Shown here: positions 1 to 64,000 of the stretch, in pieces
How the letters are laid out: the number at the start of each line of letters is the position of its first letter
Numbering within the stretch: the first letter of the stretch is position 1
Assembly: GCA_030648295.1 (NCBI GenBank)
Contig: JAUSID010000072.1
Location: forward strand, 1 to 64,000
Length of the DNA: 64,000 nucleotides
Reading direction: 5' to 3'
Origin: Opitutaceae bacterium
GTDB taxonomy: Bacteria > Verrucomicrobiota > Verrucomicrobiia > Opitutales > Opitutaceae
Notes under the pieces: generated by a model
The model's input: the letters and a program-made list of their open reading frames with translations, nothing else
Databases searched by the model: none
Told to the model about the DNA's origin: nothing
Translations under genes and position numbers: made by a program

Positions 1-44
1 GACCGCCCCCGGTCGCAACGATCTCCATGCGACCGGGGGCGGTC
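1..44. repeat. Palindromic repeat hairpin, GGTCGCGCTCCC family
   Basis: A perfect 17-bp inverted repeat (1-17 against 28-44) encloses a 10-nt loop. The outer edge runs into the sequence GGTCGCGCTCCC. The same arms recur around 34741-34800, so this is one copy of a dispersed repeat rather than only a terminator. It lies just beyond the 3' end of the M16 peptidase gene and may also stop its transcription. Confidence 0.75.
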
Positions 45-98
45 GCGCTCCCAATCGCCGGGTCTTTGGTCTACGCCGTGTCCGAGGGGTCCTTGCCC

Positions 99-2921
99 TC
101 AATTGTATTGCTGCTTGGATTTCCACGCGCTGCGGTCGGCGAAACTCGGTTTGGCCGGCTCGGCCGGCCGGTGATTTTTGCTCGAAAGCAGAATGGTACG
201 CCGGCGCGCCTTCTCCCGGGCGATCGCATCGGTGAGCAGTGCCACCGCCTGCTCCCTGGTCAGTGCGTCGAGCGCCGCGAGCGAGGCCTGTTGCCGCTCC
301 CATTCGCCGCCATGGATGAACGCGCGAGCGAAAAACATCTCGGCCTTGTCGCCGATGCTCTTGGTCTTCTCCTCGAAAAACGACCGCGCGCCGGCGACCA
401 GCGTTTGCCATTGCCCGGGCGTGGTGGCCGCCAGCGCCGCGGGCAGCGAACCGATGAATTTGTCCGCGCGACGCTGCAGCTCGTCCGGTGCGTAGGCGCT
501 GGATTGAATCACGAAGGTCAAATACCGGTGGCGCAGCGACGCGGCGGCCGCCGAGCCGACGATGTATCCAAGCTGCTGTTTCGTCCGCAGCTCGGTGTAG
601 AACGGCTCGCTGATGAAATTGGCCACCACCACCGCGGCGACGCGCGTGGCCGGTGAATCGTCCGGCAGGACGTAGTCGCGAACGAAAGCCGAGTTTACCC
701 CGGCGATCTCGGCCGTATCCACGACCTCCGCGGCGGGCGCGATATGCAGGTGCCGCCGCCGGAGCAGTTCGCCCGGCGCCGCCGTTTTGGCGCCGATCCG
801 CGCCGCCAGGGCACGCGTGGCGGTCACGGCATTGTCGGGCGAAATATGGCCATGGACGACCGCTTCGATTTTTCCGCGGGCGAAGAAGCGCTGGGCGAAC
901 TGCTGCACGTCGGCCCAGGTGGCGGAGGTTGTCCGCGCGATCAGTTCATCCGGCAGATAGTGAAACTCCCGCGCCATCGCATCGCGCCGGTCGCGGGCGA
1001 GTTGATACGCCTCGGTCTGCTCGTAACTCCGCAGCGTGCGCAGGAGCACCTCCTTCAGCGCCTCGTAGCGCCGCGGCTCGATCGTGAAGGTGCGCAGCTG
1101 CTCCGCCACATAGGTCGCATAACGCACCGCCGAGTCGCCAAATCCGGTCGCCGCCAGCTTCATCCCCTCGAGCGAGAAATCCGCGGAAAAGTCGATGCCG
1201 GCCAGCGAGGCGTCGGCGGCCGCGGCCCGGAAGAAATCGCGGAGGCAGACTTCGTAGAGCCGGAGCAGCGCCGCCGACTCGAGGCTGGCGATGTCGCGCA
1301 CGGGCACGAACCGGAACACGACGGCGGTCTGGGGTCGCTGGAACTCGGTGTCGGCGGCGAAATACAATTGCACGCCGGGTTCCTCGAGCAATGGCAGCGG
1401 CCGCTCCGCCCGCAGCGGCGTGGCGGCGGGCATGAACCGGTTCGCACCGGGCAGCGCGAAGCCGGCGACTTTGGGCGGGTTCAGCAGGGCGGCGTACGCG
1501 GCTCCTGCGTCTTCAGCGTATGAATACGCCGTGTTGTAAATCCGCTCGTGCCGGTCCGTCGGCACGCCTTTGGCCATGACGGACACCAGCACATTGTCCG
1601 GCCGCAATACGTCCAGGAGGTTCCGGTACGTCGCCTCGTCGGGGTCACCCCACACGTCAGTGGCGCGCTCCGCCACCTCGAGCGGGTAGAACAGGGCCTG
1701 GTTCGCCAGCTTGATCGCGAGTGCCGCGCCCTCGCCGCGATCGTTGTAGGTTTCGTTCAACTGCGCGATTCGCGCCCGCTCCCGGTAAAACTCCACGGGG
1801 AAGGGCGAGGCGCGGAGGTGCTCGAGATAGCTGAAAATCGTGGCGAGCACGCGCGCGTATTGCTGGTGCCCCTCCGGGGTGAGATCCGCCTGCAGCCGCA
1901 ATGAACCGTACTCGCTCGTCCGCTCCCAGATTCCGCCGTCCAGGCTGTTGATCAGCCCCTCCCGCTTCAGATAATCGACGAGCCCGCCGGGACCGGGATA
2001 CTCGATCAAGGCGCCCAGCAGCTCATCCGGCTTGCTGGCGAAATCCGGCCGCGTGGCGGGCACGACGAACTCCAGCGCGAGCTGCCGCAGCTCCTTGATC
2101 GGTTCGGCCTGGGCCAGCCGCAGCGCCGCCTTGCGCGGCAGGAATTTCGGCTCGTGCGTCACGGCCGGAACATCGCGGTGCGGGATGGCGGCGAAATTTT
2201 CCCGCGCGAGCTTCTCCAGCTCGTCGAGCGGCGCCTTGCCCGCGATGGCCAGCGCCATGTGGTCGGCCGTGTAATGCTTTTCATAGAACGCCCGCACGAC
2301 CGCGGGGCTGGCGGTGGCCAGGGTGTCCTTTGTGCCGGTGGAGAATTTGCTTTCGCCGCTGTCCGGGGCGTAGAGCTCGCGCTGCACCCCGATCAACCGG
2401 CGGAGGTCGTTCTGCACGTGGCGCATCGCCTCGTTGTGCACGGCATTCACCTCGCGGCCGGTGAACTCGGGATTGAAGCGTGGTGCGATGAAGAATTGCG
2501 CGAACCGATCGAGCGCCCCGGCCAGCGCCTCGTGCCGCACCTCGAACTGGTAGTTCGTGTGATCGCTCGAGGTGTAGGCGTTGTTGTACCCGCCGTTGGC
2601 CTTGATGTAGCCGCTGTACTCGGACACCTCCGGGTATTTCTCGGTCCCGAGGAAAAGCATGTGTTCGAGGAAATGCGCCAGCCCCTCGATCTCACGCGGA
2701 TCGTCGATCTGGCCCACGTGGACGACGAGCGACGCGGCCGATTTGTTGAACTTCGGATCCGATACGAGCAGGACGCGCAGTCCGTTCGGCAGTACGAACC
2801 GGCGAAACTCCGCCTGATCGGTGGGTGCTTTGATCCGCGCCGGCAGCTTCGGCACGGGCGTGGCTGCGTGGAGCGATGCGGCGATGATAAACAGGGCGGC
2901 AAGAAGGTGTCGGAATTTCAC
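99..2921 (-). CDS. M16 family zinc metallopeptidase (insulinase/pitrilysin type), secreted
   Basis: Predicted 940-residue zinc protease of the pitrilysin/insulinase family, which degrades peptides. The inverted zinc motif HxxEH is visible as HFLEH near residue 85, followed by the usual glycine- and tyrosine-rich stretch. The distal glutamate lies in the NAVHNEAMRH region about 75 residues on. Length and the four-domain arrangement fit full-length pitrilysin. A GTG start at 2921 is chosen because it gives a clean signal peptide (VKFRHLLAALFIIAASLHA). The frame stays open upstream to 3023, but that extension is arginine-rich and lacks signal-peptide character. No clear Shine-Dalgarno sequence is seen. 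The next gene upstream on the same strand ends 239 bp away. Probably periplasmic. Family assignment is firm; the substrate is unknown. Confidence 0.9.
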   Translation of the reverse strand: MKFRHLLAALFIIAASLHAATPVPKLPARIKAPTDQAEFRRFVLPNGLRVLLVSDPKFNKSAASLVVHVGQIDDPREIEGLAHFLEHMLFLGTEKYPEVSEYSGYIKANGGYNNAYTSSDHTNYQFEVRHEALAGALDRFAQFFIAPRFNPEFTGREVNAVHNEAMRHVQNDLRRLIGVQRELYAPDSGESKFSTGTKDTLATASPAVVRAFYEKHYTADHMALAIAGKAPLDELEKLARENFAAIPHRDVPAVTHEPKFLPRKAALRLAQAEPIKELRQLALEFVVPATRPDFASKPDELLGALIEYPGPGGLVDYLKREGLINSLDGGIWERTSEYGSLRLQADLTPEGHQQYARVLATIFSYLEHLRASPFPVEFYRERARIAQLNETYNDRGEGAALAIKLANQALFYPLEVAERATDVWGDPDEATYRNLLDVLRPDNVLVSVMAKGVPTDRHERIYNTAYSYAEDAGAAYAALLNPPKVAGFALPGANRFMPAATPLRAERPLPLLEEPGVQLYFAADTEFQRPQTAVVFRFVPVRDIASLESAALLRLYEVCLRDFFRAAAADASLAGIDFSADFSLEGMKLAATGFGDSAVRYATYVAEQLRTFTIEPRRYEALKEVLLRTLRSYEQTEAYQLARDRRDAMAREFHYLPDELIARTTSATWADVQQFAQRFFARGKIEAVVHGHISPDNAVTATRALAARIGAKTAAPGELLRRRHLHIAPAAEVVDTAEIAGVNSAFVRDYVLPDDSPATRVAAVVVANFISEPFYTELRTKQQLGYIVGSAAAASLRHRYLTFVIQSSAYAPDELQRRADKFIGSLPAALAATTPGQWQTLVAGARSFFEEKTKSIGDKAEMFFARAFIHGGEWERQQASLAALDALTREQAVALLTDAIAREKARRRTILLSSKNHRPAEPAKPSFADRSAWKSKQQYN

Positions 2922-3160
2922 GGGGAGGGGAGGAGTGGGACGCAACCTTATGGCCCCGCGGCTGCGCGCCAAGTCGTTTGCGGTGGACCGCGACGCGACT
3001 GTCGCCGCCGTCCCGCCATGCATTCGCGGCCAACGCCCGAAGCGGGCGGAGCGGCCGCGCTCCCCACAGCGCAGCAGCGCTGCCCAAGCCGCCAGTCAAG
3101 TCGGCGTGCGATTCGGCCGTCGGCGGCTGGAATTACAGATCGCGACTGGCGGCTGTGGCT

Positions 3161-3391
3161 TCAGTGCTGCTCCGCGATCTCGTTCGCGTGATCCTCGATC
3201 TTGTCGATCAACTTTTCCTTGCGCGCTTTCGCGCCCATTTTCGCGAAGCTGCGCCGCAGCCGTTCCAGTTCCTCGTCGCTGAGTTCATCCAGGTCGAGGA
3301 GCGAATTGCGCGCGCCTTTCTTCGCCCGAATCAACTCGTCGAGCTTCACATGCAGCGCCTGTGAGTCGCGGTTCTGGGTGTTCTGGATCAA
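3161..3391 (-). CDS. Truncated low-affinity iron permease-like C-terminal domain
   Basis: A 76-residue reading frame whose sequence (IQNTQNRDSQALHVKLDELI, then DLDELSDEELERL) matches the cytoplasmic C-terminal half of the small low-affinity iron permease family as I remember it. The N-terminal membrane helices are missing. The upstream DNA in this frame is covered by the S9 peptidase gene and shows no hydrophobic segments. A TTG codon at 3389-3391 overlaps the TGA stop of the peptidase, with a GGCGGCGGA stretch just upstream, so coupled translation is possible. It is either a small helical protein surviving as a domain fragment or a decayed pseudogene. The domain likeness is good. Expression and start are inference. 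Confidence 0.6.
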   Translation of the reverse strand: MIQNTQNRDSQALHVKLDELIRAKKGARNSLLDLDELSDEELERLRRSFAKMGAKARKEKLIDKIEDHANEIAEQH

Positions 3392-6024
3392 TTTCCGCCG
3401 CCAGCGGCGACGGATTCCTTTACCGGCGTGGCCTTCACGTACTTGTCCAGCCAGGTGATCATTTCCCACAGCACATGGCGGCGTGACTCCTTCGCGATGT
3501 AGCCGTGATCCTCGAGCGGCAGTTGCACGTACCGGACGTTGCCTCCGGCGCCCTTCAAGGCCGCGAACATCCGCTCCGACTGCACCGGGAACGTGCCCGT
3601 GTTCGAATCCCGCATGCCGTGGATGAGGAGAATTGGCTCGTTGACTTTGGGAACATGGGTGAACGGTGACATCTGATGGTAAATCTCCGGCGCCTGCCAG
3701 TATGTCCGCGGCTCGGCTTGGAATCCGAATGGCGTGAGCGTCCGGTTGTACGCCCCGCTGCGCGCGATTCCTGCGCGAAACAGATCGGAGTGCGCGAGCA
3801 AGTTTGCGGTCATGAACGCACCGTATGAGTGACCGCCGATTCCCATGCGGTTTCGATCGCCCACGCCGCGCGCCACCAGAAAATCCACCGCCGCCTTCGC
3901 GCTCGCGACGAGCTGCTCGACGTATCCATCGTTCGGTTCCTTTCCGTCCCGGCCCACAATGGGCATCTTGGGATTCTCCAGCACGCCGTAGCCTTGCGCC
4001 AGCAGCAGCAGGTGGTCGGAGCGGCCGGGGCGCTTGAATTGCAGCGGCGAGCCGCTGATCTGGGTGGCTCCGGTCTGGGTCAGGAATTCCTGCGGGTAGG
4101 CCCAGAGGAAGAAGGGCAGGGCGCCATCGCGCTCGCGATTGTAGTTCGGGGGCAGATACAGCGTCGCCGTGAGCTCGATTCCGTCCTCGCGTTGGTACCG
4201 TACCAGCTCGCCCTTGACCGCGGCGAACCACGGCGCCGGCTCCGGCAGATCCGTCAGCGGCTGCGCGCTGCCCCGGGCAAGCTCCCGCAGGAACAGGTTG
4301 GGGCGGTCGGCGGGCGATTCGCGCGAGAACACGATGCGCCGGGCCTCGGGGTCCATCACCTTGACGATGTACTCATAATTTGGCGGCGCTGACTGCCAGA
4401 GTCGCTCCGTCTGGAGCGTGGTCAAATCGAGCCGGTCGAGGAACGGCTTCGCCCCGTCCTTTGCCGCGCCCGTCCCCTGGAGATAGACGAAGTTCCCGGA
4501 GCGCAACGGTACCTGCCGGAGTTCCGTGGGATGTTCGGTCAGCACCAGGCTGCCCGGATCAGCGTAACGATCCTCCGAGTTGCGATCCCACAACCGGCGC
4601 GGCGCGGCAGCCGGATCGGCGGGGGCGACGACCCAGGTCCGGGTGCGCGCCGTGCGCGACGATCGCTCCGTCACGAGCGCCAGATCGGGAAACGCCCACA
4701 TGATCCCGCCGAAACGCAGCTCGGTTTCGATGAAGGTCGTGCGCTCGCCGGTGAAAGGTGCGGTCAGAAGCGACACGCGATCGCGCCGCGGAACTTCCTT
4801 CCGCGGGTCGCCGCCGTCGAGCGCTTCGACCAGCACGAGCGTGGCCGGCACGTCCGCGCGCCAATAGACGCTGCGGATGCCGGGCAGCGTGGCGTCGCGC
4901 GCGCTCGGCAGGTTGTCGCGGAGCGGTTGCTCGTTCACGACCGCGACCAGCCCGCCGGCCCGGGTCCAAACCGCCGTGGTCGACGGGAACAGCCCCATCG
5001 GCACCTGATACGAATACGGACGGTGAATCGTCGTCACCAGCAGGTATTCGCCATTTGGTGACGCGGAAAGGAAGTTTATCCCCGGCGCGCCGAGCTTTGT
5101 CACCCGGCCGCGTTCGTCCACGGCAATGGCCTGGTTCGTGAAATAGTATTCGTACAGCGCCTCGTCATGCGAATCCTTGAGCATGTCCTGGAATGTCCGG
5201 CCCTGGGCCGTGCGACCGTACGACTCCTGGATCACGGGGCCGGTCGGCACTTCGCCTTTCGTCGGGGGCGCGCCGCGCTCGGCCGGAATCATCCGGGCGA
5301 TCAACGGCGGCTTCCCGCGCGTCCAGGTCGTGCCGCCGTTCACGTGGTTCAAAAACACGCCCTCCACCTTCTTCGCCGCCGCATCGGACGTATTCGCGAT
5401 CCAGAGCGTCACGCCCTCGCGCGTGGTGGCGTTGAAGGCGAGATACCGGCCGTCACGCGTGAAATTCAGGCCGCCGATCCGGCCGGACAGCCCGGGCGTC
5501 GCGATTGGCCGGCTGATTCCACTCGTGGCGTCGTAAAGGTGAATCGACATCCGCGTTTCATCATGAACCACGGTGTAGGCGCCTTCTCCGCCCGTGGCGG
5601 AATCCCGCACCCAGCTCAGGCTGACGATGTGGCCGCCCGGTGGCGGCAGGAGGGTGCGCTGTACCGCGCCATCAATGCTCTTCAACGTGAGCTTCGTGAT
5701 GCCGGTGTTCTCGATCCGCGCTTCCGGGTGCACCTTGAAGCGGGTGCCAGCCAGCATCAGCATCGGCTCGGCGAGTTCCGCGATGGTGGTGTGGTCGATG
5801 TCGCGTTCCGTCGTGATCAGCCATTTCTCGTCCGCGCTCACGGTCGCATACGGCGGTGCGGGTGCATCGAGGATGTCGAGGAGCTGTTTCGGTGGGAGGC
5901 GATAATCGGCGACGGCCGGCGATGACGATGGCGCGGGTGCGAGTTGGGCGCCGGGCGTCGCCGTGATGACAACGGACAGCAATCCGACCCACACGCGGCG
6001 CGTCCGACCACTTGGGGCGTTCAT
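3388..6024 (-). CDS. S9 family (S9D-like) prolyl oligopeptidase, secreted serine peptidase
   Basis: Predicted 878-residue exported serine peptidase: a signal peptide, an N-terminal beta-propeller and a C-terminal alpha/beta hydrolase domain. The catalytic triad is visible: Ser733 in GHSYG, Asp806 in HGMRDSN and His840 in EDHGY. The segment around MSPFTHVPKVNEPILLIHG resembles the glutamyl endopeptidase branch (S9D) rather than classical prolyl oligopeptidase. The ATG at 6024 is chosen because GGAG lies about 8 nt upstream and a signal peptide follows. The frame stays open to 6156 without a better start. The stop overlaps the putative start of the iron-permease-like fragment. It is divergent from the restriction-modification genes across a 131-bp gap. 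Function is firm at family level; glutamyl specificity is inferred. Confidence 0.9.
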   Translation of the reverse strand: MNAPSGRTRRVWVGLLSVVITATPGAQLAPAPSSSPAVADYRLPPKQLLDILDAPAPPYATVSADEKWLITTERDIDHTTIAELAEPMLMLAGTRFKVHPEARIENTGITKLTLKSIDGAVQRTLLPPPGGHIVSLSWVRDSATGGEGAYTVVHDETRMSIHLYDATSGISRPIATPGLSGRIGGLNFTRDGRYLAFNATTREGVTLWIANTSDAAAKKVEGVFLNHVNGGTTWTRGKPPLIARMIPAERGAPPTKGEVPTGPVIQESYGRTAQGRTFQDMLKDSHDEALYEYYFTNQAIAVDERGRVTKLGAPGINFLSASPNGEYLLVTTIHRPYSYQVPMGLFPSTTAVWTRAGGLVAVVNEQPLRDNLPSARDATLPGIRSVYWRADVPATLVLVEALDGGDPRKEVPRRDRVSLLTAPFTGERTTFIETELRFGGIMWAFPDLALVTERSSRTARTRTWVVAPADPAAAPRRLWDRNSEDRYADPGSLVLTEHPTELRQVPLRSGNFVYLQGTGAAKDGAKPFLDRLDLTTLQTERLWQSAPPNYEYIVKVMDPEARRIVFSRESPADRPNLFLRELARGSAQPLTDLPEPAPWFAAVKGELVRYQREDGIELTATLYLPPNYNRERDGALPFFLWAYPQEFLTQTGATQISGSPLQFKRPGRSDHLLLLAQGYGVLENPKMPIVGRDGKEPNDGYVEQLVASAKAAVDFLVARGVGDRNRMGIGGHSYGAFMTANLLAHSDLFRAGIARSGAYNRTLTPFGFQAEPRTYWQAPEIYHQMSPFTHVPKVNEPILLIHGMRDSNTGTFPVQSERMFAALKGAGGNVRYVQLPLEDHGYIAKESRRHVLWEMITWLDKYVKATPVKESVAAGGGN

Positions 6025-6155
6025 AGGGTTCTCCAGATCGCGATGGATCATCCGGGAAGTCGACCGGAAACAGCCGGCCGGCCAGCGGAGCCTCACGGCT
6101 TCCTCGCCACCGGTGCCCAAACCGCCCGTCTGTACGTCCACCGGCGAAAGGAACA

Positions 6156-8786
6156 TTGCCCCGCGCTTGCGCGTTCATTCATACCTTGCGCGAACCCGTG
6201 CTCACTGCCGAAACCAAGCGCCGCATCGATTCCTGCCGCGACATCCTCGTCGGCAAGCTCCCGCTGCCCACCGATCAGGTCGAGCTGATCACCCTCGCCC
6301 TGATCTACAAGTTCATGGACGACCTCGACGAGGAGTCCGTGGCGATGGGCGGCAAGCGCTCGTTCTTCACCGGTGCCCTCGCGCCCTACCGCTGGCGCGC
6401 ACTTATGCCCCAGACCGTTTCGGCCGAAGAGCGTATGGCTCGCTTCGCCGACGGCCTGGAGCTGCTCGGCGGCGGGAAAAAGCTCCGCGTCCCGAAGAAG
6501 AACGGGAAGAAAGGGGAGGAGGAAGAGATCGATCCCGCTGCCCACCTCCCCGCGCTTTTCCGCGACATCTTTCGCAACGCCTTCCTGAAATTCCGCGACG
6601 GCCGCATCCTCACGCTCTTCCTCACCGAGCTCGGCGGCTTCGCCTACTCGCACAGCGAGGAGCTCGGCAACGCCTTCGAATACATCCTCCAGTGCATGGG
6701 CGCGCAGGGCGACAACGGCCAGTTCCGCACGCCGCGCCACATCATCGACTTCATGGTCGCCTGCCTCGATCCGCAGCCGACCGACAAAATTCTCGATCCC
6801 GCCTGTGGCACCGGCGGGTTCCTCGTCTCCGCTTTCAAGCATATTCTCGAAGCACACACCTCGCCCGGCTCCACGCTGCCCGGCGACCGGCTGAGCCACG
6901 AGCAACGCCAGCGGCTTTATGCCAACTTTACCGGCTACGACACCAACGACCAGATGGTGAAGCTCAGCCGCGTGAACCTCTTCCTGCACCAGTTCGCGAG
7001 CCCGACGATCCACATTTACGATACGCTCACCAACGATGCGCGCTGGCACGAGAAGGCCGACCTAATTCTCGCCAACCCGCCGTTCATGACGCCGAAGGGC
7101 GGCGTCGTGCCGCACACGCGCTTTCGCATCCCGGCGAAAAAGTCCGAGGTGCTCTTCACCGACTACATCGCCGAGCACCTCACGCCCGACGGCCGCGCCG
7201 GCGTGATCGTGCCCAATGGGATCGTCGCCACCACGCAAAACGCCTACGTGAAACTCCGCCGGTTCCTCGTCGAGGACAGCCTCGTCGCCGTCGTCAGCCT
7301 GCCCACCGGTGTCTTCAAGCCCTACAGCGGCGTGAAGACGAGCATCCTCTTTCTCGACAAGAAACTCGCGCGACGGACGGACAAAATTCTTTTCCTCAAA
7401 ATCGCTGCCGACGGTTTTGATCTCGGTGACCAGCGCCGCCCGATCGAGGACAACGATCTTCCGCTCGCGAAGCGCTACCTTGATCGCTGGTTCAATGGGC
7501 AATTCAGCGTAATGCCGCCGGAGTTGATTCCGTTCAAGCTCGTCGAGAAACGAGAGCTAGTGGCACATCGCTCGGTTGGCCTTCAAGTTGAGCAATTGCT
7601 CGGCGAAGTCGCGGAAAACAACAGTGAGCACAAAATCGTCCGGCTGGGCGATGTATGTGAGACGACTTCGGGCGGAACTCCACTGCGATCGAAAACCGAA
7701 TTTTACGAGGGAGGCACGATCCCGTGGATAAAGAGTGGTGAAGTGGCACAAGGCCGTGTCACGACCGCCGCGGAGAGCATCACCGAACTCGGACTCAAGA
7801 GTTCGTCCGCCAAACTATTTCCCATCGATACGGTGCTTGTGGCGATGTATGGCGCAACCGCCGGAGAAGTTGGCATTCTCAAGATTCCAGCGACCACGAA
7901 TCAAGCAGTCTGCGGCGTGCTTCCAAATGAGCGCTTCGTGCCAGAGTTTCTTTTTTATGCTCTTCGGTCCTTGAAGGAGGAAATGAAGTGTCGGGCGGGA
8001 GGTGGAGCGCAGCCTAACATCTCCCAGCAAATTATCCGCGACCTCGAAATCCCCCTGCTGCCGCTGGAGGAACAGCGGCGGATCGTGGCGGAGATCGAGG
8101 GCTACCAGCAGGTCATCGATGGCGCCCGCCAGATCCTCGCCGCCTACCGCCCGCGCATCGACATCGACTCGGAATGGCCGATGGTCGAACTGTCTTCAGT
8201 CATCCGCGAGAAACCGAAGAACGGTTACTCGGGACAACCGGTGCAGCACCCGACCAAGCTCAAGGTTCTTTCGCTCAGTGCTACGACTTCGGGAAGACTG
8301 GACGCTACCAAGTTCAAGTATCTCGACGAAGAGATTCCGCAGAACGCGCAGTGCCGCTGCCGCCACGGCGACATCTACCTTCAGCGTGGCAACACCGCCG
8401 AGCTTGTCGGCACCGCTGCGCTCTTCGATATCGACGACGCGGATTTCATTTACCCCGACCTCATGATCCGGGTTCGCGCCGACGAATCGAAAGTCCTCAC
8501 GAAGTTTCTCCTCCACACGCTCCAGAGCGAACCTGTTCGGGCGTTCCTCAAGAGACAGGCTGGCGGTGCGGCTGGCAGCATGCCCAAAGTAAATCAAGGC
8601 ATCGTCGAACGCGTGCCCATCCCCCTGCCACCGCTCCCCGAGCAGGAGCGAATCGTGGCCAAGCTGGACGCCGAGGCGGCACGGATCGAAGCCGTCCGCG
8701 GCCTGATCCCCGCCTTCGAAGCCAAAATCCAGCGCGTCCTCGCCCGCGTCTGGGGGACCCGTCCACAGTCCTGTTGCCCGCCATGA
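6156..8786 (+). CDS. Fused type I restriction-modification methyltransferase/specificity protein (HsdM-HsdS)
   Basis: An 876-residue single-chain fusion. Residues 1 to about 470 are an N6-adenine methyltransferase: SAM motif DPACGTGGF near residue 213 and catalytic NPPF near residue 307. Residues about 490-870 are a specificity subunit with two target-recognition domains, each followed by the conserved helix-entry pattern LEEQRRIV or LPEQERIV. In most type I systems HsdM and HsdS are separate. The first recognition domain (about 7.55-8.03 kb) is visibly poorer in GC than its surroundings, as expected for exchanged specificity DNA. The start is uncertain: TTG at 6156 sits too close to AAGGAA, and TTG 6186 or GTG 6198 are alternatives. 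The stop overlaps the next gene by ATGA. It works with HsdR at 10.6 kb. Confidence 0.88.
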   Translation: MPRACAFIHTLREPVLTAETKRRIDSCRDILVGKLPLPTDQVELITLALIYKFMDDLDEESVAMGGKRSFFTGALAPYRWRALMPQTVSAEERMARFADGLELLGGGKKLRVPKKNGKKGEEEEIDPAAHLPALFRDIFRNAFLKFRDGRILTLFLTELGGFAYSHSEELGNAFEYILQCMGAQGDNGQFRTPRHIIDFMVACLDPQPTDKILDPACGTGGFLVSAFKHILEAHTSPGSTLPGDRLSHEQRQRLYANFTGYDTNDQMVKLSRVNLFLHQFASPTIHIYDTLTNDARWHEKADLILANPPFMTPKGGVVPHTRFRIPAKKSEVLFTDYIAEHLTPDGRAGVIVPNGIVATTQNAYVKLRRFLVEDSLVAVVSLPTGVFKPYSGVKTSILFLDKKLARRTDKILFLKIAADGFDLGDQRRPIEDNDLPLAKRYLDRWFNGQFSVMPPELIPFKLVEKRELVAHRSVGLQVEQLLGEVAENNSEHKIVRLGDVCETTSGGTPLRSKTEFYEGGTIPWIKSGEVAQGRVTTAAESITELGLKSSSAKLFPIDTVLVAMYGATAGEVGILKIPATTNQAVCGVLPNERFVPEFLFYALRSLKEEMKCRAGGGAQPNISQQIIRDLEIPLLPLEEQRRIVAEIEGYQQVIDGARQILAAYRPRIDIDSEWPMVELSSVIREKPKNGYSGQPVQHPTKLKVLSLSATTSGRLDATKFKYLDEEIPQNAQCRCRHGDIYLQRGNTAELVGTAALFDIDDADFIYPDLMIRVRADESKVLTKFLLHTLQSEPVRAFLKRQAGGAAGSMPKVNQGIVERVPIPLPPLPEQERIVAKLDAEAARIEAVRGLIPAFEAKIQRVLARVWGTRPQSCCPP

Positions 8787-10189
8787 CTGTCGCCGACCTC
8801 AACACGTTGCTTGCCGCTCGCTCCGAGAACGAGCACGTCGAATTCAAAGAGGCGAAGAACCGCTTCGATTTTGAAAAACTTGTGGCCTACTGCGTCGCAC
8901 TGGCCAACGAGGGCGGTGGAAAAATGGTGCTGGGTGTGACCGATGCCCCGCCGCGAAGAGTCGTCGGAACCCAGGCTTTCGATGTTCCAGAACGCACCGT
9001 GGAGGGAATTCACGAGCGACTGCACATGAAAGTGACGTGGTCGGACGTCGCACATCCCGACGGTCGCGTGCTGGTCTTCACGGTTCCCTCGCGCCCGGTG
9101 GGGCATCCGGTTCACTACGAGGGCCGGTATTGGATGCGGGCGGGAGCCGACTTGGTTCCGATGTCTCCCGATCAGCTCAAAGCCATCGTGCTCGAAGGCC
9201 AGCCAGAGTTCAGTGCGCAGGTGGCTCGCGATGGATTGGGCGAGGAGGAGGTCGCGTCCCTGCTCGACGTGCAAAGCTACTACGATCTGCGAACGCGCCC
9301 GCTGCCCTCGACCCGGGCGGAAATAATCGAGACGTTCGTGACCAAGGGATTCGTGCAGCGAAGCGGTGGCGCATGGGCCATCACCAATTTGGGCGCGCTC
9401 CTGTTTGCCAAACGACTGGCGGATTTCGAGACCGTGGCACGCAAAGGCGTGCGCGTAATTTCCTACGACGGTCTTTCAAAGCTGAAGGTGAAAGACGGCA
9501 AGGATGTCCCGTTCGACACCGGCTATGCGGCGGGATTCAGCGCGCTCGTCGATTACATTCACGCCGAGCTTCCGGCCAGCGAGGAAATTGCCGCCGCGCT
9601 CCGCACGACGACGCATGCCTATCCGAAAAAGGCGATTCGGGAAATCGTCGGCAATGCCATCGTCCACCAGGATCTCACCGAACGAGGCACTGGCGTGGTG
9701 GTGGAACTCTTCGACGACCGCGTCGAGGTCACAAATCCAGGTCTGCCCATTCTTCCCGTGGATCGATTCATCGACGAAAACCAGTCGCGCAACGAACGTT
9801 TCGCCGACGCGCTACGGCAGCTCCGCATTTGCGATGAGCGCGGACATGGCATGGACGATGTGGTCACCCATATCGAACTGCACCAGCTTCCGCCCTATCA
9901 GTGCCGATTGGGGAGCCGGCACACGACCGTGGTGCTTTCGCGCTACCGGCCGTTGAAGAATCTCACACCTGAAGAACGGATTCACGCGGTGTATCAGCAC
10001 TGCTGCCTGCGCTTCGTCACCAATCAGGCAACGAACAACGAATCGCTTCGTGGGCGATTTAAAATCGAGAAACAGAATGCAGCCATCGCGTCGCGGTTGG
10101 TGGCTGAAGCCGTGAAAGCGGAGAAAATTCGGGCGGTTGATGTGAATGCCGCCAATAAACTGATGCGGTATGTCCCGTATTGGGCCTGA
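8783..10189 (+). CDS. AlbA_2 (Schlafen-like) DNA-binding protein with RecG-type ATPase C-terminus
   Basis: A 468-residue protein. Its N-terminal 130 residues carry the AlbA_2/divergent-AAA pattern (NEHVEFKEAKNRF, then ANEGGGKMVLGV). The C-terminal part carries the HATPase_c_4 pattern (REIVGNAIVHQD, then DERGHGMDDV). Such proteins are widely annotated as putative transcriptional regulators or ATP-dependent helicase-related proteins. They are recurrent accessory genes inside type I restriction-modification operons, which is the position here. ATG at 8783 overlaps the TGA of the fused hsdMS gene, so translation is probably coupled. Its exact role is not established. It could regulate the locus or act as an independent defence component. 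Confidence 0.8.
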   Translation: MTVADLNTLLAARSENEHVEFKEAKNRFDFEKLVAYCVALANEGGGKMVLGVTDAPPRRVVGTQAFDVPERTVEGIHERLHMKVTWSDVAHPDGRVLVFTVPSRPVGHPVHYEGRYWMRAGADLVPMSPDQLKAIVLEGQPEFSAQVARDGLGEEEVASLLDVQSYYDLRTRPLPSTRAEIIETFVTKGFVQRSGGAWAITNLGALLFAKRLADFETVARKGVRVISYDGLSKLKVKDGKDVPFDTGYAAGFSALVDYIHAELPASEEIAAALRTTTHAYPKKAIREIVGNAIVHQDLTERGTGVVVELFDDRVEVTNPGLPILPVDRFIDENQSRNERFADALRQLRICDERGHGMDDVVTHIELHQLPPYQCRLGSRHTTVVLSRYRPLKNLTPEERIHAVYQHCCLRFVTNQATNNESLRGRFKIEKQNAAIASRLVAEAVKAEKIRAVDVNAANKLMRYVPYWA

Positions 10190-10318
10190 GTTTTTGTTTG
10201 ATAGAAACCAGCCTACCAATGACAGGAGTTGCCTAACTCACTCACTGACAGAGAAGCGCTTATTTGATGGGTATTTGATTTCACCGCCCCTGACGACACT
10301 CACGCCCCAACATGCGAA

Positions 10319-10344
10319 GGGCCTCCGGCATTCACCAGAGGCCC
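10319..10344. repeat. Small hairpin in the gap before the macrodomain scar
   Basis: GGGCCTC (10319-10325) pairs with GAGGCCC (10338-10344) across a 12-nt loop. No T-run follows, so it is not a canonical intrinsic terminator. It sits in the 226-bp gap between the AlbA_2 gene and the macrodomain remnant, where nothing else is recognised. Confidence 0.4.
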
Positions 10345-10415
10345 AGTGCCGACCGGAAATTTCCAGTCCAACTTGCCCCTAACCTGCGCCACCCACCGCC
10401 TCTGTCAATCATACC

Positions 10416-10604
10416 ATGATTGAGCTCGCCCAAGGTGATTTGCTTCACGCTCCGACCGACGCACTCGTGAACACCGTCAACGGGCTCGGCGGTTTGGATT
10501 GGAATGAAGTGCGTCCGTGTATCGAAAGTGCGTTTGCCACTATGCCCGACGTGCGAGTGCTGCTTTACGCCCCGGTCGAGTTCACTCACGCTGCCCGCTG
10601 CTGA
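10416..10604 (+). pseudogene. Internally deleted DarG-type macrodomain (ADP-ribosylglycohydrolase antitoxin) remnant
   Basis: A 62-codon frame. The first half (MIELAQGDLLHAPTDALVN) is the beginning of a DarG-type macrodomain, and the second half (GLGGLDWNEVRPCIESAF) is its end. About 100 residues of ADP-ribose-binding core are missing, joined in frame at the VNTVN/GLGGLDW junction. After the junction the frame runs through DVRVLLYAP and ends at TGA 10602-10604, just before the hsdR start. No DarT-like toxin gene is seen next to it. A working antitoxin is not expected. It marks a DarTG module once present between hsdMS and hsdR. The family likeness is from memory of DarG proteins. Confidence 0.72.
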
Positions 10605-10605
10605 C

Positions 10606-13164
10606 ATGCCCTCCGAAGCCCAGGCGCGCATTGCCATCAACAAATTGTTGGAGGAGGCGGGCTGGCGGTTTCTGCCGGATAAGCATGGCCAACGCGAAAA
10701 CATAGTCTGCGAGCATCGGCTCACGAAAAAAGTCTTCGCGCCGAACGTCGATCTGGGCGCGGATTTCCAGCACGCCCCCGACGGTTTCGTCGACTACGTG
10801 CTGTTGAACACCGACGGCCGGCCCGTCGCGGTGGTCGAGGCGAAGAAGGAGAGCATCGACCCGCTCTCAGCCAAGGAACAGGCCCGCGCCTATGCCGCGG
10901 GGCTCGGCGTCAGCCATGTTTTTCTCAGCAATGGACTCGTCCATTACTACTGGAACCTGCGGCAAGGGAATCCCGTAAAGATGTCGCGGCTGCTGCCGCT
11001 GGAGGAACTCGGGAAGGCGGCGGAGTGGCGTCCCGATCCGCAGCGGCTCGCGAGCGTGGCCGTCGACGAGAACTACATCGCGGTCTCGCAGGACGCGAAA
11101 TGGCCGGCCTATTCGCCGCTGGAGCGGGCGGAAGTCGCGGTGAACAAAAAGATCCGGCTGCTGCGCGACTACCAACTCGCGGGCATCCGCGCCCTCCAGC
11201 AGGCGGCGCTGCCGGGGCGGCATCGCTTTCTTTTCGAAATGGCCACGGGCACGGGCAAGACGCTCCTCAGCGCCGCCATCGCGAAGCTCTACCTCCGCAC
11301 GGAAAACGCCACGCGCATCCTTTTCCTCGTCGATCGGCTCGAGCTGGAAAACCAGGCATGGAAGAACTTCACTGCCTACCTCGCGAACGACGGCATCGAG
11401 ACCGTCATCTACAAGCAGAAGAAGCAGGATTGGCGCGGCGCCCAGGTTGTCGTCACCACCATCCAGAGCCTCGCGGCGCAGAATCGTTTTCTCACGGAGT
11501 TTGCGCCAACGGATTTCCAGCTCCTCATCAGCGACGAGGCGCATCGGACCATCAGCGGCAACAACCGCGCGATCTTCGAATATTTCGTCGGCGCGAAGCT
11601 CGGGCTTACGGCGACGCCGCGCGACTACCTGAAGGGGGTCGACGAAAAGGAGCGGCAGGAGGATCCGCGCGCCTACGAACGCCGTCTGCTGCTCGACACG
11701 TATCGCACCTTCGGCAGCGAAGACGGCGTGCCGACGTTTCGCTACAGCCTGATCGACGCGGTGCGGGCGAAGCCGAAACCATATCTCGTCAACCCTCTCG
11801 CGCTCGACGCCCGCACCGAAATCACGACGCAGATGCTGGCCGATGGCTACGCCATCAAAGTCGAGGCGAGCGAAGACGGGCAGGAAACCGAGCTGGTCTT
11901 CGAAGGTCGTGACTTCGAGCGCAAGTTCTTCTCCGACGATACAAACAGGAGCTTCGTCTCCTGTTTCCTCGAGTACGCGAAACGCGATCCCCTCACCGGC
12001 GAAATCGGCAAGACGATCGCCTTCGCGGTCAGCCGCCGGCACGCGACCAAGCTCGTCACGCTGCTCAACGAGGAGGCGACGCGCCGCTGGCCGGCGGATT
12101 ATGGCGCCGGCTCGACCTTTGCCGTGCAGGTGACATCCGATCAGCCCGGCGCGCAGCAGATGACGCTCGATTTCGCAAACAACAACCTGAACGGCAAGTC
12201 GCGCTGGCGCGCCGGCGAGTTTCGCGATTACGACACCAGCCGCACGCGCGTGTGCGTGACCGTCGGCATGATGACCACCGGCTACGACTGCGAAGACGTC
12301 CTCAACGTGGTGCTCGCGCGGCCGATTTTTTCGCCGACCGACTTCATCCAGATCAAGGGCCGCGGCACGCGGCGGTTCACGTTCGTGCACGGCGAAGGTT
12401 CGACCCGCCGCGAAGCAGCGAAGGACGGCTTCGCCCTCTTCGATTTTTTCGCCAACTGCGAGTTCTTCGAGGAGGAGTTCGATTACGACCGAAAGCTTCC
12501 GCTGCCGAAAATTCCGCCGGCCAGCCCCGGCGGCGAGGGCGGGACCACGGGTGGAACGGGTGGAGCAATTCCGTCCACCTACACCAATACCTCGCCCGAC
12601 CCGATGAAACAGGTTGCGGCCGAGGAAATCGGTGCGGACGGGATGAAGATCGATCGCGAAATGTATCGCGAGCGCTTCGCCGCGCAGGCCCGCTCGGTGC
12701 CCGCGCTCCGGGAGGCGGTGGCGGCGGGCGACTGGGCCGGCGCGGAGGCCTTGTTTCAGCAGGTGCTCGCGGGCAGGCCCGAGGAGTTTTGGAGCCTGCC
12801 GAAGCTGCGCAAAATCTTCCAGAGCGACCGCGTGCCGAGCTTGCGCGAGATCCTCCAGTTTGTTTTCGGCCTTACTCCGGAAATCGCGCGGCGCGAGCAA
12901 CTGGCGGCGGAGCACTTCGAGCGAATGCTGGCAACGCAACCGATCGACGCGACGAAGATTCGCGAGCTGCGCCAGGTTTTTCATGCCTACGTGCTCGATG
13001 GCGAAGTGCGAGCCATGCTCGAGGGCGGCAATTTTCCCGGGCTGCGGGCGCGGGACGCCGGGCTTTATCAGAGCATCAAGGCGGTCGGGGCGGAACGGTT
13101 GCGTGCGCTGCTGCATTACCTCGCGACATCCGTGCCGCTCGGCGAGTTCGCACGCGTAGCGTGA
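10606..13164 (+). CDS. hsdR: Type I restriction enzyme R subunit (DEAD/DEAH helicase-endonuclease)
   Basis: An 852-residue motor and nuclease subunit, which translocates DNA and cuts it when the HsdMS recognition site is unmethylated. The N-terminal nuclease fold shows the D...EAKK pattern (DYVLLN, then AVVEAKKES at about residues 60-85). The helicase has Walker A ATGTGKT near residue 215, the SDEAHR box near 308, and KGRGTRR in the second RecA-like domain. The C-terminus is helical, as in the EcoEI R subunit. ATG at 10606 follows the macrodomain stop by 1 nt. The fused hsdMS gene is the partner. Length is typical of the shorter HsdR branch. It converges on recD2 across a 45-bp gap. Confidence 0.92.
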   Translation: MPSEAQARIAINKLLEEAGWRFLPDKHGQRENIVCEHRLTKKVFAPNVDLGADFQHAPDGFVDYVLLNTDGRPVAVVEAKKESIDPLSAKEQARAYAAGLGVSHVFLSNGLVHYYWNLRQGNPVKMSRLLPLEELGKAAEWRPDPQRLASVAVDENYIAVSQDAKWPAYSPLERAEVAVNKKIRLLRDYQLAGIRALQQAALPGRHRFLFEMATGTGKTLLSAAIAKLYLRTENATRILFLVDRLELENQAWKNFTAYLANDGIETVIYKQKKQDWRGAQVVVTTIQSLAAQNRFLTEFAPTDFQLLISDEAHRTISGNNRAIFEYFVGAKLGLTATPRDYLKGVDEKERQEDPRAYERRLLLDTYRTFGSEDGVPTFRYSLIDAVRAKPKPYLVNPLALDARTEITTQMLADGYAIKVEASEDGQETELVFEGRDFERKFFSDDTNRSFVSCFLEYAKRDPLTGEIGKTIAFAVSRRHATKLVTLLNEEATRRWPADYGAGSTFAVQVTSDQPGAQQMTLDFANNNLNGKSRWRAGEFRDYDTSRTRVCVTVGMMTTGYDCEDVLNVVLARPIFSPTDFIQIKGRGTRRFTFVHGEGSTRREAAKDGFALFDFFANCEFFEEEFDYDRKLPLPKIPPASPGGEGGTTGGTGGAIPSTYTNTSPDPMKQVAAEEIGADGMKIDREMYRERFAAQARSVPALREAVAAGDWAGAEALFQQVLAGRPEEFWSLPKLRKIFQSDRVPSLREILQFVFGLTPEIARREQLAAEHFERMLATQPIDATKIRELRQVFHAYVLDGEVRAMLEGGNFPGLRARDAGLYQSIKAVGAERLRALLHYLATSVPLGEFARVA

Positions 13165-13209
13165 GGCTGGCCAGTGGGCTCGGTTTTTGCGGCGCAAGAA
13201 CCCACGCCA

Positions 13210-15546
13210 TTACGCGGGGGAAAGCGCCGCGATCTTTTCCTTCAGGTGCGTGATCCGCTGCTTCGATTCGCTGTTCCGCACCGCCATCGCGTAGGCCGCG
13301 GGCTCGCCCACGATGAAGACTTTTTTCCGACCGCGGGTCACGGCGGTGTAGAGCAGGTTGCGCTGGAGCATCATGAAGTGCGCCTTCAGCAGCGGCACGA
13401 TCACGACCGGGTATTCACTTCCCTGTGACTTGTGAATGCTGATGGCGTAGGCGAGCCCCAGGTCCGACAGTTCGCCGCGTTCGAACGTGTGCGGATCGCC
13501 GTCGAATTTGGCGCCGATGGTCCCCGCCTCGGCGTCGACCGCGGTGACGACGCCGATGTCGCCGTTGAAGAGGTTCTTTTCGTAGTTGTTTCGCAGCTGG
13601 ATGATCTTGTCTCCCGGACGAAACTCGCCGGCCGGCCCGCGCAGCCCGCGGCCGTGCGGATTGAGCGTCGCCTGGAGCTGCGCGTTGAGATTGCCGACCC
13701 CCGCCACGCCCTTGTGCATCGGCGCGAGAACCTGCACGTCGTTGATCGGATCCGGCCACTTGAGCACGCGCGGGATGAACTCGGTCACGAGCAGCTGCAC
13801 CTTGCGCAGGCAATCCTCCGCGTCGGTCGCCGCGATGAAGTTCAGGTCGGCCCAGACCTGCGCGTCCGCCACCTGCGGCATCACAGGCGGCAGCGAGGCG
13901 TCGCCGGCATTGATCGCATGCGCGGTGGTCACGATCTGGCTGAGTCCCTCCTGCCGGTAAATGACCGCGAGCCGCGTCACCGGCAGGCCCTGCGTTGCAA
14001 TCAGATCCTTGAGCACGTTGCCCGCGCCGACGCTGGGCAACTGGTCGGTATCGCCGACCAGCAGCAGGTGGGCGCGCGATGGCACCGCCTGGAGGAGCGC
14101 GGCGGCGAGCCGCGAATCGAGCATCGACGCTTCGTCCACGACGAGAAAATCCGTGGCCAGCGGGGCATTTTCGTTGGCCGTGAAACCGCCATTGGCGGCG
14201 TCGTATTTGAGCAGCCGGTGAATCGTCGAGGCGAAACCGCCGGTGGTCTCGGCCAGCCGTTGGGCCGCGCGCCCGGTGGGAGCGGCGAGATGCACCCGCA
14301 CTTTCTTCGCCTTCAACACCTCGACGAGCGCGCGCAGGATGGTGGTTTTTCCCGTGCCGGGGCCGCCGGTCAGGATCGTGAGTTTGTGCCGCAGCGCGTT
14401 TCGCACCGCGACGCGCTGCAATTCATGGAACGTGAATCCCGCCTTTTGCTCCGCCCACTGCACCGCGGCATCGATTTTGATCGGTGGCAATCCGCTGCCC
14501 ACCACGGTCAACCGATGAACGGTCGCCGCGATCTTGTGCTCCGCGCGATCGTGATGCGGCAACTGGATCAGCCCGGCGCCGGGCAGCGGCGGAGACTCCG
14601 GCGATTTGGCGCGGACCTGAATCTCTTCATGACTCATTGCGGGCGGGACGCCCGCGCTCCCAGGCGGCAGCTGCCGCACCAGCGCCTTCGTCTCGACCAG
14701 CGCGGCGATCCGCGCCTCGACGAGCTTCGAGTCGGTCTCGAGCAGATTCGCCGTGTGATCGCGCAGGTCGGCCTCGCGAAACGCGGTGTGGCCTTCCTCC
14801 TGCAGCGTCTCCAGCGCGTAGATGATCCCGGCATCGAGCCGGGGCGGCGCGTCGTTGGCAAAGCCCAGGTTAATCGCGATGCGATCGGCGGTCTTGAATC
14901 CGATGCCGTCGATCTCGCGCGCCACCTGATATGGCTGCGTGGTCAGGATTCGTTTCGCCTCGGAGCCATACCGCTTCACCAGTTTCACGCACTGGCTCGG
15001 CGTGACGCCATACGTCTGGAGAAAAATGTAGAGTTCGCGCTCGGTGCGCTTTTCGTCCCATGCCTGCTTGATTGCGGCGGCGCGCTTCTTGCCGATGCCC
15101 TCGACATCGCGCAGCCGCGCCGACTCCTCGCTCAGCACGCGGAACGTGTCCCGGCCAAACGCGTCGACGATCTTGTTCGCGTAAACCTTGCCGATGCCGG
15201 GAACCAGCCCGCTGCCGAGGTATTTGCGAATTCCATACACGCTGGACGGCAGCTCACTCTTGAAACCGATCACCTTGAACTGGGCGCCGTGCTGCGCGTG
15301 CCGCGTCCACTCGCCGGTCAGGTGCAGCGTTTCGCCGCATTCGACGCCGGGCAGCGGCCCCACGATGGTGACGGCGTCGGGCCGGGCTTTCGCCTCCGCG
15401 GTGGCACCGGCGCCGGGCGGCGGGGTGGTGCCGGCATCGGGCCGGAATTCGGCAATCGTGTAATGATTCTCCTCATTGAGGAAAATGATCCGTTCCACCA
15501 CGCCGGTGAGCGTGGCGGTCGAGGAGGATGAGGCGGGCGCGGACAC
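13210..15546 (-). CDS. recD2: RecD2-family ATP-dependent DNA helicase
   Basis: A 778-residue SF1B 5'-3' helicase of the RecD2 type, which acts in DNA repair without RecBC. It has an N-terminal OB-like segment, tandem helix-hairpin-helix units at about residues 100-200, Walker A GGPGTGKTT near 395, a VVDEASMLD motif, and a UvrD-C-like end (SIHKSQGSEYP). A GTG at 15546 is the likely start because the LTGVVERIIFLNEENHYT block normal for the family begins a few residues later. No strong ribosome-binding site is seen. Between the hairpin-helix region and the motor domain, an extra segment reading PPGSAGVPPAM comes from a dispersed DNA repeat that has stayed in frame. The gene stands alone, convergent with hsdR. 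Confidence 0.92.
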   Translation of the reverse strand: MSAPASSSSTATLTGVVERIIFLNEENHYTIAEFRPDAGTTPPPGAGATAEAKARPDAVTIVGPLPGVECGETLHLTGEWTRHAQHGAQFKVIGFKSELPSSVYGIRKYLGSGLVPGIGKVYANKIVDAFGRDTFRVLSEESARLRDVEGIGKKRAAAIKQAWDEKRTERELYIFLQTYGVTPSQCVKLVKRYGSEAKRILTTQPYQVAREIDGIGFKTADRIAINLGFANDAPPRLDAGIIYALETLQEEGHTAFREADLRDHTANLLETDSKLVEARIAALVETKALVRQLPPGSAGVPPAMSHEEIQVRAKSPESPPLPGAGLIQLPHHDRAEHKIAATVHRLTVVGSGLPPIKIDAAVQWAEQKAGFTFHELQRVAVRNALRHKLTILTGGPGTGKTTILRALVEVLKAKKVRVHLAAPTGRAAQRLAETTGGFASTIHRLLKYDAANGGFTANENAPLATDFLVVDEASMLDSRLAAALLQAVPSRAHLLLVGDTDQLPSVGAGNVLKDLIATQGLPVTRLAVIYRQEGLSQIVTTAHAINAGDASLPPVMPQVADAQVWADLNFIAATDAEDCLRKVQLLVTEFIPRVLKWPDPINDVQVLAPMHKGVAGVGNLNAQLQATLNPHGRGLRGPAGEFRPGDKIIQLRNNYEKNLFNGDIGVVTAVDAEAGTIGAKFDGDPHTFERGELSDLGLAYAISIHKSQGSEYPVVIVPLLKAHFMMLQRNLLYTAVTRGRKKVFIVGEPAAYAMAVRNSESKQRITHLKEKIAALSPA
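14635..14663. repeat. Dispersed GCGGGCGGGACGCCCGC repeat inside recD2
   Basis: Palindromic core GCGGGCGGGACGCCCGC followed by GCTCCCAGG, identical in style to intergenic copies near 36.9, 38.4 and 38.5 kb. Here it lies inside the recD2 reading frame and adds the residues GSAGVPPA without breaking it. Confidence 0.8.
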
Positions 15547-15679
15547 AGGCGGGCTTCAGGGCAGTTTCGCGTTCATGGGTGGCATCGGCGGAATCAGCGG
15601 TCAACCGGTTTGCATGCCGCGGGCCGGTCGCGGCGCTCCTTGGCCATGGACAACGTGATGCCGAGCTCACTCCTGCCGG

Positions 15680-16324
15680 TCAGGTTTCCAGCGCGCGCCG
15701 GACGGCGAACAGATCGGAAAACACGGCCTCGGCATTCGCGGCGCGGAGTTGCGCGGCATCATGCGTGCCGGTGGTCACGCACCAGCAGGCAAAACCGCCG
15801 TTGTGCGCGGCCTTCACGTCGAACGGGGAATCGCCGATCAGCATCGTCGTCTCGCGAGCGGCGCCGAGTTCGTGCAGCACATGCGCGGCAAATTCCGGCT
15901 CGGGCTTGATCCACCGTGTATCCGTGGCGCCAAACACGCCGTCGAGGTAGGGCGAGAGACCGAGATGCTCGCAGATGCGCCGCGACTGCGTGCCGCGTTT
16001 GTTCGTGAAAACGGCGAGTTTGACCCCGACCGCGTGTTGCGAGCGGACGAGTTCCAGCGCGCCCGACATCAGTTTCACGTCTTCGAGCAGAATCTTTTCC
16101 GTATGTTCGACGTGCAGACGCACCGCTGCGGCGATCTGCTCCTCGGGCAGAAAATGGCGCATCGCGTCCTCCAGCCCGCCCCCGACGGCGCGCCGCACCT
16201 GTTCAATCGTCGGCGCGGGCAGGCCGAACTGCGGCAGCACCTGGCCATAGCTCCGGTGGATGGTGGTGAAGGCATCCACGATGGTGCCATCGAGATCGAG
16301 GAGGAGGGTGGCGAATCTCGGCAT
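15680..16324 (-). CDS. HAD-superfamily hydrolase, phosphoglycolate phosphatase-like
   Basis: A 214-residue HAD phosphatase. Motif I is LDLDGTIVD near the N-terminus, motif II is VFTNK, motif III is the lysine in the IKPEPEF region, and motif IV is IGDSPFDV. The cap lies between motifs I and II, as in phosphoglycolate phosphatase (Gph) and beta-phosphoglucomutase relatives. ATG at 16324 is preceded by AGGA at good spacing. The frame is open 13 codons further upstream without a better site. It is divergent from the lipid-transport operon. Removal of phosphate from 2-phosphoglycolate is the likeliest role, but substrates in this family cannot be read from sequence. Confidence 0.85.
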   Translation of the reverse strand: MPRFATLLLDLDGTIVDAFTTIHRSYGQVLPQFGLPAPTIEQVRRAVGGGLEDAMRHFLPEEQIAAAVRLHVEHTEKILLEDVKLMSGALELVRSQHAVGVKLAVFTNKRGTQSRRICEHLGLSPYLDGVFGATDTRWIKPEPEFAAHVLHELGAARETTMLIGDSPFDVKAAHNGGFACWCVTTGTHDAAQLRAANAEAVFSDLFAVRRALET

Positions 16325-16487
16325 GGAAGTCCTGCGATTGCGGCAAATTCCAGCTCCGGGCAACCGCCGATTGCGATTTCCGGGCAGTTAGAACCCGCGC
16401 GTGTGGCGCCATGATTCCGCTTTTCGCTGGTCCGGAGGGCAAAGAATCTGGTTGGCGAGAGGTCGGGTCGCCGGTGAAGTCAGCGCC

Positions 16488-17615
16488 ATGTCGGTGCATC
16501 CTGAGAATTCGAATGCACGCGCCGCCGCGGAACTGCGCGGCGACGTCTTCGAGGTGACGCTGGGCGGAACATGGCAAATCATGGATCCGCGGCCGAACTG
16601 GCCGGCGCTGCTCGATGGCCGCAAGCCGGCGCGCGTGCGGGTGCAGACGGGCGATGTCGGCAAATGGGATACGTCGCTGCTGCTTTTTCTTTTCGAGATC
16701 GAGCAGTGGTGCCTCACGTCCGGCGCATATTTCGATGCCGACGCGCTGCCGGCGAAGATGCGCACCCTGCTCGCGCAGTTCGTGCGCGCTCACCAAAGCA
16801 GTCTGCCGCAGGATCGCTCGGCGAACTTTCTCGCCAGCGTGGGACTCGCGACGCAGCAGACGGTGGGGCAGGGGCAGGAGATCTTCCGCTTCGTGGGCGA
16901 ACTGGTGCTCAGCGCGATGGCGCTGGCGAAGTCGCCGCATAAATTTCGCTGGCGCGATTGCGTGGCCGAGATGCAGCAGTGTGGCGCGATGGCGCTGCCC
17001 ATTGTCAGCCTCGTGGCCTTCCTCATCGGCGTGACGCTCGCGTACACGGCCGCAATCGTGCTGCGGCAGTTCGGCGGCGACATTTTCATCGCCGATCTGA
17101 TCGGTCTGGCGATGGTCCGTGAAGTGGGTGCGGTCATGACCGCGGTCGTGCTGTCCGGGCGCACGGGCGCGGCGTTCGCGGCGACGCTGGGCAACATGAA
17201 GATGAACGAGGAAATCGACGCGCTCGAGACGCTGGGCATCCCCGCGGTGCAGTTCCTGGTGCTGCCCCGGATGCTCGCCCTCGCCGTTATGATGCCGTTG
17301 CTGACGCTCTACGCCAACGCGCTCGGAATCCTCGGGGGCATGTTGGTCGCCTATGGGCTGCTTGCGATTTCGCCCACGGCGTACTGGGTGGAGATGAACA
17401 CCATCGTTGACCTTTCGGACGTGCTGTCGGGTGTGATCAAGGCCGGCGCATTCGGTCTGATCATTGGCCTCGCCGGCTGCCTGCGCGGGTTGCAGGCGGA
17501 ACGCAGCGCCGCCGGCGTCGGTCGCGCCGCCACCTCGGCGGTCGTGACGGCGATTCTGCTCATGGTGGTTGCCGATGCGGTCTTCGCCGTTTTGTTCAAC
17601 GTCCTTGGAATCTGA
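16488..17615 (+). CDS. mlaE: MlaE-family lipid ABC transporter permease with N-terminal STAS-like domain
   Basis: A 375-residue inner-membrane permease. The C-terminal 250 residues show the MlaE/YrbE signatures (MVREVGAVMTAVVLSGRTGAAF, a segment with five or more hydrophobic helices, and the ETLGIPAVQFLVLPR loop). The N-terminal 110 residues are hydrophilic and resemble the STAS fold of MlaB (VQTGDVGKWDTSLLLFLFEIEQW), so MlaB appears fused to MlaE. ATG at 16488 is chosen because the upstream 29 codons are low-complexity; no strong ribosome-binding site is seen. It is the first gene of a four-gene operon moving phospholipids between the membranes. Confidence 0.9.
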   Translation: MSVHPENSNARAAAELRGDVFEVTLGGTWQIMDPRPNWPALLDGRKPARVRVQTGDVGKWDTSLLLFLFEIEQWCLTSGAYFDADALPAKMRTLLAQFVRAHQSSLPQDRSANFLASVGLATQQTVGQGQEIFRFVGELVLSAMALAKSPHKFRWRDCVAEMQQCGAMALPIVSLVAFLIGVTLAYTAAIVLRQFGGDIFIADLIGLAMVREVGAVMTAVVLSGRTGAAFAATLGNMKMNEEIDALETLGIPAVQFLVLPRMLALAVMMPLLTLYANALGILGGMLVAYGLLAISPTAYWVEMNTIVDLSDVLSGVIKAGAFGLIIGLAGCLRGLQAERSAAGVGRAATSAVVTAILLMVVADAVFAVLFNVLGI

Positions 17616-17628
17616 GGACAGATCAACG

Positions 17629-18420
17629 ATGACGCCCAACGTGATGACCGATGCTCGTGCCGATTCGCCGGCGATTGAAGTCGAGCACCTGCGCTGCGCC
17701 TACGGTTCCGACATCGTGTTGAACGACGTCTCGTTCACGATCGCGCGGGGGGAAATATTTTTCGTGATCGGGGGCTCGGGCTGCGGCAAGAGCACGCTGC
17801 TGCGCCACATGGTGGGGCTGAACATGCCCACGCACGGCTCGGTGCGGTTTTCCGGCCAGGCCTTCACGCACGCCGATCTCGCGACCCGCCGCGCGATGCT
17901 GAAAACGTTCGGGATGCTGTTCCAGGGCGGCGCACTGTGGACGTCGCTCACATTGCGGCAGAACGTCGCGCTGCCGCTGGAGGAATACACCACGCTGGGC
18001 CGCCGCGAAATCGATGAGATTGCCGCGCTCAAACTCGCGCAAGTCGGCCTCGCGGGCTTCGAGGATTATTTTCCCGCCGAAATCAGCGGCGGCATGAAGA
18101 AGCGCGCCGGGCTGGCGCGCGCCCTCGCCCTCGATCCCGAGATCGTTTTTTTCGACGAGCCGTCGGCGGGCCTGGATCCGGTCACGTCGCGGAAGCTCGA
18201 CGAGCTCATCCTCGAGATCCGCCATACGTTTGGGACCACGATCGTCGTGGTGTCGCATGAACTCGCGTCGATCTTCCAGATCGCCGATCGCGTGATCATG
18301 CTCGACCGCGGCGAGAAGGGCATCATCGCCGAGGGCCGGCCGCGTGAACTCGCCTTGCACAGCCGCGATCCGCGCGTGGCCGAGTTCCTCACCCGCGGTG
18401 ACGTGGTGAAGCCCGCCTGA
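17629..18420 (+). CDS. mlaF: MlaF-family lipid ABC transporter ATP-binding protein
   Basis: A 263-residue ABC ATPase. Walker A GGSGCGKST lies at residues 48-56, the signature reads ISGGMKKRAGLARALALDP (with GGM, as in MlaF), Walker B is VFFDEPSAGLDP, and the H-loop lies in VVSHE. ATG at 17629 has GAGGAC about 9 nt upstream. It starts 13 nt after the permease gene and is followed 136 nt later by the MCE protein. It powers the MlaE permease. Confidence 0.94.
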   Translation: MTPNVMTDARADSPAIEVEHLRCAYGSDIVLNDVSFTIARGEIFFVIGGSGCGKSTLLRHMVGLNMPTHGSVRFSGQAFTHADLATRRAMLKTFGMLFQGGALWTSLTLRQNVALPLEEYTTLGRREIDEIAALKLAQVGLAGFEDYFPAEISGGMKKRAGLARALALDPEIVFFDEPSAGLDPVTSRKLDELILEIRHTFGTTIVVVSHELASIFQIADRVIMLDRGEKGIIAEGRPRELALHSRDPRVAEFLTRGDVVKPA

Positions 18421-18556
18421 AACCCATGTTTTCCATTGCGAGCCACGCCCCGACCGCCGAGCCTTGCCGCCCGGTTTCCGAACCGCCGTCACTGGCCTTG
18501 GGATACATGGCCCCGTGGCGGGTGGCGCGGTTCGCGCGAACCGCACAGAAAATCCC

Positions 18557-19558
18557 GTGAAAACGAAGATCAGTCCAACCGTCGTGGGCGCGTTCGTCAT
18601 CGGCGCGTTCGCGCTGCTGATCGTCGCGCTGCTGACCTTTGGCGGAGTCAACCTGTTCGACAAACCGCAGCGGTTCATCGTCTTTTTCGACGAATCGATC
18701 CATGGCCTCGACCTCGGCTCGCCGGTCAAGCTTCGCGGCGTGCGGGTGGGGCGTGTCGTCGCGCTCAACGTTCGCTACGATGACCGCTCCAATCGCTCGG
18801 TCGTCGCGGTGGTGTGCGAGCTGAGCAAGGACGTGGTGACGGACAACAAGGGCGCCGTGCTCGATGTCAGCAGCCGGGCCGAGTTGCAGACGCTGGTCGA
18901 TCGCGGGCTGCGCGCGCGACTTCAGGTGCTCGGCCTCGCGACCGGCCTGCTCTACGTCGAACTCGATTTGTTCGACCCGAGGGAGTACCCCGTCGACCCC
19001 AAGCAAACGGATTTGCGCTACGTCGTCGTACCGTACGTGCCATCGGCAATCGTCGAATTCCAAGCCAGCGCCACCGAGATCCTTTCCAAGCTGAAGCGGG
19101 TCGATTTCGAGGGCATCACGCGGGGGCTGGCCGCACTGGTGACCGACGCGCGCAAGCAACTCGAAGGCGTGGATCTGAAGGGGTTGACCGAGCAGTGGAA
19201 AAAAACCGGCGTACAGGTGGAGACCTTGGCCAGCAGTCCCGACTTCAAGCAGACCTTCGAGAATGTGAATGCGGCGGTGGCGGACGTGCGTGCCGCCGTG
19301 GCGAAGCTCGATGCGCGGATCGAACCGACCAGCAAGGAACTCTCAGATACGCTGGCAGAGGCGAAGAAGACCATCGAGGCATTCAACGCCACGGCCACCG
19401 CGGCGCAGGCGTTTATCTCGACCCATTCCGGCCTCGGGCTCGAGGTCGTCGAAACGCTGGAACATCTGAATGAAGCCGCCGATGCGGTGAAACGCCTCGC
19501 GGATTTCCTCGAGCGCAATCCCAACGCGCTCATCACCGGTCGCAAACGTCCGCAATGA
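18557..19558 (+). CDS. mlaD: MlaD/MCE-family periplasmic lipid-binding protein
   Basis: A 333-residue MCE protein: an N-terminal anchor helix (VVGAFVIGAFALLIVALLTF), one MCE domain containing the conserved GLDLGSPVKLRGVRVGRV motif, and then a long helical tail (about residues 190-330) rich in alanine, leucine and glutamate. The tail fits the coiled tunnel-forming helices of MCE hexamers. The GTG at 18557 is chosen because the anchor helix begins directly after it. The frame is open upstream to 18464, but that part is unlike protein. It hands lipids between the outer membrane and the permease. Its stop overlaps the next gene by ATGA. Confidence 0.92.
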   Translation: MKTKISPTVVGAFVIGAFALLIVALLTFGGVNLFDKPQRFIVFFDESIHGLDLGSPVKLRGVRVGRVVALNVRYDDRSNRSVVAVVCELSKDVVTDNKGAVLDVSSRAELQTLVDRGLRARLQVLGLATGLLYVELDLFDPREYPVDPKQTDLRYVVVPYVPSAIVEFQASATEILSKLKRVDFEGITRGLAALVTDARKQLEGVDLKGLTEQWKKTGVQVETLASSPDFKQTFENVNAAVADVRAAVAKLDARIEPTSKELSDTLAEAKKTIEAFNATATAAQAFISTHSGLGLEVVETLEHLNEAADAVKRLADFLERNPNALITGRKRPQ

Positions 19559-20256
19559 GCGGCGACGAATCCACCCGGCCACAAAACGCGATCACGCTTA
19601 TGACTCGATCCAGAGATCCCGATGCGGCGCAGCGTTCCGTGCTCTCGGTTGCGGCTGCGCTTCCCTGGGCCCTGTCCTCTGTCGCCTGTCTTCTGCTCCT
19701 GGCGGGGTGCTCGATTCCGCTTCCGCAGGCGGAAGCGGATCCCACGCGATTTTATGTTCTGTCGACGACCGGCGCCGGCACGGCTCCGGCGCCCGCCGGC
19801 CCCGTCGTGCATCTGCGGCAGGTGGAAGTGGCGAGTTACCTCGATGCGCGGCCAATGATTGTCCGCCGCGGCGAGAACGAAATCGGGCTCCGCGAGTTCG
19901 CGCGCTGGGGGGAGCCGCTGGATTTGGGTGTCGGCCGCGTGCTGCGCGAGGAGTTGCTGGCGCGCGGCGCCACTGGAGCCGTGCTCGCGTCCGGGTTGCG
20001 GACGGCGGGCCTGCGTTACGATTACGAATTGGGCGTGCGCGTGCTGTCTTGCGAAGGTGGGGCGGACGGTTCGGTGCTGTTCCGCGCGGTGTGGGAGCTG
20101 AACTCGTCCGGAACGAAACCCGAACCGGTGGCGCGCGGCGATTATCGCGCCGCCAATCTGCGCTGGGATGGCAAGACCGAGTCGTCGCTTGCCGCCCAGC
20201 TAAGCCAGGCCGTCAGCGGCCTGGCGGCTGAGATCTCGGCCGCGTTGAAAAAGTGA
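19555..20256 (+). CDS. ABC-type transport auxiliary lipoprotein (PqiC-like)
   Basis: A 233-residue lipoprotein with a type II signal peptide and lipobox LLAGC (cysteine near residue 51), then a PqiC/ABC_trans_aux-like domain (PTRFYVLS start and the FARWGEPLDLGVGRVLREEL segment). Such proteins accompany MCE transporters and are thought to contact the outer membrane. The ATG at 19555 overlaps the mlaD stop. A second ATG at 19600 would give a tidier signal peptide. It is the last gene of the operon. Confidence 0.85.
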   Translation: MSGDESTRPQNAITLMTRSRDPDAAQRSVLSVAAALPWALSSVACLLLLAGCSIPLPQAEADPTRFYVLSTTGAGTAPAPAGPVVHLRQVEVASYLDARPMIVRRGENEIGLREFARWGEPLDLGVGRVLREELLARGATGAVLASGLRTAGLRYDYELGVRVLSCEGGADGSVLFRAVWELNSSGTKPEPVARGDYRAANLRWDGKTESSLAAQLSQAVSGLAAEISAALKK

Positions 20257-20272
20257 CGAAGCAGCGCCGCTC

Positions 20273-20302
20273 GTAGCAGCGGAGGTAACGACGCTGGCGG
20301 TC
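20273..20302. repeat. GTAGCAGC-family repeat fragment in a convergent gap
   Basis: GTAGCAGCGGAGGTAACG followed by ACGCTGGCGGT resembles the left arm of the larger element at 26942-27014. It lies in the 106-bp gap between the convergent lipoprotein and dapL genes. An imperfect hairpin (GCGAAAAGC with GCTTTCCGC, near 20318-20340) follows and may end transcription. Confidence 0.55.
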
Positions 20303-20362
20303 CGGGAATGTGATGCCGCGAAAAGCTCACGCTTTCCGCTACCGGACTCACCCCGTGCCGGG

Positions 20363-21586
20363 CTACTTCAGCGCTTGCGCGATTCGCTGCAGCGCGGTCT
20401 CCACATTCTCGCGCGAATTGAAGGCGCTGATCCGGACGTGGCCTTCGCCGCATTTGCCGAAGCCGGCGCCCGGTGTGCACACGACCTGCGCCTGATTAAG
20501 CAGCAGATCGAAAAACTCCCACGAATCGCGGCCGGTGTTCACCCAGATATATGGTGCGTTGTCGCCGCCGATGCACTTGAACCCAAGCTTTGTCATCGCC
20601 TCGCGGATGAGCCTGGCGTTGGCGAGATAGAAATCGATTAGCGCCCGGGTCTGCTGTTTGCCGGCATCGGTGTAAATCGCGGCGGCGGCCTTCTGGATCG
20701 GATACGCCACGCCGTTGAATTTCGTCGTGTGGCGGCGGGTCCACAGCGCGTGCAGCGAGTGCGCGTTCCCCGCGGCGTCATAGCCCATGAGCGACTTCGG
20801 CACGACCGTGTAGGCGCACCGCGTGCCGGTGAAACCGGCGGTCTTGGAAAAACTCCGGAACTCGATTGCGACCTCGCGCGCGCCTTCGATTTCATAGATC
20901 GAATGCGGGATCTCGGGATTGCGGATGTACGCCTCGTAGGCCGAATCGAAAAGTACCACCGCGTGATTCTTCTTCGCGTAGCGCACCCACTCGGTCAGTT
21001 GCGCCTTCGTGGCCACTGCCCCGGTCGGATTGTTGGGAAAACACAGGTAAATCAGGTCGGCGGCGGCGTTCGGGACCCCGGGGACGTACCCGTTTTCCGG
21101 CGTGCTCTCGAGGTAGGTGATGCCCTGGTAGCGGCCGTCGACGTTTGCTCCCGTCCGGCCGGCCATGACGTTCGTGTCAACATAGACCGGATACACCGGG
21201 TCGGGAATGGCGAGCCGGATGTCCGCGGCGAAGATTTCCTGGATATTGCCGCAGTCGCACTTCGAGCCGTCGGAGACGAAGATTTCGTCGGCCTGGATGG
21301 CGCAGCCGCGCGCGGTGTAGTCATGCTGCGCAATGGCCTCGCGCAGGAACGCGTAACCCTGCTCGGGTCCGTAGCCCTTGAACGTTTCGCGGCGCGCCAT
21401 CTCGTCCGCGCCGGCGTGCAGCGCCTCCACACAGACCGGCGGCAGCGGCTCCGTCACGTCGCCAATTCCAAGCCGGATCACCGGTTTGGTCGGATTGGCG
21501 GCCACGTAGCTGGACACGCGCCTGGCGATGTCGCTGAAAAGGTAGGACGCCTTGAGCTTGGTGAAGTTCTCGTTGATGCGGATCAT
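20363..21586 (-). CDS. dapL: LL-diaminopimelate aminotransferase
   Basis: A 407-residue class I/II PLP aminotransferase of the DapL type. It converts tetrahydrodipicolinate directly to LL-diaminopimelate for lysine and peptidoglycan. Visible marks are [52 protein letters not shown] and the PLP lysine in [16 protein letters not shown] at 21586 begins [11 protein letters not shown], the standard start of the family. No Shine-Dalgarno sequence precedes it. Instead the 5' leader is a pyrimidine-rich repeat tract. DapL is usual in Verrucomicrobiota, Chlamydiae and plants. Confidence 0.95.
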
Positions 21587-21587
21587 G

Positions 21588-21640
21588 GGAAAAAGGACCA
21601 AGGGACTAAGGGACCAAGGGAGCAAAGGACAAGAAACCAA
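21588..21640. repeat. GGGACYAA-type degenerate repeat tract, leader of dapL
   Basis: About six degenerate 8-bp units of the form GGGACTAA/GGGACCAA on the plus strand, ending 2 nt from the dapL start. On the dapL coding strand this is a pyrimidine-rich CTTAGTCC/CTTGGTCC leader. It faces an inverted copy at 21756-21815. Confidence 0.75.
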
Positions 21641-21755
21641 TGCACGGCGCATTGCCGGTGAAAATTCAGGGATAACGTCGGGCTTGAACGAGCGACGGAG
21701 GCGCGATTCGCTCGACATCGTCAGCTTCGCCCTTGGGCTACCATGTGCAATGTCT

Positions 21756-21815
21756 GGTCTTGGTCCCTTAGTCCCTTAGTCCCTTGGTCTCTTGGTCTCG
21801 TGGTCCCTCTCTCTG
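21756..21815. repeat. TTAGTCCC-type degenerate repeat tract, leader of panC
   Basis: About seven degenerate 8-bp units (CTTAGTCC, CTTGGTCT) directly upstream of panC. It is the inverted counterpart of 21588-21640, with roughly 115 bp of unique DNA between them. That unique DNA must hold the divergent dapL and panC promoters. No convincing ribosome-binding site lies between the tract and the start codon. Confidence 0.75.
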
Positions 21816-21821
21816 CACTCC

Positions 21822-22664
21822 ATGCAAACAATCGAGTCTGTGCGCGAAATGCGGTCGGTGGCCGCGCAATACAAACAAGCGGGCCAGACCATCGCTCTTG
21901 TTCCGACCAACGGGGCACTGCATGCGGGGCACGCGGCCTTGATTACGCTGGCGCAAACCCGCGCGGCGATCACGGTCGTGTCGACCTTCGCCAACCCGAT
22001 TGCGTTCGGACCGAGCGAAAGTTTCGCCACCTATCCGCGCACTCCCGATGCCGATGCACGGCTGTGCGAGGAGTTGAAGGTGGGCGTGGTTTTCACGCCG
22101 TCGGTCGAGGAGATGTTTCCCCGTGGTTACTCGACCTACGTGCTCGAGGAAAATGTCAGCAAGCCGTTGTGCGGGCCATCGCGACCGAGCCATTTTCGGG
22201 GCGTGACCACCGGCATGACGAAACTGCTGAACATCATCCGGCCCGAGGTGGTCGTGATGGGCCAGCGGGATGCGCAGCAGGCGGCGGTCGTTCGCAAGAT
22301 GATCGCCGACTTGTGTTTCGGCGCCGAGGTCGTGGTGGCCCCCATCGTGCGCGACAGTGACGGGTTGGTCATCGCGGTGCGAAACCAGCACCTCTCGGCG
22401 CTGCAGCGCCAGGAGGCACTGTCGATTTATGCGGCGCTCCAGCGCGCGACGGAAATGGCGAAGCAAGGTGTGCGCAGCCCTGACCGCATCATCGCCGAAG
22501 TGACGCACCTGCTCGGCCAACGCCGGCGCATCCGCGTCATCTACGTGTCGATGGTCGACCAAAACACGATGGAGCCGATGCGCGAGGTGGTTCCCGGCCG
22601 CACCTTGCTCGCCATCGCCGCGTGGGTGGACGAGGTCCGGCTGATCGACAACGTACTCCTGTAG
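21822..22664 (+). CDS. panC: Pantoate-beta-alanine ligase
   Basis: A 280-residue pantothenate synthetase, which joins pantoate and beta-alanine with ATP. The HIGH-type motif is GALHAGH (residues 31-37). The pantoate-binding region FRGVTTGMTKLLNIIRPE and MGQRDAQQAAVVRKM fit PanC. The usual KMSKS-like MSSRN reads IAVRN here, so one ATP-loop motif is altered. ATG at 21822 (MQTIESVREMR) matches the family start. The stop codon TAG is the first triplet of a 37-bp palindromic repeat. It supplies pantoate-derived vitamin B5 together with panE at 27.3 kb. Confidence 0.92.
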   Translation: MQTIESVREMRSVAAQYKQAGQTIALVPTNGALHAGHAALITLAQTRAAITVVSTFANPIAFGPSESFATYPRTPDADARLCEELKVGVVFTPSVEEMFPRGYSTYVLEENVSKPLCGPSRPSHFRGVTTGMTKLLNIIRPEVVVMGQRDAQQAAVVRKMIADLCFGAEVVVAPIVRDSDGLVIAVRNQHLSALQRQEALSIYAALQRATEMAKQGVRSPDRIIAEVTHLLGQRRRIRVIYVSMVDQNTMEPMREVVPGRTLLAIAAWVDEVRLIDNVLL

Positions 22665-22698
22665 GTTTTCGCAGGTTTTCGCTGCTGCGAAAACCTAG
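22662..22698. repeat. Stop-codon-abutting palindromic element, copy 1 (after panC)
   Basis: A 37-bp element beginning with the panC stop codon TAG. It contains GGTTTTCGC, then a GGTTTTCGC-TGCT-GCGAAAACC stem-loop (9-bp stem, 4-nt loop). The reverse complement of the same 37 bp closes the opposing gene at 22818-22855. It may act as a bidirectional terminator, although no T-run follows. Confidence 0.85.
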
Positions 22699-22817
22699 AA
22701 TCCAAACCGCGTAACATTGGCCAGTGCCCGCTGGCTTTAATCGGAACGTCAGGAGTTTTCGCGCGCGGGTCTGCGGCTGACAGCCAGGGATTATTGCACG
22801 GACTGCACTCCGTTACT

Positions 22818-22855
22818 CTAGGTTTTCGCAGCAGCGAAAACCTGCGAAAACCTAA
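22818..22855. repeat. Stop-codon-abutting palindromic element, copy 2 (after the DeoR gene)
   Basis: Inverted copy of 22662-22698. On the minus strand it begins with the TAG stop of the DeoR-family gene and continues with the same double GGTTTTCGC and the TGCT-loop hairpin. The two copies enclose 119 bp in which nothing else is recognised. Confidence 0.85.
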
Positions 22856-23607
22856 GCCAGGATCACTTCGAGGGCTTTGCCCCGCAGTGTCGCAATTAGT
22901 TCGGGCGGGGCTTTGGCGTCGGTCACTATCATGTCCACGGGCTCGAAATCGGTCAGGAAAAAGGTGGAGCGCCGGCCGAACTTCGAATGGTCGAGGCAGA
23001 AGATGACTTTCGCCGCGCCGCCCATCATCGCGCGCTGAATGTCGACCAGCAGCGCATGTGAATTATAGATCCCGTTCTCGACAATTCCACTGCCACTGAG
23101 CACCGCAACGTCGGCATGCATCCGCGCGAACGTCTCGACCGCTGGCGGTCCGACCATCGTTCCGAGCCGCGGATAAATAATGCCGCCGGACAGGTGCACT
23201 TCGTGCCGCATCGAAGCCGAAAACAGATTCGCCACCGGGAGCGAGTTGGTGATCACCTGCGCGACGGCGTCGTCCAAGTGTTTCGCCACGTGGAAACATG
23301 TGCTGCCACTATCGATGATTACCGTTTCGCCCGGCTTGATTAGTGCCGCACACGCCCGACCGATCGCCTGTTTTTCGGCCGCATGGTGGGTGTCGCGAAC
23401 ACTGAAAACGTATTCATCCGACTTCGGTTGGAGCATCCGCGCGCCGCCATGTGTCCGCCGAATCGTTCCAGATTCTTCCAAAGCGGCGATATCGCGCCGC
23501 ACACTGGATACCGAGGCCCCAACATGGCTTGCAAGTTCTTCCAGTGAAGCGAATTCAGCCTTGATTAGGTAGGATTTAATCTTCGCTTGGCGCTCTTCGG
23601 GCTGCAT
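22852..23607 (-). CDS. DeoR-family transcriptional regulator, possible rhamnose regulator
   Basis: A 251-residue DeoR repressor. The N-terminal winged helix-turn-helix (ASLEELASHVGASVSSVRRD, then GTIRRTHGGA) is followed by the DeoRC sugar-phosphate sensor domain (IDSGSTCFHVAKHL, VLSGSGIVENG, FCLDHSKFGR). ATG at 23607 (MQPEERQAKIKSYL) matches the family start. The frame is open to 23664. It is divergent from a class II aldolase gene with the rhamnulose-phosphate aldolase fusion beyond it. In Bacillus subtilis a DeoR-family repressor (RhaR) controls the fused rhaEW gene, so the same role is plausible. That is inference from neighbourhood. Confidence 0.85.
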   Translation of the reverse strand: MQPEERQAKIKSYLIKAEFASLEELASHVGASVSSVRRDIAALEESGTIRRTHGGARMLQPKSDEYVFSVRDTHHAAEKQAIGRACAALIKPGETVIIDSGSTCFHVAKHLDDAVAQVITNSLPVANLFSASMRHEVHLSGGIIYPRLGTMVGPPAVETFARMHADVAVLSGSGIVENGIYNSHALLVDIQRAMMGGAAKVIFCLDHSKFGRRSTFFLTDFEPVDMIVTDAKAPPELIATLRGKALEVILA

Positions 23608-23700
23608 GATTCTGGCTGGATGTTTGATAGTAAATGGAATGTTCTGCAACGAAAATGTTGACATGATGGAAGATTTTCAGCGTCGATGGGCGCCTTTCCG

Positions 23701-24480
23701 ATGAGTCTCCGCCTCGATTCCAAATCGCCCGACGCGCTCACGCGGCTGCTGAGTCTGTCGCATGAGCTCGGCCGGGAAGAGCGCAAGCTGGCGATCCTCG
23801 GGGAGGGGAACACGTCGGCACGTGCGAGCGACAAGACTTTTCTGGTGAAGGCGAGCGGGTCGAATTTGGGGACGCTGTCGCCGCTCGGAGTCACGGAATG
23901 CCGGGCGGCGGATTTGCTCGCGCTGCTCGAACGAAAAGCGATGTCGGACGTCGCAATCGACGAAGCGCTTTTTGCGGCGCGGGTGAACGGCGAGGCGAAG
24001 AAGCCATCGGTCGAGGCCATCTTTCACGCGTATCTGCTCACACTCCCGGGCGTGAACTTCATCGGCCACACGCATCCGGTCACGGTGAACCAGCTGTTGT
24101 GCACGCGGCACGCGCGGACGTTCGCCCGCCGCCGGATTTTTCCCGACGAAGTCGTGTGCTGCGGGGGCGAGAGCGTGTTCGTTCCCTACACCGATCCCGG
24201 ACTGAAGCTTGCGCAGGCCATCCGCAGCGCCGTCGTCGGCTTCATCAAGCGGGCGTCACGGCCGCCACGCGTGATCCTGTTGGAAAACCACGGTCTCATT
24301 GCGCTCGGCGCGACGCCCGAATCAGTGCTTGCGACGACGTTGATGGCGGCGAAAGCGGCGGAAATTTTCGCCGGCGCGGTCGCGGTGAGCGGCAAACCGC
24401 GTTTCCTGACCACCGCCCAAGTCGCGCGGATCGCCGGCCGCCCCGACGAGCACTACCGGCAGAAGGCGCTCGAATTATGA
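23701..24480 (+). CDS. Class II aldolase/adducin family protein
   Basis: A 259-residue class II aldolase-type protein (L-fuculose-phosphate aldolase fold). Zinc ligands are visible in FIGHTHPVTVNQ and the later LLENHGLIALG, and the phosphate-binding LGEGNTSA stretch lies near the N-terminus. Such enzymes cleave sugar phosphates or act as epimerases. The neighbourhood (DeoR regulator, rhamnulose-phosphate aldolase fusion) suggests a role with deoxy sugars, but the substrate cannot be read. An in-frame ATG at 23686 is an equally possible start. Directly after the TGA stop comes a long repeat tract (24481-24731), which separates it from the next gene on the same strand. Confidence 0.82.
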   Translation: MSLRLDSKSPDALTRLLSLSHELGREERKLAILGEGNTSARASDKTFLVKASGSNLGTLSPLGVTECRAADLLALLERKAMSDVAIDEALFAARVNGEAKKPSVEAIFHAYLLTLPGVNFIGHTHPVTVNQLLCTRHARTFARRRIFPDEVVCCGGESVFVPYTDPGLKLAQAIRSAVVGFIKRASRPPRVILLENHGLIALGATPESVLATTLMAAKAAEIFAGAVAVSGKPRFLTTAQVARIAGRPDEHYRQKALEL

Positions 24481-24731
24481 AGGGACTAAGGGACCAAAGG
24501 ACCAAGGGACCAAGGGACTAAGGGACTCCGGACCACTGACCACTGACCACGGACCACTGACCACGGACCACCGACCACCGACCACCGACCACCGACCACC
24601 GACCACCGACCACCGACCGCTGACGCATTGTACCCTCACTCACTCCCTCACTCCCTCACTCCCTCAGTCCCTTGGACTCTTAGTCTCTTAGTCTCTTAGT
24701 CCTTTAGTCTTTTAGTCCCTTCGTCCCTTTC
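24481..24731. repeat. Composite degenerate repeat tract between the two aldolase genes
   Basis: The whole 253-bp intergenic space is repeat. First come GGGACTAA/GGGACCAA units directly after the stop codon. Then about a dozen 7-bp GACCACC/GACCACT units, then CTCACTCC units, and last TTAGTCTC/TTAGTCCC units ending 2 nt before the next start codon. The first and last blocks are reverse complements, so a transcript could fold into a long imperfect hairpin. No ribosome-binding site is visible for the downstream gene. Confidence 0.85.
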
Positions 24732-24733
24732 CT

Positions 24734-26926
24734 ATGCCCACCTGCAAGTACGTCAATTATCTCTGGGATGACGCGAAAGCGGCGTCGCTCGATCCTGTCG
24801 GCCGGTTGATTTACCGCTCGAATCTGCTCGGCAGTGACCAGCGGATCACCAACACCGGCGGCGGCAACACCTCGTCGAAGCTGACCGAGAAGGACCCGCT
24901 CACCGGCCGGCCGGTCGAGGTGCTGTGGGTCAAGGGCTCCGGTGGCGACTTGCGCACGAGCACGCGCGAAAATTTCTCTTCGCTCTACCAGCAGAAGCTC
25001 GTCGACCTCCAGCAGCTCTACGCCGCGCGCCGCGACAAGGGACTGAAGTCCCAGGCCGAGGACGACATGGTGGGCATGTACACGCACACCACGTTCAACC
25101 TGAATCCGCGCGCGTCTTCGATCGACACGCCGCTGCACTCGTTTCTGCCGGGTAAGCACGTCGACCACATGCACCCGAACGCGATCATCGCGATCGCGGC
25201 GTCGAAGCATTGCGAAAAGCTCACCACGGAGATTTTCGGCGGCGAGATGGCCTATGTGCCATGGATGCGGCCGGGTTTCGAACTTGGGCTCGCGATGCAG
25301 GAAATCGCGCGCCAGCAGCCGAAGGTCCGCGCGATCATGATGGGCCAGCACGGGTTCATCTCGTGGGCCGACGACGACAAGCAGTGTTACACCGACACGC
25401 TGGCCTTCATCGAGAGGGCCGCGGCCTACATCGAGAAGAAGTATGCCGTGAAGGGCGGCGATGCGGCAGCATTCGGCGGGCAAAAATATCAGACGCTCGA
25501 GACGAGTCGGCGGCACGCCACGCTGGCCGCCATCCTCCCGTGGCTGCGTGGCCGGGTTTCGCGCGAGAAACGTTTCATCGGCACCATCCAGGATGACGAA
25601 CGGATTCTGCGCTTCGTAAACTCGAAGGACGCGCCGCGCCTCGCCGAACTCGGGACGTCATGCCCGGATCATTTCCTCCGCACGAAGATCAAGCCGCTGT
25701 ACGTCGACTGGAACCCGCAAACCGACGATCTTGCGACGCTGAAGCAGAAGCTCGCGCACGGGATTGAAGCGTACCGCAAGGACTACGCGGCGTATTACGC
25801 GAAATGCAAACACGCCAATTCGCCGGCGATGCGCGACTCGAGTCCGACCGTCGTGTTGATTCCCGGGCTCGGCCTGATCGCGTGGGGCAAGGACAAGTCC
25901 GAATCGCGCGTGACGGCGGAATTCTACAACTGCGCCGTTGAAGTCATGCGCGGCGCCGAGGCGATCGACACCTACATCTCGCTGCCGCAGCAGGAGGCGT
26001 TCGACATCGAATACTGGCTGCTCGAGGAGGCGAAGTTGAAGCGGATGCCGGCGGAGAAGGAACTCGCGCGGCAGATCATCGTCGTCGTCGGCGCCGGTTC
26101 CGGCATCGGCAAGGAGACGTCGCACCGGCTCGCCAAGGACGGCGCGCACATCGTCAGCGTCGACATGAAAGCGGAAGCCGCCGAGGCGACGGCGAAGGAA
26201 ATCACCGACAAGTTCGGTCTCGGCATCGGCGTCGCGGGCAGCGGGATTTCGAATTGCGGCCCGGCGCTCGGGCTCGCGTGCAACATCACCGATCGCGCGA
26301 GCGTTCGCGCGATGCTCGATCAGGTGGCGCTCGCGTATGGCGGGTTCGACTCAATCTGCGTCACCGCCGGCGTGTTCTGGCCGAGCGACACGACCGGCCA
26401 CATTCCCGACGACAAGTGGGCGTTCACCTTCAACGTGAATGTCACCGGCAGCTACATTGTGGGCGACGAAGCGGCGAAGACCTGGAAGGAGCAGGGGCTG
26501 CGCGGCAACCTCGTGTTGACGACCTCGGCCAATGCGGTCGTCGCGAAAAAAGGCTCGGTGGCGTACGACTGCTCCAAGGCTGCCGCCAATCACCTGGTGC
26601 GTGAACTCGCGATCGAACTGGCGCCGATGGTGCGCGTGAACGGCGTGGCGCCCGCCACGGTCGTGCAGGGTTCGGCGATGTTTCCGCGCGATCGTGTCAT
26701 CGGCTCGCTGGCGAAATACAACATCGGCTATCAGGACGACGAGCCGACCGAATCGCTGGTGCGGAAGCTGGCGCAATTTTACGCCGATCGCACGTTGACC
26801 AAGGCGCCCATTACGCCGGCGGATCAGGCGGAGGCCTATTTCCTCCTCGTGAGCAACCGGCTGAGCAAAACGACCGGCCAGGTGCTAACCATCGACGGCG
26901 GACTGCACGAGGCATTCCTGCGCTGA
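24734..26926 (+). CDS. rhaEW: Bifunctional rhamnulose-1-phosphate aldolase/short-chain dehydrogenase
   Basis: A 730-residue fusion. Residues 1 to about 430 are a class II aldolase (TNTGGGNTSSKL, zinc ligands in HVDHMHPNAIIAI, and MMGQHGFISW). Residues about 445-730 are a short-chain dehydrogenase with the nucleotide motif VGAGSGIG near 455 and the SCKAAANHL-like catalytic YDCSKAA. The family splits rhamnulose-1-phosphate to DHAP and L-lactaldehyde and oxidises the aldehyde to L-lactate, as for B. subtilis RhaEW (YuxG). ATG at 24734 follows the repeat tract directly. Together with rhaB and lutABC further along, it makes a rhamnulose-to-pyruvate route. Confidence 0.92.
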   Translation: MPTCKYVNYLWDDAKAASLDPVGRLIYRSNLLGSDQRITNTGGGNTSSKLTEKDPLTGRPVEVLWVKGSGGDLRTSTRENFSSLYQQKLVDLQQLYAARRDKGLKSQAEDDMVGMYTHTTFNLNPRASSIDTPLHSFLPGKHVDHMHPNAIIAIAASKHCEKLTTEIFGGEMAYVPWMRPGFELGLAMQEIARQQPKVRAIMMGQHGFISWADDDKQCYTDTLAFIERAAAYIEKKYAVKGGDAAAFGGQKYQTLETSRRHATLAAILPWLRGRVSREKRFIGTIQDDERILRFVNSKDAPRLAELGTSCPDHFLRTKIKPLYVDWNPQTDDLATLKQKLAHGIEAYRKDYAAYYAKCKHANSPAMRDSSPTVVLIPGLGLIAWGKDKSESRVTAEFYNCAVEVMRGAEAIDTYISLPQQEAFDIEYWLLEEAKLKRMPAEKELARQIIVVVGAGSGIGKETSHRLAKDGAHIVSVDMKAEAAEATAKEITDKFGLGIGVAGSGISNCGPALGLACNITDRASVRAMLDQVALAYGGFDSICVTAGVFWPSDTTGHIPDDKWAFTFNVNVTGSYIVGDEAAKTWKEQGLRGNLVLTTSANAVVAKKGSVAYDCSKAAANHLVRELAIELAPMVRVNGVAPATVVQGSAMFPRDRVIGSLAKYNIGYQDDEPTESLVRKLAQFYADRTLTKAPITPADQAEAYFLLVSNRLSKTTGQVLTIDGGLHEAFLR

Positions 26927-26941
26927 GTGGCCGGTAGCAGC

Positions 26942-27014
26942 GTAGCAGCCGACATAAGGCTGGGGGAACGGTTCACGGTACGAATCGCGCCAGCCTTGTG
27001 ACCTCGGCTGCTAC
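26942..27014. repeat. GTAGCAGCCGA-family inverted-repeat element
   Basis: A 73-bp element with outer arms GTAGCAGCCGA/TCGGCTGCTAC (11 bp, perfect) and inner arms AAGGCTGG/CCAGCCTT. It could fold into a long hairpin just after rhaEW. A partial copy starts at 27032, a near-complete right half lies at 27187-27252, and fragments recur near 20273 and 41862. Confidence 0.8.
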
Positions 27015-27031
27015 GTGAGAGATCGCTGTCC

Positions 27032-27060
27032 CGTAGCAGCCGACGTAAGGAGGCTGGGGA
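27032..27060. repeat. Left arm of a second GTAGCAGCCGA element
   Basis: The left half of the element, ending abruptly after GGAGGCTGGGGA. The matching right half is displaced to 27187-27252 by an intervening, unrelated inverted repeat. Confidence 0.7.
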
Positions 27061-27085
27061 GGAACTCATCAATACCACCCCTGCG

Positions 27086-27169
27086 TGTCATTCTGAGCGT
27101 AGCGAAGAATCCAGCAGCGCGATGGCTGCGTGTATCGTGCTGGATTCTTCGCTGGCGCTCAGAATGACA
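27086..27169. repeat. CATTCTGAGCG-type inverted repeat
   Basis: TGTCATTCTGAGCG through GAATCCAGCA (27086-27116) pairs with TGCTGGATTCTTCGC through CAGAATGACA (27138-27169). This repeat type (CATTCTGAGCGNAGCGAAGAATC) is common in the intergenic DNA of several bacterial phyla. A fragment (CGAAGAATCCAG) recurs near 41925. Confidence 0.8.
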
Positions 27170-27186
27170 GGCTGTTCGCACAGTCT

Positions 27187-27252
27187 GGTAAGGAGGCTGG
27201 GGGAACGGTTCACAGTATGAATCGCGCCAGCCTCGTGACCTCGGCTGCTACG
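27187..27252. repeat. Right part of a GTAGCAGCCGA element upstream of panE
   Basis: Carries GGTAAGGAGGCTGGGGGAAC, then GAATCGCGCCAGCC and TCGGCTGCTACG, nearly identical to the matching part of 26942-27014. It completes the 388-bp repeat-filled gap between rhaEW and panE, in which no gene is seen. Confidence 0.75.
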
Positions 27253-27314
27253 CGGAACACATTCTGCCGGTTTTTCGTTTTCGCGGACGGGCTTCAACTG
27301 CTTGGCTCCAGCAT

Positions 27315-28241
27315 GTGGGTCGCCCGTTTTCCTCCATTGCCATCGTCGGTGCCGGCGCGCTCGGCAGCTATTATGGCGGCCGGCTTGCGCTCGCGGGTAG
27401 CGATGTCCGGTTCCTGATGCGCCGTGATCGCGAGTTCGTGCGGCAGCACGGACTCGCCTTGCGAGAACGCGACGGCGTACGCCGGCTCGAACGCGTTCCG
27501 GTGTTCGCGTCGGCGGCGGAAATCGGCCCGGTCGATCTGGTGGTCGTGACACTGAAAACCACGGCTAACGCGTCGCTGCCCGAAACATTGCCGCCACTGC
27601 TCGCGCGCGACACCGCGGTGCTGACGTTGCAAAATGGTTTGGGCAACGAGGAGTTCATCGCGTCGATCGTCGGCGGCGAACGCGTACTGGGGGGATTGTG
27701 TTTCGTTGCGACGACGCGCGAGGGACCGGGCGAAGTCGTCGGTTACCACACCCCCGGCGCCATCACGATGGGCGAACTCGGCCGGCCCGCGAGCGAGCGG
27801 ACACATGAAGTCGGCGCGCTGTTTGCCGGGTTCGGAGTGAAGATGCGCGTGGTGGACAATCTGGCGGAAGCGCGGTGGCAGAAACTGATTTGGAACGTGC
27901 CGTTCAACGGACTTGCCATCGCGCGCGGAGGCATCACCACCGCGGAAATTCTCGGTACCCCGGCCATCGCGGCGGAAGTGCGGCCGCTGATGGACGAGAT
28001 TGCCGCGACCGCGAACCACCTCGGGTATCGGATCTCGGAGCCTTTCATTCAAAGCCAGATCGACCTCACGCCCCCGATGGGAGCCTACAAGCCGTCGAGC
28101 CTCGTGGATTTTCTCGCCGGCCGGGAAGTCGAGGTGGAGGCGATCTGGGGTGAACCGCTACGCGTCGCGCAGGCGGCCGGAGTCTCGATGCCCCGACTCG
28201 CCGTGCTTTACGCCGATTTGAAACGGCTGACCGCGCGCTGA
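27315..28241 (+). CDS. panE: 2-dehydropantoate 2-reductase
   Basis: A 308-residue ketopantoate reductase, which makes pantoate from 2-dehydropantoate with NADPH for coenzyme A synthesis. The N-terminal Rossmann motif IAIVGAGALGSYYGG, LKTT, LQNGLGNEEFI and the C-terminal KLIWNVPFNGLAI (catalytic lysine) and KPSSLVDFLAGREVEVE (substrate lysine region) are all present. A GTG at 27315 gives the normal N-terminus; no ATG lies in frame nearby and no clear ribosome-binding site is seen. Upstream DNA is repeat. It pairs functionally with panC. Confidence 0.92.
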   Translation: MGRPFSSIAIVGAGALGSYYGGRLALAGSDVRFLMRRDREFVRQHGLALRERDGVRRLERVPVFASAAEIGPVDLVVVTLKTTANASLPETLPPLLARDTAVLTLQNGLGNEEFIASIVGGERVLGGLCFVATTREGPGEVVGYHTPGAITMGELGRPASERTHEVGALFAGFGVKMRVVDNLAEARWQKLIWNVPFNGLAIARGGITTAEILGTPAIAAEVRPLMDEIAATANHLGYRISEPFIQSQIDLTPPMGAYKPSSLVDFLAGREVEVEAIWGEPLRVAQAAGVSMPRLAVLYADLKRLTAR

Positions 28242-28277
28242 TTCAGCCGCGTGGCAGCCGGGCACTGAGGCGGTGGT

Positions 28278-28364
28278 TCAATAATCGCCCTTCAGCCCGA
28301 TGCTCCACTGGCTGCCGTAGCGCTCGATCTGCCGAATGCGCCCGTCCGCCTTGTAGAACCAACC
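28278..28364 (-). pseudogene. Remnant of a TonB-dependent receptor C-terminus
   Basis: About 28 codons ending WFYKADGRIRQIERYGSQWS then IGLKGDY and a stop. The aromatic final residue and xxWSxGLKG pattern are those of the last beta-strand of Opitutaceae TonB-dependent receptors. The receptor-like part ends near 28364, where plus-strand coding character begins. It looks like the tail of a receptor gene cut off by rearrangement. Assignment rests on a short stretch. Confidence 0.45.
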
Positions 28365-28378
28365 TGGTCCTGATCGCG

Positions 28379-28660
28379 ATGGTCGCGATCCTCCAGCAAC
28401 GCCAGACCAACGCCGAGCTTCGATACCAGATCGAGGACTTGTATCGAAAAGCCGGACACACGACGCCCGCGGCCGTGCGCAATGCCGATCCATCCGCCTG
28501 CGTGACCGTGTCGAGCGGCGGCATCAGTGCCAACGAACGCGGAGAACTGGCCCGGCTCGTCGTCCCCGGCAAGGTCGTGGACAAGATGGGCAAGAAGCTG
28601 ACGGATCCGCCGAAGAAGAAGGTCTCTGCCACTATCGAGCCGAATCGCTTCGACGGGTGA
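28379..28660 (+). CDS. Small hypothetical protein, possibly truncated membrane-anchored
   Basis: A 93-residue hydrophilic protein with high third-position GC, as in neighbouring real genes. Reading in frame upstream of the ATG gives a hydrophobic run (NLVLIAMVAIL), so the true protein may once have started earlier, with a membrane helix followed by a short coiled segment (QQRQTNAELRYQIEDLYRK). That upstream part overlaps the receptor remnant on the other strand. The junction therefore looks like a breakpoint. No family is recognised. The stop lies 3 nt before the end of the convergent RES gene. Confidence 0.5.
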   Translation: MVAILQQRQTNAELRYQIEDLYRKAGHTTPAAVRNADPSACVTVSSGGISANERGELARLVVPGKVVDKMGKKLTDPPKKKVSATIEPNRFDG

Positions 28661-28663
28661 CGG

Positions 28664-29290
28664 CTAATCAGCGCCTGCAACGGGAGGGCTCGACACCTCG
28701 AGCACTGCGTCGAACAGGCGGAGACATCCAGCTGGAAGGCGACGATCGAACGATGTGAGATCATCGAGGGTTGGGCCGCGTTCGAACAGCATCGAGTGCA
28801 GTTCCGGCGAATGGGTTGCCCACAGGACGACGCACACCGTTTTGGTGTGACGTGATTCGTATAAAATCCCGTCGAACTTCCGGGGATGATCGTGGATCCT
28901 CTGGGCAAATTCGCGCGGATGGTCCACGTCTGCGGTGTAGAGCGTGGCAAGGTCCATCCCGATCGATCGCCCGCTCTTCTCTTTCGTGAGATCGTAAAGG
29001 CGCACCGTCATGTCAACGGGCGTTTTGATGTAAACGCGATGGGCGAGTTCCGGGCGTGACACTTTCGCGAAGAGCTTCAGTTTGCTGGCCGCATCGAGCA
29101 CGTCGCCATATAGCTCGTAGAACGAAGTCTCGCGGTTCCGGGCTAGGTATAGGCACGGAACCTTGCCGCTCGCCGGCGTCAGTCGGCCCGAAAGCGACGC
29201 GTGGAACAGATACCGCCGCGGCAGCCGTGCGACCCAGCGGAGGTTCCACCACGGCGCACGGAGCCGACGCGTCGAGACATTCAGTGGCAA
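28664..29290 (-). CDS. RES-domain protein, probable NAD+-degrading toxin
   Basis: A 208-residue RES-domain protein: the LFHASLSGRLTPASGKVPCL region, LYLARNRETSFYELYGD and the later ILYESRHT fit the conserved Arg, Tyr and Glu regions of RES toxins. These hydrolyse NAD+ and arrest growth. It follows the antitoxin gene on the same strand. The start is unclear: TTG at 29290 is given, but the frame is open and protein-like back to the antitoxin stop (about 29340) without an ATG or GTG. A non-standard start or a small deletion is possible. It is longer than typical RES toxins (about 150 residues). Confidence 0.72.
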   Translation of the reverse strand: MPLNVSTRRLRAPWWNLRWVARLPRRYLFHASLSGRLTPASGKVPCLYLARNRETSFYELYGDVLDAASKLKLFAKVSRPELAHRVYIKTPVDMTVRLYDLTKEKSGRSIGMDLATLYTADVDHPREFAQRIHDHPRKFDGILYESRHTKTVCVVLWATHSPELHSMLFERGPTLDDLTSFDRRLPAGCLRLFDAVLEVSSPPVAGAD

Positions 29291-29340
29291 TCCATTGAAG
29301 TCCGCCGCGGGAAGGGGCGTTCTCAGTTCCCGCGACCTGG

Positions 29341-29880
29341 CTACTCGGCGAGTTCGGAGGCGAGTCGTAACACCGGCTCGACGTTTGCGTCCCGCAGCGC
29401 AGCAACCGGACTGCGGCCGTTAAGTCGCGCGGTGGGATTGAGGAAAAACGTGAACGGCAGTAGATCGTCGAAGTGGGGATGCCTACGCAGTATCGCAAGC
29501 ACCTCGCGGAGCCCGGGCAGGGCGCCTCCCCGGGGCGAAAATTGCCACACCGGGAAAAGCACGTTGCCCAATCCGTCGCGAACCGAGATGAGCTGCCCCC
29601 CGCGCGCGGCTTTCCGAACCGCCTCTTCCGTGCAGTTCACCGGGCCGCCGTAAAGTTTTGTGGCGTCGGCCGCATTGACCGATCCTCCGTCCGCGCCGAG
29701 CAACTTCCGAAACCCAAGCATCGCGGAAGTTTCCTTTGCCCTCGTCGGCCCGAACACCTTTTCGAGGTTCGTCAGAAATGCCACCGAGAGAGCTTCGGGC
29801 GTGGCGCCGCCGTCCCTGGCAGCACGCAGCAAAGCCGGCACGGTCTCCGTGAAAACGTCGGGCATGTTTGTCGCTGGCAT
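29341..29880 (-). CDS. Xre/MbcA/ParS-family antitoxin
   Basis: A 179-residue partner of the RES protein. The C-terminal part (FFLNPTARLNGRSPVAALRD then ANVEPVLRLA) is the toxin-neutralising DUF2384 (MbcA/ParS/Xre C-terminal) motif. The N-terminal part is helical and could contain the Xre-type DNA-binding region that usually represses the operon. ATG at 29880 is the natural start; no ribosome-binding site stands out. The gene lies immediately upstream of the toxin, the usual order. Confidence 0.78.
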   Translation of the reverse strand: MPATNMPDVFTETVPALLRAARDGGATPEALSVAFLTNLEKVFGPTRAKETSAMLGFRKLLGADGGSVNAADATKLYGGPVNCTEEAVRKAARGGQLISVRDGLGNVLFPVWQFSPRGGALPGLREVLAILRRHPHFDDLLPFTFFLNPTARLNGRSPVAALRDANVEPVLRLASELAE

Positions 29881-30115
29881 AGACAGTGATTGTGTCGGTT
29901 GGTTACACGCGCGTCAAGGCAACATGGACAACCAAGGCGTGGACGCAACTGCCTCCGGCAATCGTTATGCGCCCGCGATGTGACCGCCGGAAACCCCGAA
30001 GGGGGGCGCGGTCGCGCCGGCACCCGAAAGCGGCGTTGGCATGGTCCGATCGCGTGGATAAGCGCACGCCAGCCGGCCACGACCGCGCAAAGGCCGGGAG
30101 TGAAATGCGGACAAT

Positions 30116-32986
30116 TCAACGTGCCCGGGCCGGCACGGCTGGCTGGCCGCGAGGATTCATGAGTCCTCGTATCTGTTCTGCCGTGACGTCAATCCGCGGA
30201 CGAAACTGCTCGCTTTTGACGTAGCGGATCAGGCTGTGGCGAAGCTGCCGGCGAACCGGATCGGCTTCCAACTCACGCTGCAAGTCGACGCTGCACACGA
30301 GCAAGCTGCCACCACCGACGCGGGCCTCGAACAGCAGCCCGAGCTTCCGGGCGGTGAACCAGTCGTCGATCACCTGGATCGTCGGCCGCAGTCCCGCGGG
30401 CAGCTCATCGAGGATCATCGCGCCGGCGTGGCGGATCGCATACCACCACTGGTAATTGCTGTGAAAATCGGTGGGGAAAGTGGCGAGCGCCGGTGCCTTG
30501 GGATCGCACAGAATTCCCAGCGTCGTCGGCGGCTGCCGCTTCGTCCACGCCGTGTTCCAGAAGATGCTCGAGAAACCCAGCGCCACCGGATCCTTCGTCG
30601 CGTTGCGCACGCGCTCGGGCGCGATGAGCAACAGGACCCGGCCACCGCGTTGGAGGGCCGCGAGCGCCTGCTCGTCGAGTTCCTCGGCGATCGTGATGCC
30701 ATCCGGCTTTGCTGTGTCGACCTTTGGTGGATACACCCACAGGTCCCAGTCGTTCTGGAATTTCCTACCCCGCAGCCCGACCACGAGTTTGTAACGCGCC
30801 GGTGCCCGCAACGTGCGAAGATCGATCTTCACGCGACCCAGCTCGATCCCGTTGTCGACCGGAATGGTCCGGGGCGAGAGTTCACCGCGCGTCACCGACT
30901 TGCCGGCATCATCCACCAGCTTCCAGTCCGCGGCGGCTCGTTCCAGCGGCGCCGGCCCGAAGTGCGCGACCTCGATGGCGGCTTCCAGCGTTTCGTCCGT
31001 CGTGAACACGCGTTTGGCCAGTCGCGCCAGCGGCACCGTGCGGTTGCAGAACCGGCGAAACTCCTCCGCGGTCACGTAGCCCTTGCCCTCCCAGAATGGG
31101 TCGAGCATGCCGACGAGTGCGGTGCCCTGCCCGGGAAAGTCATGCAGATCGAGCAGCTGGAATCCGCCCATGCCCGGGGTCCGAAGCGCCGACTCGATGT
31201 CCTCCTTGTAGCAGAGCGTCTGGAGTTTTCCGGAGGCGAGCAGGAACGCGCGCGCCTGATCGGCCATGTGATGCACCGCCAGTTGATCGCGAAAAATATC
31301 GAAATTCCGCGGCTTCAGGTAGCCGGTGTATTTCTTGATTTCATCGAAGTTCGGATACACGCACCACTGCCCGATCTCGTGACTGATCACGGGAACAGAC
31401 CGACGACCAATCGACGCGCGATAATCCGTCGTGGATTCGGGGGGCTGAGCGTTGATCCGCGACTTCAACCCGCCGCCCCACGCCTGGATCCGCGGCTCCG
31501 GGATGACGTGAAACTCGTTCTCCGCAATCTCCGGCCAGCCCGCGCCGCTGCTATACAGCCGGCGTGAATCACTCGCCCGGTACTTGCTCACCCAATTGGC
31601 CAGATAAGCCGCGTTCTTTCTTCCTCCCGGCTCATTGCCATACATCAGGAGCACGAAACTCGGATGGTTGCCGTAGGATTTCAGGATCCGATCCGCTTCG
31701 GCGTGGATCCACGCATCAACCGGTTTGCCGTCACCGAGGCTCGTCGAGTTATTCGCCCACGACGAACACTCCACCTGAAGGTACATGCCGAGCTCGTCCG
31801 CGGCGGTGAAGGCCGCCTCGGGCGGACACCACGAGTGAAAGCGAAGCATGTTCAGCCCGTGGGCCTTCGCGGCGCGGATGACCTTCTGCCACGACGCGAC
31901 ATCCGTCGGCGGATGGCCGGTCAGCGGAAAAATCGCGCACTCGAGCGTGCCGCGAAAGAATATCTTGTGCCCGTTGAGCACGAACTGCGTGCCGGAGGAG
32001 GCGAGCTCGCGGAATCCGCAGGTGACGCTGCGCGTGTCGCGCTCGGATCCGACGGTTAATTCCGCGGTGAGCGAATACAATCGCGGGTTGAATTCGTCCC
32101 ATGCGGCGATCACCGATTGGCACGCCAGCGTCGTCTCGAAATTGCCGCCGTCCACCGGGCCATCGCTCGTCGTCGCCGCCGTTCCGACCACCGAGCCGGC
32201 GCGGCCGGCGTCGTACAAACGCAGTTCGATGGCCGTGTGCACCGGTTTTCCGCTGGCATTGCCGAGCCGGCCGCGAACCCGGACCGATTTCGTGCGCAGG
32301 TCGGGGAATGCCTGGAGATCGTCGATCCACACCAGCGGCGTCGAGCGCACCTCGATTTTGCCCACCACGCCGTGCCAGTTACCCTGCGTGTGGTCACTCA
32401 CGCTGTGCGAATTCACGCCGACATCGACGATCAGCCGGTTGTCGACCCGAAGCGCGAGCACGTGCTTCCCCGGCGCGAGCTGCCCGAGATCGTATTCATG
32501 CGGCGTGGCCAGGGCGTTGTTGGCGCCGAATGATTTTCCGTCCACCCACACGCGGGTCTCCCAATGCGCCCGCTCCAGCGTGAGCACGACGCGCTTGCCC
32601 GCCCACGAGCGCGGAATGTCGATGTCGCGCTGAAACCAGGCGGCGCCGACATAATGCCGGTCGGGGGTGAGCCAGTAGGGAAACTTGAAGTTTCCGGGCG
32701 TCGCATAGCGCGCGAACTCCGGCTCGGCAAACCATTGTGGATTTCGCATCGAACCAATCCATTTTGTTTCCAGGCTTGGCGGATCGCCGATGCCCTGCGC
32801 CGCGAGGACGCCGGGCAACGTCACCCGATCGCGCAACGGCTGCGCGAACCAGCCCTCCCGTTCTCCCGCATCGAGCCGATCGAGTTGGAACCGCCACGCG
32901 CCCGCCAGCGACAGAGAGTCGGCCGCGAGCACCGCGTTGAGGCCGCAGCAGAGCGCGGCCGCGGCCAGGATGAGGATCGGTTTCAT
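30116..32986 (-). CDS. Secreted glycoside hydrolase family 2 enzyme
   Basis: A 956-residue GH2 enzyme. Signal peptide (MKPILILAAAALCCG), N-terminal jelly-roll sugar-binding domain (VWVDGKSFGANN), immunoglobulin-like domain, and a TIM barrel with acid/base Glu452 in MYGNEPGG and nucleophile Glu537 in SHEIGQW. A long C-terminal beta region follows. The family removes beta-galactose, beta-glucuronic acid, beta-mannose or other units from the end of glycans; the exact substrate is not readable. ATG at 32986 overlaps the stop of the CoA-binding gene by ATGA. It probably works in the periplasm on imported oligosaccharides. Confidence 0.88.
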   Translation of the reverse strand: MKPILILAAAALCCGLNAVLAADSLSLAGAWRFQLDRLDAGEREGWFAQPLRDRVTLPGVLAAQGIGDPPSLETKWIGSMRNPQWFAEPEFARYATPGNFKFPYWLTPDRHYVGAAWFQRDIDIPRSWAGKRVVLTLERAHWETRVWVDGKSFGANNALATPHEYDLGQLAPGKHVLALRVDNRLIVDVGVNSHSVSDHTQGNWHGVVGKIEVRSTPLVWIDDLQAFPDLRTKSVRVRGRLGNASGKPVHTAIELRLYDAGRAGSVVGTAATTSDGPVDGGNFETTLACQSVIAAWDEFNPRLYSLTAELTVGSERDTRSVTCGFRELASSGTQFVLNGHKIFFRGTLECAIFPLTGHPPTDVASWQKVIRAAKAHGLNMLRFHSWCPPEAAFTAADELGMYLQVECSSWANNSTSLGDGKPVDAWIHAEADRILKSYGNHPSFVLLMYGNEPGGRKNAAYLANWVSKYRASDSRRLYSSGAGWPEIAENEFHVIPEPRIQAWGGGLKSRINAQPPESTTDYRASIGRRSVPVISHEIGQWCVYPNFDEIKKYTGYLKPRNFDIFRDQLAVHHMADQARAFLLASGKLQTLCYKEDIESALRTPGMGGFQLLDLHDFPGQGTALVGMLDPFWEGKGYVTAEEFRRFCNRTVPLARLAKRVFTTDETLEAAIEVAHFGPAPLERAAADWKLVDDAGKSVTRGELSPRTIPVDNGIELGRVKIDLRTLRAPARYKLVVGLRGRKFQNDWDLWVYPPKVDTAKPDGITIAEELDEQALAALQRGGRVLLLIAPERVRNATKDPVALGFSSIFWNTAWTKRQPPTTLGILCDPKAPALATFPTDFHSNYQWWYAIRHAGAMILDELPAGLRPTIQVIDDWFTARKLGLLFEARVGGGSLLVCSVDLQRELEADPVRRQLRHSLIRYVKSEQFRPRIDVTAEQIRGLMNPRGQPAVPARAR

Positions 32987-33468
32987 GAACCGCCGATCGT
33001 TGCCGGCAGTCTTCCGGTCACGCGCAAGCACCACCGCAGGCATTTGTGCGGCAGGTCGACCGGCTCGGCGAACATCATCGGGCAACCGGCGCGAATCAGG
33101 GCGAGCTTCGCGTCGCGACCGACCTGCACGGCCTCGTCGGACGCGCTGCCGGCGCCGATCGAGCGATGAAGCCAGACGCGCGTGATCCCGAGTTCGGCAC
33201 ATTCACGGACCACGGTCGCCGCCTCCGACGGCCGCGTCACGATCAACGCGGCCGAGACACCGCCCGGAATCGATTTCAGGTCAGGGTAACAGTGCGCGCC
33301 TTCGACCTCGGTGGCGCCACGGTTGACCGGGACGACGTCATGACCGGTGGCCCGCAGTTTGTTGAAGATGAAATTCGCGGCATGCCCGCGCCGGCGCGAT
33401 ACGCCGACGACGGCAATCCGGTTTTGCGCCAGGAAATTTTGGGCGGCCTCGGCAAGAGTCATGGCCAT
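32983..33468 (-). CDS. CoA-binding domain protein (YccU-like)
   Basis: A 161-residue single-domain protein of the CoA_binding type: Rossmann pattern IAVVGVSRRRGHAANFI, then VPVNRG and the VDLPHKCLRW end. Related small proteins bind coenzyme A or acyl-CoA but their role is not settled. ATG at 33468 is followed by a second ATG two codons later. It lies 40 bp after a URO-D family gene, and its stop overlaps the GH2 start, so the three genes form an operon. Confidence 0.8.
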   Translation of the reverse strand: MAMTLAEAAQNFLAQNRIAVVGVSRRRGHAANFIFNKLRATGHDVVPVNRGATEVEGAHCYPDLKSIPGGVSAALIVTRPSEAATVVRECAELGITRVWLHRSIGAGSASDEAVQVGRDAKLALIRAGCPMMFAEPVDLPHKCLRWCLRVTGRLPATIGGS

Positions 33469-33508
33469 GAACGTTGGGGTGCTGCGATCGCGCTTCGAAA
33501 AGCCGCGA

Positions 33509-34477
33509 TCAGTTGGCGAGGTAGGCGCGGATTAGCTTCACATTCTCCAACGGTGTTTCGAGCGGGAGGGCGCCGGAGCCCATGACGCAGTTGGTACGGC
33601 CGCCGACGATTTCAAGGAGACGATCGACGGCGCGGTAGATGCGTTCGGGCTCCGAACAGGCCACGACCGCCGCGTCCAGATTCACGCGCACCTTCACGTG
33701 CGGATGGGTGCGGTAAACCCGCTCGACGAATGCCGCTTGATTGGTCTCCACATTGCAGACCAGGAAGTTGGTGCCGGTGGAGAGTATATCATCAAGAATT
33801 GGATACGTGTCACCGCCCATGATGCAGGGCACGGGGTGGCCGACGCATTCGGCACACACCTGGAGGATGCGCTTGAGCGCCGGCAATTCGATCTCGCGGA
33901 ACAGGCGCGGCGAAAGGATCGGTGGCGAGGCGGCGGATTCGAAGAACGCCACGTCCAGCCCCGCCCGCACGACGGCACGGCAAAGCACGGCTTGGTTTTC
34001 CGCGATGCGCATCAGCATTCTGGCGGTGTCCTCCGGGGCGGACATGATGTCTTCGCAGAGGTCGGAGATGCCACGCAGATTGAAGGCGACCGAAAACGGG
34101 CCCGCGACGGGAATGCGGACATCGGCTTCGGGAAACGCGGCTTTGAGCTTCTGTCCCACCGCGATGACCATCGCGATCCGGCCATCGCGCTCGGGGTCGA
34201 AGGGGGCGAGCGAGATTCCGTCGGCCACGGACTTCAGAATCGGTGCATGAATCGCCGGAATCCCGTGATCGCCGGTGTTCTCCACGCTCGCGCCATAGGC
34301 CTCGGCCTCCAGGTTGTAGATATCGATGCCGACGGCGATGACCTGGTGGCGGTATTCCAGATAGGCGCGCCGATGGCCCTCGAACATCAACTCTGGATCT
34401 CGCGAAACCGCCCACGGTGAGCGACCGACGAAACGGGCGGCATGTTCGTATACGGCGGGGGTAAAGGCTATTTTCAT
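33509..34477 (-). CDS. Uroporphyrinogen decarboxylase (URO-D) family protein
   Basis: A 322-residue TIM-barrel protein of the URO-D/methyltransferase superfamily. GPFSVAFNLRGI, the VRAGLDVAFFESAASPPILSP segment and the C-terminal GGRTNCVMGSGALPLETP fit the group that includes corrinoid methyltransferases (MtaA/CmuA) rather than HemE, because the strictly conserved HemE N-terminal RQAGR motif is absent. First gene of the operon with the CoA-binding protein and GH2 enzyme. Substrate unknown; the link to sugar breakdown is suggested only by position. Confidence 0.75.
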   Translation of the reverse strand: MKIAFTPAVYEHAARFVGRSPWAVSRDPELMFEGHRRAYLEYRHQVIAVGIDIYNLEAEAYGASVENTGDHGIPAIHAPILKSVADGISLAPFDPERDGRIAMVIAVGQKLKAAFPEADVRIPVAGPFSVAFNLRGISDLCEDIMSAPEDTARMLMRIAENQAVLCRAVVRAGLDVAFFESAASPPILSPRLFREIELPALKRILQVCAECVGHPVPCIMGGDTYPILDDILSTGTNFLVCNVETNQAAFVERVYRTHPHVKVRVNLDAAVVACSEPERIYRAVDRLLEIVGGRTNCVMGSGALPLETPLENVKLIRAYLAN

Positions 34478-34677
34478 GCGGTCACGGCACCGCCATGCTA
34501 CCGGTTAATGCGACCGCACCGAGGAAAAACGCTGTGCGCATTTTGCACCCAGGCACTGGAAGGCCCAGAGCGAGACGTGGGCGGCAACCCCGCCCGCGCG
34601 ACACGCTCGAGGCGTGCGGGCTGTTTCCAGGTCGCTTACATGATGAGCCTAACCGGCGTTGATGTAGAAGCCTGCTT

Positions 34678-34800
34678 GCCCGTTCGACAAACTCAGGGCC
34701 CCGAGCCCTGTCGAGGGGCAGGCGATTGGATTGGTTTGGTGGGAGCGCGACCGCCCCCGGTCGCCGGGAAATCGTGGCGCCGGGGGGCGGTCGCGCTCCC
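34678..34800. repeat. Repeat cluster in the gap upstream of the URO-D operon
   Basis: The 394-bp gap 34478-34871 holds no gene. It contains a pair CGTTCGACAAACTCAGGG/CCCTGTCGAGGGG (34679-34720). It also contains a large hairpin (GGGAGCGCGACCGCCC at about 34741 against GGGCGGTCGCGCTCCC ending 34800), the same family as 1-44. The remaining sequence shows nothing recognisable. Confidence 0.7.
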
Positions 34801-34847
34801 AATCAAGCAATCACCGGCAAGCGCGCTTCTAGGTCGAAAGTTAACCT

Positions 34848-34871
34848 GGGTTTTCGCAGCAGCGAAAACCC
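34848..34871. repeat. Stop-codon-abutting palindrome, copy 3 (after the barrel gene)
   Basis: A perfect 24-bp stem-loop, GGGTTTTCGC stem with a TGCT loop on the minus strand. It begins directly after the TGA (34872-34874) of the outer-membrane barrel gene. Same core and orientation relative to the gene as the copies after panC and the DeoR gene. Confidence 0.82.
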
Positions 34872-36989
34872 TCAGAACTTGTACTGCACCTTCGCGTAGA
34901 AAATGTGCGCGTCGAAATCGTTCAGTCCGCCAAACGTGCCATCGCGGTTCATCGCGTACCCATACCTCGCGGTATAAATCAGCCGGTCGCTCTGCCGCCG
35001 CACCCAGGTGAGAAACGCGCTCTGCGTTGTCTGGCCGGCATTCATCGGCAGCGTCACAGTCGGGTTGTCCACGTAGTTGTCGGCCCGGTAGTGATTCGCA
35101 TCGAGATAAAGGTCCGTGATTTTGCCGAGTACGTAGCCGGCGCCGAGCGAGGCGGACACATAGTTGTTGTCGCTGTTCATCGTCAGCCGGTGCGGCGGGA
35201 TGACGAGTTTGTCGTGCGTCACACTGACGGCCCCCGTGAGATAGAGCCGCGCGGTTGGGTTCCACGTCGCGGTTTGCGTGATGACGTGACGGGTAAGCCT
35301 GCCGTTTTCGATTTCCGGCAGCCCGGACATCGTGCTCGTGACGATCGCGCGCTGCCAGGCGTAGCGGGTCACGAAACTCAGCATCGACTTCGGCCGCCAC
35401 GTCATCCGGACATTGCCGTCCTGCGACTCGATGTCCTGATCGATGATGAAGGCGGGATAGCGATCGAACGAGCGCGTGGCGTTGGAGGTGCTGTCACGGC
35501 GGTGATCGTAATCCGCGAGCTTGAGCCGGTAGTTGTACTGCGCGGCAAAAGTGAGCCCCGGCCGCGCATACCAGGTCGCGTTGACGATATAGCGCTGGCC
35601 GACGCGCTCGTATTCCGTTTCGCGGTCGAGCCCGCGAACGCTGTTCGGCACGAGGATGCTCTGCTCGACGAGATTCCCCGTGCCCTGGTTGAACTGGGCG
35701 CGCGCATCGAGCGTCAAACTCGTCCACCGCAGGTAACGCGCCTCGATTTCCTCGGTGAGCTCGTTCCATGAATTCCGGCTCGCGCTCTCGATTTGATCGA
35801 TGATTGCCCGTGGGGCCGCGCCGCCGCCGAAGTCCGTGTCGAAATGATCCTCGCCGCTGTCCTGCCGCAGGTGCTCGTATTTCAGCCCCGGTCGGATGAG
35901 CCAGTTCTTCACCGGCTGATACGTGACGTTCAGGTTGCCGACGTACTGTTTCATCCGCGTGCCGCCGGTGAGCCCGTAATATCCCACATCCTGCGGCTGC
36001 CGGCGGACGAAGGTCGGCGAATACTCCGCGTCCGGCGTGCCGCCGTAGATTTTGCTCCCGCTCAGGTTCGTGTCGATCTTCGTGATCAGTCCGCCCGCGG
36101 AGCCGCGGAGCCGCTCGTTGAAGATCCGATCATAAAAAGCATGGCCGGAGAACACGTCGGTGTCGGTTGCCTCGTGCGTGGTCACGTAGCGATCCTGGTT
36201 CTCGAACGCGCGCCGCCGCGCGACGTGGCGGTTGTTCACCTTGGTCCGCTCGTAGCGGCCCGCCACCTTCCAGTTGGCGTTTTCCGACTGCTCCGAAACC
36301 TCCGCCGTCACGATGTCACGCTGCTCGTCGACGAGCAGATATGACGGGATCAAGGCCCGCGGGACGAACGGTTGTCCGCCGAGATTGGTCTCGCCCCAGC
36401 GGAGCGAATTCTTCGTGCCGTCGCGCGTGTTGCGCTCGTAGCGCAGCCGCCATTGCGGCCGGTTCGGCACGAGCGTGCCGATTTCAACCGTGAAATAGCT
36501 GCGGTCGAGTGCCAGCGCTTCATTGAACCACGAGATCGACAAATCCCGCGGCAGCAGCCGGCCGCCCGATCCATCGTAGAACGTGCGGAAGCTGCGGTAG
36601 TCCGCCTGGACGTAGTACGCGTCGAATTTCTCCCAGCGCGCCGCCAGCCGGTGGTCATCGTTGCCCTGGATGAACCGGCCTTCGAAACGGAAGAGCGAGG
36701 TGTCCGACATTCGCGTCACGGTGAAATCCTCGATTCCGGCGTAGCCGTCCTTCCGCTGGCGGAATCGCTGTTGAAAAGCCGGTTCGTCACCGTCGAGCAG
36801 CGCTCCGCCCCCGCCGGCGGCAATCGTGCCATGGATCGTGACTTGGGCGACGCCGGGCGATGGCAGCGAAAGTATGGCTAGAACCACCACGAGGGGGCAG
36901 TGTCTTGGCCTGCCTCGGAGCGCGGGCGTCTCGCCCGCAATGAATTGATGCGGGCGGGACGCCCGCTTTCCCAGGCAACGGCGTTTCAC
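34872..36989 (-). CDS. MtrB/PioB-family outer-membrane beta-barrel protein
   Basis: About 705 residues: a long beta-barrel made of alternating strands rich in Tyr, Arg and Asp, ending in YAKVQYKF with a terminal phenylalanine for BAM insertion. The family forms the sheath that carries a multihaem cytochrome through the outer membrane in extracellular electron transfer. The signal peptide core (PLVVVLAILSLPSPGVAQ) is preceded by residues encoded by a dispersed repeat. The likely ancestral start is GTG 36989 (KRRCL), with GAGGG upstream. ATG 37046 (724 residues) is the alternative. It is the last gene of the cytochrome operon, 14-70 nt after the octahaem gene depending on start. Family by architecture and neighbours. 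Confidence 0.82.
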   Translation of the reverse strand: MKRRCLGKRASRPHQFIAGETPALRGRPRHCPLVVVLAILSLPSPGVAQVTIHGTIAAGGGGALLDGDEPAFQQRFRQRKDGYAGIEDFTVTRMSDTSLFRFEGRFIQGNDDHRLAARWEKFDAYYVQADYRSFRTFYDGSGGRLLPRDLSISWFNEALALDRSYFTVEIGTLVPNRPQWRLRYERNTRDGTKNSLRWGETNLGGQPFVPRALIPSYLLVDEQRDIVTAEVSEQSENANWKVAGRYERTKVNNRHVARRRAFENQDRYVTTHEATDTDVFSGHAFYDRIFNERLRGSAGGLITKIDTNLSGSKIYGGTPDAEYSPTFVRRQPQDVGYYGLTGGTRMKQYVGNLNVTYQPVKNWLIRPGLKYEHLRQDSGEDHFDTDFGGGAAPRAIIDQIESASRNSWNELTEEIEARYLRWTSLTLDARAQFNQGTGNLVEQSILVPNSVRGLDRETEYERVGQRYIVNATWYARPGLTFAAQYNYRLKLADYDHRRDSTSNATRSFDRYPAFIIDQDIESQDGNVRMTWRPKSMLSFVTRYAWQRAIVTSTMSGLPEIENGRLTRHVITQTATWNPTARLYLTGAVSVTHDKLVIPPHRLTMNSDNNYVSASLGAGYVLGKITDLYLDANHYRADNYVDNPTVTLPMNAGQTTQSAFLTWVRRQSDRLIYTARYGYAMNRDGTFGGLNDFDAHIFYAKVQYKF
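36911..36975. repeat. Double GCGGGCG repeat inside the signal-peptide region of the barrel gene
   Basis: Two inverted copies of the GGGCGTCTCGCCCGCAATGA type element, the second reading GCGGGCGGGACGCCCGC. They insert about 25 codons (GKRASRPH, then AGETPALRG) between the basic N-region and hydrophobic core of the barrel protein's signal peptide without breaking the frame. Confidence 0.75.
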
Positions 36990-37059
36990 CGAGCTGATGA
37001 CCCTCACAGGAGAAAAGGAAAACAAACTGATTCCGGACGGCTTCATCGTGGCGGGCGTC

Positions 37060-37866
37060 TCAGTATCGCAAATTTGAATTCACGTTGGAGCCGTGGATCG
37101 CCTCATGGCAGCCGGCGGTCCAGCACGTGCCGCGAAGCACATTAATGCTGTGGTCGACGCCACCGTGCATGATTTGCGTCGAGCTGTTCTGCGGCTGGAA
37201 ATGGCACTGGTAGCAGAGGCTCACATTTCGCGCCTTGAGCATCTTGTCGTTCACCGATCCATGCGGCGAATGGCACATCACGCAGCCCTCGCGCATGACT
37301 TCGTGTTCGAAGACAAACGGTCCGCTCTGCGCCGGGTGACATTTGGCGCAGGTGGCGTTGACGGAAGCGGCGAGGGTCTTGGTTCCGCCGGTGGTTGGAT
37401 TTGCATCACCGGCATGAGGGTCGTGGCAATGCGAGCACGCGATTTTTCCCGCCAGCACCGGGTGCGTGTACGGCAGGCTGAATTCGGCCCGCGCGTTGGT
37501 GTGACACTGGAGGCAGGTGTCGGGTGCAACCTTCGGATTGATGATCGTGTCGCGCGTGCCCGCCTTCACGTGGAGGCTCGCCGGGCCATGGCACGACTCG
37601 CAGGCGACATTTTTCATCTGGCCCTTGTCGTCCTTGAGCATCAGCTGCGCGTGCGTCGCGTCGTGAAATCCGCGCGTGACGTTGGCGTGGCACTTCGCGC
37701 AACTGGCCGACCCGACGATGGTGGCGCCCGGAATGAACGGTGGCACCAGGATCGCGCGGTCGGCCACGACGCACGATACGAGCAGCACGGCCCAAAGGCC
37801 GAGTCCGCCAAACAGGACGACGTTCAGCGGAATCCGACGAAGCGCGCGCATGAGCTTCGGCCTCAT
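37060..37866 (-). CDS. Octahaem c-type cytochrome, DmsE/MtrA/PioA-like, predicted lipoprotein
   Basis: A 268-residue multihaem cytochrome. Seven CXXCH sites are visible in order (CAKCH, CESCH, CLQCH, CSHCH, CAKCH, CVMCH, CYQCH), then a final CX4CH (CWTAGCH) followed by the IHGSN-type end seen in DmsE/MtrA proteins. Typical MtrA has ten haems, so this is shorter. The N-terminal hydrophobic segment ends in LVSC at residues 29-32, a possible lipobox, which would tether it to a membrane instead of leaving it free. Start and upstream stop overlap by ATGA with the monohaem gene. It should pass electrons through the barrel protein encoded next. Confidence 0.88.
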   Translation of the reverse strand: MRPKLMRALRRIPLNVVLFGGLGLWAVLLVSCVVADRAILVPPFIPGATIVGSASCAKCHANVTRGFHDATHAQLMLKDDKGQMKNVACESCHGPASLHVKAGTRDTIINPKVAPDTCLQCHTNARAEFSLPYTHPVLAGKIACSHCHDPHAGDANPTTGGTKTLAASVNATCAKCHPAQSGPFVFEHEVMREGCVMCHSPHGSVNDKMLKARNVSLCYQCHFQPQNSSTQIMHGGVDHSINVLRGTCWTAGCHEAIHGSNVNSNLRY

Positions 37867-38210
37867 TTCGCCAGCGAGCGCACGAAAGCGACGAGGTCGG
37901 AGATTTCGAGATCGGAAAGTCCGTCGCCAAACGCATCCATCTTCTCCTCCCCCTTGCTGTTCTTGCGTCCGAATTTGATCGTCTTGAACACCTCCTCGTC
38001 GGTCAGTTTCGCCATCGCCTTCTTGTCGGTCAGATCCTTCGCGCCGGATTTGCGACCGAGCCGGGTCTGCGCCCTGCCGTCACTGCCGTGGCAGTCGACG
38101 CAATGCTTCTCGAAATTTTCGCCGGCCGAGGACGGCGCCGGGCCATTGGCGGCCCGCGCCGGCAAGGACGCGGCAATGAGGCAGACGACGAGACAGGAAA
38201 CCGATCTCAT
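37863..38210 (-). CDS. Small monohaem c-type cytochrome
   Basis: A 115-residue periplasmic cytochrome with a signal peptide (MRSVSCLVVCLIAASLPARA), one CVDCH haem site near residue 38 and a distal methionine candidate in KMDAFGDGLS. The fold is that of class I cytochromes c with the typical LSDLEISDLVAFVRSL end helix. First gene of the three-gene operon. It probably delivers electrons to, or takes them from, the octahaem protein. Its upstream region holds a 6-6-6 palindrome (38308-38325). Confidence 0.9.
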   Translation of the reverse strand: MRSVSCLVVCLIAASLPARAANGPAPSSAGENFEKHCVDCHGSDGRAQTRLGRKSGAKDLTDKKAMAKLTDEEVFKTIKFGRKNSKGEEKMDAFGDGLSDLEISDLVAFVRSLAK

Positions 38211-38307
38211 GGGTAAGGCGGTGGCGGAGGGCAGGTCGCCGGGCGGTGGGAAGCCGACGATGAGGAGAAAACGACATCGGCACGGTACGCAAGTGCCACC
38301 GCGTTTT

Positions 38308-38325
38308 GGTAACGGCGGTGTTACC
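38308..38325. promoter_or_regulatory. GGTAAC-N6-GTTACC palindrome between divergent operons
   Basis: A perfect 6-bp inverted repeat with 6-nt spacer, about 100 bp upstream of the cytochrome operon and 430 bp upstream of the TonB receptor. Its size suits a dimeric regulator. The rest of the 545-bp gap 38211-38755 holds dispersed repeats (38397-38508 and CCTGAGCTTGTCGAAGGG at about 38597) and no gene. Confidence 0.35.
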
Positions 38326-38396
38326 TTCGCGCGAATAGCCGACTGCCGCGCCAGTTTTCAGGTGTACGGTGAGTTTCCGGCTTCGGTTTCCCCGGG

Positions 38397-38508
38397 GAGC
38401 GCGGGCGTCCCGCCCGCAATGCTTCGGCCGTGCTTGGCACCCCACCGCGGAGAAACTCCTTCGGGAACTCCGATCCGACGGGCGGGCGAGGGCGCCCGCG
38501 CTCCCAGG
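38397..38508. repeat. Pair of dispersed palindromic repeats upstream of the TonB receptor
   Basis: GGGAGCGCGGGCGTCCCGCC near 38397 and its inverted relative GGGCGAGGGCGCCCGCGCTC near 38484, about 60 bp apart. They are of the same family as the copies inside recD2 and the barrel gene. Confidence 0.75.
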
Positions 38509-38755
38509 AAAGCCGCAGACGGATACGTTCTTTCAAAACGAAAGAGGGTCGCGACGATGTTCCGAGTTTTGTCGGGCACCTGCGGCAGAGCCTGCCCTGA
38601 GCTTGTCGAAGGGATGCCGCAGCCACTACCAGGCTCCGTCGCATTGTTTTCCGGAGTGGACAACGACCCGAAGCCGCGCAAGGAGTGCGTTTGCACCCTG
38701 CATGCCGGCTTCGGCTCCGTTCTCGCCGGCCTGTCTCCCCTCATCCCACCTCGCC

Positions 38756-41700
38756 GTGAATCCATTCGCATGCCCTCTGCGGGCTCTTGCTCTCTGCCTC
38801 TGCCTCGCCTTTGCCATTTCCGGCCACGCCGCGCCCACCGACGCGTCTTCGGCCGCGATCACCGTCGGGTCGATTTCCGGACGTATCTTCAATCCCGCTA
38901 CGGGCGAGTACGTCCGCAACGCCGAGGTCTCCGTGCGCGGCAGTCCGCAGGTGGCCGTGTCCGAAAATGACGGCGCGTATCGCCTGACGGGCGTGCCGGC
39001 CGGCGAAGCCGTCGTCACCGTGAACTACACCGGCTATCCGCCGGCCGTGGCCACGGTCGCGGTCGAGCCCGGCCGGACGTCCACCCGCGACATCGAGCTG
39101 GTCGGCGCGCCGGTCGCCGGCTCTTCGGGCGCAGCGACGAAGGACGAGATCCTCAAGCTGGCGGCCTTCACCGTCTCGAGCGAACGCGAAGGAAATGCGA
39201 AGGCGATCATGGAACAGCGCAACTCGATGAACATCACGAACAGCGTCGCGTCGGACGCGTTCGGCGAGGTCGCGGAGGGCAACGTGGGCGAATTTCTCAA
39301 GCACATGCCGGGGGTGGATCTCTTCCTGGTGCAGGGCGAGATCGTGAACGTGCGGCTGCGCGGGCTCAGCCCGGAGTATAACTCGGTCACGATCGACGGT
39401 GTTTCGCTGGCCAGCGCTGACGCCAACAAGGGCGCGGCGGGCGATGCGCGCGCCTTCAGCTTCGAGCAGGCGTCGTTGAGCAGCCTCGATTCGATCGAGG
39501 TCTCCAAGACGATCAGCGCGGACGTCGATGCGAATGCGCCCGCCGGCAGCATCAACCTGAAATCGAAGCGCGCGTTCTCGCGCGCGGGGCGGCGCCTGGC
39601 GTTCCAGACCAACGTCACCGCGTTCGTCGACGAGATTCATCTCAACCGGACCCACGGTCCCGACGACGAGCGCCACTACAAGCTGCGCCCCAGCGGCTCC
39701 TTTGAATACTCCGACGTGTTTCTCGATCGCCGGCTCGGCGTCGTGCTGAGCGCGATCGATTCCAACATGTATTCGGAAAACGCACGCACGACCACGTCCT
39801 ACAATACCGCGCCGACCGCCGCCGACCCCCGGCCCGTGGTGCCGACTTCGATCCAGTTTACCCAGTCGCCCCGGATCAACCGCCGCACCACGGTGACGCT
39901 CACGACGGACTTCAAGGCCACGTCGAACCTCGTGCTGTCGCTCGGGCTGATCTCGAATTACTCCTACCTCTACAACATCCAGCGTGGCATGACGTTTGCG
40001 GCCGGTGCGCGCGCGGCCGTCGCCGGCGCAAACCCGGCGATTAGCTTCACCTCGGCGCCCACCGGCGGAACCGTGACCACCGGTCCCGCCTCGGTCTCCA
40101 AGCGCGGCCAGGCCTTCACCGTGTTGCCGAAATTCGAATACAAGATCGGCCGGTTCACCATCGACGGGAAGTTCGCCGGCTCGGGTTCGAAGAGCTGGTA
40201 TGATCCCTTCAATCGCGAAGGCTCCGCCCGCAGTGCCAGCGGGCCGGTGCTGAGCGGCGTGCGGTTCACGGCGGAGCGGTCGGCGCTCAACCGCGGCGAC
40301 TGGAGGATCACCCAAATCGGCGGTCCCGACTTCAGTCTGGGCGACGGCTACACCAACCCGGTCGTGGCCATGAACGACGGCCGCTACGGTCGCACCCAGG
40401 TGTACAGCGCCGACGTCTCGGCGACGTGGAAGACCAGCCTGCTGGTTCCCGTGGCGTGGAAGACCGGGGCGAAGTTGAAGCGCGAGATCCGCGATTTCCG
40501 CGACGAGTCCAACGCGAACCGCTATGCGTACGTGGGTCCAGGGGCGGGCCCGGGCGCATGGGCAGGCATCAACTCGCCGTACCGCTTCGCCGTGGACGCG
40601 CAGGACGGGAGCATCGCCTCCTCCTCGGGCCAGATGGTGTTCGTGCCGGATCTCATCGCGATTGGCCGGCTTTTCCGCGAGCACCCGGAGTATTTCACGC
40701 ACACGATGACGGCGGACAACTACTACAGTTCGTATGTCGCCAACACGCGCCATTTCGAAGAGGACATCACTTCCGGATTCCTGATGGGCACGGCCAACAT
40801 CGGCCGGGCGATCGTGCGCGCCGGCCTGCGTTACGAGGACACCGGGACCGACGCGTATGAAACGGACCCGCTCACGGCGGCGGAGGTGCGCGCGGGCGGA
40901 TTTCCGGTGGGCTCCAACAACCGCGCCACGACCATTCCCGGAATCGACTATCAATATTTCTCGCGCCCGAAGATCCACCGCGACGGTGGCTATGACAACT
41001 GGTTCCCGAGCGCGTCGCTCAAATACCGGTTCACGCCCCACCTCGATCTTCACCTTGGCTACAGCACCACGATCCGGCGTCCCACGATCCGCGATCTGGC
41101 CGGCGTCTGGATCATCAATGACGAGGCCTTCACCATCAACGCGCCCAACCCGAACCTCCAGCCGGAGACTTCGGACAACTTTGCCGCCCGCGCCGCCTAT
41201 TATTTCGAGCCGGTCGGCATCTTCGCGTTCAATGTGTTTCAGAACACGGTGCAGGGCCTGCACCGTTCGACCCAGATGACGGCGGAGGAGTTCGGCAACG
41301 ACGACCCGGAATTTTCCGGCCACACCTTCATCACCACCGCCGCCAGCCGCGAGAGCGTGCGGATTCGGGGCATGGAAATCGAATACAGCCAGAGCCTCTC
41401 CTTCCTCCCGCGACCGTTGAAGGGTCTGAACCTCCGTGCGAGCTACACCCGCAACTACGCCGACGTCACCATCACCAACATGGCGCCGCACGGCGCCCAC
41501 GCCGGCCTGCACTACTCGTTCAATCGCTTCAGCGTGAACACGAGCATGAACTGGCGCGACGACGTGCCCACCAATCTCGCCGGGACCACTTACGTCCGGC
41601 ACCGGACCACGATCGACGTCGGCGGCAGCGTGAAGCTGACCCGCCGGTTCACGGTTTTCCTCACCGGCCGGAACATCCGCAGCGAACCGGTCGTGACGAT

Positions 41701-41791
41701 GGTCCGTTCCGGCGATAACCCGGCGATGACGGGCAACCCGTATGAAGTCACCGGGGCCATCTGGAATCTCGGCCTGAAGGGCGCGTGGTGA
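38756..41791 (+). CDS. TonB-dependent receptor with carboxypeptidase-regulatory-like N-terminal domain
   Basis: A 1011-residue outer-membrane receptor: signal peptide (ending ISGHAA), a carboxypeptidase-regulatory-like beta-sandwich (GSISGRIFNPATGEYVRNAEV), then a plug domain (VGEFLKHMPGVDLF, VRLRGLSPEYNSVTIDGV, then a SINLKSKRAFS segment) and a 22-strand-type barrel ending NLGLKGAW. The style is that of Opitutaceae receptors for plant or algal glycans. The GTG at 38756 is chosen because the signal peptide follows directly. The frame is open to 38369, but that DNA is repeat-derived. It imports an unknown ligand using TonB. The BNR protein 223 bp downstream is a likely partner. Confidence 0.9.
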   Translation: MNPFACPLRALALCLCLAFAISGHAAPTDASSAAITVGSISGRIFNPATGEYVRNAEVSVRGSPQVAVSENDGAYRLTGVPAGEAVVTVNYTGYPPAVATVAVEPGRTSTRDIELVGAPVAGSSGAATKDEILKLAAFTVSSEREGNAKAIMEQRNSMNITNSVASDAFGEVAEGNVGEFLKHMPGVDLFLVQGEIVNVRLRGLSPEYNSVTIDGVSLASADANKGAAGDARAFSFEQASLSSLDSIEVSKTISADVDANAPAGSINLKSKRAFSRAGRRLAFQTNVTAFVDEIHLNRTHGPDDERHYKLRPSGSFEYSDVFLDRRLGVVLSAIDSNMYSENARTTTSYNTAPTAADPRPVVPTSIQFTQSPRINRRTTVTLTTDFKATSNLVLSLGLISNYSYLYNIQRGMTFAAGARAAVAGANPAISFTSAPTGGTVTTGPASVSKRGQAFTVLPKFEYKIGRFTIDGKFAGSGSKSWYDPFNREGSARSASGPVLSGVRFTAERSALNRGDWRITQIGGPDFSLGDGYTNPVVAMNDGRYGRTQVYSADVSATWKTSLLVPVAWKTGAKLKREIRDFRDESNANRYAYVGPGAGPGAWAGINSPYRFAVDAQDGSIASSSGQMVFVPDLIAIGRLFREHPEYFTHTMTADNYYSSYVANTRHFEEDITSGFLMGTANIGRAIVRAGLRYEDTGTDAYETDPLTAAEVRAGGFPVGSNNRATTIPGIDYQYFSRPKIHRDGGYDNWFPSASLKYRFTPHLDLHLGYSTTIRRPTIRDLAGVWIINDEAFTINAPNPNLQPETSDNFAARAAYYFEPVGIFAFNVFQNTVQGLHRSTQMTAEEFGNDDPEFSGHTFITTAASRESVRIRGMEIEYSQSLSFLPRPLKGLNLRASYTRNYADVTITNMAPHGAHAGLHYSFNRFSVNTSMNWRDDVPTNLAGTTYVRHRTTIDVGGSVKLTRRFTVFLTGRNIRSEPVVTMVRSGDNPAMTGNPYEVTGAIWNLGLKGAW

Positions 41792-41832
41792 ATCTTCATC
41801 GACGCCAAGCGCGGCATGCGGACAAGAACCGC

Positions 41833-41895
41833 GAATGGACGCTAATGGACGCGAATAAAGCGGCGTAGCAGCCGAGGTAACGAGGCTGGACGGTC
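41833..41895. repeat. CGCGAATGGACG and GTAGCAGCCGA repeat fragments
   Basis: AACCGCGAATGGACGCTAAT with a second GGACGCGAAT unit, followed by GTAGCAGCCGAGGTAACGAG. They fill the gap between the TonB receptor and the BNR gene, together with a fragment of the CGAAGAATCCAG repeat near 41925. Confidence 0.65.
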
Positions 41896-42014
41896 GATTC
41901 ATCGCTCCATCCGCGCGTCAAATCGAAGAATCCAGTTGGAGTCGCTCCCTCGTTCAGGATACCGATCACCTGCTGGATCCTTCACACCGCTCCGCCTCAT
42001 CCCATTTTCGATTC

Positions 42015-43457
42015 ATGAATCACGTCCGACTCTCCGCTTTCATCTGCACCCATTTCGTTCTCGCGACGGCCGCGCCGGGCGCGCCGGCTGCGAAAAAGCC
42101 AGCGGACGATCTCGCGCCGCAGTTCGGCGATGGTTACCGCGGCATCTGGTACATGAACCAGCCGCTGAAGAGCGAGCATCGCTATAAATACAGCGGCGGA
42201 TTCGCCACCTACCCGCAGTGGCACATGCCGATCGCGGTCCACGTCGCCTCCGAGAGAAAGACATTTTTTGTCTACGGTGGATCGGCCGGCAACGTGTCGG
42301 AGCGCAACGACGAGCTCCAGCACCTCGTCTCGTATTACGATCACGCGACCGGCTCGGTGCCGCGGCCCGTGCGCCTCCTGCAAAAGCGCACCGAGGACGC
42401 GCACGACAATCCCACGCTCTCCATCGACGCGACGGGGCACCTGTTCGTCTTTTCCTCGGCGCATGGAACCTCGCGGCCGTCCTACCTCCATCGTTCGAAA
42501 CGACCGTACGATATTTCCGAGTGGGAGTTGATCGAGAAGACGAACTGGTCGTACACGCAGCCGTGGTATCTGCCGCAATCGCGCCGGTTCCTGTTCCTGC
42601 ACACGCTGTATGTGAAGGGCCAGAGGACTCTGAACTGGAAAACCTCCCCCGACGGTCGCACGTGGACCGCGCCGCGGCTCCTTGCGCACATCGAGATGGG
42701 CGATTATCAGGTCACGGCCCGCGAGGGAGACACCGACCGCATCGCGACCGCGTTCGACCTGCATCCCGACCATGGGCGTGCAGGCAAGGGGCTCAATTAC
42801 CGCACCAACATTTACTATGCCGAGACGCGCGATGCCGGGGCGACATGGACCAACGCCGCGGGTGCGCGCCTCGCGCCACCGCTCACTACGGCGGAGAATC
42901 CGGCGCTGGTGCACGATTACCGCGCCGAGAACCTGAGCGTTTACCTGAAGGAGCTCGCGTTCACCGGCGAGGGCCGGCCCGTGCTCCTATACCTCACTTC
43001 AAAAGGCTTCGACCCGGGCGAGCAGTCGGGCCCCTTCCAATGGTACACCGCGCGCTGGACCGGACAGAAGTGGGAGATCCGTTCATTCACGACGTCCGAT
43101 CACAATTACGATCATGGCACGCTGTACATCGAAACCGACGGCACTTGGCGCGTGATTGCGCCCACCGAGCCGGGCCCGCAGCCGTGGGGCACCGGCGGCG
43201 ACATGGTAATGTGGACGAGTCGCGATCAAGGGGCGACGTGGACGCGCGTGAAGCAGCTTACGCAGAACTCGCGGTACAATCACACCTACGCGCGGAAGCC
43301 GGTGAACGCGCATCCCGACTTCTACGCGCTCTGGGCCGATGGATCGTCGCTCGAGCCGACGCCCTCCTCGCTCTATTTTGCAACCAAGGATGGCCGCGTG
43401 TTCCGGCTCCCCGCGCACATGACCACCGCGACCGCCAAGCCCGAACTCGTGCGCTGA
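42015..43457 (+). CDS. BNR-4 repeat beta-propeller protein, possible polysaccharide lyase
   Basis: A 480-residue secreted protein with a short signal peptide and BNR_4-type propeller repeats (several W/Y-rich blades with SxDxGxTW-like Asp boxes, such as TSPDGRTWTAP and TRDAGATWT). The start GYRGIWYMNQP and the EDAHDNP...SSAHGTSRPSYLH block resemble ulvan-lyase-type propellers (PL24/PL25), where two histidines, a tyrosine and an arginine act. His in DAHDNP and SSAHG are candidate catalytic residues. Lyase function is a hypothesis; many BNR_4 proteins are uncharacterised. ATG at 42015. Cleavage of rhamnose-uronic acid polysaccharide would fit the rhamnose genes elsewhere in the window. Confidence 0.72.
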   Translation: MNHVRLSAFICTHFVLATAAPGAPAAKKPADDLAPQFGDGYRGIWYMNQPLKSEHRYKYSGGFATYPQWHMPIAVHVASERKTFFVYGGSAGNVSERNDELQHLVSYYDHATGSVPRPVRLLQKRTEDAHDNPTLSIDATGHLFVFSSAHGTSRPSYLHRSKRPYDISEWELIEKTNWSYTQPWYLPQSRRFLFLHTLYVKGQRTLNWKTSPDGRTWTAPRLLAHIEMGDYQVTAREGDTDRIATAFDLHPDHGRAGKGLNYRTNIYYAETRDAGATWTNAAGARLAPPLTTAENPALVHDYRAENLSVYLKELAFTGEGRPVLLYLTSKGFDPGEQSGPFQWYTARWTGQKWEIRSFTTSDHNYDHGTLYIETDGTWRVIAPTEPGPQPWGTGGDMVMWTSRDQGATWTRVKQLTQNSRYNHTYARKPVNAHPDFYALWADGSSLEPTPSSLYFATKDGRVFRLPAHMTTATAKPELVR

Positions 43458-43572
43458 ATATCATTGCATTCAGCGTCCCCGGGTTTTCGCTCTGAACGGG
43501 CTGCCGCGGGCTGCGATCTGACGGCATCCTCTCCGCCGTTTCACGGCAGAGTACTTTTCCCCGGCACCGGCC

Positions 43573-45792
43573 GTGTCAACGGCTTCCATTCCCAACCCTA
43601 ACCCCAGGTGGCGCTCCGCTGCGCTTGCGACAGCTTGGGCGGGCGCATTCGTCGTGCTCGCGGTGGCGCATTTCATGGTCGTGCGTGCGTGCGAATACGA
43701 TCCGCAGGTCGTGATTATCTACGCGCTCTACTTCTGTCTGCACGTGATCACCCCGGGCGTCGTGGTCATGTACGCGGTCAAGGGCCGCCCGCTCTCGCTC
43801 ACGACTGCCATCGCGTTGGGCATTCCAACCGGCTTTGCGATCGAACTGCTGAGTTTCCTCGGGCTCGCGGCGCTCGGCGCCCGCCAGTGGATGCAATTCC
43901 TCCCGGTCGGCTGGATCGCCGTCGCGATCCTGGTTCGCCGCCGCGATGGCGCCTGGCCGGTGCGGTGCCGGCTGACGGCGCGCCACGCGCTTCTGGCGCT
44001 CGCCATGAGCGCGTTGTTCCTCTGGACGGTGCTCCTGGCGGCGAGCCAGATGTTTTCCGAATCGCCTCTGGTGGCGGGGCTGCCGCAGCGGCCGATTTTC
44101 CACGACTGGGTTTACCTGCTGAGCCGCGCGGCAACGATCAAGCAGCACTGGCCGCTGGAAGATCCGAGCCTCGCGGGCACGACGCTGCAATACCACTACT
44201 TCATGCTCGTGCACGTGGCCGCGGCATCGTGGGTGACGAAGCTCGAACTCGGCACGATCCTGCTGCGGCTGATGATCGTCCCGCTTGGCGGCGTGCTTAT
44301 CGTCCAGGCCTACGCTCTTGGGCGATTGGTGTCGCGGCGCGCGTGGGGCGGCGTGCTCGCCGCGTTGCTCACGGTGGGAGCGAGCGAAGTTTCCTTTTCG
44401 CCGAGCTACGGCGAATCGATGTTTCTCGGGCTGTTCGTGCGCTGGCTGTATGTGAGTCCGACGTTTTTGTTCGGGATGATTTTCTTTGGCGCGCTGCTCT
44501 TCGCCGTCGCATCAAGCGCAACGACGGGCCGGCTTCGCCCGATCGAGGTGGGCTGGCTCGGGCTGATGGCGGCGGCCGCGACCGGCGCCAAGGGAACCGT
44601 GATGCCGATCCTCCTGCTCGCGCTCGGTCTCTGGGCGGGGTGGAACTGGTGGCGCGAACGCCATCTGCCGTGGCGGCTTGTGGTCATCGGCGCGGCGATG
44701 ACGGTGGCGTTTGGCGGCGTGTATGTTGCCACCATGTCCTCGTGGGGAGGCGGTCAGGCCAGATTCGAGCCGTTTCATGTCTATGAGCTGACCCAATTCT
44801 GGAAGACGTGGTTTTCGGTCTGGCAGCACTGGCTCGCGCGATGGCTGCCCGATGCGGCGGCCACGCAGCTGGCGGCGCTCGCCTGTGGCGTGGTGGCGTT
44901 CGTCGGGACGTGCGGGGTCCGCCTGCTGGCGATCCCGTATCTGCTGAGTGGTGACGCGAGCCATCGCCAGGGCCCGGTGGCCTGGCTGGGCGCAGTGACA
45001 ATTGCCGGCGCCGCGCTCGGCGGCGCGCTCCACCTGCACGCCAACTCGGAACTGTATCTGATTCTCGTGATTCGGCTGCCGCTGGCGGTGCTCGCGTCGG
45101 CCTTCGTCGTCAGCATGGCGTCGCGCTTGCGGGCCTGGACCCGCTCATTCCGCGCGACCGCCGGGCCGGATGCCGCCGCGATCGGCCGGCCTGGGCTGCG
45201 GTCAGGCGAGCTACGGCTCGGGCTGGTGTGGTTTGCCGTGGGCGGCGTCGGGCTCGCGCTCGCCGCGCAGAGCGCCACCTCGGTGCTGCGCCAGCAGCGT
45301 GGTTTCTCCGAATGGCTGCGGATCGGGGCCAACACGCGGGTGACCGAGAACATGCGGCAATTGCGCGAAACCATGTTGTGGATACGGGGTCATACCGAAC
45401 GCGACGCCGTCCTGGTGGCGAACGCCTTCACGCCCGTGCATCTCCAGAAGGGCCGCGGCCGGCTCGTCGACCACACCACGGCGGGCGTGCACTACTACTA
45501 CTCGGCCCTGTCGGAGCGCCGGCTCTGGGTCGAGGGGCCGACCTACGTGATGCAAACCACGATGGCGCGGCAGCGGATGGAGCGTGCCGCCCGCGTCTTC
45601 GCCGGCGGCGCCCCGGCCAGCGCCGTGACATCCGGCCCCTGTTATGCGCTGGTCGATCTCAGCCTGGGCGATGGCGCGAAACCCGCGCTGCCCCTGCGGG
45701 CGCGAGTCTTCGCCAACGCCCGCTACGAAATCTACCGGCTGCCGCCCGATGTATCCGCACCGGCAACACAACTCGCGGGGCATCTCCCATGA
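43573..45792 (+). CDS. Large polytopic membrane protein, GT-C glycosyltransferase-like
   Basis: A 739-residue protein with about twelve hydrophobic helices through residue 570 and a soluble C-terminal domain. The overall plan, and a conserved-looking loop with charged residues after early helices (PIFHDWVYLLSRAATIKQHW), resemble GT-C lipid-linked sugar transferases or related mannosyltransferase-type proteins. No catalytic motif can be confirmed. GTG at 43573 is the start. Its stop overlaps the next gene by ATGA, so the two are translated together. The family has no name I can give with confidence. Confidence 0.6.
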   Translation: MSTASIPNPNPRWRSAALATAWAGAFVVLAVAHFMVVRACEYDPQVVIIYALYFCLHVITPGVVVMYAVKGRPLSLTTAIALGIPTGFAIELLSFLGLAALGARQWMQFLPVGWIAVAILVRRRDGAWPVRCRLTARHALLALAMSALFLWTVLLAASQMFSESPLVAGLPQRPIFHDWVYLLSRAATIKQHWPLEDPSLAGTTLQYHYFMLVHVAAASWVTKLELGTILLRLMIVPLGGVLIVQAYALGRLVSRRAWGGVLAALLTVGASEVSFSPSYGESMFLGLFVRWLYVSPTFLFGMIFFGALLFAVASSATTGRLRPIEVGWLGLMAAAATGAKGTVMPILLLALGLWAGWNWWRERHLPWRLVVIGAAMTVAFGGVYVATMSSWGGGQARFEPFHVYELTQFWKTWFSVWQHWLARWLPDAAATQLAALACGVVAFVGTCGVRLLAIPYLLSGDASHRQGPVAWLGAVTIAGAALGGALHLHANSELYLILVIRLPLAVLASAFVVSMASRLRAWTRSFRATAGPDAAAIGRPGLRSGELRLGLVWFAVGGVGLALAAQSATSVLRQQRGFSEWLRIGANTRVTENMRQLRETMLWIRGHTERDAVLVANAFTPVHLQKGRGRLVDHTTAGVHYYYSALSERRLWVEGPTYVMQTTMARQRMERAARVFAGGAPASAVTSGPCYALVDLSLGDGAKPALPLRARVFANARYEIYRLPPDVSAPATQLAGHLP

Positions 45793-46304
45793 GCAACCTG
45801 CCTCCCTTTTCCAGCCGGTTGCGCCCGAGCCTCGCCGCGACCTTCGCCGTGCTCACCACCCTCGCCGTGGTCACGGGGTTGGTGCATCTGCTCAAGCGCG
45901 ATTTCCGGCGGCAGAGCCATCTCATCAACGTCTCGTTGCAGGCGATGGTCGGGGTGGGGGGCCGCCCCATGATTGCCGGGTTCGTCATCGCGGATCACTC
46001 GCAGACCGTGGTCGTTCGCGCGCTCGGCCCGTCGGTGGCGCGGCCCGCCGACGTCGCTCCGCTGACTCAACCGCGGCTGCGCATCGTGCGCAATCGCGAT
46101 GGCGTTGACGTCGCGATGAACGAGGGGTGGCGGGTGGCGGCCAACGAGCGGCTCGAGCGCGACCTGAAGCCCTATGCTCCGCCCGATCCCCGCGAGGCGG
46201 CGTGTGTGCTTACCCTTCCCGCCGGTGCCTACTCAGCCGTGATCGAATCGCGCGACGGCTCCCCCGGCCTCGCCGGCCTGGAAATCTTCGTGCTGCTCGA
46301 CTGA
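45789..46304 (+). CDS. Membrane-anchored protein with Verrucomicrobiota-type beta domain
   Basis: A 171-residue protein with one N-terminal membrane anchor (LAATFAVLTTLAVVTGLVHLL), then a domain with LINVSLQAMVGVGGRPMIAG, VVVRALGPSVA and a LPAGAYSAVIESRDG end. That pattern recurs at the C-termini of many secreted Verrucomicrobiota proteins and has no assigned function that I know. Here it stands alone on a membrane anchor. ATG at 45789 overlaps the stop of the GT-C-like gene. Function unknown; it may be a partner subunit. Confidence 0.65.
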   Translation: MSNLPPFSSRLRPSLAATFAVLTTLAVVTGLVHLLKRDFRRQSHLINVSLQAMVGVGGRPMIAGFVIADHSQTVVVRALGPSVARPADVAPLTQPRLRIVRNRDGVDVAMNEGWRVAANERLERDLKPYAPPDPREAACVLTLPAGAYSAVIESRDGSPGLAGLEIFVLLD

Positions 46305-46496
46305 GCGGACGAGGCGCAGTCAATCGCAGCGCACGTTCGTCGCCGCTCGGTCCTGATTCGGCTCGAGGACTGCGTGTAGGGTGGCAGCAGCGGTTCGCGG
46401 CCATCCGCGGGGCTGAAACCGCGCGCACGCTGGACGACCGACATGCCAGTGCGGGGTTTTTTCTTCTTGAACCGGCACACCACCGGGCGCTGCCGA

Positions 46497-47564
46497 TTAC
46501 TTCTCTGCCGCCACTTTGCGCCCCTGCTCGACCAACAGTTTCTGGAGCTCGGCGAGCGACTTCGCATGACCCGCGCTCTCGATCGTTTTCTCGGCAATCT
46601 CCTGCACCTTTTGATACGCGGCCTCGAGCTGCTTCCCCATCCGCGCGTTTTGCTCGGCCAGATCCTTCGCCGTTTTTTCCAGTGACTCGACGCGCGTCAC
46701 GAAGACGTTGCGCTCGCCCTCGAATTCCTTCTTCAACAGTTCCTCGCGGTTCTTCGCCTCGAGCTTCAATTTCTCGGTGGCCTCCTTCACTGCCTGGTTC
46801 ACGGCGGTCTCGAGTTCCTTCGGGAAGGCCGCCGACTTGGTTCGCAGCGTATTCAGCTCGGCTTCGGCCACCGTCACCAATTGCTCGCGCTCCGTCAGCT
46901 CCTTTTCAGCCGCCTCCTTCTTGACTCGCAACTCCTTTTCCAACGCCGCCTTTTCGTCGGCGAGCTTGTCGCGCACAGTCTGCTGGTCTCGCTTGAAGGC
47001 GTAATCGAACTGCTCCTTTTCGCGCTCGCGCGCCTTCTTTTCGGCGGTGTCGCGCTCGCGCAGCTCGGCTTCGTGTGCCTGCCGCTCCTTCTGCCACGCC
47101 AGCCGTGTTTCTTCGATTTCAGCCGTCAACGTGTCGCGCTGTTGTGCCGTCTCCGTTTCGAAATCGCGCCGCTTCTGGTTCTGGGCCTCGATAAGCGCCG
47201 CGAGCGTCGACGCGGCTTTTTCGATGCCATACAGCTCGCGCAGTTCCTGCTCCTTGGCTTCGACCGCTTTTTGGAGATTGCGGAACCGCGTGGCTTCCGC
47301 CGCGAGCTTTTCGGAGATCTCCGCCAGCATCCCGCCGATCTCCGATTTGAGCCCGCCGATTTCGCGATCGATGCCCTCGGTGGCGATGGCCGCGGCTGCC
47401 TTTAGCGCCGCGTCGGCTTTCTTTTCCTCGACTTGGCGCTCGGGGTTTAGCTCCGCCTCGCGCTTTTCCTGCAACTGTTTCGCCAGCGCCTGATAGGCCT
47501 CCAGCATTTCCTGTTTCGTATTCTTGTCGGACAGCTTTTTGACGGGGGTGCTTTTTTCGACCAT
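46497..47564 (-). CDS. Coiled-coil protein of unknown function
   Basis: A 355-residue highly charged protein, almost entirely alpha-helical coiled coil (Glu, Lys, Ala, Leu heptads from about residue 20 to 350). It has no signal peptide or membrane helix. ATG at 47564 has GGAT upstream. Resembles myosin-tail-like or SMC-hinge-free structural proteins; sequence likeness across such coils is not evidence of family. Stands alone, 192 bp from the convergent 45.8-46.3 kb gene. Could be a cytoskeletal or chromosome-associated factor, but nothing decides this. Confidence 0.7.
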   Translation of the reverse strand: MVEKSTPVKKLSDKNTKQEMLEAYQALAKQLQEKREAELNPERQVEEKKADAALKAAAAIATEGIDREIGGLKSEIGGMLAEISEKLAAEATRFRNLQKAVEAKEQELRELYGIEKAASTLAALIEAQNQKRRDFETETAQQRDTLTAEIEETRLAWQKERQAHEAELRERDTAEKKAREREKEQFDYAFKRDQQTVRDKLADEKAALEKELRVKKEAAEKELTEREQLVTVAEAELNTLRTKSAAFPKELETAVNQAVKEATEKLKLEAKNREELLKKEFEGERNVFVTRVESLEKTAKDLAEQNARMGKQLEAAYQKVQEIAEKTIESAGHAKSLAELQKLLVEQGRKVAAEK

Positions 47565-47654
47565 GAGCGATCCATTTGTCACGCTCGTCCGGAGATGAGA
47601 AGTGCAATCGCGAGGATTTTGCTCCGAAAAAATCCCAAGCTCTTTCGGTCGATG

Positions 47655-47790
47655 CAGCGGTTGGCCGTGAGCCTGTCGAACGGCTCGCCGCCGGGCCGCC
47701 ATGATCACTCGACTGCACCTACGGCATGCCGGCCCTGTCTTTGCCAAGGCTACCGCGGGCAGGCCAAGCGGTGGCGCCCTGGGGGAATCG
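47655..47790. repeat. Dispersed repeat copies between the coiled-coil and HEPN genes
   Basis: GGCCGTGAGCCTGTCGAACG (also near 56128 and, with changes, 57590) followed by a CAAGGCTACCGCGGGCAGG unit (related copies near 62.55 and 62.73 kb). No gene is seen in the 227-bp gap. Confidence 0.65.
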
Positions 47791-47791
47791 T

Positions 47792-48277
47792 TTAATCCTG
47801 CCGCTCTGCCCAGCCTTGCTCCTTCTTTACGGCGGCGGCAAAGGTCGCAGTCCACTGGGGAAATGCGGCGGAGATTCGTTCTGCGTCTGCCGCGAGTTCC
47901 GAAAGCCGGTTGGGCCGCAAGGTGAGGTCGTAGGCGTGTCGCACAATATGCCGAAAGCCCTTGAGGTCGCGCAACGCGGTCAGCTCGGCCGGTGGCAGGA
48001 ACGCCGGACGGATTCCAGGTAAATCGAGCACCATGCGCTGCAGGAGGCGCTCGTGATAGTCCTGTCGCTTGTCGAAATGATTTTCGAAGGCCAGGCAGAC
48101 GCGCTCGAACGACTTCTCAATCACCGTGTAGAAGCGGGCGAGTTCATAGGCGCTCGCCTCGGCGAAGCCGCCACAGCGTTCGCGCAGGCGCAGCGTCGCG
48201 GCCGCACTGGCCTCGCGGAGCACGGTGGCGTCCGCTGCAAGCTCCCGCTCCAGGATTGTGAGGCCTATAGCGTCCAT
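47792..48277 (-). CDS. HEPN-domain protein, probable toxin of a HEPN/MNT pair
   Basis: A 161-residue helical protein. The segment LKGFRHIVRHAYDL contains an R-x4-6-H motif (HEPN signature) that forms an RNase active site in HepT-type toxins. It starts within the 3' end of the nucleotidyltransferase gene (13-bp overlap), the usual order for type VII HEPN/MNT pairs, in which the nucleotidyltransferase AMPylates the HEPN protein. Length is within the family range. Toxicity is inferred, not shown. Confidence 0.75.
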   Translation of the reverse strand: MDAIGLTILERELAADATVLREASAAATLRLRERCGGFAEASAYELARFYTVIEKSFERVCLAFENHFDKRQDYHERLLQRMVLDLPGIRPAFLPPAELTALRDLKGFRHIVRHAYDLTLRPNRLSELAADAERISAAFPQWTATFAAAVKKEQGWAERQD

Positions 48278-48597
48278 TGCAGGCCCTCGCGCTCGACTTT
48301 TTCGCGCAGGCGGGTCTCGCCCAACAACAAGACATCCACCCGCCGGCCCAGCCGCAATTCGAGCTCACCTTGCAGCCAGAATTCACTGAAAGCCGCAGGA
48401 CGGCAGGTGAGCGCGAGGTCGAGATCGGAATGTTCGCCGAAACGGCCGGCCTGAATCAGCGAGCCAAATACAAAAACCGTTGCCCCGACCGGGAGCAAGG
48501 ACCCCAACTCCTCCCGCAGGCGCAATAACAGTCGTTTCCGTTCTGCCTCGTTTCGAGCGGCCGTGGCGGCGGTAATCTCCTGGAGGAGCGTGGCCAT
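48265..48597 (-). CDS. MNT-type nucleotidyltransferase, probable antitoxin
   Basis: A 110-residue minimal nucleotidyltransferase. The FGSLIQAGRFGEHSDLDLAL block contains the GS...DxD motif of the pol-beta superfamily, and a further Asp lies in RRVDVLLL. It neutralises HEPN toxins by adding nucleotides to a tyrosine. ATG at 48597 is chosen; a TTG at 48639 would add 14 residues. Overlaps the HEPN gene by 13 bp. Confidence 0.78.
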   Translation of the reverse strand: MATLLQEITAATAARNEAERKRLLLRLREELGSLLPVGATVFVFGSLIQAGRFGEHSDLDLALTCRPAAFSEFWLQGELELRLGRRVDVLLLGETRLREKVEREGLQWTL

Positions 48598-48741
48598 GCG
48601 TCGAATCTGATGCGGATCGTGGAATCGCGCAACGTCCAATCGGATCGCCGCGAAATTGACGTGGCACCGGCCAATGTAGAACGCGCGTCAGCCGTATCCA
48701 TGCGGTGAGAAACCGCGAATGAACGCGAACGCACGCGAATT

Positions 48742-50289
48742 TCAGGTGGCACCGTGCGGTACGTACACCCTTTGCTTCAGGTTTGCGGCGAGGTGGCGGC
48801 GGAAGGTGGGGAGGTCCTTCACGGCGCGCAGCGCGATCAGCTGGCTCGCGATGTTGCCCACCGCGGTGCCTTCGAGCGCAAAGCTGACGACCGGCACGCC
48901 CGCGGCGTCGGCCGTCGCCTGGCAGAGGATTCGGTTCTTGGATCCCCCGCCCACGATGAGGATCCGATTGAATTTTCGGCCCGCCATCTTTTCGAAATTT
49001 CGCATCGCGTCGGCGTGGCCCTGGCCGATTGAGTCGCAAATCAACCGGGTGTAGCCGGCGAGGTTCTTCGGCGGCGCGATCTTTCGTTTCTTCAATTGCG
49101 CATCGATCGCCGCCCGCATCGATGGCGGCTTGGCGAACGCCGGGTCCGTGACCTCGAGCAAGTCATCCCTTCGCTCATCCGCCTTCGCCGAGCTCCGGCG
49201 GGGCAAGCGCGCAGGGCCACGGGAGGCAGGGCCGCTCGGGAGCTTTTCCGCCGCGGAAACAAGGGCGGCCCATTCGCGATCATTCGTGGGGTGCGACGCG
49301 AAATCCTTCAGCGTGCCCTCGAGCAGCCACAACCCGACCACATTGGTCAGCGGCCGGTAACGGCCATCGCCAATCCGCTCGTTCGAGATCCGCGCGGCGA
49401 GCGCGTTGGGCCCGAGGACGGGCGTGTCGCTCTCGAACCCGACCAGCGACCACGTGCCGGAGCTGATATACAGATCGGTGCCGTCGGCCGCGGCCGGCAT
49501 CGCATCGTAGGCCGCCGCCGTGTCGTGACCAGGCACCGCGATGACCTGCGTAAGCGCGAGCGCTGGGGCGCCGTTGCGCAGGCTGGCGCGGAGACGCCCG
49601 AGCTTCGTCCCGGAAAAGATCGGTTGCGAGAACCACTGCGGCGGGATCCGGAAGTAATTGAGCGTCGCGCGCGACCAGTCGGTCGAATGCACGTCGAGTA
49701 GCTGCGTGGTGCTCGCAATCGTCAGCTCGTTCTCCATCCGGCCGGAAAGCAGGAAATTGAAATAGTCCGGCAGAAACAGGCAGCGGCTTGCGAGATCCTC
49801 GATCGCGGGGCACGTCGTGACGGTTTCCTCGAGGTGCAACGACGAGTTGTAGAAAACATTGGGGATGCCCGTAGCGGCATAGATGCGTTCCAGCGCGGCG
49901 CGAGTGTTGGCCAGTCGCTGCAGCCCGCGTTGCGAGCGCTGGTCGCGGTACGCGTGCACCGGAAACACCAGCCGGCCGGCGTCGTTTAGCAGGACGAAGT
50001 CGCAGCCCCACGTGTCCACGCCGATGGACGCAAGAGTGGCGCCGCGCGGCAGCGCGGCGACGGCCTTGCGCAGGCCCACCTGCACCTCGTGCCACAGTGT
50101 GCCGAGCTCCCAGTAATCGTGTTCGCCCAGTGACCGGAACTCATTCGGGAACCGGTGCGCCTCGGTCAGCGTGAGCTGGTTCCGGGACCACTTTCCCAGG
50201 ATGACGCGGCCACTGGTGGCGCCGAGGTCGATGGCGGCAGTGTAGACGGATGCGGAAGATGCGGAAGACGCGGAAGACGCGGAAGACAT
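48742..50289 (-). CDS. rhaB: Rhamnulokinase
   Basis: A 515-residue FGGY-family kinase, which phosphorylates L-rhamnulose at C1. IDLGATSGRV (ATP/phosphate 1), SIGVDTWGCDFVLL, SSGTWSLVG and IVGGGSKNRILCQATADAAG match RhaB. The N-terminal SSASSASSASSAS comes from a 9-bp tandem repeat that spans the start codon. An internal segment (about residues 345-380, RRSSAKADERRDD) is encoded by a dispersed repeat and is not part of the normal family. ATG at 50289. It stands divergent from lutA and works upstream of the aldolase fusion at 24.7 kb. Insert is in a surface loop region by position, so function is probably kept. Confidence 0.92.
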   Translation of the reverse strand: MSSASSASSASSASVYTAAIDLGATSGRVILGKWSRNQLTLTEAHRFPNEFRSLGEHDYWELGTLWHEVQVGLRKAVAALPRGATLASIGVDTWGCDFVLLNDAGRLVFPVHAYRDQRSQRGLQRLANTRAALERIYAATGIPNVFYNSSLHLEETVTTCPAIEDLASRCLFLPDYFNFLLSGRMENELTIASTTQLLDVHSTDWSRATLNYFRIPPQWFSQPIFSGTKLGRLRASLRNGAPALALTQVIAVPGHDTAAAYDAMPAAADGTDLYISSGTWSLVGFESDTPVLGPNALAARISNERIGDGRYRPLTNVVGLWLLEGTLKDFASHPTNDREWAALVSAAEKLPSGPASRGPARLPRRSSAKADERRDDLLEVTDPAFAKPPSMRAAIDAQLKKRKIAPPKNLAGYTRLICDSIGQGHADAMRNFEKMAGRKFNRILIVGGGSKNRILCQATADAAGVPVVSFALEGTAVGNIASQLIALRAVKDLPTFRRHLAANLKQRVYVPHGAT

Positions 50290-50335
50290 GGAAGAGAGGA
50301 AGACGTGGAAGACGTGGAAGACGCGGAAGACGGGC
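50248..50335. repeat. 9-bp tandem repeat spanning the rhaB start
   Basis: About nine units of GGAAGACGC-type sequence with single changes. The rhaB start codon lies inside the array, and four units are translated as Ser-Ser-Ala triplets. Copy changes in steps of 9 bp would add or remove three residues without a frameshift. Confidence 0.85.
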
Positions 50336-50393
50336 GAGGTGCGGACGACGATTCAGTAGGCGGATGACTGACAGATGGCGTGAGGAGGCAGAC

Positions 50394-50461
50394 AATTCAA
50401 AACTCAAAACTCAGAACTCAGAACTCAGAACCCAGAACCCAAAACTCAGAACCCAAAACCG
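50394..50461. repeat. AGAACYC degenerate repeat upstream of lutA
   Basis: About nine degenerate 7-8 bp units (AAAACTC, AGAACTC, AGAACCC) on the plus strand, 70 bp upstream of lutA. Another tract type of the same simple-repeat habit. No convincing promoter is readable in it. Confidence 0.75.
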
Positions 50462-50530
50462 CGTCGCCAGGCGCTCGCTCTTTCCGGTTGCAACGGCCGG
50501 GGGGCGGCCGGCATTTTCGCCGTTCGCTTC

Positions 50531-51307
50531 ATGCTCAATACCGAGCGCACTCCGATCACCGGCAAACGCATCCAGCTCATGGCGACCTGCCTGTGTGATG
50601 CCTTCTACGATGATGTCGCGGCTGCGACCGTGCAGGTGCTCGAGCATTTGGGCGTCGAGGTCGTTTTTCCGGAGGCGCAGACCTGCTGCGGTCAGCCGGC
50701 GTTCAATGGCGGCGACTGGGCGGCGTCGCGAAAGGTGGTTCGTCATACGGTGCAGACTTTCGCCGGCAACGATCCGGTGGTGGTGCCCAGTGGCTCGTGC
50801 GCGGCGATGCTGTTCCATGGTGCGCCGCTGGAATTTGAAAAGGAGCCGGATTTGCCGCAGGTCGAGGCGCTGGGACGGCGCGCGTGGGAACTCGCCGATT
50901 TCATCGTGCATGGTCTCGGCGTGACGAACTGGCCCGGCCGCTTCGATGCGACGATCGCATTTCATCGCGCCTGCCATACGCGCGGGACGAAATCGTCCGA
51001 GGCCGCACTGACGCTGCTCAAGTCGATCGCGGGTGTCCGCGTCGCCGAGTTCGGCGAGCCGGAACAGTGCTGCGGGTTCGGCGGCACGTTCTCGGTGACA
51101 TTTCCAAACATCTCCTCCGCCATGGGAACCTTGAAGCTCGAACACGTGCGCGCCATCCAGCCCGACGTGCTCGTATCGCCCGACATGAGCTGCATGATGC
51201 ACATCGCCGGGCTGGCCGCGCGCGAGGGCAAGCCGATCAAGACGATGCACGTGGCGCAGGTGTTGCGCGATGCGATTGGGGAAGGGACGAAGGGAAGAAA
51301 GGACTAA
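50531..51307 (+). CDS. lutA: L-lactate utilisation Fe-S protein LutA
   Basis: A 258-residue protein with two CCG domains, the cysteine-rich type that binds Fe-S clusters (TCCGQPAFNGG and QCCGFGGTFSV). Part of the LutABC complex, which oxidises L-lactate to pyruvate. ATG at 50531. Its last nine residues (GEGTKGRKD) are encoded by the start of the repeat tract that fills the gap to lutB, so the natural C-terminus may have been extended by repeat DNA. First gene of the lut operon. Confidence 0.92.
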   Translation: MLNTERTPITGKRIQLMATCLCDAFYDDVAAATVQVLEHLGVEVVFPEAQTCCGQPAFNGGDWAASRKVVRHTVQTFAGNDPVVVPSGSCAAMLFHGAPLEFEKEPDLPQVEALGRRAWELADFIVHGLGVTNWPGRFDATIAFHRACHTRGTKSSEAALTLLKSIAGVRVAEFGEPEQCCGFGGTFSVTFPNISSAMGTLKLEHVRAIQPDVLVSPDMSCMMHIAGLAAREGKPIKTMHVAQVLRDAIGEGTKGRKD

Positions 51308-51590
51308 GAGACTAAGAGACCAGAGACTAAGAGACTAAGAGACCAGAGACCAAAGACCAGAGACCAAAGACCAGGGACCAGAGACTAGAGACCACGGACC
51401 ACGGACCACGGACTACCGACTACCGACTACCGACTACCGACTACCGACTACCGACTACCGACTACCGACCACCGACCACCGACTACCGACCACCGACTAC
51501 CGACCACCGACTACCGACCACCGACTCACCGATTTGATTCACCGACACCGACACCGATCACCGACCACCGACCACCGACCACCGACAACC
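51278..51590. repeat. Long degenerate repeat tract between lutA and lutB
   Basis: About 310 bp of repeat: GGGACGAA/GGACTAAG units at the end of lutA, AGAGACCA units, then more than twenty 7-bp CGACTAC/CGACCAC units up to 3 nt before lutB. It has the same layout as 24481-24731 but lacks the pyrimidine-rich right arm. No ribosome-binding site is seen for lutB. Confidence 0.85.
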
Positions 51591-51592
51591 CC

Positions 51593-52993
51593 ATGCGCGG
51601 GCAACCTATCGACCAGTTCGCCACCACGCTGCCGCCGGACAAGCGGGCGTCGGTTTACCAGAGTACCAAGGCGACGCACGAGAAGCGGACGAAACTGCTT
51701 TTCGATCAGTTCGCCGATCCGAACCGGCTGCGCGAACTGGCGGGTGAGATCAAGCAGCACGCGCTCGAGAATCTGGACACTTACCTGCCGCAGGTGGAGG
51801 CGCGGCTCCGGGCCAACGGCGCGCAGGTGCACTGGGCGTCCACGGCCGAGGCGGCGTGCGAGGCGGTGCTGAAGATCATGCAGGCGCGCGGCGCGTCCCG
51901 GATGGTCAAGGCGAAGACGATGGTCAGCGAGGAGATCGAACTCGCGCATTTCCTGGAGCGCCACGGCATCGAGGCGCTCGAGACCGACCTGGGCGAATTC
52001 ATCGTCCAAATCGATCACGACCACCCCAGTCACATCGTCCGGCCAATCATCCACAAGAACCGGCGCGAGATTGCCACGAGTTTCGAGCGCGAGGGGCTTG
52101 GCGCCTACAACGACGACCCGGCCACCATCACCCGGCGTGCGCGGCAGTATCTGCGACACAAATACCTCGCGGCCGACGTCGGGTTGACCGGGGCGAATTT
52201 TGTCTCGGCGGAGAGCGGCCGGCTCGTGGTCGTGACCAACGAGGGTAATTCGCGCTTCTGCCTCGCGGCCACCAAATGCCACATCGCGCTCATCGGGATC
52301 GAAAAGATCGTGCCGCGCGATCGTGACCTGGCGATTTTGCTCAACCTGCTCGCGCGCTCGGGCACGGCGCAGGAGCTCACCGTCTACACGGAGTTCATCA
52401 CCGGCCCCAAGGCGGCGGCGCAACCCGATGGGCCGGAGGAGATGCACGTCATCTTCGTCGACAACGGCCGCACCGAAGTCCTCGCGGGCGACTGCCGCGA
52501 GATCCTGCGGTGCATCCGCTGTGGCGCGTGCCTGAACGTCTGCCCGGTTTACCGCCAGGTCAGCGGTCACGCCTATCGCAGCGTTTACCCCGGGCCGGTC
52601 GGCGCGGTGCTCTCGCCGCTGCTGCTGGGTGAAAAATTTCCGCAGAAGGCGGATCTGCCGAAAGCGTCGTCGCTGTGCGGCGCGTGCAACGAAGTGTGTC
52701 CGGTCAACATTCCGATTCCCGATCTGCTGCTGCGTCTGCGCCATCGCGCGAAGGAGGAGCATGTGCCGTCGCCCGGTTCGCCGCCGATGGGTGCCTGGGC
52801 GCTGCTCGCGTCGCAGCCGGCGGCGTGGCGCGCCGCGCTTGCCGGCGGCAAATTGCTGAATTACGTGCCGACCAAATTGATCCCCGTGCCGGCGTTGCAG
52901 GCCTGGGCGGCGACGCGCTCGTTGCCCGAGTGGCGCGGAGGTGAATTCAGGAAATGGATGAAGCAGAGAAGGACGAAGGGACGAAGGGACTAA
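51593..52993 (+). CDS. lutB: L-lactate utilisation iron-sulfur protein LutB
   Basis: A 466-residue protein with an N-terminal LUD domain and a C-terminal ferredoxin-like region: CIRCGACLNVCP and CGACNEVCP bind two 4Fe-4S clusters. ATG at 51593. The final residues KQRRTKGRRD are encoded by another GGGACGAA-type repeat. Works with LutA and LutC in lactate oxidation. Confidence 0.94.
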   Translation: MRGQPIDQFATTLPPDKRASVYQSTKATHEKRTKLLFDQFADPNRLRELAGEIKQHALENLDTYLPQVEARLRANGAQVHWASTAEAACEAVLKIMQARGASRMVKAKTMVSEEIELAHFLERHGIEALETDLGEFIVQIDHDHPSHIVRPIIHKNRREIATSFEREGLGAYNDDPATITRRARQYLRHKYLAADVGLTGANFVSAESGRLVVVTNEGNSRFCLAATKCHIALIGIEKIVPRDRDLAILLNLLARSGTAQELTVYTEFITGPKAAAQPDGPEEMHVIFVDNGRTEVLAGDCREILRCIRCGACLNVCPVYRQVSGHAYRSVYPGPVGAVLSPLLLGEKFPQKADLPKASSLCGACNEVCPVNIPIPDLLLRLRHRAKEEHVPSPGSPPMGAWALLASQPAAWRAALAGGKLLNYVPTKLIPVPALQAWAATRSLPEWRGGEFRKWMKQRRTKGRRD

Positions 52994-53028
52994 AGGACCA
53001 TCGACGGACGGCGTATCCAAATAACAAA

Positions 53029-55329
53029 ATGAACTCGCGAAACTTCGAGCCCTTCATTCCCGACACGGTCGTGATGCGTGAGTTTACGATTCGCGCCGTT
53101 CTCACTGGAACTATCCTGGGCATGATTTTTGGCGCGTCGTCGTTGTACCTCGTGCTCAAGGTCGGGTTGACGGTCAGTGCGTCAATACCGGTCGCCGTCA
53201 TCTCGCTCGCGATGTTTCGGGGGCTCTCGAAACTTGGCGTGCGCGATTCGACGATTCTCGAGAACAACATCACGCAGACTGCCGGTTCGGCCGGTGAATC
53301 GATTGCCTTCGGGATCGGCGTCACGATGCCGGCGATCCTGATTCTCGGTTTCGATCTGGAGCTGCCCCGCGTGATGCTGGTGGCGATGCTCGGCGGGTTG
53401 CTCGGCATCCTGATGATGATTCCGCTGCGGCGCGCCCTGATCGTGAAGGAGCACGGCATCCTGAAGTACCCGGAAGGCACCGCCTGCGCGGCGGTCCTGC
53501 GGGCGGGCGCCAACGCCGAGTCGCGCGCGGCGGCTTCGCCTTCGGCGCAGGCGGAGATGCGTGCAGCCGAGGCGGCCGGGCTTGGCAAATCTCCCGGCGC
53601 GCGCGTGGTCTTCACCGGATTCGCCATCGGTCTCACCTACAAGACACTCATGGTGGCGTTCAAGGGATGGAAGGACATCCCCGAAAAAATCTTCGGTCCG
53701 CCGCTCAAGTCGGGTTCGATCGGCGCGGAGATTTCGCCCGAATTGCTCGGTGTCGGCTACATCATCGGTCCGCGAATCGCCTCGACCATGTGCGCGGGTG
53801 GCGTGCTGTCGTTCCTGCTGCTGATCCCGCTCATCCAGTTTTTTGGCGAGGCCATGGGCACGCCGCTGCCTCCCGGCACCACGCCCATTGCGGAAATGGG
53901 CCCCTACGGGATTTATCGCGGCTACATCCTGTACATCGGAGCGGGCGCGGTTGCCGCCGGCGGCATCATCAGCCTCATCCAGGCGCTGCCGACCATCGTC
54001 CACGGTTTGCGGGGAGGGATTGCCGATCTGCGCCTGGGCGGGCGTGATGCCGGCGGAACGGCGGCTGCCCACGGCGACGCGATGCCGCGGACGGATCGCG
54101 ATCTCTCGATGAAAGTGGTGGGCATCGGGATCCTCGTCCTGCTGGCCGCGATTGTAATTGCGCCCACGCTGCACATGAACGTGCTCGGCGCGCTGCTCAT
54201 CGTGGTGTTCGGCTTTATCTTCGTGACGGTGTCGTCACGGCTGACGGGCGAGATCGGCTCGTCGTCAAATCCCATTTCCGGCATGACCGTCGCGACGCTG
54301 CTGTTCACCTGCCTGGTGTTCCTGATCGTCGGATGGACCGGCGGCACGTATTACGTGACGGCGCTCTCGATCGGCGGAATCGTGTGCATCGCCGCATCGA
54401 ATGGTGGCACGACGTCGCAGGACTTGAAAACCGGCTATCTGCTCGGCGGCACGCCGAAACTCCAGCAGTATGCGATCCTCATCGGTGCGTTCGCCTCGGC
54501 CGTGGTGCTGGGCCCGATTCTGCTGAAACTGGACGAGACCGCGACCGTATACGTGCCGGCGGCGCAGGTGGCGCCCGGCGCCACGGTCGACGTCGGGAAG
54601 CTCGGACCGGAACGTCAGGGACTGGTGGGCCCCCAGCAGCGCGACGACGCCACGCGCTACCGGGCGTGGCACAAGACGGACGATGTCGGCGGCCCGGCCG
54701 GGAAGTATCTGGTCAACGATGAAGGCCGGCCGGTGTGGTTCGTCGATCCCGGTATCAACGGCACGCATACGAAGCGGCCGGATGGCACCGAGGTGCGGAA
54801 GTTTGCCGCGCCCAAGGCCACCCTGATGTCATATATCATCAAGGGCATTCTCGATCGGAAGCTGCCCTGGGCGCTGGTGCTGCTCGGCGTGATGATTGCG
54901 GTCACGATGCAGATGTCGTTCGTGCCGGCACTGGCCTTCGCCGTCGGCGTATACCTGCCGCTGTCCGCCTCGGCGCCGATCTTTCTCGGTGGGCTCGTGC
55001 GCTGGATGGCCGATCGCCGCACGCGCCGGAAACCCGGCTACGCGACCATGAGCGAGGATGAATTTGTCGCGGAGAGCGACAAGAGCCCGGGTGTGCTGCT
55101 GTCGTCGGGCTATATTGCGGGCGGGGCGATTGCCGGCATCATCATCGCAATCCTCGCCGGCGCGTTGGGTGGGTTCGATGCCGCGGTGACCAAATGGTCG
55201 ACGGCGAACAATCCGTTTTTCGCGGGACCGTCCGCTGACCTGCTGGCACTGGTTCCCTTCGGGCTGCTGATGGTGTTTCTGTACCTGGTGGCACGCGAAA
55301 AGGTACTCACATCGAAGACGCACCCATGA
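53029..55329 (+). CDS. OPT-family oligopeptide transporter-like membrane protein
   Basis: A 766-residue membrane protein with about 14-16 hydrophobic helices and the OPT-type pattern (QTAGSAGESIAFGIGVTMP, KYPEGTACAAVLRAGA, GNKTT-free but SNGGTTSQDLKTGYLLGGTP). Proteins of this class take up peptides or metal chelates using the proton gradient. It lies inside the lut operon, between lutB and lutC (28 bp), where a lactate permease would be expected. An unusual substrate is possible. ATG at 53029 (MNSRNFEPFIPD) is the family start; no ribosome-binding site is visible. A soluble loop of about 90 residues (540-630) is inserted between helices. Confidence 0.88.
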   Translation: MNSRNFEPFIPDTVVMREFTIRAVLTGTILGMIFGASSLYLVLKVGLTVSASIPVAVISLAMFRGLSKLGVRDSTILENNITQTAGSAGESIAFGIGVTMPAILILGFDLELPRVMLVAMLGGLLGILMMIPLRRALIVKEHGILKYPEGTACAAVLRAGANAESRAAASPSAQAEMRAAEAAGLGKSPGARVVFTGFAIGLTYKTLMVAFKGWKDIPEKIFGPPLKSGSIGAEISPELLGVGYIIGPRIASTMCAGGVLSFLLLIPLIQFFGEAMGTPLPPGTTPIAEMGPYGIYRGYILYIGAGAVAAGGIISLIQALPTIVHGLRGGIADLRLGGRDAGGTAAAHGDAMPRTDRDLSMKVVGIGILVLLAAIVIAPTLHMNVLGALLIVVFGFIFVTVSSRLTGEIGSSSNPISGMTVATLLFTCLVFLIVGWTGGTYYVTALSIGGIVCIAASNGGTTSQDLKTGYLLGGTPKLQQYAILIGAFASAVVLGPILLKLDETATVYVPAAQVAPGATVDVGKLGPERQGLVGPQQRDDATRYRAWHKTDDVGGPAGKYLVNDEGRPVWFVDPGINGTHTKRPDGTEVRKFAAPKATLMSYIIKGILDRKLPWALVLLGVMIAVTMQMSFVPALAFAVGVYLPLSASAPIFLGGLVRWMADRRTRRKPGYATMSEDEFVAESDKSPGVLLSSGYIAGGAIAGIIIAILAGALGGFDAAVTKWSTANNPFFAGPSADLLALVPFGLLMVFLYLVAREKVLTSKTHP

Positions 55330-55357
55330 ATTTTTTCGTCGCCACGAGCGCCCCACC

Positions 55358-55969
55358 ATGAACGACGACCGTGAAGCGATTCTGGCCCGGGTGCGCGGGG
55401 CGCTGGCGCCGTTGCGTGAACGCGCGCCGATGCCCCAGTACGACACGGACCTCGCCGTGATGCGAAAGCTGATCGCCGGGCGCGATCTCGTTGAGCTGTT
55501 CAGCGAACGAATCAAACGCGTGAACGGGCTCGCGTTCACCGATGTGGCCGCGCTCGTGGAATACCTGCGCACCGGCGGATGGACGCGCGGCTACTGCGAC
55601 CCGGCGCTTTGGCCGCGGCTGGCGCCGCACTTTGCCCAGGGGTTCACGGTCGAGACGGAGTTCGACCGGGCGCGGGTCGACGATTACGCATTTGGGATCA
55701 CGCGGGCGGCCGGCGCGATCGCTGAATCGGGAACGATCGTGTTGAACGATGCGACCACTTCGCGCCGGCTTGGCGCGCTGGCGCCGTGGGTCCATGTCGC
55801 GGTCGTGGAACGCGCGACCATCTTTTCCGATCTGCCGCAGGCGGTGGCGGAGCTCGGCGACGATCGCAATGTCATCTGGTGCACCGGGCCATCGAAGACG
55901 GCGGACGTGGAGGGGATTCTCATCGAGGGCGTCCACGGACCCGGTGCGCAGATCGCACTGATCGTCTAA
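55358..55969 (+). CDS. lutC: L-lactate utilisation protein LutC
   Basis: A 203-residue LUD-domain protein. Conserved segments GITRAAGAIAESGTIVLND and WCTGPSKTADVEGILIEGVHGP are the LutC/YkgG signature. Last gene of the lut operon, 28 bp after the OPT gene. It completes LutABC, which converts L-lactate made by the rhamnose aldolase fusion into pyruvate. Confidence 0.93.
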   Translation: MNDDREAILARVRGALAPLRERAPMPQYDTDLAVMRKLIAGRDLVELFSERIKRVNGLAFTDVAALVEYLRTGGWTRGYCDPALWPRLAPHFAQGFTVETEFDRARVDDYAFGITRAAGAIAESGTIVLNDATTSRRLGALAPWVHVAVVERATIFSDLPQAVAELGDDRNVIWCTGPSKTADVEGILIEGVHGPGAQIALIV

Positions 55970-56039
55970 GCCGGGCTCATGCAGACGAAGCATGTTCCTG
56001 CTCTGAAAACACTGAAAGGTGGAGCGCGCTGCTCCTCAG

Positions 56040-56165
56040 CGCGCTTGAATCGTTCAGTCGAAAAAAGCGGCTTGGGGAGCCTCTCGACCAGCTCGAGGCC
56101 TCTCGGTCGATGGCGCGATTGGCCGTGAGCCTGTCGAACCGGCAAGGCGCTCCATCCGGACTGAG
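56040..56165. repeat. TCGACCAGCTCGAGGC/GTGAGCCTGTCGAACC repeat copies downstream of lutC
   Basis: CTCTCGACCAGCTCGAGGCC followed by GGCCGTGAGCCTGTCGAACC. The same pair recurs near 57550-57610 and partly at 47.66 kb. No gene is seen in this 234-bp gap. Confidence 0.65.
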
Positions 56166-56203
56166 TACTTCCGGCTAAGCTCTGCGGAGCAACCGCCCGA
56201 GCC

Positions 56204-56231
56204 AAAAAAAACGCCGGCGCGGGCCGGCGTT
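56204..56231 (-). terminator. Intrinsic terminator of the EF-hand gene
   Basis: On the minus strand AACGCCGGC pairs with GCCGGCGTT (9 bp, 4-nt loop CCGC) and is followed by a run of T (56204-56211). It begins 22 bp after the EF-hand stop codon. The clearest rho-independent terminator in the window. Confidence 0.9.
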
Positions 56232-56253
56232 GGTGCGGAAGCTGAAGCCCGAA

Positions 56254-56772
56254 TCAGTTCGTGGGCGGCAACGGACGGAATTCGTCGAAGGTCAGCGCGC
56301 CGTCACCGTTGCCATCGAGCGCCAGGAGATGCGCGGCTGCTTCCGTGATTTCGGAGCCGGAAAGCGCACCATCCCTGCTCACGTCGAGGGCGAGCATGAT
56401 GGGATCGAGCGGCCGCGGACGAGCACCCTCCGGGCGTGCCGGTGCGCCGGACGGAGGCGTCGGCGCATTGGCGGGCCGGGCTGGCCTCAATTCGCCAACG
56501 GAGACGCTGCCGTCGCCATTGGTGTCGAGCGCGCGGATGGCAGCGGGCGCGTTGGCGAGTTCGCCCACCGAAATGACGTGATCCTGATCGACGTCGAGTA
56601 CGCGAATGATCGGACCCGGCCCACGGCCGTGTCCATCCGGGCCGCCCGGACCACCGTGGCCACGGCGGCCGCCGGAGCCGCCGGAGCCGCCAGCGGGCGG
56701 GGTTTGGGCCGAGAGGGCAAGGCCGACGCCGAAGCTGGCGGCGACCACAAGGAGACGAGTGAGGTTTTTCAT
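56254..56772 (-). CDS. Secreted EF-hand protein
   Basis: A 172-residue exported protein: signal peptide (MKNLTRLLVVAASFGVGLALSA), a glycine-rich linker, and four EF-hand-like loops, DVDQDHVISVGE, DTNGDGSVSVGE, DVSRDGALSGSE and DGNGDGALTFDE. The second and fourth have ideal calcium ligands; the first and third are imperfect. Calcium sensing or buffering in the periplasm is likely. ATG at 56772 gives the signal peptide. Its upstream region shares a 41-bp motif layout with the ECF sigma gene. Confidence 0.88.
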   Translation of the reverse strand: MKNLTRLLVVAASFGVGLALSAQTPPAGGSGGSGGRRGHGGPGGPDGHGRGPGPIIRVLDVDQDHVISVGELANAPAAIRALDTNGDGSVSVGELRPARPANAPTPPSGAPARPEGARPRPLDPIMLALDVSRDGALSGSEITEAAAHLLALDGNGDGALTFDEFRPLPPTN

Positions 56773-56868
56773 GTTGGCTTTCGTTAATCCGCCCGAGCGC
56801 CGCGGCCGGTGAGGCGCGGAAGAACGATCGAGCGTTACGCCATGATTAGACGCCGCCAATGTTCGGCT

Positions 56869-56909
56869 TTCATGTCGCGTAACGGGAAAATTGTTACGCG
56901 GGGGTAAAG
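56869..56909 (-). promoter_or_regulatory. Composite promoter-like motif of the EF-hand gene
   Basis: Plus-strand order TTCATGT, 9 nt, GGAAAATTGTTA, 7 nt, GTAAAG. Same blocks and spacings at 58557-58597. The near end is 96 bp from the EF-hand start codon. It can be read as a promoter for an alternative sigma factor or as a binding site for the response regulator (TGTTA/GTAAA direct repeat, 11-bp period). Confidence 0.6.
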
Positions 56910-56967
56910 CCATCGCGGCCGTTTCTTAATCCTCGGGTCGGGCGGAGAAAACGTCCTGCGATCGAAT

Positions 56968-56984
56968 GTCACGTATTACGTGAC
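56968..56984. promoter_or_regulatory. GTCACGTA-T-TACGTGAC palindrome
   Basis: A perfect 8-bp inverted repeat with a 1-nt centre in the gene-free region between the EF-hand and sigma genes. It resembles an operator. No gene starts next to it except the EF-hand gene on the minus strand, about 196 bp away. Confidence 0.35.
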
Positions 56985-57811
56985 GTTCACTTTCCGGAAT
57001 CTTCCTGCCGATCTGGCATCTGGCGAAGCGGCTTTTCCGCAGTGGCTGCGGCATCCTGCCGCAGGGACATTCGAGCGAACTTTCGATCCAGAGAACGTCA
57101 CCTATTTCGAGACGTTCAGGAATGAGGAATCGCGAGGGGAGGCGCGTCGCCCGCCGTCGTTGCGAAGACACTCCGTCGCTTCGCGCCACCCCCGCACGAG
57201 CAGGATCGATTCAGTGGACAACCGCGAATGAACGCGAATGGACGCAAATTCCAAGGGAGCAGGATTGCTCAAGTGGAATCACGGTCACCGTTTGGTTGAT
57301 GGTTTCCATGCTCCCCAAAGACGCCCTCTCCATTCGCGTGAATTGGCGTCTATTCGCGGTTGAGCTCGTGGGAAACAGCGTGCGTCACCTGAGAGCGCGG
57401 GCGCCGGTTAATTGCGGATTTCGGATTTCGGATTCGGCAAACCACGACGAATCGCACGGCGTTGTACCCCCTGGGGGCGCGGACGCCCTCGACCGCAGAG
57501 AAATTCCGATCGCCAATCCTACCGAATCTGCGGCTGCCCCGCGACAGGCCTCTCGACGGGCTCGAGGCCTTTCAGTCGAAATCGCAGATGGCCGTGAGCT
57601 TGTCGAATCGGCTCGGGGCCCTGAGACCTGCCGAATGGGGAAGCCGTAGCCACTCGATCTTTGCGGGCCAGAGGCCCGCGCTCCCAGGAAACCGTTGTTT
57701 CTTCCCGTCCGGAGCAAAACGCGTTTTGCGGTTGGGGCTGAATTGTTCCCGCTCGAGAGGGGATCCACCGGCGAACCAAACCTGCGAACTCGCCCAGATG
57801 TTACCGCGGAT
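56985..57811. other. Gene-poor stretch between the EF-hand and sigma factor genes
   Basis: About 830 bp with no convincing gene. It holds an inverted pair of CGCGAATGAACGCGAATG-type repeats (57221 and 57336), a TCTCGACGGGCTCGAGGCC unit near 57550 and GCGGGCCAGAGGCCCGC with GCTCCCAGG near 57663. One open frame (56980-57231) lacks the strong GC third-position bias of the neighbouring genes and is not believed. Confidence 0.6.
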
Positions 57812-58510
57812 TCACGCCGCCAGCCGCGGGCGAGGGGCGCCCCAGCCGTTTCCGTCCGGCAGCCGGGTGGCGGTCGACTGGCCGACGGAAGCGCGCAGAA
57901 ACGGACGCGTCCGATGGAGCCGCGCCTTCACCGCCTCGGTGGTGAGCCCCTCGCGGGCGGCGATGGTGCGGTAGCTATGACCCTCCACAAAAAGCCGGAT
58001 GAGGTTGCGATCCTTCGGCGAGAGCTGGCGCAGCGCGGCATCGAGCGCTTCCATGATTTCGCCGACGGCGCCATGATTCCGCGTATCCGGAAGGTCGACG
58101 AGATCGTCGTCGCCGCCGATGGCGACGGGCCGCCGGCTGCGCCGGCGGACGAAATCGAGCGCAGCATTGCGCGAAAGTCGGAACAGCCACGACTCGAAGG
58201 CGACGGCGTCGCGGAGCCGGCCGAGCCGCCGCAGCATCTTGATGAATACCGTCTGCACGACATCCTCCACCGCCTCAGGCTGACGGATGATCAGCCGGAT
58301 GTGACCGGCGAGCCGGCGGCGATAGCGAACGACGAGTTCCGATTGCGCGGCCATGTCACCGGCTTGCGCGCGCATCACCACTGCGCACAACTCGTCGCGT
58401 TCCTTTTGTTTTTCGGCGTCGGTGGGTGACGTCGCCAGGAACTGCGAGGGTGATTCTTTGGCAGGTTCGGTCGCAACCGTGTAGAGGTGGTCCGGATTCG
58501 GTAGGATCAT
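57812..58510 (-). CDS. ECF-type RNA polymerase sigma factor
   Basis: A 232-residue sigma factor of the sigma-70 family, ECF group. Region 2 (QSELVVRYRRRLAGHIRLII, VEDVVQTVFIKMLRRL then SWLFRLSRNAALDFVRRR) binds the -10 element. Region 4 (QLSPKDRNLIRLFVEGHSYR then GLTTEAVKARLHR) binds the -35 element. ATG at 58510 has a short leader. No anti-sigma gene follows directly. It shares its upstream motif with the EF-hand gene, suggesting a common regulon. Lies on the same strand as the histidine kinase 173 bp upstream. Confidence 0.9.
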   Translation of the reverse strand: MILPNPDHLYTVATEPAKESPSQFLATSPTDAEKQKERDELCAVVMRAQAGDMAAQSELVVRYRRRLAGHIRLIIRQPEAVEDVVQTVFIKMLRRLGRLRDAVAFESWLFRLSRNAALDFVRRRSRRPVAIGGDDDLVDLPDTRNHGAVGEIMEALDAALRQLSPKDRNLIRLFVEGHSYRTIAAREGLTTEAVKARLHRTRPFLRASVGQSTATRLPDGNGWGAPRPRLAA

Positions 58511-58556
58511 TGTGGGAGTCGGCTTCGCACCCAGTGAGCCGGATCCGTGTTAGCGG

Positions 58557-58597
58557 TTCATGTTGCCGGGCCGGAAAATTGTTAGGGTTGTGTAAAG
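58557..58597 (-). promoter_or_regulatory. Composite promoter-like motif of the ECF sigma gene
   Basis: Plus-strand order TTCATGT, 9 nt, GGAAAATTGTTA, 7 nt, GTAAAG, identical in blocks and spacing to 56869-56909. 46 bp upstream of the sigma start codon. Fits autoregulation by the ECF sigma factor or control by the nearby response regulator. Confidence 0.65.
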
Positions 58598-58616
58598 GCG
58601 GGCTGGGTTTCTGAAG

Positions 58617-58676
58617 TGGCACGGGCATCTTGCCCGTGATCTCAGGGGCCGATCATGGGCGAGACGCCCATGCCAC
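58617..58676. repeat. GGCACGGGCATCTTGCCCGTG / CATGGGCGAGACGCCCATG hairpin pair
   Basis: Two hairpins (CACGGGCA-TCT-TGCCCGTG and CATGGGCG-AGA-CGCCCATG) nested in an outer GTGGCA/TGCCAC pair. They lie between the histidine kinase stop and the sigma gene promoter and may end kinase transcription. Confidence 0.75.
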
Positions 58677-58682
58677 GTTTAA

Positions 58683-60302
58683 TCACGCGGCATTCAGCCG
58701 GATCTCGGCGCGAAAACCTCTCGGTGAGCGGTTGGCAAAGTGAACTTCACCGCCACACGCGGTGACGCTGCTGCGCACGATGGACAGCCCGAGGCCGACG
58801 CCGCCGGTCTCCCGTGTGCGCGCCGACTCCGGGCGATAGAATGGATCGCCGAGCCGGTCGAGCGCATCGGCCGGCACGCCCAGTCCATCATCATCGACCG
58901 CGATGACCACGAGCGTTTTTTCACGCCGCGCACTCACCGTAATCGGGCCGGATCCGCCGTAGCGGAGCGCATTTCGCACGAGGTTCGCGAGCGCGCGCTT
59001 CAGCAGATCGGCGTCCGCAAGCACACGCAGTTCGGCGGCGATTTCCACCAGCACCCTTGCCGCCGCTTCCTCGCGATCCAGTACTTCCCGCACGAGTGGC
59101 GCAATTTCCACCGGCTCGAGCGTGATGTCGCGATGCAGGCCGGCCTTGGTGAAAGCGAGCAGTTCGTTCACGAGCGCACTCATGTGCTGCACTTCCTCCC
59201 GCACATCGGCGACGACGGGGGCGAGCGCCGGAGGTGCGTGCTCCGAAAGGATGCCGGTTGCCATTTGCATGCGCGCCAGCGGCGAACAAAGTTCGTGCGC
59301 CACATCGCCGAGAAACCGCTTCTGGCCGCTCATCTGCGCATCGAGTCGCGCCGCCATGCGGTTGACCGATTCGCCCAGCCGTCCAATCTCATCCCGGCGC
59401 CGCGCGGGTACGCGCGTTTCGAACCTGCCCTCGGCAATCTGTTCGGTGGCCGCCGTGAGCTGGCTCAAGGAATGCGTGATGCCGCGCATCAGCGGCAGCC
59501 AGAACAGGACGGAGAGTGCCAGGACGGCCGTCCCGGCCAGCAGCCAGGTCTCGAGGTTGAGGAAGCGCAACACGCCCCAGAACGAGCCGATTTGAGCGAT
59601 CAACATCGGCGGTCCGCCGCCAAAACCGCCCGGCCCCGGGCGGCCGCGCTCGATGGCGCCGAAGGGAACGCGAAAGCCGACCCAGTACCTTGCCGGCGAT
59701 TCCGTGCGCACGACAAGGCGGTTGCGCTCGCGTTCGCGCGCGGGATCCGGCGGTGCTCCGCGGCTTGCTTCGGGCAACTCGCGTCGCGTCTTCAGCACCA
59801 CCTCCCGCGGAGGGTCCTTCGCCTCGCCGCGCGCCGGTTCGGCGGATGGGTCGCGCGCGCTGCCGCTGGCATCCGCGCCATCGCGGCGTGGTGGCCGCCG
59901 CCCATCAACGGAATACCGGCGGAAATCATCCGGCGGTGTGCCGAATTCGCCGCGCGGACCGCGGGGCCAGAATTCCAGCCGGCTGCTGACCGCGGCGGGC
60001 AGCTCGATCTTTTCGCCCGCGACCTGCGTACCATCGGGCCGGAAGATGAAAAATCTGGCGCGATATGCGGCGCCGAAGCGCGCGAGCACCGCATGGCGAT
60101 TCTCACCCGTCGCCGCCGCCGTCTCACCGGCGATCACGTTGGCAGTCCCCTGCGCGCGGTCACCGGCGACACCGGCGACCAGGGCGCCCCAGCCGAGTCC
60201 GCCCTGCACGACAAAAAAGCCGAGGCCCAGCGCCGCGAGCAAGACGAGGTTGAGCAGCAACCAAAGCGAGACCTTCAGCGAGAGCGGGTAGGTGATCTTC
60301 AT
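58683..60302 (-). CDS. Sensor histidine kinase
   Basis: A 539-residue inner-membrane kinase: two transmembrane helices (near residues 10-35 and 255-285), a periplasmic domain with a long Pro/Arg-rich insert, a HAMP domain, a DHp domain with phosphoacceptor His336 (GDVAHELCSPLARM), and a HATPase domain (NLVRNALRYG, DDDGLGVP, GVGLGLSIVRS). ATG at 60302 has GGAGG 10 nt upstream. It should phosphorylate the response regulator encoded upstream at 60.6-61.3 kb. The 313-bp gap between them contains a TGTTA/GTAAA site (60355-60371), so the kinase can have its own promoter. CpxA-like in layout. Confidence 0.9.
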   Translation of the reverse strand: MKITYPLSLKVSLWLLLNLVLLAALGLGFFVVQGGLGWGALVAGVAGDRAQGTANVIAGETAAATGENRHAVLARFGAAYRARFFIFRPDGTQVAGEKIELPAAVSSRLEFWPRGPRGEFGTPPDDFRRYSVDGRRPPRRDGADASGSARDPSAEPARGEAKDPPREVVLKTRRELPEASRGAPPDPARERERNRLVVRTESPARYWVGFRVPFGAIERGRPGPGGFGGGPPMLIAQIGSFWGVLRFLNLETWLLAGTAVLALSVLFWLPLMRGITHSLSQLTAATEQIAEGRFETRVPARRRDEIGRLGESVNRMAARLDAQMSGQKRFLGDVAHELCSPLARMQMATGILSEHAPPALAPVVADVREEVQHMSALVNELLAFTKAGLHRDITLEPVEIAPLVREVLDREEAAARVLVEIAAELRVLADADLLKRALANLVRNALRYGGSGPITVSARREKTLVVIAVDDDGLGVPADALDRLGDPFYRPESARTRETGGVGLGLSIVRSSVTACGGEVHFANRSPRGFRAEIRLNAA

Positions 60303-60354
60303 GCGGTTCGGACCTCCGCGAGGATACGCTTCCGGCAGCAAAAAATCCCCATTG

Positions 60355-60371
60355 TTTACGCCGGCTTAACA
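60355..60371 (-). promoter_or_regulatory. TGTTAA-N5-CGTAAA site upstream of the histidine kinase
   Basis: Minus-strand direct repeat TGTTAA, 5 nt, CGTAAA, with the 11-bp period seen in sites for OmpR-type regulators. The core half-sites match those in the EF-hand and sigma upstream regions, though without the flanking blocks and in opposite orientation to the genes. 53 bp upstream of the kinase start. The rest of the 313-bp gap 60303-60615 shows nothing recognised. Confidence 0.45.
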
Positions 60372-60615
60372 AACAAGTTGCCGGCCGCACGCCGGAGCAG
60401 CGAGCGGGGAGTGAAGAATTTCAGCGTCATTACCTCGGCGGCCATGAAAATCGATCGATCCGACTCTGGGTTTCTGAACGAGCGAAATTGTAATCTGCGG
60501 CTGGAAGCCGCAGCCACTGCGGGGAAGGATTTTTGACCACGGATCACACGGATGGGTACGGATGGAGAAAGTCACTCGTGCGCGGATTCGTGAAAACTTT
60601 GGTATCCTTCCCTGC

Positions 60616-61341
60616 CTACTCGGGATTGACCATCATGTAGCCGGCGGAACGGACGGTGCGGATGAAACGCGGTTCCTTGGGATCGTCGCCGAGCTTTTTG
60701 CGCAGCGACGACACGTGCACGTCAATCGAGCGGTCGAACACGTCGTAGTTTCGATCGCGACATTCATCGAGCAGCGCCTCCCGCGTCTTCACGCGGCCGC
60801 GCGCTTTCGCGAGGCTCGCGAGCAAATCGAATTCAACCGGCGTCAGGACAAGCGGGACCGTCCCCAGCACGGCGCTGCGGGCGTCCAGGTTGATCCGCAG
60901 CGGCCCAACGAGCAGTTCAGCGGGCGGCGCCATGTCGGGCGACGACGGGGTCATCGCGCTGCGACGCAGCACGGCCCGCAGCCGGGCGAGCAGTTCGCGG
61001 GTCGAAAACGTTTTCGGCAGGTAGTCGTCCGCTCCGACCTCCAGCCCCACGATGCGATCGGTCTCGTCGCCGCGGGCGGTGAGCATGAGCACGGGGACGT
61101 TGCTGCGCGCGCGAATCTTTTTCAGCACTTCGAAGCCGTCCATACCCGGCAGCATCACGTCGAGAATCACGGCGTGCCACGCCGCATCGCCCGCGGTTGC
61201 GCGTTCGACTCCTTCCGGGCCCGTGTGCACGGCGGTGACGTCGAACCCCAGCGGCGCGAGATAGGTGGCCACGAGCCGGCAGAGCTTGCGATCGTCATCG
61301 ATCATCAACAGCCGCGTCCGTCCGTCTGTGCTCTCAGCCAT
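60616..61341 (-). CDS. OmpR-family response regulator
   Basis: A 241-residue regulator. Receiver domain with phosphoacceptor Asp61 (VILDVMLPGMDGF), acidic pocket IDDD, Thr in LTARG and Lys110 (YLPKTF), followed by a winged-helix DNA-binding domain (LTPVEFDLLASL and the SIDVHVSSLRKKLGDD recognition helix). Pairs with the histidine kinase downstream. DNA targets of this family are direct repeats with an 11-bp period. ATG at 61341. Confidence 0.92.
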   Translation of the reverse strand: MAESTDGRTRLLMIDDDRKLCRLVATYLAPLGFDVTAVHTGPEGVERATAGDAAWHAVILDVMLPGMDGFEVLKKIRARSNVPVLMLTARGDETDRIVGLEVGADDYLPKTFSTRELLARLRAVLRRSAMTPSSPDMAPPAELLVGPLRINLDARSAVLGTVPLVLTPVEFDLLASLAKARGRVKTREALLDECRDRNYDVFDRSIDVHVSSLRKKLGDDPKEPRFIRTVRSAGYMMVNPE

Positions 61342-61392
61342 GCCGTCGGTTTGTGAGTGAAAGCGGTGCCGAGTGCAATCGTCGGGCGGGCC

Positions 61393-62403
61393 TCACTCCT
61401 CGCCCTCCCAGTAGTCGACTTCCTGCGGCCGGAAGATTTTTCGCGGCGAGCGGATTCCCCATTTGTTCGAGTCCGGATAATACCAGTAGTCTGCCGGCGG
61501 ATTGTCGGCCACCAGCAGATACACGAGTTCCTCGGTTCCGGAGTTGATGAGTTGGTGCGCCTCACCCGGCGGGTGCAAAATGACATCTCCGGCGGTGACG
61601 GTCAGCGTTTGATCGCCGGCGCGCACGGTGCCGGCACCGGCGAGAATTACGAACAGCTCGGATTGGGTGGCATGGCTGTGGTACGGACAGCCGGAGTGGC
61701 CCGCCGGAATCTTGGCGTACTCGAGATCGAACGGATGGCCGCCATGGTGGATGTCTGCGTTCCACACGGCGCCAAGGGCGACCGATATCTCCTTGCCCGT
61801 GGCGCGAAATTTTCCCTTGGGGGATTGCCACGGTTCCCATGGCAGTTCGGCCAGATTCACCTTTTTGAATGCAGATGTCGGAGGCAGTGGCGGCACCGTT
61901 GCCTGATGGGCCGGCGACGTCGCGACCACGTCTTCGCCGTCAAAGTAATCGACCTCGGTGATCCGGAAATATTTTCCATGTGGCCGGAGCCCCCACTTGT
62001 TCGAATCCGGATAGTGGAAGATGTCGGTTTCCGGATTGTTGGTGATGATGAACACGAGCAAATCGTCGGAACCGGTGTTGGTCGTCTGATGCGGGGTGTG
62101 CGGCCGGTGCAGGAATACATCGCTGGCGGCGATCGGGTGGAGTTCGCCATTGACCCGGACAGTTCCGCTGCCGGAAATGACGTGGAACATTTCCCACTGG
62201 GTCGCGTGCGAATGATACGGGCAGATGGCGGCACCCGCAGGTATCCGCCGAATCTGGACGTCGAAGGGGTGGCTTTCGCCACCGTCGCCGGGCCGCCGCC
62301 AGTTACCGAGGGCGACGGAGATGTTCTTGCAGAACGAACGATACTTGCCGGTGGGAGAGCGCTGTTCCTCCTCGGGCAGGGTGGGAAGGTGGGTCCTCTT
62401 CAT
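61393..62403 (-). CDS. Tandemly duplicated cupin-domain protein
   Basis: A 336-residue cytosolic protein made of two similar cupin units (about residues 15-160 and 185-336). Each has the G(X)5HXH(X)3,4E(X)6G-like metal motif (ICPYHSHATQWEMFHVISG and CPYHSHATQSELFVILAG), and each ends in a near-identical YPDSNKWG tail. Two metal sites are expected. Cupins of this layout include sugar isomerases and dioxygenases; the function is not readable. ATG at 62403. Stands alone, ends 51 bp from the response regulator start. Confidence 0.82.
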   Translation of the reverse strand: MKRTHLPTLPEEEQRSPTGKYRSFCKNISVALGNWRRPGDGGESHPFDVQIRRIPAGAAICPYHSHATQWEMFHVISGSGTVRVNGELHPIAASDVFLHRPHTPHQTTNTGSDDLLVFIITNNPETDIFHYPDSNKWGLRPHGKYFRITEVDYFDGEDVVATSPAHQATVPPLPPTSAFKKVNLAELPWEPWQSPKGKFRATGKEISVALGAVWNADIHHGGHPFDLEYAKIPAGHSGCPYHSHATQSELFVILAGAGTVRAGDQTLTVTAGDVILHPPGEAHQLINSGTEELVYLLVADNPPADYWYYPDSNKWGIRSPRKIFRPQEVDYWEGEE

Positions 62404-62848
62404 GGGCGGAGTGGGCAGCGACGCTGCAATATGTCCGCGCTGATGTCACCTCCCAGCCGCAACACCGCCACGCAAAAGAATTCCGACGCGTTGCCCGCCC
62501 GTCGGGGTGAGTCGATGGCCGCTCCCTACGAGCGCGAGCGGCCTCCCCGCCGAAGCCTTGGCGAAGGTGGGTCCCCGCCCGCATTGGATCGGTTTGCGGG
62601 CAAGATGCCCGCGCCCCCGCGACCAAAGCGATATTTGCCTGGGAATCACCGTCCCGGGAGTCTCTCGGGCCCGCATTCCCAACCATGGCGGGCGAGACCC
62701 GCCTTCGCCCAAGGCTTCCACCTTCGCCGAGGCTACGGCGGACAGGTCGGCGGGCAGGCTGCCCGCGCTCCAGGGACGGCCAGCGAAGAAATGTCACGGC
62801 TGCGGCTTGCGCTTTTCACGGCGGTTTGCGGCGATCACGCGCTGTTGC
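62404..62848. repeat. Repeat-rich gap upstream of thyX
   Basis: 445 bp without a gene. Contains GCCGAAGCCTTGGCGAAGG, TGCGGGCAAGATGCCCGCGC, CTTCGCCGAGGCTACGGCGG and GGCGGGCAGGCTGCCCGCGC units, several of them palindromic and of the same families as copies inside recD2, rhaB and at 47.7 kb. The first about 80 bp after the cupin start and the last about 60 bp before thyX are unique. Confidence 0.65.
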
Positions 62849-64000
62849 ATGAGAATCACCGGACTCGCCCTCGTTCCACCCCCCACTGCCGCCGATCTGC
62901 CAAAGGTCACGCCGGAGTTGCTGGCCTCGGTGCTGGCGCGTTACTCGCGCAGCAACGAAGGGCTCGCGGCGATCCTCGCGAAGGTCGATATCAACAATCC
63001 GGATGCATCGATCGACCGGATACTGAAGTTCGTCGACTACGGCCATGCGTCGATCGGCGGATTGACGGGCGGACTGGCGGTGGCACTCGACGACGTGTCA
63101 ATGTGGCTCGCCTATAAAATTTTCGAGATCGCCCAGATGGGCGACGGCCAGGAATCGAGCACGCGCTACATCACGATGGACGCGGCGAACGTGCCCACGC
63201 CGGAGGAACTCGGAATCCCCGCCGATCTCGCCGGCCGCTGGCGTGATCTGGTGGGCCGCGCCTTTGCCGCGTATCATGCCGAGTATGCGCGGTTGGACGC
63301 CCTGGCCACGGCGGAACCGCAGCGCGTGCGCTCGCCCGCGGAGGCGAAACCCGTGGTTGTTGCGCGGTTGAAGAAGAATTACGCGCTCGATCGCGCGCGT
63401 TACTTCATCCCCTTCGCGACGCGGACGAATCTCGGGCTGGTGCAGACGTCGCGGATGTGGGCGACGACGGTGAAGCACCTCGATTCGCTGCCGCAGCCAG
63501 AGGCGCGAGCGGCGGCGAAGTTGATTCGCGATGAGTTGTTGAAGCAATCACCCCGGCTGATGCGCCACAGTTTCGCGGAGAAGTCGTATCAGGAACAGGC
63601 ACGGCAGGAGTTCGCGACTTCGCTGGCGATGGGACGCGAGCGGCTGTCACTGGAGCCGCTCGCCGATGAAGTCTGGGTGCATGTGGATCGCGCCACGCCA
63701 CCATGGCTGCCGGAAACGCAGCCGCTCGCCGAGGCGCTCCGCCATCGCGGCAACCGTTACGCGCAACAGGGCACCGCGACACGGCGCATGCGCGTGACGT
63801 TCGCCTGGAACAACATGGCGCTGGCTGAACTGCGCGACCTCAACCGTCACCGCACCGGTCATCGCTACACGCCACTCGTGCAGGCCGGGTTTTATCTGCC
63901 ACCGGAAGTCGACCGTCCGCCGCATCGCGCGCTGCTCGAGGACCAGCTCGCCCTCACACGCGAGCTGCTCGCCCGCGAATCGCCGGCATATGTGTACACC
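62849..64000 (+). CDS. thyX: ThyX-family flavin-dependent thymidylate synthase (partial, runs off the end)
   Basis: 384 codons without a stop before the window ends. The segment LAELRDLNRHRTGHRYTPL carries an RHR motif typical of ThyX, in the second of what appear to be two related units. In the N-terminal unit a YGHASIGGLTG block and QESSTRYI form the matching helices. Two-unit ThyX-like proteins of 500 or more residues occur in Verrucomicrobiota and Bacteroidota. The enzyme makes dTMP from dUMP with FAD and methylene-tetrahydrofolate. ATG at 62849; no ribosome-binding site is clear. Confidence 0.82.
   Translation, partial: MRITGLALVPPPTAADLPKVTPELLASVLARYSRSNEGLAAILAKVDINNPDASIDRILKFVDYGHASIGGLTGGLAVALDDVSMWLAYKIFEIAQMGDGQESSTRYITMDAANVPTPEELGIPADLAGRWRDLVGRAFAAYHAEYARLDALATAEPQRVRSPAEAKPVVVARLKKNYALDRARYFIPFATRTNLGLVQTSRMWATTVKHLDSLPQPEARAAAKLIRDELLKQSPRLMRHSFAEKSYQEQARQEFATSLAMGRERLSLEPLADEVWVHVDRATPPWLPETQPLAEALRHRGNRYAQQGTATRRMRVTFAWNNMALAELRDLNRHRTGHRYTPLVQAGFYLPPEVDRPPHRALLEDQLALTRELLARESPAYVYT

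What the first reader, a model, noticed from the sequence alone, without database searches (positions are those of the whole stretch)
56869..58597. Identical composite promoter motif upstream of an ECF sigma gene and an EF-hand gene
Seen: TTCATGT, 9 nt, GGAAAATTGTTA, 7 nt, GTAAAG occurs at 56869-56909 and 58557-58597, with the blocks and both spacings identical and different bases between. One copy is upstream of the ECF sigma gene (46 bp), the other upstream of the secreted EF-hand gene (96 bp), both on the same strand as the genes. Established: ECF sigma factors commonly control their own promoter. Inference: this is the sigma factor's own promoter class, with the calcium-binding protein as a target. 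Alternatively the TGTTA/GTAAA direct repeat with 11-bp period is a site for the neighbouring OmpR-type regulator.
Basis: partly seen in the sequence, partly recalled or inferred. Interest (0 to 1): 0.72.

Follow-up and report, generated by a model that had tools for sequence, protein, structure and literature searches.

The report
Two-component operator before sigma and EF-hand
The shared DNA motif is most likely the landing site of the neighbouring two-component response regulator, which controls a secreted EF-hand protein gene and, in this genus, an ECF sigma factor gene as well; it is probably not the sigma factor's own promoter.

Summary
In detail: two identical spaced motifs, none expected by chance, and no other match within 3 mismatches in the 9.1-Mb genome. 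Both genes lie on the minus strand, so the motif reads CTTTAC-N7-TAACAATTTTCC-N9-ACATGAA in gene direction. It is the upstream part of a ~66-bp promoter: a direct repeat (CTTWACA, 11-bp period), then CAYAY, TAACA and a -10-like block.

Across the family (Opitutaceae by relatives' names) the repeat marks the locus of the adjacent CpxA/OmpR-like two-component system (TCS): before regulator and kinase genes (reversed), before EF-hand genes, and before MbnP and YHYH genes in relatives. Of 31 genomes with the kinase but no close sigma homologue, 29 keep it. Of 24 sigma loci without this kinase nearby, 16 lack it; 14 of those share another motif and 12 lie beside a LytTR-type TCS.

Best reading: the regulator binds here, autoregulates its TCS and drives EF-hand and sigma genes, as CseBC drives sigE. 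Not shown: binding, direction, signal, sigma targets.

The parts
56885..56909 (-). Operator (direct repeat, 11-bp period) at the EF-hand promoter: CTTTACCCCCGCGTAACAATTTTCC
   Evidence: Exact match; PWM score 36.6; with downstream blocks R1 46.2 bits, genome E 3.6e-11
56869..56875 (-).
   Evidence: Conserved at 9-10 bp from the operator across relatives
56845..56864 (-). TAACA-like block (GAACA, 56860-56864) and -10-like TCTAAT (56845-56850) of the EF-hand promoter
   Evidence: TAACA-like block in 98 of 99 sites with an assigned gene downstream and 3 of 26 without; the assignment as -10 is inference
56254..56772 (-). EF-hand gene: signal-peptide-like start, Gly/Pro-rich stretch, 4 EF-hand motifs
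   Evidence: Pfam EF-hand_1 E 1.2e-13; 4 motifs by regex; secretion read from the sequence, not predicted by a tool
58573..58597 (-). Operator at the sigma promoter: CTTTACACAACCCTAACAATTTTCC
   Evidence: Exact match; PWM score 42.4; R1 45.5 bits, genome E 5.7e-11
58557..58563 (-). ACATGAA block of the sigma promoter
58533..58552 (-). TAACA block (58548-58552) and weak -10-like CTCACT (58533-58538) of the sigma promoter
   Evidence: only 6 of 19 sigma promoters fit the -10-like pattern
57812..58510 (-). ECF sigma factor gene (232 aa), no anti-sigma gene recognised beside it
   Evidence: Sigma70_r2 E 8.7e-14 and Sigma70_r4_2 E 1.2e-10; minus-strand ORFs of the gap listed
60355..60373 (+). Third operator, before the kinase gene, reversed relative to it: TTTACGCCGGCTTAACAAA
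   Evidence: R1 13.1 bits: E 0.80 genome-wide, 0.0057 in the window; same place, orientation and AAAATCCC-N4 lead as the kinase-side sites of relatives
58683..60302 (-). Sensor histidine kinase, CpxA-like (HAMP, HisKA, HATPase_c)
   Evidence: Pfam; best NCBIfam model CpxA, 167.6 bits, below its cut-off of 486
60616..61341 (-). OmpR/PhoB-type response regulator, proposed to bind the operators
   Evidence: Response_reg and Trans_reg_C above cut-off; DRSIDVH of the recognition-helix stretch in all 49 regulator ORFs compared

Best explanation
The motif is the operator plus promoter module of the neighbouring CpxA/OmpR-like two-component system. A dimer of the phosphorylated response regulator binds the two CTTWACA half-sites (11-bp period). 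The module downstream (CAYAY, TAACA, -10-like) lets RNA polymerase start transcription of the EF-hand gene and the ECF sigma gene. A reversed operator before the kinase gene (and, in relatives, before the regulator gene) gives autoregulation. The sigma factor has no recognised anti-sigma gene, so it is probably gated by transcription: signal -> kinase -> regulator -> sigma gene -> sigma regulon. Shown by computation: the sites, their conservation, their confinement to this locus in this genome as far as searched, and their independence of the sigma gene. Inferred: binding by this regulator, activation rather than repression, use of the main sigma factor. Unknown: the signal and the sigma targets.
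For: (1) This genome has three model hits in 9.1 Mb, all within ~3.5 kb beside the TCS (the third weak). (2) A PWM of the 25-bp operator scores >13 at 146 places in 110 fetched loci against 3 in the same loci reversed (24 of its 26 training sites lie in these loci, and the loci were partly chosen by the motif). (3) 62 of 76 genomes with a kinase ORF in a fetched locus or the window have at least one operator >=14 there. (4) 29 of 31 kinase genomes without a sigma homologue keep it. (5) 29 sites are kinase-side and 26 regulator-side, reversed to those genes. (6) The TAACA-like block follows the operator in 98 of 99 sites with a sigma, EF-hand, YHYH or MbnP gene downstream and in 3 of 26 regulator/kinase-side sites where no YHYH/MbnP was found downstream; composition shuffles give 2.3 of 64. 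(7) DRSIDVH of the recognition helix is the same in 49 of 49 regulator ORFs. (8) On the other strand the half-sites read GTTAA-N6-GTAAA, close to the CpxR consensus GTAAA(N)4-8GTAAA (passage of PMC3158067).
Against: 14 of 76 kinase genomes show no operator >=14 at the locus; for some the contig ends nearby, and one (G058) has a model hit just past the kinase. G023 has the sigma next to the kinase but no operator before it. The sigma promoters fit a -10-like pattern in only 6 of 19 cases. The third site in the window is weak (E 0.80 genome-wide). A few relatives have sites elsewhere (G022:C18, G141:C11, G127:C97; L057, L061, L063-L065, L068). The genomes are likely to hold many other OmpR-type regulators (not counted), so the assignment rests on linkage and co-conservation. 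I saw no binding or expression data.
Confidence: 0.86

Rival explanations
1. One reading: the motif is the ECF sigma factor's own promoter (autoregulation) and the EF-hand gene is a sigma target.
For: The motif stands before both genes at a promoter-like distance. Eight sigma loci without the kinase on the fetched stretch still carry it. ECF factors often autoregulate (general knowledge).
Against: Kept in 29 of 31 kinase genomes without a close sigma homologue, although those genomes may hold other ECF factors; also before regulator, kinase, YHYH and MbnP genes; 16 close sigma homologues lack it and 14 of those carry another motif. Within the genus, sigma and EF-hand promoters share the upstream blocks but their consensus differs in the -10 region.
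Confidence: 0.05
2. Composite promoter: the response regulator binds the CTTWACA repeats, but the RNA polymerase that starts transcription carries this sigma factor in the genus that has it.
For: In this genus many EF-hand promoters carry a GCGTCTAAT-like block, which resembles ECF -10 elements (recalled).
Against: GCGTCT blocks also occur at operator-linked sites in genomes without a sigma match (G233, G234, G265, G266). The consensus of the sigma promoters lacks that block.
Confidence: 0.07
3. The repeat is bound by some other OmpR/PhoB-type regulator of the genome, such as a PhoB.
For: The two-unit architecture is like PhoB/PhoP boxes (recalled).
Against: In this genome the sites found lie only at this TCS locus, and they flank this regulator and kinase across genera.
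Confidence: 0.05

Closest known systems
CseBC - SigE of Streptomyces coelicolor (ECF39)
   Same: An ECF sigma gene without anti-sigma, controlled at transcription by a TCS encoded with it; the sigE promoter is not a SigE target (passages of PMC6767563; PMC8999054).
   Different: There sigE heads the operon sigE-cseA-cseB-cseC and its promoter seems the sole CseB target (same passages); here sigma and EF-hand genes have separate promoters with the same operator and the TCS carries operators of its own. ECF39 membership was not tested.
CpxAR envelope-stress system
   Same: Kinase best matches the CpxA model; the half-site pair resembles the CpxR box; an extracytoplasmic protein gene beside the TCS as target (cf. 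cpxP, recalled).
   Different: Kinase and regulator fall below CpxA/CpxR equivalog cut-offs; the repeat has an 11-bp period with one half-site GTTAA; the target is an EF-hand protein.
Bacillus PhoP / E. coli PhoB boxes (recalled, not tested)
   Same: Tandem TTWACA-like half-sites with 11-bp period upstream of a -10 without a normal -35.
   Different: Different regulator subfamily and targets; the downstream blocks are not in strict 11-bp register.
AlgR/LytTR sites
   Same: The motif before the other group of sigma homologues holds TTCGTC, as in AlgR's CCGTTCGTC (passage of PMC4064291), and 12 of 16 of those sigma loci hold a LytTR-type TCS.
   Different: Belongs to the relatives' wiring, not to the window.

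Membership tests
OmpR/PhoB-type response regulator | Receiver domain plus winged-helix Trans_reg_C | tested here: met
   PF00072 86.7 bits and PF00486 87.2 bits, above cut-offs
CpxAR | Scores above the CpxR and CpxA equivalog cut-offs | tested here: not met
   CpxR 183.1 of 341; CpxA 167.6 of 486
CpxAR | GTAAA(N)4-8GTAAA operator | tested here: inconclusive
   Found GTTAA-N6-GTAAA: one half-site deviates
ECF sigma factor | Regions 2 and 4 only | tested here: met
   PF04542, PF08281 above cut-off; of the 25 NCBIfam models shown (69 matched) only the ECF superfamily model TIGR02937 is above its cut-off
TCS-gated ECF sigma (CseBC-SigE type) | TCS encoded next to the sigma gene | tested here: met
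TCS-gated ECF sigma (CseBC-SigE type) | No anti-sigma gene | tested here: inconclusive
   The kinase lies upstream and only ORFs without a recognisable product in the gap downstream; judged by reading, no anti-sigma model was run, and a remote gene cannot be excluded
TCS-gated ECF sigma (CseBC-SigE type) | Regulator binds the sigma promoter | not testable with these tools
   Comparative support only
TCS-gated ECF sigma (CseBC-SigE type) | Membership of group ECF39 | not tested
   No ECF group models at hand
Autoregulated ECF promoter | Motif occurs with the sigma and not without it | tested here: not met
   29 of 31 sigma-less kinase genomes keep it; 17 of 37 sigma loci lack it
Lanmodulin / XopAW | Scores above family cut-off | tested here: not met
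   LanM 22.5 of 135 bits; XopAW 49.3 of 120

The most novel reading that the evidence does not exclude
One ECF sigma lineage of Opitutaceae has been wired to two unrelated two-component systems: in most of this genus to a CpxA/OmpR-type system through the CTTWACA operator, in other genera and some genomes of this genus to a LytTR-type system through TTCRC-N16-TTCGTCCCA. The logic is parallel in both: sigma gene, small secreted-protein gene and TCS lie together, and the sigma and secreted-protein genes share an operator. The sigma would then be a portable output module gated by transcription. The older regulon of the OmpR-type system is a set of extracytoplasmic candidate metal or redox proteins (EF-hand, YHYH, MbnP with di-haem peroxidase), with the sigma a late recruit.
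Probability: 0.6. Interest if true: 0.6.

Novelty: new variant of a known kind. Interest (0 to 1): 0.5.

Why it matters
It gives a defined operator and a small regulon for a TCS of Verrucomicrobia that I found no description of, ties EF-hand, YHYH and MbnP/peroxidase genes into one candidate regulon, and offers a natural case of an ECF sigma changing masters, with a clear prediction for each branch. It also corrects a tempting misreading: a motif shared by a sigma gene and a neighbour need not be the sigma's promoter.

Tried and rejected
Rejected: the sigma's own promoter (see rivals). Reading ACATGAA as a -10 with TAACAATTTT as -35: further conserved blocks lie downstream and the TAACA block depends on a gene lying on that side. 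Strict 11-bp register for the downstream blocks: it does not fit (one search shows a 1-bp length variation). YHYH and MbnP in this genome: no match, but the searches rang in no control genome, so absence is not shown. Order-wide scan with model R1: 11 of 273 genomes, with stricter filters that lose weak sites. The shorter LytTR-side pattern with 1 mismatch is unspecific (183 of 252 genomes, control also hit); the longer pattern replaced it, and both were drawn from the loci they describe. The first grouping of regulator-side sites was made by eye after seeing the sequences; one search replaces it with a BLAST-based grouping. Literature: no paper holds YHYH + EF-hand + two-component or MbnP + YHYH; 'YHYH domain' gave two phage papers; searches for Bacillus PhoP boxes and CpxR/RstA boxes gave none; I saw the listings, and passages of the papers cited. 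PMC8103513 and PMC4227749 (passages) added nothing used here. No structure was predicted.

Sites left unexplained: L061 (inside an ORF), L057 and L063/L064 (small or unidentified proteins downstream), L060 (a small ORF without a Pfam match, beside weak kinase and regulator similarity).

Full report
Observation. The two motif copies are real and identical in blocks and spacing. They are the only matches up to 3 mismatches in the genome. Both genes are on the minus strand, so the motif in gene direction is CTTTAC-N7-TAACAATTTTCC-N9-ACATGAA. The order on that strand is response regulator, histidine kinase, ECF sigma, ~1 kb without a recognised gene, EF-hand gene.

Conservation. A spaced pattern search of 252 genomes of the family found it in 28 genomes, with the reversed control at 0 in every row. 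The family name is inferred: of the 16 stronger named relatives of the kinase, 13 are titled Opitutaceae, Opitutae, Opitutia or Opitutus; the others are 'Verrucomicrobia', 'bacterium' and 'Proteobacteria'. I fetched loci around the hits, around kinase orthologues (77 of 252 genomes at E<=1e-60) and around the stronger sigma homologues (90 of 252 genomes match at E<=1e-25; the stronger ones taken). A weight matrix of the 25-bp operator, trained on 26 sites, scores above 13 at 146 places in 110 loci and at 3 places in the same sequences reversed; 24 of the 26 training sites lie in these loci. The loci were partly chosen by the motif, so this is no unbiased genome count. For this genome, (patterns; model R1, 150 of 1484 candidates scored) serve as such.

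Anatomy. With downstream genes assigned by BLAST or EF-hand pattern, the TAACA-like block is present in 63 of 64 sites before sigma/EF-hand genes and in 35 of 35 before YHYH/MbnP genes. It is present in only 3 of 26 regulator- or kinase-side sites where no YHYH/MbnP gene was found downstream (21 further unassigned sites, 19 of them with the block, are left out of this count). So the operator can stand alone and the downstream module comes with a gene to transcribe.

Which factor. The decisive comparison is between the operator and the sigma. Of 76 genomes with a kinase ORF in the fetched loci or the window, 62 have an operator >=14 in the locus (the 77th, G009, had only a fragment that my threshold dropped). 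Of the 31 kinase genomes with no sigma match at E<=1e-25, 29 keep it; one of the two misses, G058, has a model hit just past its kinase. One search scored at most 11 candidates per genome, and these genomes may hold other ECF factors. Of 37 sigma loci (E<=1e-45), 20 carry the operator (one at only 11.4), all in the window's genus: 12 with the kinase on the same stretch and 8 without. Of the 17 without it, 16 have no kinase on the stretch and one (G023) has.

Sigma on another leash. The 17 operator-less sigma genes were aligned upstream, and a motif drawn from that alignment, TTCRCNNC-N13-TTCGTCCCA, is found before the sigma in 14 of the 16 that lie away from the kinase, with up to 2 mismatches; over all loci and the window there are 23 such hits against 4 in the reversed control. 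A longer form appears with at most 1 mismatch in 13 of those 16 genomes, in 3 of 21 genomes whose sigma carries the operator or adjoins the kinase, and in 4 of 31 without sigma. In eight of the 13 there are two such sites, one before the sigma. A LytTR-type kinase or regulator homologue lies on the same stretch in 12 of the 16 loci, in 0 of 20 operator-carrying sigma loci and, for the regulator, in 0 of 74 other loci (Pfam LytTR confirmed in two and the kinase in three). In the four loci examined the second site lies 0.4-0.7 kb upstream of the kinase gene, and in three of them a small ORF with a signal-peptide-like start lies between. The motif contains TTCGTC as in the AlgR site. Whether it is a LytTR operator or that sigma's promoter is not decided here. 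A tree of the 37 sigmas puts operator-carrying and operator-less ones on two sides with one exception (G023), but the separating branch is weak (63/28).

Regulon. In relatives the operator also faces YHYH genes (PF14240) and MbnP genes; a di-haem peroxidase domain follows in two of the five MbnP proteins scanned. MbnP and MbnH are a conserved pair of unclear role in the copper context (passages of PMC3621798). YHYH homologues occur in the fetched loci of 33 genomes and MbnP in 16. The window has a 313-bp gap between regulator and kinase; in relatives 22 kinase-side operators face a YHYH or MbnP gene. The window's operator there remains (60355-60373) though no such gene was found.

Mechanism. 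Most likely the phosphorylated regulator binds the repeat, autoregulates its genes and drives EF-hand and sigma genes. The closest described case is CseBC-SigE, where sigE is transcribed under a TCS, has no anti-sigma, and its promoter is not a SigE target (passages of PMC6767563). Binding, direction and signal are inferred or unknown.

Limits. Genomes are mostly draft assemblies; start codons are predicted; the -10 assignment is by position and resemblance; the regulator's identity rests on linkage, co-conservation and a CpxR-like half-site.

Noticed in passing
L044:3-4310, L104, L118, L122, L126: MbnP genes (with a di-haem peroxidase domain in L044 and L126) and, in L044 and L104, YHYH genes lie divergent from regulator and kinase and carry the same operator, suggesting an extracytoplasmic metal/redox regulon.
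   Followed up: partly
L135:3933 and 7402, L116:3868 and 7517, L094:610 and 4294: A different bipartite motif (TTCRC-N16-TTCGTCCCA-N6-TYGGC) before a sigma homologue and again upstream of a LytTR-type TCS (with a small secreted-protein-like ORF between in L116 and L094): candidate LytTR operator, or that sigma's promoter.
   Followed up: partly
window 60303-60615: 313-bp gap between regulator and kinase where many relatives hold a YHYH gene; the kinase-side operator survives without a divergent gene, as if the gene was lost.
   Followed up: partly
window 56071-56140 and 57545-57615: Two similar ~70-base stretches (GCCTCTCGAC..CTCGAGGCC..GGCCGTGAGC..TGTCGAA) in non-coding DNA, looking like a dispersed repeat (seen by eye).
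   Followed up: no
window 56254-56772: The first two EF-hand loops are only ~11 residues apart and the protein scores weakly to lanmodulin (22.5 of 135 bits), without the proline at loop position 2 (recalled lanmodulin trait).
   Followed up: no
L063:151-191 and L064:4374-4414: An extra operator in two genomes before a gene for a small protein with a signal-peptide-like start and no Pfam match for the piece tested (L064): a possible further target.
   Followed up: no
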